Below, piece by piece: positions 1 to 32,646 of a stretch of 32,646 nucleotides of DNA. The stretch comes from Deltaproteobacteria bacterium (GTDB lineage Bacteria > Desulfobacterota > RBG-13-43-22). Below the pieces are notes generated by a model. It saw only the letters and a program-made list of their open reading frames with translations. It was not told the origin of the DNA and ran no database searches. Every line of letters starts with the position of its first letter. Position 1 is the first letter of the stretch. Location of the stretch: the NCBI GenBank assembly GCA_016219225.1, contig JACRBX010000010.1, positions 1 to 32,646 of the forward strand, read 5' to 3'. A program made the position numbers and the translations under genes.

Positions 1-633
1 GGCATCCCCTCCGACATATTGCCCAAGATTTTTGACCCCTATTTTACCACCAAGCCCAAAGGAAGCGGCCTGGGGTTGGCCACGGTCTATTCCATCATTC
101 ACCGGCACGATGGAAGAATTTCCGTTGAATCAGAGGCTGACCGGGGGACTCTTTTTATTATTCATCTTCCTGCGGCTACCGGCCCCTGGAAGGAACAATC
201 GGCATCGGCTGAAAAAACTTTGCCGGGTTTCGGGAAAATACTGGTAATGGATGATGATCCTCTGGTCAACCAGGTAATAACCGACATTTTGGGGGAGTTG
301 GGCTATAAGGTCGAAATAACCTATGACGGCCATGAGGCCCTTGAAAAATATAAATCAGCGAAAAATTCCGGAACTCCTTTTGATGCCGTTATCATGGACC
401 TGACTATCCCCGGGGGAGTAGGGGGAAAAAGGGCCATCAAAAAATTATTGGAAATCGATCCCCAGGTAAAGGCCATCGTTTCGAGCGGCTATTCCGGTGA
501 TCCGGTATTATCCGAATTCAAGAAGTATGGATTTAAGGGCAGAGTCACCAAGCCATTCAGTGTCGCCGCCCTGAGTGAAACCCTCTATCAGGTATTAAAC
601 CCTCAGGGTCCCGGGGGACGACACATAGAATGA
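1..633 (+). CDS. Hybrid sensor histidine kinase, C-terminal part (5' end outside window)
   Basis: The reading frame is open from base 1, so this is the 3' end of a longer gene. The visible 210 residues start inside a HATPase_c domain: an F-box-like DPYFTTK segment followed by GSGLGLATVYSI (G2 box). A short linker leads to a complete receiver domain beginning KILVMDDD; the likely phospho-acceptor is Asp133 of the visible part in VIMDLTIPGG, followed by the conserved VSSGYS and the Lys of the TKPF motif. The hybrid kinase at 17947-20685 has the same C-terminal arrangement, so the missing part probably carries PAS and HisKA domains. It would act in signal transduction at the membrane or in the cytoplasm; the signal is unknown. 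The family assignment is firm, the role is not. Confidence 0.93.
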   Translation, partial: GIPSDILPKIFDPYFTTKPKGSGLGLATVYSIIHRHDGRISVESEADRGTLFIIHLPAATGPWKEQSASAEKTLPGFGKILVMDDDPLVNQVITDILGELGYKVEITYDGHEALEKYKSAKNSGTPFDAVIMDLTIPGGVGGKRAIKKLLEIDPQVKAIVSSGYSGDPVLSEFKKYGFKGRVTKPFSVAALSETLYQVLNPQGPGGRHIE

Positions 634-825
634 AAATGGAATTAAAGAGCCCCTACCCCCCACAGATTAAAATCCCCCCTACCCCTGCCAACGTACAGCA
701 TTATATATAAAAAAATAAAGTATGCGCCTTATTTACCTTCTGACTCTTTTGATGGTCTAATCATTTAAAAAGATGCAAAAGCCGCAGTGATGATCAGCGG
801 ATATTTCAGATAACGGAGTTTAACG

Positions 826-3012
826 ATGAACCGATGGATAGGCGTGTGGGTTGGTTTATGTCTGGCCTTGTCGGCCTTGTTCCCCCCCTTTTCGGCTGCC
901 GATGAGCCGGCCACCACTGTAGGCCGTGTCTATTATATCAAAGGGAGCCTTCTTAGGTTTATTGATGCCGAACAGGACTGGGTGGCTGTGGTCAAAGATG
1001 CCCCCTTCACTACGGGGGATACCTTCTATACGGGAAGCCAGGGGAGAGCGGAATTGATCGTCCCCAACGGGACCTGGGTCAGAATGGGGAAGGGCACCCA
1101 GATGCAATTCATCGCCCTGTATTCCGACCTGTCCGAAACGGATGTGGCTTCCGGTGTGGCCCGTTTTTATAACAAAAGCTCTCATACGGTCGTCAAATCC
1201 ACCTGTCCCTTTGGCTATGTCCTGGCCGATCCAGGGGCGGTCTTCGACTTTTATGTGGGCGAAAACTCTGTGGAAGTGGTGGCTCTGGGCGGAAAGGTCG
1301 GTTTCATCCATTCGGCAACCAACGCCAGGTACGAAGTCTCGGCAGGCTCTTCATCGATCCTGGCCGACCGGCAACTGGTGGTCTCCGGCGAGGGGACCGT
1401 CGACCCTGAATGGGATCGATGGAACGCCAGGCGTGAAAACTTTTGGGCGGCCAAAACCAGCGCCGGGGCAAGATCTGCCGAATATCTTCCCCACAGCCTT
1501 CATTATGACGCCCATGCCCTTGATGAGAACGGCACCTGGGAAAACGTCTATTACCAAGGTCAACCCTGTTGGGTCTGGCGGCCTATTGCCATTGGCCCTG
1601 GTTGGTCGCCTTTCACCGTGGGCCGCTGGACCGATTGGTACGGGGACTTGACCTGGATCCCGGCTGAACCCTTCGGGTATCTTACCCATCATTACGGGAA
1701 CTGGATCTACCTGAACCATCGCTGGTGTTGGGCCCCGCCGGTGGCTGTGGTGAGCAGGGGTCTCCCCCTGCTCAATGTGGGTTTTTTCTGGTATCCCGGA
1801 AGGGTGTCCTGGATCCATCATGGAACCCATGTGGGCTGGATCCCCCTGTCCCCCCATGAGCCCTATTACTGCCACCGTAACTGGGGAGGCCCTCATACCA
1901 TCGTCGTCAATCAGGTCAACATCACCCGGATCCACGTCGATGTCCGTAATTATACCTATGTCAGCCAGGCCATTGTCGTCAATCGGGACCATTTCTTCGG
2001 CGTCCGAACCTACCGGAATGTCCGCGTGACCGATATGAACCAGAACGCCATCGTCAGCCGCTACCGGGCTGCCCCGGTAATCAATGATACGGTAATAACC
2101 GATTATAGGGACCTGCGACAACGGTTCAACTTCACAACCGCAAGAGTAAACGAGAAACCTCATCTTACTGTAATAAACCGAATCAGGCAGAATGAAAGGG
2201 TCATCCATGAGGGCCGGAGAGAAAATCCGGTCTTGCTCCGCGAGCAGGTAAAGAAGATCCCTGAAGGCAGACCCGACCGCCTTTCACGGATCGAGGCCCC
2301 AAAGGCCATGAATTATCTCGTCCCGGCCGATCAGATGAACCGGCCGAAATCCGAGCTAAGGCTCCCGCCAAGGGAAATCAAAGGACGGGGAGAAGACCCG
2401 GCGGCAACTCGGATCGAAAGGCCCGAAACAAGGCAGCCGGAGCGTTCGGGACCGGCACTGCAAGTCCAACCGGCGCCGGTTGAAAGACCCGGGCGGATCG
2501 CTCCCCCCAGGCCGGCCCAACCCGGGCAACCACCGGTAACGGACAAACCCGAATCTCAGCCGTCACGCCCCGAACAGGTACGTCCCGAACGGCAAAGGCC
2601 AGTAGTACCGGCTCCGCAATTGCAGCCCGCGCCGATCGAAAGACGTGAACGGAACATTTCGCCGAAACCCGTCTCCCCCGGACAGCCTCCGGCCGCAGGT
2701 AGACCTGAACCTCAACCACCACGCACTGAACAGGTGCGCCCCGAACAACAAAGACCGGCAGGTCCACAACCTAAACCGGTTGAAAAACCTGAACGGATCA
2801 CTCCTCCGAGACCCGTTCCTCAAGGACAACCTCCGGCCATGAGCAGACCCCTGCCCCCACCTCTACGGCCCGAACAGCCACGTCCTGAACGCCTGAAACC
2901 TGAAGGGGCGGGGAAGCCCGCTGAACTCCAAAAAACACCGGAGCAGACCAAACCGCCTCGGTCCCAGGAGCAGCCCCAGGAAAAGTCGGGACAACAGGAA
3001 AGGCCCCGTTAA
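826..3012 (+). CDS. Exported FecR/DUF6600-like protein with proline-rich repeat tail
   Basis: This encodes a 728-aa protein with an N-terminal signal peptide (hydrophobic residues about 5-22, likely cleavage near SAA/DEP). Residues about 30-190 resemble a FecR-type beta domain. The next 250 residues or so are rich in Trp, Tyr and His, with recurring WxPxxxGxW-like segments typical of DUF6600 proteins. From about residue 480 the chain is Pro/Arg/Glu/Gln-rich and low complexity, with three degenerate repeats of about 50 residues (from about residue 545), each built on P-E-R-P, G-Q-P-P and R-P-E-Q-x-R-P-E. It is probably periplasmic or surface-exposed; its function is unknown. A GGAG ribosome-binding site lies just before the ATG. 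The gene converges on the PEGA-domain gene with only 3 bp between the stop codons. Confidence 0.85.
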   Translation: MNRWIGVWVGLCLALSALFPPFSAADEPATTVGRVYYIKGSLLRFIDAEQDWVAVVKDAPFTTGDTFYTGSQGRAELIVPNGTWVRMGKGTQMQFIALYSDLSETDVASGVARFYNKSSHTVVKSTCPFGYVLADPGAVFDFYVGENSVEVVALGGKVGFIHSATNARYEVSAGSSSILADRQLVVSGEGTVDPEWDRWNARRENFWAAKTSAGARSAEYLPHSLHYDAHALDENGTWENVYYQGQPCWVWRPIAIGPGWSPFTVGRWTDWYGDLTWIPAEPFGYLTHHYGNWIYLNHRWCWAPPVAVVSRGLPLLNVGFFWYPGRVSWIHHGTHVGWIPLSPHEPYYCHRNWGGPHTIVVNQVNITRIHVDVRNYTYVSQAIVVNRDHFFGVRTYRNVRVTDMNQNAIVSRYRAAPVINDTVITDYRDLRQRFNFTTARVNEKPHLTVINRIRQNERVIHEGRRENPVLLREQVKKIPEGRPDRLSRIEAPKAMNYLVPADQMNRPKSELRLPPREIKGRGEDPAATRIERPETRQPERSGPALQVQPAPVERPGRIAPPRPAQPGQPPVTDKPESQPSRPEQVRPERQRPVVPAPQLQPAPIERRERNISPKPVSPGQPPAAGRPEPQPPRTEQVRPEQQRPAGPQPKPVEKPERITPPRPVPQGQPPAMSRPLPPPLRPEQPRPERLKPEGAGKPAELQKTPEQTKPPRSQEQPQEKSGQQERPR

Positions 3013-3015
3013 CCC

Positions 3016-3486
3016 CTATCTTATCTTTTTCAGCCGGATCATCAGCCTCTGGGTGGCGGCGGTTGAAACGGTCACGATCTCCAGGTAATCCTGATACCCG
3101 GATTTTTTCACCACCACCTTATGCATGCCGGTAAGGACCCCCTCCTCATAAGTGTTGTCTTTCGAGGGCTCCAGTTTGTTTCCGTCTATGAATACTGTCG
3201 CATCAGGGGGATCGACTTCGATAAAAATCCAACCGGAAGGTCTGACATCCCGAGTTCCGTAGGATTCCGATGAAGGGGGATAATAACTGGGCGGGTAGGG
3301 TTGGGGGTAAGGATAAGGAGTGGGATAAGGGGTCCATTGCACCAGGGTCCCTTGGGACCCATTAGGTTGAGGGTTTGTAGTCAGAGCGGCGGCCGTCACC
3401 TGTGCGCCAAAGGCCAAAATAAGAGGCACCCCAGAAAAGAAGAGTATATACTTGGTAATTTTAGAACTTTTTTTTAGAAAAATCAT
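3016..3486 (-). CDS. PEGA-domain lipoprotein-like or membrane-anchored protein
   Basis: This encodes 156 aa. The N-terminus has Lys residues followed by a hydrophobic stretch (about residues 12-33) that acts as a signal peptide or anchor. A Pro/Tyr-rich linker (repeated YP-type dipeptides, about residues 50-75) follows. The C-terminal 75 residues match a PEGA domain: IFIEVDPPDATVFIDGNKL, then a GMHKVVVKKSGY segment, which is the usual beta-sandwich with a glycine/lysine turn. PEGA domains are found in surface and cell-envelope proteins. A strong ribosome-binding site (GGAGGG at about 3491-3496 on the plus strand, read in reverse) supports the ATG. It may be a cell-envelope partner of the convergent FecR/DUF6600-like protein, but that rests on proximity only. 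Confidence 0.85.
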   Translation of the reverse strand: MIFLKKSSKITKYILFFSGVPLILAFGAQVTAAALTTNPQPNGSQGTLVQWTPYPTPYPYPQPYPPSYYPPSSESYGTRDVRPSGWIFIEVDPPDATVFIDGNKLEPSKDNTYEEGVLTGMHKVVVKKSGYQDYLEIVTVSTAATQRLMIRLKKIR

Positions 3487-3762
3487 CAGCCCTCCTTCCG
3501 ATTTATTTTCACCCTTATCTTAAATCTCCTGGCACCTTGAACCTAATTCTAAGACTCTTCCTGGGCAGAGGGAAGAAAAAGTAATCTATTTCATTTTTAT
3601 TATATTTCATTCTTATTATAATACGTTTGACATATTTATTTTGCCAACCCAAAAAACCTTTGATGCATATAATGTCAAGATTGCTTTACCTGTCGATTCT
3701 GTTTAACACCGGGATCAGCCTGAGCCGCAGTTTGGGGGATTGGCTGTATCCAGGTTCGTTTA

Positions 3763-4044
3763 TTATCCCCTCTTTCGTTTTAATACCAATTTGATTGCTA
3801 TGTACGGAAATAGAAAAAATATGAAATTACAGGCTTTCACAAAAGCCATCCCATAGTAATTCATCATATCGTATTCATGCCTTGATATTTGGAATAAATT
3901 AGAATGTGTCTTAAAGCCTATATCCCCGCCAAACAAAAAGAGGCAAAACCAAAATAGGGTTAATATGAAACCCATTACGAAACATCTGATCAATACCTTA
4001 GAAATAATTTCCAGTCCGTCATACCAATTCAATAATTCGTTCAT
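3763..4044 (-). CDS. Small predicted inner-membrane protein (two TM segments)
   Basis: This encodes 93 aa with two clear hydrophobic segments (residues about 17-39 and 66-86) and a basic C-terminus (KRKRG), consistent with two membrane passes. I do not recognise the family. An AGGAGG ribosome-binding site with a 5-base A spacer precedes the ATG, which makes this a convincing start. It follows the damaged DUF3024 gene by only 18 bp on the same strand, so the two were probably co-transcribed. The gap 3487-3762 upstream of the PEGA gene is AT-rich and shows no further supportable gene. Confidence 0.7.
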   Translation of the reverse strand: MNELLNWYDGLEIISKVLIRCFVMGFILTLFWFCLFLFGGDIGFKTHSNLFQISRHEYDMMNYYGMAFVKACNFIFFLFPYIAIKLVLKRKRG

Positions 4045-4062
4045 TTTTCCTCCTGTTTTAAA

Positions 4063-4406
4063 TCAGACAAAGAATGCTCCGTGGAGATCGCTATCCACCT
4101 CTTTGACCAGGGCTTCCAGACTTTTTGTACCCTGGGGCATTTCGTAAGAATGCCTTTTCAGGTCTCTTCTCATCCGATAGGGTTTCCAGACATTATTTTT
4201 TTGATGTATTTAAATTTGGCCATAGGCGAACTGGTCCATTCTTGCGGATTATCCCAGCCTGGTCTTTCCTCGTAAACGGATACATCCTGCCCTTCGACTT
4301 TAAAGATCGTCCGCAGTTTATCGCGAAGATGCGCCGGGGATCTCCGCTCAGGCAATTTTCCGACTATGTTTTCAATAAGCTTCAGTTCAATTTCACTGAA
4401 TGGCAT
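4063..4406 (-). pseudogene. DUF3024-like gene split by a -1 frameshift at an A7 run
   Basis: Reading leftward from the ATG at 4406, the first frame gives MPFSEIELKLIENIVGK and later EERPGW and SPMAKFKYIKK, which fit the N-terminal and central part of DUF3024 proteins. That frame stops at about 4170. Stepping back one base at the run of seven A (T7 at about 4196-4202 on the plus strand) restores the family's C-terminal half, with the segments NNVWKPYRMRRDLK and LVKEVDSDLHGAFFV, ending at the TGA at 4063-4065. Total length is what one would expect of an intact gene of about 114 aa minus one base. Possible explanations are a true frameshift mutation, a homopolymer sequencing error, or programmed -1 slippage at A_AAA_AAA. 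The function of DUF3024 is unknown. Confidence 0.72.
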
Positions 4407-4742
4407 CGAGATGTTTTTCTCTTGTACACCCACATAAATCCCCACCAGACGGACAATATCTGGAACGGGTTAATGGTTTTCTGAATGAATTGAACAACGT
4501 CCCCATCCCAGAAGTAATTCCTCGTGTTTCATAGGAAAACCTCGGAAGTCCATTCTATGGAACGCTTACAGGCCTATATAAGGGTTGAATTTTACCATAA
4601 ACTGATAGGAGCCGTTTCGGGTTGAAGCGATTGTCAGCGTTTCGTGTTGTCCCGCTAACTGCTTCCTTCCGCAGACCACACCTATCCGCATTGTCCTGAC
4701 TTCGTAGCGTTTTCTGAAATCCTATTTCCACTCGCGCATCAA

Positions 4743-4988
4743 TTACTGCCGCGCGGTCAAACCCTGCGCCGCGAGCAATGCATGCTCCACTTCAACTGGA
4801 AACTCCACCACTACAAAATGACTCTTGTGATAGAGGTAGTCCTCCCCGCTCTCATCCACAATTCTTAAAAGATCGTCCCTGGCGGCTGTTTCATCCGGAA
4901 TGATCTCATAAATCTTTCTCAAGATCAGAGAGGCTTCGTAATCGGCATTGTCGACACAGATGGCGAAATGTTTATTGTGTTTAATCAT
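4743..4988 (-). CDS. Small conserved-looking protein, second gene of a two-gene operon
   Basis: This encodes 81 aa, starting MIKHNKHFAICVDNADYEAS and continuing with an acidic LRIVDESGEDYLYHKSHFVVVEFP segment. I recall similar short proteins from diverse bacteria but not a function. The ATG at 4988 lies 4 bp after the stop codon of the preceding 77-codon gene, so translation is probably coupled. A longer in-frame extension upstream exists, but it would simply overlay the neighbouring gene in another frame, so the short start is preferred. The pair has the size and spacing of a toxin-antitoxin or regulator pair; nothing in the sequence proves that. Confidence 0.7.
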   Translation of the reverse strand: MIKHNKHFAICVDNADYEASLILRKIYEIIPDETAARDDLLRIVDESGEDYLYHKSHFVVVEFPVEVEHALLAAQGLTARQ

Positions 4989-4992
4989 TGAC

Positions 4993-5226
4993 TTATTCCA
5001 AGTAACGTTTAATTTTGATATCTTTACGGCCAATCCCATGAGCTTCGTACCCGTGTAACTCAACCCACCTGATATTTCCATTGAGAAGCCTGATTTGAGC
5101 TTCGCCCTTGAGCTTTCTCCATCGCCCCGATCCATAAATTTTTTCAAGATATGCCAAATTACGGATGCCGGTCCCGACTGCGATAACCTCGATTGCTTCA
5201 ATTTGGCTAATAACTTCAAATTTCAA
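4993..5226 (-). CDS. Small basic protein, first gene of a two-gene operon (unusual start)
   Basis: This encodes 77 aa: an N-terminal FEVISQIEAIEVIAVGTGI segment, then a basic YGSGRWRKLKGEAQIRL stretch and a C-terminal HGIGRKDIKIKRYLE. I recall similar short proteins paired with the downstream type of protein, but no established function. The only in-frame start is TTG at 5224-5226. Just upstream an ATG (reading MSFEI then stop) lies out of frame, and the junction carries a 7-bp tandem duplication (TTTGAAA TTTGAAG). Removing one copy would fuse that ATG in frame, giving MSFEVISQIE. The start may therefore have been damaged recently, or TTG may now serve as the start. Confidence 0.65.
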   Translation of the reverse strand: MKFEVISQIEAIEVIAVGTGIRNLAYLEKIYGSGRWRKLKGEAQIRLLNGNIRWVELHGYEAHGIGRKDIKIKRYLE

Positions 5227-5527
5227 AGCTCATCCATTCTTTCTTATAACCCGTCAAGGCTTCCAGGATTGACATGGATCTCTCTCGCTGCCACCAGTAG
5301 TCAGCTACTATCAGACATGCGCGTCTAACGATGGTCTCTCTCGACCTCCCTTTTTCACAGGGGGGGGGGGAGAAAATCTCTCCCCTTAGCCTGTCGCTCT
5401 TGATCCCCCTTTTATCAACGCAAAAATCAAACAAAAAATCAATAAAAATTTGTAATCAAAAGAAAAAAGTGCTACTTATCGGTTTAATTGATAATTCCCC
5501 TATCCTACGAAGAAAAGGATAAAAGCC
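5227..5527. other. Intergenic stretch without a supportable gene
   Basis: About 300 bp between the small-gene pair (transcribed leftward) and the Fe-S protein gene (transcribed rightward), so it should hold both promoters. It contains an 11-base G run at 5360-5370 and an AT-rich stretch from about 5420 to 5520 just before the Fe-S gene, where its promoter is most likely. A leftward open frame ending MSILEALTGYKKEW crosses part of the region, but it has no convincing ribosome-binding site or family match, so I do not call it. Confidence 0.5.
5360..5370. repeat. G11 homopolymer tract
   Basis: Eleven consecutive G residues on the plus strand, about 160 bp upstream of the Fe-S protein ATG. Such a run is prone to slipped-strand length changes and also to sequencing error. 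It is intergenic, so a length change would affect spacing rather than reading frame. Confidence 0.8.
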
Positions 5528-6619
5528 ATGCCGAATGATCCCTTTGAAAAATTGCGGGCCTATCTGGACCAATTGCCCCTGGGATTTCCGAAAACGCAGT
5601 CCGGGGTTGAAATAAAAATTCTCAGAAAATTATTTTCCGAGCCGGAGGCAGAATTGGCCCTCCTGGTGACTCCCTTTCCTGAAGACCCCCAACAAATCGC
5701 CGTGCGGACCGGTGTATCCCTTGACGGACTGGAAGAAAAATTGGAAGCCATGGCCCGGAAAGGGCTTCTTTTCAGGCTTCGCCGCCAGGGAAAAACCCAA
5801 TACAACATCGCCCCCTTTATGATCGGTCTGTATGAGTATTCGGTGGAAAGGATGGATCGGGAATTAGCCGAACTTTGCCGGCAATATTACGATGAAGCCT
5901 ATCAGGATGAAATGGGGGCCAGCAATATACCGGGTTTCAAAGTTATTCCTATAACCAGAAAAATCGATGCCGATCTGGTGTTCTTCCCTTTTGAAAAGCT
6001 CAAAGAGGAAGTTCGGGCCGCCCGGAAAATAGCCGTTGCCGAATGCATCTGCCGGAAAGAGACCCGTCTCCTTGGACACGGATGTGATTATCCACGGGAA
6101 ACCTGCTTAAGCTTCGGAGTGGCTGCGGAATACTATATAGAAAACAAGATGGGAAGAGAGATCACGGCCGACGAGGCCATTCAAATTCTCGAAGAGGCCG
6201 ATAAGGCCGGTCTGGTCCATGCCGGGGCCAATACCGCCCATCTGTCCAATATCTGCAACTGTTGTCCCTGTTGCTGCGCCTCGATGAAAGGGATGGTCTT
6301 CAAAGGCCATGACAAACAAAAATACATGAATGCCCTGTATGAGGCCGTGGTGGATAAAGAGACCTGCCTTTCCTGCGAAGAGTGCCTGAACCGCTGTCCG
6401 GTCAAGGCCATATCCCTGGATGAAACCGCCTGGGTCAACCGGGATAAATGTCTCGGCTGCGGTCTGTGTGCCGGCGTCTGTCCCACCGAGGCCATCACCA
6501 TGCACCTGAGGGCCGACCGGCAGGAACCGTTTAAAAATACCTTTGAATTGGGAATGGCCATTCTTAAGGGGAAGACAGAGAATTTAAATAAAAAAATTAG
6601 TAAGACTTTAGCCGTTTGA
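5528..6619 (+). CDS. 2x[4Fe-4S] ferredoxin-type protein with N-terminal wHTH-like region and extra Cys cluster
   Basis: This encodes 363 aa. Residues about 25-110 resemble a winged-helix fold (LEEKLEAMARKGLLFRLRR). The centre carries C173-I-C175, further cysteines in GHGCDYPRETC, and a dense CNCCPCCC cluster at residues 243-250. The C-terminus has two canonical ferredoxin motifs, C280xxC283xxC286xxxC290P and C308xxC311xxC314xxxC318P, giving two [4Fe-4S] clusters. It is soluble, with no signal peptide. Family members are generally annotated as 4Fe-4S proteins of anaerobes; the physiological role is not established. An AAGGAT ribosome-binding site precedes the ATG. The last four codons and stop (LAV-stop) coincide with the conserved outer motif of the downstream repeat element, so the native 3' end may have been replaced when that element arrived. 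Confidence 0.88.
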   Translation: MPNDPFEKLRAYLDQLPLGFPKTQSGVEIKILRKLFSEPEAELALLVTPFPEDPQQIAVRTGVSLDGLEEKLEAMARKGLLFRLRRQGKTQYNIAPFMIGLYEYSVERMDRELAELCRQYYDEAYQDEMGASNIPGFKVIPITRKIDADLVFFPFEKLKEEVRAARKIAVAECICRKETRLLGHGCDYPRETCLSFGVAAEYYIENKMGREITADEAIQILEEADKAGLVHAGANTAHLSNICNCCPCCCASMKGMVFKGHDKQKYMNALYEAVVDKETCLSCEECLNRCPVKAISLDETAWVNRDKCLGCGLCAGVCPTEAITMHLRADRQEPFKNTFELGMAILKGKTENLNKKISKTLAV

Positions 6620-6896
6620 AAAGAATGTTATTATTTACCGCAAAGGCGCGAAGAACGCAGAGAGAATTTTTTTTTAGTACAATCCCGTGAGAGGCGGGAT
6701 TGTACTAACCAGTCCTGACCTCCGGCCAATAATTATGCGGTCGACTTCGTCGCCCTAAATCAAAGGCTTCCGTTTGGAAGCCGGCCTAAGGGTAGCGAAG
6801 CTTATTGATTGCCGGCCCCTCAACGGCAATCAATAAATTTTCTTCTCTGCGGTCTCTGCGCCTCTGCGGTGAAAACAGTTTTTCAAAAAGCTAAAC
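6606..6896. repeat. Hairpin-rich element with about 55-bp imperfect terminal inverted repeats (family B)
   Basis: This fills the gene-less stretch 6620-6924. Left end: TTTAGCCGTTTGAAAA, then an ACCGCAAAGGCGCG-type arm (about 6637-6666). The right end, read in reverse, gives TTTAGCTTTTTGAAAA and an ACCGCAGAGGCGCAGAG arm (about 6840-6895). The interior carries a row of hairpins: 6676-6706 (perfect 12-bp stem, 7-nt loop), about 6737-6754 (GC-rich), 6765-6782 (perfect 7-bp stem, GTTT loop) and 6802-6836 (perfect 13-bp stem). No coding frame is apparent inside. It could be a MITE-like mobile unit, a structured RNA, or both. A partial copy of the right arm recurs at 17851-17904. Confidence 0.75.
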
Positions 6897-6924
6897 AGAC
6901 CAAAAATTGAAATTCCGTAGTTGA

Positions 6925-7770
6925 TTACGGTAGCCCCGCACCGGAGACCTTGACTTCGACCATTTCTATTCGCCCTCCGGCCCGAGGTCTACCCTCATCT
7001 GAAATATAAGAACCTGATGTGCAGACAAAAAGGATACGGCGGTCCGGACCGCCTAACATGCAGGCAAAGGGTTTGGTCGATACCCGCATCTGGTCGGTAA
7101 CCTTGCCGCCCTCAAGGACACGGAGAACCAAACCGGGACTGGGGGCGGCTACCCAGACCGCCCCCTCGGCATCCAGACAGATCCCATCGGGATGAACACC
7201 TTCCAGATTGGCCCACAAGCGGCGGTTGGAAAGAGAGCCGTCCGGGTCAATATCGAAAGCCGTCAGACGGTTGCCGAAGGTCTCGGCCACGATCAAAGTT
7301 CGGCCATCCGGTGTGATGACACAGCCGTTAGGAAAAAGGAGGTCTTTCGCCACTATCCGCGCCCGGCCATCCGGGAATACCAGCACAATTTCTGCCGGGG
7401 CCAACGGGGCACCGGCAGCCAAATCAAAACCAAAATTTCCGATATAGGCCCGGCCCTGCTGATCGACCACCATATCGTTGCAATAGAAAGAGGCCAGATC
7501 CATCAAATCGGCCGCTTCCGAGAGCCCTTCGGGATCGAGCCGTAGCAGGCGGCGATCTATCATGGAAACCACCAGCAGTTGGCCGTCAGGAAGCCAACCC
7601 AGGCCGGAAGGCGAATGGGGCACTTCGAAAATCTTTTCCATTTTACCACTGAGATCAACAGTCCTGACCCAACAGTCGTGCATGTCGGAGAACCATAGTT
7701 TTTCATTATGCCAGCGGGGACCTTCAGGGAACAGGAGGCCTTCCGCCAGGACAGCAGTTTCATAGATCAT
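6925..7770 (-). CDS. SMP-30/gluconolactonase/LRE-family protein
   Basis: This encodes 281 aa, the usual length for a six-bladed SMP-30 beta-propeller. Expected metal-binding positions are present: Glu16 in FPEGPRW, Asn148 in FPNGCVITPDG and Asp195 in HPDGICLD; Asn98-Asp99 in FYCNDMVVD match the substrate-side residues. The family contains sugar lactonases and other calcium- or zinc-dependent hydrolases, so lactone or ester hydrolysis is likely but the substrate is open. There is no signal peptide, so it is cytoplasmic. It follows the MFS carrier gene by 63 bp on the same strand, which suggests uptake and hydrolysis of one compound. The ribosome-binding site is weak. Confidence 0.88.
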   Translation of the reverse strand: MIYETAVLAEGLLFPEGPRWHNEKLWFSDMHDCWVRTVDLSGKMEKIFEVPHSPSGLGWLPDGQLLVVSMIDRRLLRLDPEGLSEAADLMDLASFYCNDMVVDQQGRAYIGNFGFDLAAGAPLAPAEIVLVFPDGRARIVAKDLLFPNGCVITPDGRTLIVAETFGNRLTAFDIDPDGSLSNRRLWANLEGVHPDGICLDAEGAVWVAAPSPGLVLRVLEGGKVTDQMRVSTKPFACMLGGPDRRILFVCTSGSYISDEGRPRAGGRIEMVEVKVSGAGLP

Positions 7771-7833
7771 AAATCAACCCACGTTTTATCAACTGCGCCC
7801 CTCACTCCTCACTCCTAACTCCAAACACAGAAC

Positions 7834-9174
7834 TCATTCCCCCGAACCCGCAGGGCAGGGCTTAATGCAGGGACGGCAAGGGACAGCCACCGGTGCGGGT
7901 GGTTTGGCGAAAAAAACAGACACCATGGCCAAAAAACTGGCCACGGCAAATATAATAAAAGCCACTCTGTAGTCCTGGGTGGCATCCACGATGAGTCCGG
8001 CGATGGCTGGGCCAAAGGCCGCTCCCAGCATCGAGAACAGGCCGGACAAACCCATAATGGTCCCGAAAGAAACTATGCCGAAGCACTCTCCGATAAGAAG
8101 GGACTGCATCATGACGATCCCGCCCATGGTCAGGCCGAAGGCAAAAGTCCCCAGATAAAGAACCACCGCCTGGCGAAAAGTGGACAAAGCCAGAATAGCC
8201 ACGCCCTGGATAAAAAAGCAGAACATGGCCACATACCGTTTATCGGTCCGGTCCGCTAACGGTCCCAGGAACAAGCGGCCGATGATGCTGGCCCCGGCCG
8301 TAACGCTCACTGCCGAGGCGGCTCCCATAGCCCCCAGGGTTTCACTGAGGAAAGACACCTGGTGGACCAGAAAAGCGATCTGTCCGCCCAAAGTCAACAG
8401 AAAGGAAACCACAATAGCCCAGAAGGCGGTGGTCCCCATGGCTTCGACTCTGGTCCAGACCCGCATTTGAGTGGCATAACTTTCTCGTTCGCCTGGGGTT
8501 TTTCCGGAAATCGGCATCGGCTGTTCTCCGTCCGGGAATTGGCCCACATCCGAAGGACGCTGTTTGATGACAAAAACCGCGGTCGGTATGACCACCAGCC
8601 AAAATACGGCCCCGAGGATCGGTAAGGCCGTCCGGAGACCGAAGTGGGAGGTAAGATAAACAGCAAAAGGGACCATGACCATCCCCCCCAGGCTCAGTCC
8701 GGTCATAGTCAATCCCATGGCGAATCCCCGGCGGCGAAAAAACCAGTTGGCGATCAGAGTGTTGACAGGCATCAGGGAGCTACCGCTCCAGCCCATGGCC
8801 ATGAGGAAATAAACCGCAAAAAACTGCCAGATCTGGGTCACTCGGCTCAGGAGAACAAAGCCGATTCCGATGGTCGCCGCCCCACAGATCAATATTGGTT
8901 TTGACCCGTATCGGTCGATGAGTCGCCCGATCACCATTCCCATAGCACCGGTAATTGCAAAATACATGGAAATGGCCGTAGAGATGACCCCTTTGGACCA
9001 GCCGTACTGGGCCCGCAAGGGATCCAGGATGGCCCCGTGCCCGTAGAAGCCGATCCCCGAAGAGACAAAGAGGATGGCCGTGCCGGCCATGATAATCCTC
9101 CAGCCGTAAAAGCCTCTTTGGGGAACGCTTGAGGATTGTTGGGATGGTATTATTTCAGGAGAATGAGTATTCAA
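7834..9174 (-). CDS. MFS transporter (monocarboxylate/OFA-like)
   Basis: This encodes 446 aa with about 12 hydrophobic segments. The first begins after GFYGWRI, the signature entry of OFA/monocarboxylate-type carriers. A GRLIDRYGSKPI segment (about residue 80) is the MFS loop 2-3 motif, repeated less strictly as GPLADRTDKRY in the second half. The predicted start is TTG at 9172-9174 with an AAGGAC ribosome-binding site; no upstream ATG is in frame. It is an inner-membrane protein that probably imports an organic acid anion by proton symport. With the SMP-30 gene downstream it probably forms a two-gene operon, and it is divergent from the CoA-transferase genes. Confidence 0.88.
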   Translation of the reverse strand: MNTHSPEIIPSQQSSSVPQRGFYGWRIIMAGTAILFVSSGIGFYGHGAILDPLRAQYGWSKGVISTAISMYFAITGAMGMVIGRLIDRYGSKPILICGAATIGIGFVLLSRVTQIWQFFAVYFLMAMGWSGSSLMPVNTLIANWFFRRRGFAMGLTMTGLSLGGMVMVPFAVYLTSHFGLRTALPILGAVFWLVVIPTAVFVIKQRPSDVGQFPDGEQPMPISGKTPGERESYATQMRVWTRVEAMGTTAFWAIVVSFLLTLGGQIAFLVHQVSFLSETLGAMGAASAVSVTAGASIIGRLFLGPLADRTDKRYVAMFCFFIQGVAILALSTFRQAVVLYLGTFAFGLTMGGIVMMQSLLIGECFGIVSFGTIMGLSGLFSMLGAAFGPAIAGLIVDATQDYRVAFIIFAVASFLAMVSVFFAKPPAPVAVPCRPCIKPCPAGSGE

Positions 9175-9309
9175 TAGAAAAGTCCTTACCTCTGAGTCGT
9201 CTTTTGCTTTTTTCCAAAATTTTTAATATACCCGATATCTCCTTTCAAAACAACGTCAAATCTTTAGTTCGAAAATAGCTCCGCATTAATAGTACCGCGG
9301 CACTTTTTT

Positions 9310-9394
9310 CGTCATTCCCGAATGTCTTTATCGGGAATCCAGCGGTTTTAATTGGTTTTATGTCGTCTGGATTCCCGCCTACACGGGAATGACG
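9310..9394. repeat. Paired-palindrome element A1
   Basis: Left arm 9310-9342 (CGTCATTCCCG, enlarged loop, CGGGAATCCAG), 24-nt spacer, right arm 9367-9394 in inverse orientation (CTGGATTCCCG ... CGGGAATGACG). It lies in the 384-bp gap between the divergent MFS and CoA-transferase genes, which must also hold their promoters. The left flank (CACTTTTTTCGTC) matches the right flank of element A5 in reverse. The right flank (GCAAGTTCATCAA) resembles the flank of element A7. Confidence 0.9.
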
Positions 9395-9558
9395 TTTTGC
9401 AAGTTCATCAATAATGTTCGGCGAAACCCATTTTCATGTTTCGTGACGTCTCAACGGGGCATGAAGATTATAAACCTTTTTTCTCCTTGACCGGCCCGCC
9501 ATTTTGTAATAAGGAATTGAACACAAAAATATTTTCAAGAAGATAGCGGAAAGAAGAA

Positions 9559-10608
9559 ATGGCAGAACCAAATAATAATAAGATCATGAGTTGCTCTAAG
9601 GCCATCGAAAAATTCGTCCATGACGGTGCCGAGCTCATCATCGGCAACTATACCGTGGGTACCTGCACCGAACTGGTCTATGAGGTGGCCCGCCAAAAAA
9701 AGAAAAATCTCCTGGTCTATTCCCAGTCGGGTATCCTGGATGTGGAGGTCCTGGTGGCCGCCGGTTGTGTGGACCGTCTGGTGACCACTTACGTCCTGCG
9801 TTCGGGTGGGAAAAACGGCGGATCGGCAGTTGAACGGGCACTTCAGGCCAAGACCCTGGAATTAGAAGATTATACCAACTTCAATTATAATGCCCGGCTT
9901 ATGGCCGGGATGCACGGTTTTTCTTTCATGCAGGTTTTTGAAGGGATCATGGCTACCGATCTTTTCAGAATACGCGGTTTTATGGGGGAGGACAAGTACC
10001 GGGTAATCCAGTGTCCCTATACCGGTAAAGACATCCTGACGGTGCCGGCCGCCAACCCGGACGTCTGCATCGTCCATGTGCAACGGGCCGACCGGTACGG
10101 GAATGCCCAGTATTGGGGGTCTATCGGTAGTGTACCGGCCGCCGCCCTGTGCAGCAAGCGGATTATCGTTTCCTGTGAAGAAATCGTCGACCATGAAGTA
10201 ATCCGCTCCAGCCCCCACCTGACCATTATTCCCGCCTACCGAGTGGATGCTGTGGTCGAAGTCCCCTGGGGGGCACACCCCACAGAGGTGCTCGGCTATT
10301 ACAATCAGGACCGCTTGATGTACGGGTTGTTCGTGGCCGCCGCGGCCACAAAAGAGGGATTGGAGGCCTGGCTTGACGAATGGGTCTATGGCTGCCCGAA
10401 CCGGGAGGCCTACCTGTCCCGTTATATTCAGCGATTTGGAAGCGGGATCCTGACCGATATCAAGGCCAAATCCTATTTTTCGGCACCGGCCAACTATGGA
10501 TCGGCCTTCACCTCCATCTGGGATGATTCCGGTCTGGAACGGTCTTTGGGCGTCACCCTGGAAGAACTGGAAGGGATCATCAAGGAGAAAGGATTACTTT
10601 ATGAATAA
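9559..10608 (+). CDS. CoA-transferase family I, alpha subunit (GctA-type)
   Basis: This encodes 349 aa resembling the A subunit of glutaconate CoA-transferase-type enzymes. It has an early GAELIIGNYTVGT segment where the glycine-rich CoA-binding loop is expected, and mid-protein blocks PDVCIVHVQRADRYGNAQYWG and KRIIVSCEEIVDHEVI that recur across family I alpha subunits. It acts in the cytoplasm with the B subunit, moving CoA between acyl-CoA and a free acid. The acid cannot be told from sequence; the adjoining acyl-CoA ligase and carrier genes suggest an imported carboxylate. It starts at an ATG preceded by a weak AAGAAG-like site. The last 8 bp overlap the B-subunit gene, so the two are translationally coupled. 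Confidence 0.87.
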   Translation: MAEPNNNKIMSCSKAIEKFVHDGAELIIGNYTVGTCTELVYEVARQKKKNLLVYSQSGILDVEVLVAAGCVDRLVTTYVLRSGGKNGGSAVERALQAKTLELEDYTNFNYNARLMAGMHGFSFMQVFEGIMATDLFRIRGFMGEDKYRVIQCPYTGKDILTVPAANPDVCIVHVQRADRYGNAQYWGSIGSVPAAALCSKRIIVSCEEIVDHEVIRSSPHLTIIPAYRVDAVVEVPWGAHPTEVLGYYNQDRLMYGLFVAAAATKEGLEAWLDEWVYGCPNREAYLSRYIQRFGSGILTDIKAKSYFSAPANYGSAFTSIWDDSGLERSLGVTLEELEGIIKEKGLLYE

Positions 10609-11428
10609 ACCCTACACCCTCAACGAACTCCTGATCATCACCGTAGCCCGGGAGATTCGCGATTATGACCATATCATTCTGGGGGTGGGACTGCCCACCA
10701 CGGCCGGGGCCCTGGCCAAGGCCCTCCATGCCCCCCACGCCGTGCTGATGATGGAATCCGGCATCATCGACTTCGAACCGCTGATCCCCCTGAATCACAT
10801 CGCCGATGCCCATGCCTGCCGGGGGTTCTCCTATGCCACCGACCTCTTCTCGACCTTCACCATGACCTACCGGGGGTTTGTGGATGTCTGCTTCTTAGGT
10901 GTTGCCCAAGTGGATAAATACGGAAACGTAAACACAACAGTGGTAGGCGATTATTACAACCCCAGATTACGGCTGACCGGATCGGGCGGTGCAGCGGACT
11001 TCATCTCCTATGCCAAACGGACTATCCTGACCATGCGGGGCGGGGAGTTTAGGGAAAAGCTCGATTACCTTACCTCTCCGGGATATCTTGACGGCGGGGA
11101 CAGCCGGGACAAATCAGGACTTTTCCCTCCGGGGACAGGACCGACCATGTTGCTATCGCCTAAAGGAGTCTTTAAGTTCCATCCGGAGACCAAGGAGATC
11201 TATCTGGCCCAGATCCATCCGGGCGTTAAACTGGAAAATGTGCGTCAGGAGGTGCCCTGGGATCTCAAGGTCGCCCGGGACCTGACTGAAACCGTCCCGC
11301 CCACCTCAGAGGAAATCGAATTCATCCGTCGTTTCGCACCGGCGGAAATCATCGGCCGGGAGCTCCGCCTGGAGCTCGGTCTGGCCTATCTGTCCAGGAA
11401 GGCCGAAAAATGCACAAAGAAGGCGTAA
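10601..11428 (+). CDS. CoA-transferase family I, beta subunit (GctB-type)
   Basis: This encodes 275 aa from the ATG at 10601, which has an AAGGAG ribosome-binding site inside the end of the A-subunit gene. A longer in-frame extension exists upstream but would duplicate A-subunit coding sequence. GVGLP (residues 29-33) and MESG with Glu52 correspond to the family's catalytic glutamate region, where a glutamyl-CoA thioester forms. Other family blocks are FLGVAQVDKYGNVNTT and GSGGAADF. The subunit partners the A protein in the cytoplasm. The gene ends in a hairpin terminator shared with the convergent acyl-CoA ligase gene. Confidence 0.88.
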   Translation: MNKPYTLNELLIITVAREIRDYDHIILGVGLPTTAGALAKALHAPHAVLMMESGIIDFEPLIPLNHIADAHACRGFSYATDLFSTFTMTYRGFVDVCFLGVAQVDKYGNVNTTVVGDYYNPRLRLTGSGGAADFISYAKRTILTMRGGEFREKLDYLTSPGYLDGGDSRDKSGLFPPGTGPTMLLSPKGVFKFHPETKEIYLAQIHPGVKLENVRQEVPWDLKVARDLTETVPPTSEEIEFIRRFAPAEIIGRELRLELGLAYLSRKAEKCTKKA

Positions 11429-11455
11429 GGCACCTTGAGCCTTGCGCCTTTCTTT
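11420..11455. terminator. Probable bidirectional intrinsic terminator
   Basis: Stem 11420-11431 pairs with 11439-11450 (12 bp with one G-U pair, 7-nt loop), followed by TCTTT. It overlaps the stop codon of the CoA-transferase B gene and abuts the end of the convergent acyl-CoA ligase gene. The reverse strand also has a T-rich tail, so it could serve both genes. Confidence 0.75.
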
Positions 11456-13028
11456 ACACCGCCTCTTCCCGACCGCAGTATTCCTTTCTCAGCTTCGGCT
11501 TCTCGATCTTTCCCGTAGGGCTTCTCGGCACCAGGCCGAAAAAGATCTTCCTGGGCCGTTTGTAGCGGGGCAGTTTTTCAGCAAAGGCCAGGACCTCCTC
11601 TTCCGTCAGATCCATACCAGGTTTCGGATCGATCGTCAGGGCGACGATTTCTCCCAGCCGTTCATCCGGATAGCCGAAGGCGGCTACATCCTTGACCGCC
11701 GGATGGGTGTGAAAAAAATTTTCCACTTCAACGGGAAAGACATTCTCACCGCCGCTGATAATAATATCCTTCTTCCGGTCCACGATATAGATAAAACCGT
11801 CTTCATCCTCCCGGACGATGTCGCCCGTTGAGAGCCAGCCATCCCTTAAGGCCCTGGCTGTGGCTTCGGGATTTTTGTAGTATTCCCTCATGACGCCATT
11901 CCCGCGTACGGCCAGTTCTCCCGGTGTTCCCTGGGAAACATTATTTCCCTGGTCATCGATGATCCGGGCTTCCCAGTTAAAACCGGGTTTCCCTATGGCC
12001 CCGACCTTATGGCTGTTTTCAACGCCGAGATGGATGCAATTGGGCCCGGCACATTCGCTGAGGCCGTAGGTCGTGTCATAGGCCATATCCGGGAAATAAT
12101 GCCGCCAATGCTGGATGAGCGAAGGCGGTATGGGCATGGCCCCCATGTGCATGAGACGCCATTGGGAAAGTTCATAGTCTTCCAGTTTCAATTCCCCGCT
12201 GTCCAATTGGACCAGTATGTCCTGGGCCCAGGGGACCAGGAGCCAGACGATGGTGCCCCTCTCCTCGCTGACCGCCTCAAGGACCCATCGGGGTGAGAAG
12301 CCTTTGAGTATGACCGCCGGTCCGCCGACAATCAAACTCCCGAACCAGTGCATCTTGGCGCCGGTATGGTAAAGCGGCGGGATAAGGATGAAGTTGTCTT
12401 TTCGGGTCTGGCCATGGTGGAGATTTTCTGTGATGCAGGCGCAGACCATATTCTTGTGGGTCAGGAGGATTGGTTTCGGTTGGCCGGTTGTCCCGGAAGT
12501 AAAATAAAGTCCGCAAGGGTCATCCGGGGTTATCTCCAGGGGAAAGGGATCTTCTAAGGCCCTGTCCAGACCGACAGCCATGGATTCGGCATAAGCAGGA
12601 ACGTCGTCTCCGGCGCAGATAAAGGTCTCAACAAAAGGCAGATCATTCCGAATAGGATCTATCCTCTCGGTGAATTCCGCACCAAAAAGGAAGATCTTAG
12701 GTTCGGCCACATCCGCGCAATATTTGATGTCGGCGCTGCTAAAACGGAAGTTGAGCGGCACCACCCAGGCACCGGTACGAATAATCCCGAAATAGGCCGC
12801 CAGCCAGTCGATGGAGTTGTGCATGAGGTGCAGGACCTTATCGCCCCTCCTGATCCCCTTTTCCCGAAGCAAGGCGGCCACCCGGTTGGCCTTACGGTCC
12901 AAGTCCTTCCAGGTGATCTCCAGGCGCTTTTTTTCTCCGGGAATCCGTTCCACCAGGGCGATATCATCCGCATACCTCCGACCGTTGCGGGCCAGCATTT
13001 CTCCGATATGGATATAGACATCAGCCAT
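11454..13028 (-). CDS. AMP-forming acyl-CoA synthetase (ANL superfamily)
   Basis: This encodes 524 aa from the ATG at 13028, chosen because AAGGAG lies just upstream and the protein then begins MADVYIHIGEMLARNGRRY; a 31-codon extension would run into repeat A2. Core motifs are in order: P-loop YFTSGTTGQPKPILLTHKN, YGLSECAGPN, GWLSTGDI, the hinge DRKKDIIISGGENV and the C-terminal SPTGKIEKPKLR with its catalytic Lys. It activates a carboxylic acid to acyl-CoA in the cytoplasm at the cost of ATP to AMP. The aliphatic or aromatic acid is not identifiable by eye. It lies downstream of the Fe-S and molybdoenzyme genes on the same strand, suggesting a shared pathway. Confidence 0.92.
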   Translation of the reverse strand: MADVYIHIGEMLARNGRRYADDIALVERIPGEKKRLEITWKDLDRKANRVAALLREKGIRRGDKVLHLMHNSIDWLAAYFGIIRTGAWVVPLNFRFSSADIKYCADVAEPKIFLFGAEFTERIDPIRNDLPFVETFICAGDDVPAYAESMAVGLDRALEDPFPLEITPDDPCGLYFTSGTTGQPKPILLTHKNMVCACITENLHHGQTRKDNFILIPPLYHTGAKMHWFGSLIVGGPAVILKGFSPRWVLEAVSEERGTIVWLLVPWAQDILVQLDSGELKLEDYELSQWRLMHMGAMPIPPSLIQHWRHYFPDMAYDTTYGLSECAGPNCIHLGVENSHKVGAIGKPGFNWEARIIDDQGNNVSQGTPGELAVRGNGVMREYYKNPEATARALRDGWLSTGDIVREDEDGFIYIVDRKKDIIISGGENVFPVEVENFFHTHPAVKDVAAFGYPDERLGEIVALTIDPKPGMDLTEEEVLAFAEKLPRYKRPRKIFFGLVPRSPTGKIEKPKLRKEYCGREEAV

Positions 13029-13087
13029 CCGTTTTCTCCTTAACCCGATCCTGATGGTTTCGCAAAAGGTCCGGTATCGTCCATTTT

Positions 13088-13205
13088 CGTCATTCCGACA
13101 AAAGTCGGAATCCAGGTTCAATGGTTTGGTTGCCGGTTTCCACCGAGACGGTGTCTGGACCCCGGCGCCTGCCCCGGACCAGATCCGGGGTTCGCCGGGG
13201 TGACG
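13088..13205. repeat. Paired-palindrome element A2 (composite)
   Basis: Left arm 13088-13115 is a CGTCATTCCGAC/GTCGGAATCCAG palindrome. Right arm 13155-13205 is a longer variant beginning CTGGACCCCGGC and ending GCCGGGGTGACG, with an extra palindrome (CCCCGGACC...TCCGGGG) nested inside it. It lies between the acyl-CoA ligase start and the end of the Fe-S subunit gene. The ends keep the same CGTCA/TGACG and CCAG/CTGG borders as the other copies although the interior differs. Confidence 0.82.
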
Positions 13206-13242
13206 GCCCTGAGACTCCTAACGACTTCATTGATCCTTTAAA

Positions 13243-13761
13243 TTATCGCCTTTTCCCATCCGTAATCAGTCGCTCCTTTAACCAGGCTTTATCAGCGCTC
13301 TTCGATTCCACCTCATCGGTTTGACCGAAGTAAATACAATGGGCCAGGCAGACATTATCAGCACAGGCCGGAATCAGCCCCTTATCAATCCGGTGAAAAC
13401 AAAGGTTGCATTTACGGGCCCCTCCGGCCTGTTCATCAAAGGCGATGGCCTGGTACGGGCAGGCTTCGACACAAGCCGCACAACCGGTACAGGTTTCGTA
13501 ATCCAGGATGACCAGGCCATCCTCCCGCTTGGTGATCGCTTCAACCGGGCAGGCCTCCAGACAGGGCGGGTCATCACAATGACGGCAGAGACGGACCTGG
13601 TAGACCAAGTCCAGTTTGCCGTCCACCATCTGGGGACCCTGTTCCGAAACAGAGATGTATTTAATCCCATCCGGGACTTGATTTTCCTGTTTGCAGGCCA
13701 CCTCGCAGGTCTTGCAACCCCAGCAGGATTTCTGATCGATCATGATTGCATATTTATTCAT
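13243..13761 (-). CDS. Four-cluster [4Fe-4S] electron-transfer subunit (DmsB/HycB-type)
   Basis: This encodes 172 aa with four cysteine groups: CWGCKTCEVAC, CRHCDDPPCLEACP, CTGCAACVEACP and CNLCFHRIDKG...CADNVC. This is the ordered pattern of the Fe-S subunits that accompany DMSO-reductase-family molybdoenzymes and carry electrons between the Mo subunit and a quinone or ferredoxin pool. There is no signal peptide or membrane segment, so it is cytoplasmic. It is the likely partner of the molybdopterin oxidoreductase at 14408-16564, same strand and upstream in transcription, but now separated from it by 646 bp that contain the GIY-YIG repeat element. No NrfD-like membrane anchor gene is nearby. 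Confidence 0.92.
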   Translation of the reverse strand: MNKYAIMIDQKSCWGCKTCEVACKQENQVPDGIKYISVSEQGPQMVDGKLDLVYQVRLCRHCDDPPCLEACPVEAITKREDGLVILDYETCTGCAACVEACPYQAIAFDEQAGGARKCNLCFHRIDKGLIPACADNVCLAHCIYFGQTDEVESKSADKAWLKERLITDGKRR

Positions 13762-13808
13762 AATCTAACACATCTCCCTTTTCCTTATCGACATCAATTT
13801 AGTCAAAA

Positions 13809-14165
13809 CGTCATTCCGGCGAAAGCCGGAATCCAGTCAGAAAATCTGGTTATATAAATCCTTCCATCCTGGATTCATATTCTCAATCAAATCCAATTTC
13901 CATTTTCTTTTCCATTCTTTCAATTGCTTTTCTCTCTCAATAGCGGATTCAAAATTTTCGTGTAATTCATACCAAACCAATAAATGAACCTGATAACGTT
14001 TGGTAAATCCTTCTACCATATCGTTTTTGTGTTCCCATACTCTTTTGACCAGATCTGAAGTGACGCCAATATAGAGAGTACCATTTCTCTTACTTGCCAT
14101 AATGTATACCGCAGGTTGTTTATCCATTCCCGCCTCCCTGGATTCCGGCTTTCGCCGGAATGACG
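13809..14165 (-). mobile_element. GIY-YIG nuclease gene bounded by perfect 28-bp inverted repeats
   Basis: Left arm 13809-13836 and right arm 14138-14165 are exact reverse complements (outer border CGTCATTCCGG, inner border CCGGAATCCAG) and are copies of the intergenic repeat A. Between them lies only the nuclease gene and its ribosome-binding site. The stop codon begins at the base after the left arm and the site GGGAGG starts next to the right arm. The unit may extend outward: ATCAATTTAG at about 13793-13802 resembles the reverse of the outer motif at 14332-14357. I infer that this is the nuclease-encoding form of the repeat family. Confidence 0.8.
13837..14127 (-). CDS. Single-domain GIY-YIG endonuclease
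   Basis: This encodes 96 aa from the ATG at 14127, preceded by a GGGAGG site. An upstream in-frame extension is only translated repeat arm and is rejected as coding. Signature residues are present: VYI (7-9), YIG (19-21), Arg29 and His33 of the RVWEHK helix, Glu64 in the AIEREKQLKEW block and Asn85 in NPGWKDL. This is the complete UvrC N-terminal/YhbQ-like domain with no added DNA-binding domain. GIY-YIG enzymes cut DNA using one metal; known roles include repair, homing and restriction. Exact enclosure by inverted copies of a genome repeat suggests it acts on, or spreads, that repeat. All expected active-site residues look intact. Confidence 0.93.
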   Translation of the reverse strand: MDKQPAVYIMASKRNGTLYIGVTSDLVKRVWEHKNDMVEGFTKRYQVHLLVWYELHENFESAIEREKQLKEWKRKWKLDLIENMNPGWKDLYNQIF

Positions 14166-14215
14166 TAAATGAAATCTCGCCTTTTATACACAACGACAGT
14201 AATTTTTGCGCATGA

Positions 14216-14293
14216 CGTCATTCCGGTGAAAATCGGAATCCAGGTTCTTTTCGCTCAGCATAATACCTGGATTCCGGCTTTCGCCGGAATGAC
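14216..14293. repeat. Paired-palindrome element A4 (next to the nuclease copy)
   Basis: Left arm 14216-14243, spacer 14244-14266, right arm 14267-14293. The 23-nt spacer is nearly the reverse complement of the element A9 spacer (about 22 of 24 positions), so the whole unit, not just its palindromes, is conserved. It lies 50 bp beyond the right arm of the nuclease unit. Confidence 0.92.
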
Positions 14294-14331
14294 TTGCAAG
14301 AAAGTCAGGATTTTCAAGTAAAAGTTTCAAG

Positions 14332-14357
14332 TTTTTCAAAGGGCTAAATTGTTACGA
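14332..14357. repeat. Outer motif TTTTTCAAAnnGCTAAA, copy
   Basis: TTTTTCAAAGGGCTAAATTG followed by TTACGA. The preceding 35 bases (AGTTTCAA, TTTTCAAGTA and so on) are clearly similar to the reverse of the left flank of element A9 (32107-32160), so this is a conserved outer arm rather than chance. Further copies lie at 6607-6624, 6879-6895, 17889-17904, 26592-26616, 32107-32132 and 32265-32292. Confidence 0.75.
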
Positions 14358-14407
14358 TGTTCGATATTCAATATTCACATTTCATCCTGTCGTGACGGGA
14401 TAACCCT

Positions 14408-16564
14408 TTAACCATTATCCTTTCCTTCCGGATAGATCCTACATAGCAACGTCCTGATGCTGCTGGCCCCCATGGCCGGGTCCATGGTTTCGTAGGCGTT
14501 ATCGGTCAGGATATTGATGTTCGACTCGGCCCAGCCGTGGCCCGGGTCCTTTTTTTCAGGAAACCACCAGGCATGCTGGGCAGCAACGACCCTGGGGTCC
14601 ATCCCGGAAAACAATTTGGCCCGCTGCCGGACCTTGCCACGCCGGGATTCGATGATGACCCAGTCTCCTTCACCGATGCCCTCTCTGGCCGCAGTATCGG
14701 GATGGATCTCGACCATCGGGTCCCGGTGGAGTTCCCTGAGCCAGGGGACCTGCCGGTTCTCAGTATGAAAAAATCCCGGCTGCCTGGCACCGGTGATCAG
14801 TATGTACGGATATTCCCCATATACTTGCGGTGTACTGACCGGGCTTTCCGGCGGTTCCCTGAATTGCGGCAGGGGGTCATAGCCCATCTTCTCCAGGGTG
14901 GTGCTTGAGAGCTCGAACTTCCGGGTAGGGGTGGAAAATCCGGCCTCTTTATATTTCTCGTATTTGACCTCGCCCCGAATGCAGTCCATCTTCTTGAATT
15001 CCTGCCAGGTGAGGCCCATGGGTTTCAGGATATAATCCAGGCCCCCTTCGAAGGTCTCCCACCAGAACTCCCCCTGGCCGATGCGATGGGCCAAATCGTT
15101 AAGCATTTCATGATCGGAGCGGCACTCTCCGATCTGGACGACCTTGCGGCGCGGCAGGAGTCGGCCATGACGTTTCCAGAAATCGCCGATATAATCCATC
15201 TCCAGCCAGGTGGCGGCCGGCAATACAATGTCGGCTAATTCCGCGGTGGGCGTCAGAAAAAAATCAGAGACGGCCATGAATTCCACCTTTTCCAGGGCCT
15301 GATAAACCTCCCTGGCGTTGGCCCTGGTTAAAAGCGGATTGGAGCTGATGAAAAAGAGCATCTTAACCGGATAGGGCTTCTCGTCGATAATGGCATCCCA
15401 GACCGCCTTGGGCTGGATGATGGCAAATCGGTCGGCCAGACGAAAACGTTCCCCGCCCAGGCGTTTGGCCGCCTGCTCCGGGGCCAGCATCCCATGGGCC
15501 CCGAATCGGCCTACATTGTGGATGGGAGGGGTCTTGAAGAGCACCTGACCACCCGGCACATCGATATTTCCGGTAATTCCCATGAGTGCCATGAGAATCC
15601 GGTCATTGTCGGCACAGGTATTCTGCTGTTCGATAGCCACGCCCCACTGGATGGCCCCCGGCCTGGTCGTGGCAAAAAGGCGGGCCGCCTCCTGGATCCT
15701 GGCTTTGGGGACCCAGGTGATCTGCTCCACCCTTTCCAGGGGATATTCGTTCACCCGCTTAACAAACGCATCCCAGCCATGGGTATAGTTCTCAACAAAC
15801 TCGTGGTCATAAAGGTCTTCCTGGATCATGACATTAGCCATCCCCAGGGCCAGGGCCGTATCCGTTCCCGGCCGGAGTTGAAGCCATACATCGGCGCGGG
15901 CCGCCGCCCGGGTCAGCCGGGGATCAACCACGATCAGTTTGGCCCCGGCCTCCAGGGCCACGGAAAAAGGTTCGCCCTTGTAACAGTCCGGGTTGCTGAT
16001 GACCACATTGTTCCCCCACATCATAAGACATTTGGGGTGGTTTTCATAATCGACGATCGGATTGGTCCCGCAGGTCAGGATACTGGTGCTGATCCGCGGG
16101 CCATAGCAGAAATGACCGGCGGTGAGTACATTGGGAGACCCCAGCAGGTTGGCGATTCGGTAGATGACCGCCTCATTCTCCCGGCCGGTTCCGTATCCGA
16201 AGACCACCGATTCAGCCCCGAACTTTTCTTTATAGGCCAGAATCCGATCGGCGATCGTATCCAGGGCCTCATCCCAGGAGATGCGCTCCCACTTTCCGCT
16301 TCCCTTGGAACCTTTTCGTTTCACCGGATAGGTAAGCCGGTCCGGGTGATAGACCAATTGGGTGGAAGCCAGCCCTTTGCTGCAAAGGGTACCATGGTTG
16401 ATCGGACATTCCGGATCCCCGGCAATCCTAGCGATTTTTCCCTCTTTGATGTAGACCAGGACGCCACACCCGCCGTGGCACATGCGGCAATGGCTCTTAA
16501 CCATGGAATCATAGCCGTACACTTCCATTTCCCGTTCTACATTGGAATAACTGAACGCACCCAT
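14408..16564 (-). CDS. Molybdopterin oxidoreductase, DMSO-reductase family catalytic subunit
   Basis: This encodes 718 aa. An N-terminal [4Fe-4S] motif (Cys26, Cys29, Cys33, Cys61) is followed by WERISWDEALDTIADRI and LGSPN, and Cys153 in HFCYGPR at the place of the Mo/W ligand. Later blocks are IVVDPR, LRPGTDTALALGMANV and a C-terminal molydop-binding domain (YILITGARQPGFFHTENR). It should bind bis-MGD. The layout recalls thiosulfate/polysulfide reductase and acetylene-hydratase-like members; I cannot choose a substrate. There is no twin-arginine signal, so it is cytoplasmic, unlike many relatives. Its Fe-S partner is the gene at 13243-13761. Regulation by the IclR gene just upstream is plausible. 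Confidence 0.92.
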   Translation of the reverse strand: MGAFSYSNVEREMEVYGYDSMVKSHCRMCHGGCGVLVYIKEGKIARIAGDPECPINHGTLCSKGLASTQLVYHPDRLTYPVKRKGSKGSGKWERISWDEALDTIADRILAYKEKFGAESVVFGYGTGRENEAVIYRIANLLGSPNVLTAGHFCYGPRISTSILTCGTNPIVDYENHPKCLMMWGNNVVISNPDCYKGEPFSVALEAGAKLIVVDPRLTRAAARADVWLQLRPGTDTALALGMANVMIQEDLYDHEFVENYTHGWDAFVKRVNEYPLERVEQITWVPKARIQEAARLFATTRPGAIQWGVAIEQQNTCADNDRILMALMGITGNIDVPGGQVLFKTPPIHNVGRFGAHGMLAPEQAAKRLGGERFRLADRFAIIQPKAVWDAIIDEKPYPVKMLFFISSNPLLTRANAREVYQALEKVEFMAVSDFFLTPTAELADIVLPAATWLEMDYIGDFWKRHGRLLPRRKVVQIGECRSDHEMLNDLAHRIGQGEFWWETFEGGLDYILKPMGLTWQEFKKMDCIRGEVKYEKYKEAGFSTPTRKFELSSTTLEKMGYDPLPQFREPPESPVSTPQVYGEYPYILITGARQPGFFHTENRQVPWLRELHRDPMVEIHPDTAAREGIGEGDWVIIESRRGKVRQRAKLFSGMDPRVVAAQHAWWFPEKKDPGHGWAESNINILTDNAYETMDPAMGASSIRTLLCRIYPEGKDNG

Positions 16565-16602
16565 AAGACCCTGAACCTTTCAAAAAAAATTATTAAAGAG
16601 GA

Positions 16603-16629
16603 CACAGCCCCGCGATAGGCGGGGCTGTG
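16603..16629. repeat. Perfect 11-bp hairpin in the leader of the molybdoenzyme gene
   Basis: CACAGCCCCGC (16603-16613), 5-nt loop, GCGGGGCTGTG (16619-16629). It lies 39 bp upstream of the ATG at 16564 on the minus strand, and is followed in transcription by a T-rich stretch (T8 at about 16582-16589) some 15-20 nt later. Its form resembles the hairpin at 6676-6706, so it may be another dispersed repeat type; a regulatory leader hairpin is the alternative. Confidence 0.65.
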
Positions 16630-16661
16630 CTACATTATAAAAGCGTAACAATTTTCTCAGA

Positions 16662-16774
16662 CGTCATTCCCACGTAAAGCCTGTCCCCGAATGCCTTAAT
16701 CGGGGCCGAAATCAAGGCGACACAAAACTAAATTAAAACCTCTGGATTCCCGATAAAGAAATTCGGGAATGACG
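16662..16774. repeat. Paired-palindrome element A5 (degenerate left arm)
   Basis: The left arm begins CGTCATTCCCACGTAAAG at 16662 and is interrupted by a CCCCGA...TCGGGG palindrome. Right arm 16742-16774 is CTGGATTCCCGA, loop, TTCGGGAATGACG. The right flank (AAAAGTGCCGC) matches the left flank of element A1 in reverse. The element occupies the 303-bp gap between the molybdoenzyme and IclR genes, which otherwise holds only the hairpin at 16603 and a tandem TTTGAGC repeat at about 16849-16868. Confidence 0.82.
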
Positions 16775-16867
16775 AAAAGTGCCGCCCTCATACCCTGGGG
16801 TCGCCACGAAGCCTGAAAATCGATTTCACCTGTCATCGTTTTTTTGCTTTGAGCTTTGAGCTTTGAG

Positions 16868-17728
16868 CTATTTTACTTCCGAACTCCGAATGCTAAACTC
16901 CGAACCCCTCTTCCGACTCAAAGATCCATAGAGCTCTTCCCCATCGGCCCCTAAAAGGGCCGACACCCCTTGGGCCGCCTCGACCACCTTCCGGCCATAT
17001 TGCCGGACTTTGGATTTTGGAAACAGACCCACCACAAATAAAACACCGATCAACCGCTCAGAAGAGGCAAAAACCGGGGAGGCCACGGCATTGATCTGTG
17101 GATTGGATTCTCCAAGGTCTACCGCGTAACCCTCTTGACGACAGCGGACCAACTCTCCTTCAAGACGCAACCGGTCCAACCGGGCCGGTTCTCCATGGAA
17201 AAACAGTTTTCCCCCGGCCAGGACTCTTTGACGCTCAAGTTCCGGCAAGTGGGCGACAATCGCCTTCCCATGGGCACCGTGTGTAATGGGGTATCTTTGA
17301 CCCTGGCGGATGGTAATACCGATATCACCGTTCCCCTCCTGTTTCCCGACCACAAAAACACTCTCACCGGAAATCAAACCAAAAAAGGCGGAACTGCCTG
17401 TTTCCTGAGCCAGGTCTCCCAAAAAAGGCTCGGCCACATCCTTATAATTCAAGCTGTCCAGGACCTTTCGTCCCAGGGGTATGAGGCCCGGCCCCAGGGA
17501 ATAGAGCTTTCCATCGGCCTCTCTCTGGACAAAGCCGAACCTTTGAAGGGTATTCAAAATGGTGTAGCCTTTACTCTTGTGGATACCGACTTTATTACAG
17601 ATATCAGTGAGATTTATTCTGGAAGGGGCGTTTCGGGCCAGACAGAGGAGGATTCGCGAGGCCTGTTCGACCGCCGGAACAACGGCCTGATAGGCGCTTT
17701 TTTCTCTTTTGGCTTTCTTGCTCTCCAT
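16868..17728 (-). CDS. IclR-family transcriptional regulator
   Basis: This encodes 286 aa. Residues about 15-78 form the N-terminal winged helix (VEQASRILLCLARN, then a HKSKGYTILNTLQRFGFVQRE recognition region). Residues about 95-265 are the IclR effector-binding domain (GESVFVVGKQEGN, THGAHGKAIVAHLP, GYAVDLGESNPQINAVASPVF). Such proteins sense small organic acids or aromatics and act as repressors or activators, often of neighbouring catabolic genes. It lies directly upstream of the molybdoenzyme gene on the same strand, so control of that cluster is likely. Two palindromes ahead of its own start (17749-17785) suggest autoregulation. Confidence 0.92.
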   Translation of the reverse strand: MESKKAKREKSAYQAVVPAVEQASRILLCLARNAPSRINLTDICNKVGIHKSKGYTILNTLQRFGFVQREADGKLYSLGPGLIPLGRKVLDSLNYKDVAEPFLGDLAQETGSSAFFGLISGESVFVVGKQEGNGDIGITIRQGQRYPITHGAHGKAIVAHLPELERQRVLAGGKLFFHGEPARLDRLRLEGELVRCRQEGYAVDLGESNPQINAVASPVFASSERLIGVLFVVGLFPKSKVRQYGRKVVEAAQGVSALLGADGEELYGSLSRKRGSEFSIRSSEVK

Positions 17729-17748
17729 GCTTTATGGAAGACTGTTTG

Positions 17749-17785
17749 TTCTGTATGCAGAATATTATTTTGTATGTAGAATACA
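17749..17785. promoter_or_regulatory. Candidate IclR operator pair upstream of the iclR-type gene
   Basis: TTCTGTATGCAGAA at 17749-17762 is a 14-bp palindrome with perfect 5-bp arms. TGTATGTAGAATACA at 17771-17785 is a second palindrome (TGTAT-5-ATACA). They share a 13-bp direct repeat, TGTATGyAGAATA (17752-17764 and 17771-17783), repeated every 19 bp, roughly two helix turns. The position is 20-57 bp upstream of the regulator's ATG. Confidence 0.6.
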
Positions 17786-17850
17786 ATATCAGGCAGAAAT
17801 GTGACCTGTCAAGAAAAATTACAGGAAAGGTGTTTAAAAAGAAAATTTGT

Positions 17851-17904
17851 CCTCCTTTGCGTTCTTTGCGGCTCTGCGGTGAAAACAGTTTTTCAAAAAG
17901 CTAA
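17851..17904. repeat. Partial copy of family B right arm
   Basis: CTCTGCGGTGAAAACAG, followed by TTTTTCAAAAAGCTAA, repeats the right end of the element at 6606-6896 almost base for base. Only one end is present here, so this is a fragment or solo arm. It lies between the IclR gene start and the end of the hybrid kinase gene. Confidence 0.8.
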
Positions 17905-17946
17905 TACGAGTCAGAAAATATTTATGGGTTGTCCGGACAAGAGTTA

Positions 17947-20685
17947 TCAAGCTGGGGGAGTATCGCCTCTCCCCTCTTCCAGAATCTGCCGCACCTTTTT
18001 GGAAAGGTCCGCCAAATTGAAAGGTTTTTGGAGAAAACCTTTGCAGCCCTGATCCAAAATAGATTTGGCCTGGCCATTGAGACTGTATCCGCTGGAAAGA
18101 AGCACCTTAACGTTCGGATCGATTTCTTTCAGCCGGCTAAAGGTCTCTCCTCCGCTCATTTCCGGCATGATCATGTCCAAGATAACTAAATCGATATCCT
18201 TCCCTTCCCGCCGATAAATCTCGATGGCTTCACGACCGCTCCCGGCGGTAATCACCCGGTAGCCTAATCGTTTCAGAAGAAAATGGCTGACATCGGAAAT
18301 CGCCTTTTCATCATCCACAAAGAGAATAGACCCGACCCCCTGCAAGATTTCTTCAGGCCTATAGGCTTCCTCCTTAATCTCCTGCGCTGATACCGGGAAG
18401 TAGATGTTAAAGGTTGTCCCCTCCCCCTTTTCACTGTAAACATTGATGATGCCGCTGTGATTTCTTATGATGCCGTAGGCCGATGCCAGGCCCAACCCCG
18501 TTCCCCGGCCCATATCTTTGGTGGTGAAGAAAGGGTCAAAGACCCTTTTCCGCGTCGCTTCGTCCATTCCGATTCCGGTATCGGTAACCGAAATCCTGAC
18601 ATATCTCCCGGGTACTCCCCCGTAGGGTCTGACATAGTAATCATCCAGGGTTACATTCCGTGTTTCCAGAAACAGGTCGCCCCCCTCAGGCATGGCCTGC
18701 CAGGCATTAACATAAAGGTTCAGCAGGACCTGTTCGATCTGGCTCCGGTCCACGTCGATCGTCCAGACTGCTTCCTGTAATTTCTTGTGAATGCTGATCT
18801 CCTTCTTCGTCCGGCCGAACAGATCGACACTCATGGCCACCAACTTGTTGATATCCGCAGGCTTAACCTCATACTTCCCCCCCCTGGCAACACCTAAAAG
18901 CTGTCTGGTCAGGTCTGCCCCACCCTGGACCAACTGCTCAATGCTCCGGAGCTTTCCGTAATGGGGATGGTTGGCTTCCAGATCCAGCAGGACCAGAGAG
19001 GCGTTTCCCTGAATACCCATAAGAAGGTTATTGAAGTCGTGAGCGATACCGCCGGCCAGGGTCCCGACAGCCTCCATCTTCTGGGCCTGGAGAAACTGAG
19101 CCTCCATTTTTTTTTGGGGGGTGATGTCCCGAAGAAAATTCAAGGTTGCCGGCCTTCCTTCCCAGGCGATTGGAACGGTGGTTAATTCCATCCAAAGGGT
19201 TTCGGCTTTACTGTTGATCATTCTAAAAGTATAAGTTTCGGGGCCTTGTTCATCACCTGGCTTCTTTTGCTCTCGTTCGAAAAAGGCGGCCTTATCTTTG
19301 GGATGAACCAGGTGCAAGAAGGGCCGGCTTGCCAAATCCTCTGTTGAGTAACCGGTCATCCCTTCCATTTTAGGGTTTGCAAATCTCACCACCCCCTCTT
19401 GGGTGATATAAATCCCATCATGAGCATTCTCAACCAAGAGCCGATATTTTTCTTCGCTTTCCCGAAGGGCTTTTTCGTTTTCTTTCCTTTCAGTCACATC
19501 CCGGGAAATTCCATAAAAGCCGGCAGGTTCCCCGGCGGAATTTTTTAACAGAGAGACGGAGGTTTCAAGCATTTTTACTGAACCCATTTTCGTGGTCACT
19601 TCGTAGTCGACTATTTTATTCGGAATCCCTGTCCGGTAAACCTGATTATAGATTGCTTTAATTTTTTTTCTGGATTCGGGAGGCATATATTGCCTGTAAT
19701 TCATACCCATCATTTCATCAGGGGTATACCCATAAATAGTGCAAAGGGCCTCATTAAAAAAGGTACGGTTTCCGGCCAAGTCCACCTCGTAATAGCCTTC
19801 TTCCATACTCTCCAGAATATGGCGATATTTCTGTTGGTTCTCAAAAAGAGCCTGCTGGGCCTTTTTAAAGGAGTCGATATTTGTTACCACGACCAAAAGA
19901 CATTCTTCCCCCTGAAATCGGATGGGCTTGGCCGCAACCAGGGTGTTCAATAGGGTTCCGTCTTTGACTCGATAGCGGAACTCGAGACCATCCACTCCGG
20001 CTTGGCGGCGCAAAGGCTCCAAAAGTCGGTCCCGATCAGCTCGATCAATATAGAGATTCAACTCAAAGACGGTCCGGCCGATGACCTCCTCTACCCTGTA
20101 GCCGGTCATTCGGCAAAAGGCCTCATTAACTTGAAGATAACGGCCGTCTTCGACCCGGCTGATGGCAATGGCATCCGGGGCCATTTCCATGATTTTCCGG
20201 TAACTCTCCTCGCTTTGACGAAGGGCTTCTTCAACTCGTTTGCGCTCAGAGATGTCGGCGAGCATATTCAGGGTCGCCGGGCGGCCCGCCCAATCTATGA
20301 TAACCGTGCGAATTTCCACCCAGATCGACCTTCCATCCCTGGCCCGGAGCCTAAAAGTATATAAATCCGGCACTGGTTCGCCGGCCAATCGTTGACGATG
20401 TCGATCAAACACCAGGTCCCGGTCATCGGGATGGATAAATTCGATAATGGGCCTGGCTTCTAACTCTTCAAATGGATAACCGATCATCTCCTGTGCCTTG
20501 GGATTGGCAAAACGGATTAAACCGTCCTGGGCGATGACGATCCCTTCATTGGCGTTCTCGACTATCAAACGAAATTTTTTCTCGTTTTTATCAAGAGCCG
20601 ATTCGACCTCCCGGTGTTCATATATCTCTTTCTCCAACTCCTGGACCCTTTTCTCCAGATCCTCATAAGTCGGTTTGTCGGCCAT
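17947..20685 (-). CDS. Hybrid histidine kinase: four PAS domains, HisKA, HATPase_c, receiver
   Basis: This encodes 912 aa. A short coiled coil (residues about 5-35) precedes four PAS domains at about 34-150, 155-275, 283-400 and 410-527, each opening with a Y/F-R-x-I/L-x-E/N pattern and closing with a DITE/DISE-x-K coiled joint. The HisKA box is [11 protein letters not shown], with phospho-acceptor His549. HATPase_c shows DTGIGM and [11 protein letters not shown]. The C-terminal receiver has acidic FVDDE, Asp837 in [10 protein letters not shown] and Lys in LQKPF. There is no transmembrane segment, so it is a cytoplasmic sensor. PAS1 and PAS4 are notably alike ([16 protein letters not shown] and [16 protein letters not shown]), suggesting internal duplication. 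The ligand is unknown. An AAGGAG site supports the start. Confidence 0.95.
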
Positions 20686-20944
20686 ATATTGACTCCTTTT
20701 GAACTTTGATGGACCGATAAAAAGTCCATCAACTTTGACAACCCCATAAAGCCAAGTTTTTTGATAGTCCTTCTGTCGTCCCTAACGAAGGGGAGGGAGC
20801 TTATAATACGCGGCAAATTAAAATCTTTCCCTCCCGTCGAAATATCATCAGAGAGGAATTGAAAGGACAAAATGGGCTATATTCACATTTTTACAAAGTT
20901 GGCAAGTATGACGAGTTTGTAATAAAGTGGAACTTTCACATTGT

Positions 20945-21036
20945 CGTCATCCCCGTGAAGACGGGAATCCAGCCCCGCCAAAGGCGGGATTAAGTGGTTA
21001 CATATGACCTGGATTCCCGCCTGCGCGGGAATGACG
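20945..21036. repeat. Paired-palindrome element A6
   Basis: Left arm 20945-20972, 36-nt spacer containing a small CCCCGCC/GGCGGG hairpin, right arm 21009-21036. The right flank AGTTTTTACATAGGCATCA matches flanks of elements A7 (reversed) and A8. It lies in the 422-bp gap between the hybrid kinase and HDOD genes; I see no gene in the rest of that gap. Confidence 0.92.
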
Positions 21037-21107
21037 AGTTTTTACATAGGCATCAAGTATGATAAATTGTAAAAGGTCCACCCAATATGACCAGATGGAA
21101 AAATTCT

Positions 21108-21935
21108 TCAGGCCTTAAAAAACTTCTCTGCCTCTTTCTTGGAACCGAAAAAATTTCCACCTATAACGGCTAAATCATTACTGTCTATTCCAAGTTCCAG
21201 AAGGAGGGCATCATGCTCTCCAGTCCACAAACCGTCATCTTCAATCCGGGGATCGAACATACGGGACAGGGCCTCGGCCAGGGAAATGATCGAGACCGAA
21301 TCCCTGAATTCCAGTGTTTTTGAAGGGCAGTGATGAAATCGGATTGAGGCGATAATCTCCGAGGGCAATCCGGCCGCTTCCGCCCACCAGGCCCCGGCCT
21401 CGGCATGAGTACAGCCGAAAAGATCCGTTTCTATTTCCAGCATGTCATCTGTTGTTACGATTTTGTAAAATTTCTGATGATCGATTGAATAAAAAATAAT
21501 CCTTCCTATGTCATGGAGCAACCCGGCCAGCAGACACTCTTCGGGGGAGGTCATCGTTATCCGGTCCGCCATGACCGAGGAGATCAGTCCAACCTCATAG
21601 GAATGAAACCACAGATTATTCATATTAAACGATCCCGGACAAGGGATGACTTCCAGTACACCCATCCCGGCCACTAAGCCCTTAATCTGTTTAAAACCCA
21701 GGAGCATAATCGCCTGCCGGATGTCCCGGACCTGACCTGAATGGCCGCAATGCCTGGAATTTGCCTCCCGGAGGACCCGTTCGGCCGTGACCTGGTCATA
21801 GGTGATCAAATCTTCCAACTCTTTAAGGGAAGGGTCTTCCTTTTCAACAAATGACCGGATCTTTCCGAACATGGAAGGAATGGTGGAAAGTCCGTCCATA
21901 TCTTTCAAAAACTTTTTAACATCGGTTGCATCCAT
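21108..21935 (-). CDS. HDOD-domain signalling protein
   Basis: This encodes 275 aa, nearly all HDOD domain (residues about 10-215). Typical blocks are LSTIPSMFGKI, the QAIMLLGFKQIKGLV helix, SYEVGLISSVMADRI and LLAGLLHDIGRIIFY, followed by HAEAGAWWAEAAGLP and IRFHHCP. HDOD proteins are HD-superfamily relatives tied to signalling, for example with histidine kinases or c-di-GMP, and most lack proven hydrolase activity. LLHDIGR keeps the HD pair, so activity cannot be excluded. It is cytoplasmic, with an AAGGAAAG ribosome-binding site. It is encoded on the same strand as, and next upstream of, the hybrid kinase gene, but separated by 422 bp and a repeat element, so co-transcription is uncertain. 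Confidence 0.92.
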   Translation of the reverse strand: MDATDVKKFLKDMDGLSTIPSMFGKIRSFVEKEDPSLKELEDLITYDQVTAERVLREANSRHCGHSGQVRDIRQAIMLLGFKQIKGLVAGMGVLEVIPCPGSFNMNNLWFHSYEVGLISSVMADRITMTSPEECLLAGLLHDIGRIIFYSIDHQKFYKIVTTDDMLEIETDLFGCTHAEAGAWWAEAAGLPSEIIASIRFHHCPSKTLEFRDSVSIISLAEALSRMFDPRIEDDGLWTGEHDALLLELGIDSNDLAVIGGNFFGSKKEAEKFFKA

Positions 21936-22011
21936 GGAATTCTTTCCTTAAAAAGCTTCTTATTTTCATAATAAGCTCTCATGCCCCTGATGGCACCCCG
22001 AAGCATGAAAA

Positions 22012-22208
22012 AGGATTCAAGGGGTCCAGGGGCCAAGGATTCAAGTGAAAGGCTTGGAATTTAAAACCCCTGCGGTTCCCCGGTGGGGAACCTTTTCTAT
22101 AGCTCGACGAATCGGCTCCCAAAAGGGAGCCTCTTCGGAAGCTCGGCGGAGCCGAGCGGGCCGAGCGGCTGAACCCTCGAATCCTGGAATCCTTAGGGGA
22201 AGGACAGG
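22012..22208. repeat. Cluster of three perfect hairpins flanked by diverged inverted arms
   Basis: Hairpins: 22074-22092 (8-bp stem, GGT loop), 22114-22131 (7-bp stem, AAAA loop) and 22141-22157 (7-bp stem, GGA loop). Outer sequence AAGGATTCAAGGGG (left) is echoed in reverse by the segment CCTCGAATCC...GGAATCCTTAGG (right), a loose inverted repeat. It lies in the 524-bp gap between the TolC-like and HDOD genes. No gene is supported there. Design resembles the family B element at 6606, but sequences differ. Confidence 0.65.
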
Positions 22209-22273
22209 GTTCAAGGTCTTACACTTGAAACTTGCATCTTGCAACTTTCAACTTTGATGAACTCGTAAAAACT

Positions 22274-22353
22274 CGTCATTCCCGCGCAGGCGGGAATCCA
22301 GACCATAAGTAACTATTGAAAACCATTGGATTCCCGTTTCCACGGGAATGACG
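22274..22353. repeat. Paired-palindrome element A7
   Basis: Left arm 22274-22301 (CGTCATTCCCGCGC...), 24-nt spacer, right arm 22326-22353, whose first base is T instead of the usual C. The left flank GATGAACTCGTAAAAACT is the reverse of the A6 and A8 right flanks. The spacer, read in reverse, resembles those of A1 and A8 (TTTTnAAnTGGTTA-like). Confidence 0.92.
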
Positions 22354-22459
22354 AAATGCTGCTTTCGGCGACTTCTTACGAACTCACCATTATTACTATT
22401 ATCGGAATTTTCTTTGGAAAGCTTTAGAGGACGAACCTTTCGCAGTGGGTTATTGAAGG

Positions 22460-23749
22460 TTACTCCCTTCCTATGGCCCTTTCAACCTTATAGCGGGCAA
22501 TGATATGGTTATATAAGGCCTGGTGATAATCGGTCTCGGACTGGACAGTGGAGGTCCGGGCGTCGGTTACCTCTAACATGGCCCCAACTCCGGCCTTATA
22601 GCGACCCATGGCCAGCTCCAGATTTTCTTTGGCCCTTCGAAGGGACTCCCGGGCCACCTCAATCTGTTTCTCGGCCAGGACTTGATTGAGGTACTGGCTT
22701 TGGAGGTTGCTGACTACTTGCAGTTTTTGGGTTCCTTCATTGGCCCTGGCCTGGCTTAAGGCTGCCCGGTATTCAGCTAATTTCTCTTTGGTTTGAAACC
22801 CGGAAAAGATAGGAATGTTTAATTGCAGTCCCAGGTTCCAGGTTTCGTCATTGGAATAATTTGACCCGTTATTCCATCCATATTTGGCCGTACCGGTCAG
22901 GGTGGGCCAAAATTCCCTTTGAACCCCTTGTTCCTGGACCTGCCAATAAGAAATTACAGCCCTCAACCGGTTTAATACCGGGTCCTTATCCAGGGCTTCT
23001 TTTTTTAAGTCCTCCAGGTTCCAGTTTACCGGCCCTGTTTCCAGATCATCCTTCAAGATGGCCCCCGGGAGTTGGGTCAGGCCCATGGCCGCCGCCAGGG
23101 CAACCCAGGCCTGCCGGACATCGTTTTCGGCCTGGAGCAAGGCCTTCTGGGCTGTTATGACCGTTACCTCAGCTTGAGTCACATCTATCTTGGCTTTCAA
23201 GCCCACCTGATAAAACCCCTGGGCCTGTTTCAAGTGCTCCTGGGTCCTGTCCAAATCTTCCTTACGGACTTCCACGACCCGCTGGGCCAGCAAAACCCCA
23301 TAATAGGATTGCCGAATGCTATCGATCACCGAAAGCCGGACATCTTTCAAGGTCCATTGATAGGTTTTCAGATCTTCCCTGGAGGCAATAACCTTATATT
23401 CCCGGCGGCCGAAATCATAAATATTTTGAGACAGGCCGAAATAATAGGTCGTTAGATCATTAGGACCGGTATTCAACCCACTAAGACTGCTTCCAGTGGT
23501 TATCGAGGTGCTGGTTTTATAATGACTGTAATCCGTCTCGGCAAACAGGTTGGGATAATAGGAGGACTGGTTTTGCTTCACCCGGGCCTCCGCCCCTTCG
23601 ATGGCATTCAAGGCCCCTTGGATAGCCGGATTCCTTTTCAGCCCCAGGTCCAGGCAGGTTTTCAGATCCCATTCCTCGGCCCATAGCGGGTTGCTCATAA
23701 TAAATCCCAACAGGACAATCGAAAATAACCACAGGTAATTTTTTTTCAT
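22460..23749 (-). CDS. TolC-family outer-membrane efflux protein
   Basis: This encodes 429 aa with a signal peptide (MKKNYLWLFSIVLLGFIM..., cleavage near WAEE). The mature part has two similar halves typical of OEP/TolC proteins, starting with WDLKTCLDLGLKRNPAI and, in the second half, KEALDKDPVLNRLRA. Long alpha-helical stretches rich in Gln, Ala and Glu match the periplasmic tunnel. Three copies assemble into an outer-membrane channel for efflux or type I secretion. No inner-membrane pump or adaptor gene is in the window, so its partner is elsewhere. It is monocistronic as far as can be seen. Confidence 0.92.
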   Translation of the reverse strand: MKKNYLWLFSIVLLGFIMSNPLWAEEWDLKTCLDLGLKRNPAIQGALNAIEGAEARVKQNQSSYYPNLFAETDYSHYKTSTSITTGSSLSGLNTGPNDLTTYYFGLSQNIYDFGRREYKVIASREDLKTYQWTLKDVRLSVIDSIRQSYYGVLLAQRVVEVRKEDLDRTQEHLKQAQGFYQVGLKAKIDVTQAEVTVITAQKALLQAENDVRQAWVALAAAMGLTQLPGAILKDDLETGPVNWNLEDLKKEALDKDPVLNRLRAVISYWQVQEQGVQREFWPTLTGTAKYGWNNGSNYSNDETWNLGLQLNIPIFSGFQTKEKLAEYRAALSQARANEGTQKLQVVSNLQSQYLNQVLAEKQIEVARESLRRAKENLELAMGRYKAGVGAMLEVTDARTSTVQSETDYHQALYNHIIARYKVERAIGRE

Positions 23750-23866
23750 TCTCTTCCTCTGCTCATGATATGGGGGTCGGAAATCAGGGTTCAGGGTTCA
23801 GGGGTCGGGGTTTGGAATTTTTTAATTCCGAAATCCGAATTCCGCAATCCGCAATCCAAAATCGTC

Positions 23867-25123
23867 TTATCTTCTCCTTACCGTTTCCCCTTCAGAGACC
23901 TTAAAATCCTTAAAATCCTGCTCCCCGACCCAGGGATGAACGATGGTATTGCCTTGAATTTTTATCTTTGGAGGGATAGACGCCCCTTTACCGATTAAAG
24001 TTAAACCTTCTTTTAACTGTTCCGGAAAATTCCGGTTCGCCAGGTTGCCTTTTCCGACCACCCGGGCCTTTTCCCCGACCCGGACCTTTTTATCGGCAAT
24101 GACCCGATCCAGGTAAGCCCCGGCCCCGATCTGACCCTCGTGCATGATGATGGAATTTAATACTTGGGCACCCTTCCCCACCCTGACTCCGGGGGACAGG
24201 ATCGACCCCTCCACCCGGCCTTCAATGATCGTATCGGCCGAGAGAAATGACCGGGTCACCCGGGCCCCTTTCTGGATAACCACCGGGGGACGGTCCCCCT
24301 TCAAGCCTTCTTCTTCCAGGTTGGTTTGAACACCCCAGGCTTCCGGATTCAGACCGGAACCGGGATTTAATAAGTCCATGTGGGCCTCGAAATAAAAGGC
24401 CAGTGTTCCCACGTCCCGCCAATACCCGGAGAAGGGATAGGCAAAAATGCGGTCCCTGCCCACGGCCGCCGGGATGAGGTGCTGCCCGAAATCCGTATAG
24501 GCCGGGTTCTGCAAGGCTTTTAATAAATAAGGGACCCGGAAGACATAGATACCCAGGGAGGCCAGGGTTCCCTTCGGATTCTTCGGTTTTTCTTCCCAGC
24601 CCACGATCCGTCCCTGCCCCGCCACTTCAGCGATTCCGAAATGCACGGACTGTTCTCTGGGTACCTCCATCATGGCCACGGTCAGGTCGGCCTGATTCCG
24701 TTTATGGAAGGCTATCATGGGGGCATAATCCATGTAATAGATATGATCCCCCGAAACGATCAGGATCTCCTCCGGGTCATAGCGGGTCAGATAATCCATG
24801 TTTTGTCTCAAAGCATCGGCCGTCCCTTTATACCAGTCCGAATCCTTTTCACCGGTATGGGGAGGCAGAATTTTGATCCCCCGGTTCCGGCCTTCGAAAT
24901 CCCAGGCCTTTCCCGAACCGATATGGCCCATCAAAGAAAGGGGTTTGTATTGGGTCAGGACCCCAACCCTTTCCAGGCCCGAATTCATAATATTGCTCAT
25001 GGTGAAATCGATAATCCGATAATTTCCGCCGAATGGGACGGCCGGCTTGGCCCGGGCTTCGACCAGGACGTTCAACCGGCTGCCGACGCCACCGGCTAAA
25101 AGCATAACCAGGGTGTTAATCAC
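23867..25123 (-). CDS. glgC: Glucose-1-phosphate adenylyltransferase (ADP-glucose pyrophosphorylase)
   Basis: This encodes 418 aa from the GTG at 25121-25123. That codon overlaps the upstream stop as GTGA and has a GGAG site; the longer in-frame extension overlays the neighbouring gene and is rejected. The nucleotide-binding signature is complete: LAGGVGSRLNVLVEARAKPAVPFGG, with Arg16. Further motifs are WYKGTADALRQN, SGDHIYYMDY and GWEEKPKNP (sugar-phosphate Lys). The C-terminal part (about residue 280 on) is a left-handed beta-helix. It makes ADP-glucose from glucose-1-phosphate and ATP for glycogen synthesis, in the cytoplasm. It is the second gene of a two-gene operon with a paralogue that has lost the signature Arg. 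Confidence 0.92.
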   Translation of the reverse strand: MINTLVMLLAGGVGSRLNVLVEARAKPAVPFGGNYRIIDFTMSNIMNSGLERVGVLTQYKPLSLMGHIGSGKAWDFEGRNRGIKILPPHTGEKDSDWYKGTADALRQNMDYLTRYDPEEILIVSGDHIYYMDYAPMIAFHKRNQADLTVAMMEVPREQSVHFGIAEVAGQGRIVGWEEKPKNPKGTLASLGIYVFRVPYLLKALQNPAYTDFGQHLIPAAVGRDRIFAYPFSGYWRDVGTLAFYFEAHMDLLNPGSGLNPEAWGVQTNLEEEGLKGDRPPVVIQKGARVTRSFLSADTIIEGRVEGSILSPGVRVGKGAQVLNSIIMHEGQIGAGAYLDRVIADKKVRVGEKARVVGKGNLANRNFPEQLKEGLTLIGKGASIPPKIKIQGNTIVHPWVGEQDFKDFKVSEGETVRRR

Positions 25124-26397
25124 GACAGGGTTACTCCTGAGGGAATCTCCTTCGATGCGAAGAAGCTCTCTTCTAAATAGGGATAAAGCAGACAATTGGC
25201 CCCGATACGAATCCCCGGAGGTAGATGCGTATTTCTACCAATAACCGTCAGCCCGGAGGACAAAAGATGCGGAAAGGCCTGATTGGGTATGGTCTTGGCC
25301 CCCTTTCCGATTCGGGCCTTTTCACCAATCCGAACCCTTTTATCGGCAATCACCTTATTGACTGTGGCCCCTGATTCCACGAGGGTATCGAAAAAAAGGA
25401 TCGAATCCTCAACCACAGCCCCTGATTCCACCTGGACCCCGGGAAACAAGACGCTCCTTTTGACCGTACCCTCCACCCGGCAGCCATGAGTCAACAAAAC
25501 CTGATCCAGGCGGGCTTGTGGGCCCACCTGGGCCGGTTGTCTTTCCCGTATTCGTTCATGTTCCAGATTGGTCCGGATTTGCCACTCTTTGAGATTGATT
25601 TTTGAATTGGTCCCGAATAGATCCATATGGGTCTGCCAGTATTCATCCAGGGTCCGGGTATAGCCCCAATAGCCGGAAAAAACATACCCGAAAACCCGAC
25701 ATTGATGAACCAGGGAAGGCAGGATATCCCGGCCGAATTCGATCCCTTCGGTGTGGGGATGGGTGCGTTTCAACAGGTCAAGCAGAATCTGGGTTTTAAA
25801 AAGATAGATGGTTAAAGAAGCCCATTGGGAGGGGGGTTGGGATGGTTTTTCAAAGTAAGCGGTCAGACGTCCACCCGCCTGGCCTTTTTTTTCTTTCATA
25901 ACCCCTATGCCGAATCGATGGGCTTTATCCTTGGGGACCTTGATAAATCCCAGGGTGACATCGGCTTTCTGTTCCTGGTGAAATTGGACTAATCCCCGGT
26001 AATCCATCCGGTAGATGTGGTCTCCGGAGAGGATCATGACCAGGTCCGGATTATTTTCAGCGATGAATTCCAGGTTATGGGCCACGGCATCGGCCGTCCC
26101 GTTATACCAGTCGGAATCTTTCCGGCCCGTGGAGGGGGGGAGCAAGGTCACCCCGCGATGACGGCCGGTCATGTCCCAGGGGGCGCCGTTTCCGATGTGG
26201 GTGATCAGGGAGGCCGATCGATATTGCGAGAGGATACCCACCCGGCCGATCCGGGCATGCATCAGATTGCTCAAGGCAAAATCAATGACCCGGAAATTGC
26301 CGGCAAAAGGCAGAGCGGATTTTGGCCGGTCAAAGGTCAGGACACTCAATTCATCCACCCGCCCGCCGGCTAAGATAAAGGCCAGGATATGGGCCAT
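25120..26397 (-). CDS. GlgC paralogue with altered nucleotide-binding loop (GlgD-like role?)
   Basis: This encodes 425 aa from the ATG at 26397, chosen for its AGGAGG site; the protein then starts MAHILAFILAGG. It aligns end to end with GlgC: GNFRVIDFALSNLM, WYNGTADAVAHN, SGDHIYRMDY, YFEKP and a C-terminal beta-helix. The signature loop differs: residues 11-17 read GGRVDEL where active enzymes have GGxGxRL, so the Arg aligned with Arg16 of the neighbour is Glu. The RPKSALPF stretch keeps the usual Lys. It could be a regulatory subunit paired with the downstream GlgC, as GlgD is in Firmicutes, or an enzyme with changed specificity. It overlaps that gene by 4 bp. Confidence 0.85.
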   Translation of the reverse strand: MAHILAFILAGGRVDELSVLTFDRPKSALPFAGNFRVIDFALSNLMHARIGRVGILSQYRSASLITHIGNGAPWDMTGRHRGVTLLPPSTGRKDSDWYNGTADAVAHNLEFIAENNPDLVMILSGDHIYRMDYRGLVQFHQEQKADVTLGFIKVPKDKAHRFGIGVMKEKKGQAGGRLTAYFEKPSQPPSQWASLTIYLFKTQILLDLLKRTHPHTEGIEFGRDILPSLVHQCRVFGYVFSGYWGYTRTLDEYWQTHMDLFGTNSKINLKEWQIRTNLEHERIRERQPAQVGPQARLDQVLLTHGCRVEGTVKRSVLFPGVQVESGAVVEDSILFFDTLVESGATVNKVIADKRVRIGEKARIGKGAKTIPNQAFPHLLSSGLTVIGRNTHLPPGIRIGANCLLYPYLEESFFASKEIPSGVTLS

Positions 26398-26428
26398 ACC
26401 AACAACCTCCTGTTTAAGCACTACTTAA

Positions 26429-26458
26429 TTTGTAACCAAATAACATCCAGTATGTCAA
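26429..26458 (-). promoter_or_regulatory. Sigma-70-like promoter for the glgC pair
   Basis: On the minus strand TTGACA (26458-26453), 18-bp spacer, then TACAAA (26434-26429). It ends about 32 bp before the ATG at 26397, which has its own AGGAGG site. It lies back to back with the rightward promoter at 26486. Confidence 0.6.
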
Positions 26459-26485
26459 TTATTAGTTTTTAACGGTTTGATCTTC

Positions 26486-26514
26486 TTGACTTATTAAGTG
26501 ATCCTCTCTATCAT
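26486..26514 (+). promoter_or_regulatory. Sigma-70-like promoter reading rightward
   Basis: TTGACT, 17-bp spacer, TATCAT: close to the consensus. It is followed by an AAGGAG site and an ATG at 26550 that opens only a 20-codon frame, cut short by the arm of element A8. It probably now drives the operon beginning at 26765. Confidence 0.7.
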
Positions 26515-26549
26515 GGAATCTCCCTATTCAACCCGGAAAAAGGAGACTT

Positions 26550-26612
26550 ATGGCTATCGATCCCTTTAAAAACGATTGGGTCCTGATGGATTGTATCAAT
26601 TTAGCCTTTTGA
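26550..26612 (+). pseudogene. Truncated 5' end of a gene, interrupted by a repeat element
   Basis: ATG with a strong ribosome-binding site (AAAGGAG) begins MAIDPFKNDWVLMD. From about codon 15 the sequence is the conserved outer arm of the repeat (TGTATCAATTTAGCCTTTTG), which supplies the in-frame stop (INLAF-stop). I read this as the remnant of a gene or leader peptide whose remainder was lost when the element inserted. A genuine 20-aa leader peptide remains possible. Confidence 0.55.
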
Positions 26613-26632
26613 AAAAGCGTCGGCAATCTCTC

Positions 26633-26712
26633 CGTCATTCCCGTGAAAACGGGAATCCAGTATTTTTAACTGGTTATGTGTGGCCTGGATTCCCGCCTGC
26701 GCGGGAATGACG
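26633..26712. repeat. Paired-palindrome element A8
   Basis: Left arm 26633-26660, 24-nt spacer, right arm 26685-26712. The left flank 26592-26632 is homologous to the reverse of the right flank of element A9 (shared CTCTCCGTCATT and GTATCA...TTTAGC). The right flank AGTTTTTACGAGACCATCA matches the A6 and A7 flanks. It lies inside the leader between the promoter at 26486 and the PEP-synthase-like gene, so it is transcribed as a double hairpin. The 367-bp gap 26398-26764 is thus explained by two promoters and this element. Confidence 0.93.
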
Positions 26713-26764
26713 AGTTTTTACGAGACCATCACCTATAGATAATTTTGAAGAATGACGGTTCCAC

Positions 26765-29389
26765 GTGTTCAAGATACTTGATATCTTTAAAAAGAATAAA
26801 GTCACCCCGCGGGTTACGGCCCAGAAGGGGTTTCTGCTGCACAAATACGATCACTTCAAGGCCGTCCTGAACGAAAACAACAAGGCCCTGGACCTCATCG
26901 CCGATCTGGAACATTTGTTTTATGAAGACCATCCCTTTACCTTGAATTATGTCCAGGACCGAACCGGAAGGCTGGTCGAGGTGACCTGCCGCATTGCCGA
27001 GGACCTCAATGCCCTGTCCCAGGCCAACTATCCGGAACTTTTTGAAGCCGTCGAAAAGGTAGGTCTGGGCATTCAGCAAGGGCTGGAACGAAAAAAAACC
27101 CTGACCCAAACCCCCCTGGTCCTGCCTTTGAAAGATATCACCCAGGAACAGCTTTCCGAAGTCGGAGGCAAGGCCGCCAATCTGGGAGAAATCTTAAACC
27201 GGGTTAAACTCCCGGTTCCCCCGGGTTTTGCCGTCACGGCCTATGCCTGCCAGTATTTTCTGGAATTCAACCGATTTCCGGAAAAGATCGAAAAAAAGTT
27301 GAAGGACCTCGATGTGAACGACACGGAAAAACTCATGGCCGTGAGCCGGGAAATCCGCGATCTGATTATGACGGGGCAACTCCCTCCCGATTTGGAAACC
27401 GCCCTGATCGAAGCAGTCGGAGAACTGAAAAAAGATATCGGCCAACCTCTGCGTCTGGCCGTCCGGAGCAGCGCTACCAGCGAAGATTCGGAGGCCAGCT
27501 TTGCCGGTCAGCATTCGACCGTCCTAAACGTCACCGGAGAAACCCTCCTTCAGGCCTATAAGGAGGTAGTGGCCAGCACCTTTAATCCCAGGGCCATTTT
27601 TTATCGAAGGAGCAAAGGGTTTCTGGAACAGGACGTCATCATGAGTGTAGCTTGTATCCTCATGGTCGATGCCCTGGCCAGCGGGGTTCTGTATACAGTG
27701 GACCCCAATGACCCCGATCACCAGGTCATCATGATCAGTGCCCTCTGGGGACTCGGCGTCAGCCTGGTCGACGGCTCTGGAAATGCCGACTTCTATCAGG
27801 TGAATAAAGAAAATCGAAAGATCGAGAGCGAAGAGGTAGCCCGGAAAGAAGTCCTCGTTTCTTCTGACCCGGTTCAAGGCCTCAAGCAAACGCCCGTGGC
27901 CCATGTTTTTAAGGATAAGCCTTGCCTGACCTTTTCCCAGATTCAGTTGCTGGTCCGTTACGCCTTAAAACTGGAAGAGCACTACCAAACCCCCCTGGAT
28001 ATCGAATGGGCCATTGATCATAAAACCCAACTCTTTATCCTCCAGGCCCGTCCTTTACGGTTTACCCGGTCTTCTGCCCTGCCCCCCACACCGGAGGCCG
28101 AAGTAAGTGCTGAAACTTTTCCCATCCTGCTTAAAGGGGGGGCTTCAGCGGCCAACGGGGTGGCGGCCGGCAAAGCCTACGTCCTTAAATCGGATCACAA
28201 CCTGCTCAATATTCCCGAAGGTTCGATATTGGTCGCCCCTCAAACCTCCCCGCGTTATGTACCGATTATCGGCCGGGTCAGGGCCATCATTACTGATGTG
28301 GGCAGCGTGACCGGTCATATGGCCTCGGTAGCCAGGGAATTTCAAATTCCCACCCTGGTGGGGACGGACAATGCGACGGCGGTTATCCCTCACGGCCAGG
28401 AAATCACGGTGGATGCCACAAACGGAGTGGTCTACCAGGGCAGGATTGAAAGATTACTCCGGACGGGAAAGCCCCTCAATCCCATGAAAGGGAGCCCGAC
28501 CTACAAGGCCATGGAAGCGATCCTGCCCATGATCGCCCCCTTGCATCTGATCGATCCCAAGCATGAAAATTTCAACCCCCAATCCTGCGAGACCATCCAT
28601 GATATTATCCGCTTTGCCCACGAAATGGCCATGCAGGAAATGTTTCAGATCGGCGAAACCATTGAGGATGGCAAAAATGTAGCCGTCCGTTTCCGTTCCC
28701 CTTTGCCGCTGAATATTTATATCGTCGATCTGGGCGGGGGGATCAGTCCCGGACCGGAACGAAAAGAAGTCCGGCCGGAGGAGGTCCTCTCCGGCCCCTT
28801 TAAGGCCCTGTTTCAGGGCATGACCCATGAAGGGGTGAAATGGCTGGGGCAGGACAACATCAGTTGGAGCGGTTTGGGCTCCGTATTGCTGGAAAGCATT
28901 CTGCATGATCCGACGATGGACGGGGCTATGGGCGGTCCCAGTTATGTCCTCATTTCCGAGAAATATATGAACTTCAATTCCCGCCTGGGTTATCATTTCG
29001 CCACCCTGGATACCTTTTGCGGCCCCAATATCAATGACAATTATATCACCTTTTATTTCAAAGGAGGGGCGGCCGATATCGATCGCCGGACCAGAAGGGC
29101 CATGCTGATCGGTTCGGTCTTGAAAAAAATGGGTTTCAAGGTGGAACAAAGAGGGGATATGATCAAAGGGGAATTAAAAAAACATAATTCTTATATTATC
29201 CAGGAAAAACTGGATCTCATAGGCCGGCTTATGGGTTCGGTCCGCCTTCTGGATATGCTTCTGGATCAGGACAACCGGATCGAATGGTACCGGAATGAAT
29301 TTTTTAAAGGCAATTACACTTTTCAGAGGAATCAAACGAATCCTTCTGATTCCATTAAAAAGGAGGGCGTTAGTGAAGAGTTATCGTAA
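26765..29389 (+). CDS. PEP-synthase-like protein: PEP/pyruvate-binding and phosphohistidine domains, novel C-terminus
   Basis: This encodes 874 aa from a GTG (26765); an in-frame stop lies 9 bp upstream, so it cannot start earlier, and the ribosome-binding site is weak. Residues about 1-110 are unassigned. Residues about 120-440 are a PPDK/PpsA N-terminal domain ([48 protein letters not shown]). Residues about 460-560 are the swivelling domain with phospho-acceptor His518 in [14 protein letters not shown]. The usual C-terminal PEP-binding barrel is absent; instead about 300 residues (with [10 protein letters not shown]-like, [10 protein letters not shown] and [16 protein letters not shown] blocks) form a domain I do not recognise. 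It may transfer phosphate from ATP to an unusual acceptor. It is the first gene of a four-gene operon. Confidence 0.85.
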
Positions 29390-29789
29390 GGAATTATGGT
29401 TTAACATCCCATCCCGCAGGGCCTTTGTTAATATTACCCCTCAAATTGAAGAATGTCTCAGGGAAAGCTTGATTAAAGAAGGACTGGCTTTGGTCAACGC
29501 CATGCACATTACGGCCTCGGTCTTTATCAATGACGATGAATCGGGCCTGCACCAGGATTATGAGCGCTGGCTGGAAAAGCTGGCCCCCCATGACCCGGTT
29601 TCCCAGTACCGCCATAATGTGGGGGAAGACAATGCCGATGCCCATCTCAAACGGCAGATCATGGGACGGGAGGTGGTGGTGGCCGTCACTCAGGATCGAC
29701 TGGACCTCGGCCCCTGGGAACAAATCTTTTACGGGGAATTTGACGGCCGAAGGAAAAAACGGGTTCTGGTAAAAATTATCGGGGAATAA
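29373..29789 (+). CDS. YjbQ/UPF0047-family protein
   Basis: This encodes 138 aa from the GTG at 29373, directly behind a strong AGGAGG site; it overlaps the previous gene by 17 bp. The longer in-frame extension overlays the end of the PEP-synthase-like gene. Family hallmarks are [25 protein letters not shown] with acidic cluster, a [20 protein letters not shown] block (metal-site histidines) and the closing [22 protein letters not shown]. Members are annotated as secondary thiamine-phosphate synthases, an activity of uncertain physiological meaning. It is cytoplasmic. Tight coupling to the upstream gene suggests a functional link. Confidence 0.92.
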
Positions 29790-29798
29790 GGAATTTTT

Positions 29799-30419
29799 AT
29801 GTCCAAACAATGGAAATGCACTGTCTGCGGTTATATTCATGAAGGGCATTCCCCGCCCGAGACCTGCCCGGTCTGCGGGGCCTTCAAATATCAATTTATC
29901 CTTCATGCCCCCCTGCCGGAGGAATTGGAAAAGCGGCTCAAAGAAGCCTTTGGAGGGGAATCCAAGGCTTATATCCGTAACCTGGCCTTTGCCCGAAAGG
30001 CCGAAAAAGACGGCTATCCCCAGATCGCCCGGCTCTTCCGGGCCGTGGCCGAGTCCGAAAAGGTCCATGCCGACGAATACCTCAATTATCTCGAAGGGGT
30101 CGTCGGCAAAACGGAAGACAACCTGAAGACCGCCTTTGAAAACGAGCTCCGGGCTAAAAACGATTTCTACCCGGTTTTTATTAAGGAGGCCTTTGACCTC
30201 AAGCGGGAGGACGTGGCCTGGAGTTTCATCCGTTCCCGGGATGTGGAAGAACGGCATGCCAAGTTGTATAAAGAGGCCCTGACCGCCCTGCTGGCCGACA
30301 AAGAAATAGAGTACCACGTCTGCCAGGTCTGCGGTTATGTTTTTGAGGAAGACCTGCCGGAGCGATGTCCGGTTTGCGGGGCCGGAAAAAAAAATTCAAA
30401 TAGGGGCATGAGGGTATAA
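29799..30419 (+). CDS. Rubrerythrin with rubredoxin domains at both ends
   Basis: This encodes 206 aa. The N-terminal rubredoxin-like site has Cys7, Cys10, Cys23 and Cys26 (CTVCGY...CPVCG). The central ferritin-like four-helix domain (about residues 40-165) carries diiron ligands: GESKAY, ESEKVHADEY and DVEERHAKLY. A second rubredoxin site, CQVCGYVFEE...CPVCG, closes the protein at about residues 172-193. Ordinary rubrerythrins have only one such domain, usually C-terminal; this one has both. The likely role is reduction of hydrogen peroxide in the cytoplasm of an anaerobe, with electrons entering via either FeCys4 site. It starts 9 bp after the YjbQ gene, in the same operon. Confidence 0.93.
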   Translation: MSKQWKCTVCGYIHEGHSPPETCPVCGAFKYQFILHAPLPEELEKRLKEAFGGESKAYIRNLAFARKAEKDGYPQIARLFRAVAESEKVHADEYLNYLEGVVGKTEDNLKTAFENELRAKNDFYPVFIKEAFDLKREDVAWSFIRSRDVEERHAKLYKEALTALLADKEIEYHVCQVCGYVFEEDLPERCPVCGAGKKNSNRGMRV

Positions 30420-30433
30420 TAAGAAGTGAAGCT

Positions 30434-30679
30434 ATGCGGGCCTTAATCGGAGCGGAAGATTGTCCGGTCAAACCGGGGGCACTATTGTCCGAGTTGGTGG
30501 AAGTGTACGAAAAGAAGTTGTCCAATGATCCGATGATCAAGGCCATGAAGGAAAATACAGGCAAGAGCCATCTGATTTACATCGTCAACGGGGTGGTCAT
30601 CCACCCCGACCGCTTCGGCGAAACTTATCTCAAAGACGGCGACGATGTGCGCATCCTTCATCCTTACTTTGGAGGCTGA
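30434..30679 (+). CDS. MoaD/ThiS-family small sulfur-carrier-like protein
   Basis: This encodes 81 aa ending in HPYFGG, the C-terminal Gly-Gly that is adenylated and thiocarboxylated in beta-grasp sulfur carriers. NGVVIHPDRFGETYLKDGDDVRIL matches the second half of MoaD/ThiS proteins. Such carriers serve molybdopterin, thiamine or other sulfur pathways with an E1-like partner, which is not in the window. It is the last gene of the operon with the YjbQ and rubrerythrin genes (14-bp gap). It may supply sulfur for the pterin of the local molybdoenzyme, but the context does not prove it. Confidence 0.85.
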   Translation: MRALIGAEDCPVKPGALLSELVEVYEKKLSNDPMIKAMKENTGKSHLIYIVNGVVIHPDRFGETYLKDGDDVRILHPYFGG

Positions 30680-30749
30680 GGACACCGTTACAATTTCGGA
30701 TTTCGGATTTCGGAATTTGGGAAAACCCACTTCCATATAGGCTCAATAG

Positions 30750-30770
30750 GGGCGGATTTTGAACCCGCCC
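30750..30770. terminator. Weak hairpin between convergent genes
   Basis: A 6-bp stem GGGCGG/CCGCCC (30750-30755 and 30765-30770) lies 71 bp after the MoaD/ThiS stop and 60 bp before the end of the convergent gene at 30830. It has no T-run immediately after it, so terminator function is uncertain. Upstream is a short TTTCGGA tandem (about 30697-30713). Confidence 0.4.
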
Positions 30771-30829
30771 TTACAGTTTATTTTCATGCTTCGTGTCGCC
30801 CCCTGATCCCAGATCCCCGCTTCCCACGG

Positions 30830-32086
30830 CTACCGGTGCAAATTTGAAGCGGCAATGACCCCGATATTGGCCTTCACCAGGGCCTGGGCCGTGAGGTTCA
30901 CCGAATCATGCTTGTCCAAATAATTACGCAGCATCAACGGCATCAACCCCCGGGCTTCAATATCCGTTTTGGGAAGAAAGTAATCCAGGATATCGGAAGG
31001 GTGCTCCCGATTTTCCTCCACGGCGATCTCCCCCCCCTCATGTTTGGCCGAGATATTGGGGACCATTCCGGCCAGCGCGACCAGCTCATCCCGCCGATTA
31101 TAAGGCTGACGGACGATTGATTTCCAGGTCTCGGTAATATGATGCTCGAAGCGCACCTTATCTTCCAGGCCCAGGGCTTTTCGAAGATGGTCGGCCTGAA
31201 TAATGGTTTGATTATTGACGGAATTGGAAAGATTAAAGCCGATCAGGCTGGTTGATCCATCCGGCCGGGAGAAAAGCCTGGCGGCCATCAAGGTCCAAAG
31301 AACTGCAAAAGGGTTATCATTTCCCATAAAAACGGATATCTTAAACTCGATATCGATCCCCATCTTATAGAGGAGATAGCCGGCCAGGACGGTTCCGGGA
31401 TTGATATTGAGCACCTGACGGACCCCGTAACGGGTATAAAAATAGAGAAATTCGTCCACCCATTTGTAAGGATAGTCATTGGGCTGCCCCACGCCGCCGA
31501 AATAGCCGGTAATCGTTTCCGGTCCACCCAGGTGGATATTGCTGCCGTCGGTCCCTTTGGTATCCAAAGTTTCAACGTAAGTGGCACCGATAAGGGACAT
31601 GGCCAGGGCTGTGGCCAGCGTGTCGCCCTGATCCCCTTCCTGCTCCTTCATGTTCCGGACCCGGATAAAGCGGCCGGGCAGGAGCTCTTTCTTTTCTATA
31701 GCCTGCCTGGCCTCATCGATCAGCCAGGGAAAATATTGCAAGGCACTGATTTCCAGGGTTACGGCATTTTTGGTGTTGATCCGGTTTTCTTCAATGCCCA
31801 AAGATCGATAGTAATCGACCAGGGAGACAAAGGCCCCGGATTCCCGCTTTTCAGCCAGCCAGTCCAGATCGGCCAAATAGGGAGATCCCATCTCCTTAAG
31901 ACGGGCCTTCAGGTTTTCCGGCTTCCTGGCCTCTTCCGCCTGGGCATTAATGGTTTCGGGTCCGCCGTACCGCTCCACTATTTCCAACAATGGATTGATT
32001 GTTTCATTTTCCGGATCGGTGAGGAGCCGGTTGACTTCTCCCAACCGATCCGCATTAATGGCTAACATTTCTCTCATATCAGACAT
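30830..32086 (-). CDS. Conserved-looking 418-aa protein of unknown function, next to panB
   Basis: I do not recognise the family. It is soluble, has no signal peptide or membrane segment, and contains no cysteine at all. Features that look functional are NTKNAVTLEISALQYFPW, a Gly-rich TKGTDGSNIHLGGPETITGYFGG segment, the FYTRYGVRQVLNINPGTVLAGYLLY block, VFMGNDNPFAVLW and NLSNSVNNQTI. A GGGAGAAG site just before the ATG supports the start. It follows panB by 223 bp on the same strand, with repeat A9 in between. A cytoplasmic enzyme is my best guess, without a reaction. Confidence 0.75.
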   Translation of the reverse strand: MSDMREMLAINADRLGEVNRLLTDPENETINPLLEIVERYGGPETINAQAEEARKPENLKARLKEMGSPYLADLDWLAEKRESGAFVSLVDYYRSLGIEENRINTKNAVTLEISALQYFPWLIDEARQAIEKKELLPGRFIRVRNMKEQEGDQGDTLATALAMSLIGATYVETLDTKGTDGSNIHLGGPETITGYFGGVGQPNDYPYKWVDEFLYFYTRYGVRQVLNINPGTVLAGYLLYKMGIDIEFKISVFMGNDNPFAVLWTLMAARLFSRPDGSTSLIGFNLSNSVNNQTIIQADHLRKALGLEDKVRFEHHITETWKSIVRQPYNRRDELVALAGMVPNISAKHEGGEIAVEENREHPSDILDYFLPKTDIEARGLMPLMLRNYLDKHDSVNLTAQALVKANIGVIAASNLHR

Positions 32087-32100
32087 GATCTTCTCCCTTT

Positions 32101-32299
32101 GAATTCTTATAATAATTTAGCCCTTTGAAAAATTTGAAACTTCTACCTGAAAATTCAGACTTCCTCGCTCGTCATTCCCGTGAAAACGGGAATCCAGGTG
32201 TTATGCTGAGACGAAAAGAACCTGGATTCCCGTTTTCACGGGAATGACGGAGAGGCTATCGACGTTTTTTTTAAAACGCTAAACTGATACGAATTCTTA
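32101..32299. repeat. Extended paired-palindrome element A9 with both outer arms and flanking 9-bp repeat
   Basis: Core: left arm 32170-32197, 24-nt spacer, right arm 32222-32249. Outer arms carry TTTAGCCCTTTGAAAAA (about 32116-32132) on the left and TTTTTTAAAACGCTAAACTG (about 32267-32286) on the right, in inverted orientation. GAATTCTTA occurs at 32101-32109 and again at 32291-32299, directly repeated and flanking the unit, as a target-site duplication would. This is the most complete copy in the window. Confidence 0.8.
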
Positions 32300-32309
32300 A
32301 ACTGTTTTT

Positions 32310-32646
32310 TTAATCGTTATCGCCGCTCCTGAATTTTTCATACTCTCCCTCGATCATTCGATAACAGTGCTCTTCCTCCGGGAAGCGGCCGGTTCGGACA
32401 TCGTCACAATAATCCTTCATGGCCTGAATGATCAGCTCCGCCACATTACAATATCTCTTGACAAACTTGGGCGTGAAGGCCTGGAATTGACCGATGAGAT
32501 CGCTGACGATCAATAACTGGCCGTCACAGTCCGGACCGGCCCCAATGGAAAGAACCGGTATGGCCAGCTTTTTGCTGATGGCGGCGGTGACTTCCGGAGG
32601 TACGGCTTCCACCAATAGCATCTTGGCCCCGGCCTTTTCCACCGCC
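32310..32646 (-). CDS. panB: 3-methyl-2-oxobutanoate hydroxymethyltransferase, C-terminal part
   Basis: The gene runs off the right edge; 111 residues are visible. The motifs VEAVPPEVTAAI, IPVLSIGAGPDCDGQLLI and FTPKFVKRY match the C-terminal third of PanB, including the conserved glycine-rich loop and the typical tail EVRTGRFPEEEHCYRM-like segment. The enzyme makes ketopantoate from ketoisovalerate and methylene-tetrahydrofolate in the first step of pantothenate and CoA synthesis, in the cytoplasm. The unrecognised 418-aa gene follows it on the same strand. Confidence 0.88.
   Translation of the reverse strand, partial: AVEKAGAKMLLVEAVPPEVTAAISKKLAIPVLSIGAGPDCDGQLLIVSDLIGQFQAFTPKFVKRYCNVAELIIQAMKDYCDDVRTGRFPEEEHCYRMIEGEYEKFRSGDND

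Follow-up and report, generated by a model that had tools for sequence, protein, structure and literature searches.

Palindromic repeats of bacteria include the REP/REPIN elements and the dRS3-type palindromes of Neisseria (ATTCCC..GGGAAT). Bacterial MITEs are short, non-coding elements with terminal inverted repeats and a target duplication, and they are presumed to be mobilised in trans. One of them, MITEPsy1 of Pseudomonas syringae, has been tentatively related to IS5 and is flanked by 4-bp duplications (PMC3189936). Published elements of the IS66 family of insertion sequences generate 8-bp target duplications (PMC3281130), and their ends start GTAAGCG.. or GTAACCG.. (PMC12888890). Here, we describe an element beside panB in the window, that is, the whole stretch of 32,646 nucleotides that was analysed. 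The element shares the above features of bacterial MITEs, but unlike MITEPsy1 its family has IS66-type ends with several unrelated palindromic cores behind them. Its ends start GTA(A) and its target duplications are 8 bp long, as in IS66 elements, and complete elements with near-identical ends occur in the same phylum; in contrast to these, it measures 182 bp and carries no gene. The core hairpin, GTCATTCCCG..CGGGAATCC, presumably resembles REP/REPIN and dRS3-type palindromes, but those are not known to have IS66-type ends or 8-bp duplications. Judged by sequence comparison, the element is very probably a non-autonomous IS66-type MITE that was mobilised by an IS66 transposase acting in trans.

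The element lies between panB (minus strand, 32310 onwards; PF02548) and a minus-strand gene for a 418-aa protein without Pfam match (30830–32086, start at 32086). Paralogues from the same genome were aligned together with their flanks; they agreed up to GTA[A/T]CA[A/G]TTTAGC and its inverse and diverged directly outside. Since paralogue similarity ends at GTA...TAC, the window element was delimited as given in Table 1. These boundaries agree with the original prediction, which placed the true ends of a unit of about 180 bp beyond the palindromic core, with the left end now corrected to 32109. The terminal inverted repeats, GTAWCARTTTAGC..TTTGAAAA, are present at both ends across the family and imperfect in the window copy, which departs from the family consensus of the left end (GTAACAATTTAGCCCTTTGAAAAA) at the first base (G to A) and the fifth (C to T).

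Table 1. Positions in the window of the element beside panB, its parts, and further elements and ends of the same kind.
Feature	Positions	Strand	Size or sequence	Basis or remark
Whole element, IS66-type MITE without coding capacity (probable)	32109..32290	+	182 bp	Paralogue comparison
Target-site duplication (8 bp), left copy	32101..32108	+	GAATTCTT	
Target-site duplication (8 bp), right copy	32291..32298	+	GAATTCTT	A32299 belongs to the flank
Left terminal inverted repeat	32109..32132	+	ATAATAATTTAGCCCTTTGAAAAA	Paralogue alignment
Right terminal inverted repeat, read inwards	32267..32290	-	GTATCAGTTTAGCGTTTTAAAAAA	MITE family version GTATCAGTTTAGCTTTTTGAAAAA
Palindromic core, left arm	32170..32199	+	CGTCATTCCCGTGAAAACGGGAATCCAGGT	30/30 complementary to right arm
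Palindromic core, right arm	32220..32249	+		Pairs with 32170-32199
Second element, same kind of ends, unrelated core	6600..6901	+	302 bp	CACCGCAGAG-type palindrome
Orphan left end by palindromic core	26593..26611	+	GTATCAATTTAGCCTTTTG	Matching right end not found
Orphan end by palindromic core	14337..14355	-	GTAACAATTTAGCCCTTTG	Matching other end not found

The 9-mer GAATTCTTA is directly repeated at 32101–32109 and 32291–32299, as had been proposed, and does not occur again in the 32.6-kb window. Alone, the repeat is weak evidence, as 9 of 100 shuffled versions of the window had at least two such matches; it becomes significant because it sits exactly at both boundaries of the element and because dozens of paralogues show the same pattern. 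Thus, the predicted target-site duplication was retained, but its length of 9 bp was not. The first base of the element is G in 41 of 44 aligned ends and A in 2, so that A32109 is a mutated element base and the duplication comprises 8 bp. In addition, only 3 of the 23 copies with exact 8-bp repeats have the same letter at the start of the element as just behind the right repeat, and the ninth match is therefore due to chance. A 9-bp duplication was accordingly rejected in favour of 8 bp, the ninth letter being a mutated element base that meets a chance A in the flank. Nor is the duplication found immediately outside TTTAGC/GCTAAA, as originally described: the hexamers occupy 32116–32121 and 32278–32283, separated from the duplication by the outermost 7 bp of each terminal repeat (family consensus GTAWCAR). 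The suggested insertion through a staggered cut is supported, with a stagger of 8 bp.

The window's own genome, a 5.9-Mb draft of 353 contigs (G000), contains many copies of the element. Exact 8-bp duplications flank 23 of the 37 two-ended copies, and at least seven of eight bases match in 27. A few of the own-genome copies, on contigs C94, C97, C309 and probably C133, go back to a single insertion site and hence do not count as independent. The shuffled-partner control gave 1.7% exact duplications. Fewer than seven bases match in the other 10 copies, which may reflect age, recombination or mis-paired ends. The 8-mers vary between copies (GAATTCTT, GTTTCTTG, AACGAAAC, AAAGAAAG, GGTAATTA and more) and thus represent the target and not the element; they are AT-rich and near-symmetric, with a consensus of about RAAWWTTC. 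Since every copy has a different 8-mer, the 9-mer is excluded as a recurring part of the repeat. Despite the matches in window shuffles, it is scarcely credible that AT-rich flanks agree in the 9-mer by chance or that the 9-mer belongs to the repeat itself, and both readings are refuted by the paralogue-specific 8-mers at the exact boundaries.

No ORF of at least 100 aa is present within 32109–32290, and the element, which has no transposase gene, falls within the MITE size range that we applied (about 50–600 bp). Its core forms a perfect hairpin, with arms of 30 bp and a z-score of -11 for the single-strand DNA fold. A search of Rfam with the element matched no family, and terminator-like sites sought across 32050–32350 were not found. 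The hairpin, and the core units dispersed through the window without these ends, would suit a REP-type unit mobilised by a transposase of the TnpA_REP/HUH (Y1) kind, in which case the flanking 9-mer would be incidental. HUH/Y1 transposition is not known to create target duplications, whereas 8-bp duplications were found at dozens of sites, and the ends are conserved across unrelated cores. We therefore regard a REP/HUH origin as very improbable, and for the window copy it is refuted by the duplication. Core-only copies may still move by that route.

In GTDB genome contigs the end motif was detected at no fewer than 116 loci, mostly in Desulfobacterota and in planctomycetes of the Brocadia/Scalindua type. 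Among the matches listed, 67 end pairs from other bacteria (Desulfobacterota, Brocadiales and other groups), selected on end similarity alone, enclose 66–353 bp, and 33 of them are flanked by exact 8-bp duplications, compared with an expectation of 0.9%. For one copy, near a tRNA-Ala gene of an anammox Brocadia, two relatives have an orthologous empty site with a single 8-mer: the occupied site reads AGGGCATT-[140 bp]-AGGGTATT and the empty one a single AGAACATT or AGAGCATT. The family thus displays duplications of fixed length and copies at many unrelated sites, with the empty site being that of the Brocadia copy. An element-free orthologous panB site was not found by way of the adjacent 418-aa gene, which has no homologue among 38 related genomes, and the joined flanks of the own-genome copies gave no spanning match in four genomes (G001–G004). 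The Brocadia copy (L107:7300–7439) lies immediately upstream of the tRNA-Ala gene and separates it from the likely promoter region.

Besides the MITEs, we identified complete IS66 elements. The first, L211, came from IS66 loci of MITE-bearing genomes, and others, including L228 and L236, were retrieved by a phylum-wide search with its transposase. L211 is 2.0 kb long, its ends are alike at 16 of 16 positions (GTAACAGTTTAGTCCTT), and it is flanked by the exact 8-bp duplication AAGCGAAC; its genome (G064) also houses miniature elements (MITE locus L104). L228 measures 1986 bp (GTCAGTCC), and L236 measures 2361 bp, with GTATGAGTTTAGCTCTTTGAAAAT at both ends and the duplication TTCACTGA. Of the 24 bases of the L236 end, 21 are shared with the best MITE ends, so that the closest IS66 ends differ from MITE ends at three. 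About half of the MITE ends start GTAT and not GTAA, unlike published IS66 ends, and L236 likewise starts GTAT. For both L211 and L236, the transposase scores above cut-off against PF03050 and against NF033517, the NCBI equivalog for IS66. Within the phylum, the L236 transposase has few homologues, and the surrounding stretches examined contained no recognisable ends; one viral contig carried the end motif with no matching second end.

Because the complete IS66 elements of the same phylum match the MITEs both in their ends and in the 8-bp duplication, an IS66 transposase acting in trans would be the agent. In the host genome, as represented by the 353-contig draft, neither a Pfam search nor a protein search found an intact IS66 transposase; contig C314 retains a fragment, the broken C-terminal part of an IS66 transposase with a decayed end (GTGAACAGTTCAGTCCTTTT / GTGAACAGTTCAGTCC) behind it. 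This lack of an intact partner would fit movement by another DDE family with 8-bp duplications (e.g. of the IS1595, IS256 or ISL3 type) and a convergent likeness to IS66, and 8-bp duplications are indeed produced by several IS families. We consider such an origin unlikely, since complete IS66 elements share the end motif (GTAACAGTTTAG; GTATGAGTTTAGCTCTTTGAAAA) together with the 8-bp duplications. Most likely, the mobilising IS66 transposase decayed at a later time or was not captured in the draft assembly. With only a decayed fragment in the genome, the window copy is probably stranded now and no longer mobile.

In L236, a protein with a DruA domain (PF14236, E 3e-36; L236:477–1355) is encoded ahead of the IS66 transposase. 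This domain is otherwise known from Druantia phage defence. DruA genes were also tried as a guide to partners and rejected, as none of 26 loci combined both MITE-type ends with a duplication.

The same ends enclose different cores. In the window's own genome they flank either a GTCATTCC palindrome (about 180–205 bp) or a CACCGCAGAG palindrome (about 276–356 bp), some single ends adjoin other cores, and the Brocadia copies contain still others. The second element in the window (Table 1) is bordered by AAAAATTA (6592–6599) and AAAAATTG (6902–6909), which are alike at 7 of 8 positions. Many GTCATTCC units in the window lack IS66-type ends; these may be palindromes that were captured by the ends elsewhere, or the core-only copies may be decayed elements. 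It is possible, albeit doubtful, that IS66-type ends serve generally as carriers of hairpin repeats, the same ends of ~24 bp having repeatedly taken up unrelated cores (GTCATTCC.., CACCGCAGAG.., GTAGCGC.. and others) in Desulfobacterota and anammox planctomycetes. If true, this would explain the spread of several widespread intergenic palindromes.

Further repeats were observed around these elements. At L050, near 3065, a family end adjoins a GTAGGGTGGGT..ACCCACCCTAC palindrome, which we take to be a widespread repeat. In the window, a small GIY-YIG nuclease ORF (13837–14193; PF01541, E 1e-16) is situated between two GTCATTCCGG palindromes that are perfect inverted copies of each other (13808–13836 and 14138–14166), with palindrome sequence encoding its N-terminus. 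One MITE copy of the own genome contains a group II intron (L032:353–2480, corresponding to G000:C97:51452–53579) directly beside one core hairpin, with an ORF for a reverse transcriptase (PF00078) and maturase (PF08388) and an Rfam match to RF00029 at 468–546 on the minus strand. This placement fits introns of class C, to which it would presumably belong and which home to hairpins; contig C94 has the same flanks and a MITE copy without the intron. A second dispersed repeat of roughly 130 bp (TTAGTWACT..ACGCAAAATGGATAGAA .. TTTTGGTTCCGGCTKGTCCGGGTTRGG), with a variable interior and no inverted ends, was seen at L273, L274 and L278–L280 and in the flanks of L007, L021, L032 and L283. The MITE occupies the identical point in several copies of this repeat, which suggests a single insertion that was amplified later.

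As for the mechanism, the GTAWCARTTTAGC..TTTGAAAA ends would have been recognised by a DDE transposase of the IS66 family that came from another source. This enzyme would have attached them to a target opened by a cut staggered by 8 bp, and gap repair would then have produced the duplication of GAATTCTT. At the panB locus this is a plain insertion between panB and its neighbour, and mobile DNA of this type is widespread but ordinary. MITEs as such are already known, and the IS66-type family is new: in the open literature that was searched, we came across no previous account of a MITE derived from IS66. For one of the intergenic palindromes that are abundant and usually unannotated in environmental bacteria, the analysis supplies the exact ends, the length of the duplication and a likely transposase. 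The element is more interesting for its palindromic cores, which are interchangeable. If the pattern of shared ends and swapped cores holds, it would provide a testable explanation of how hairpin repeats pass between genomes and phyla.
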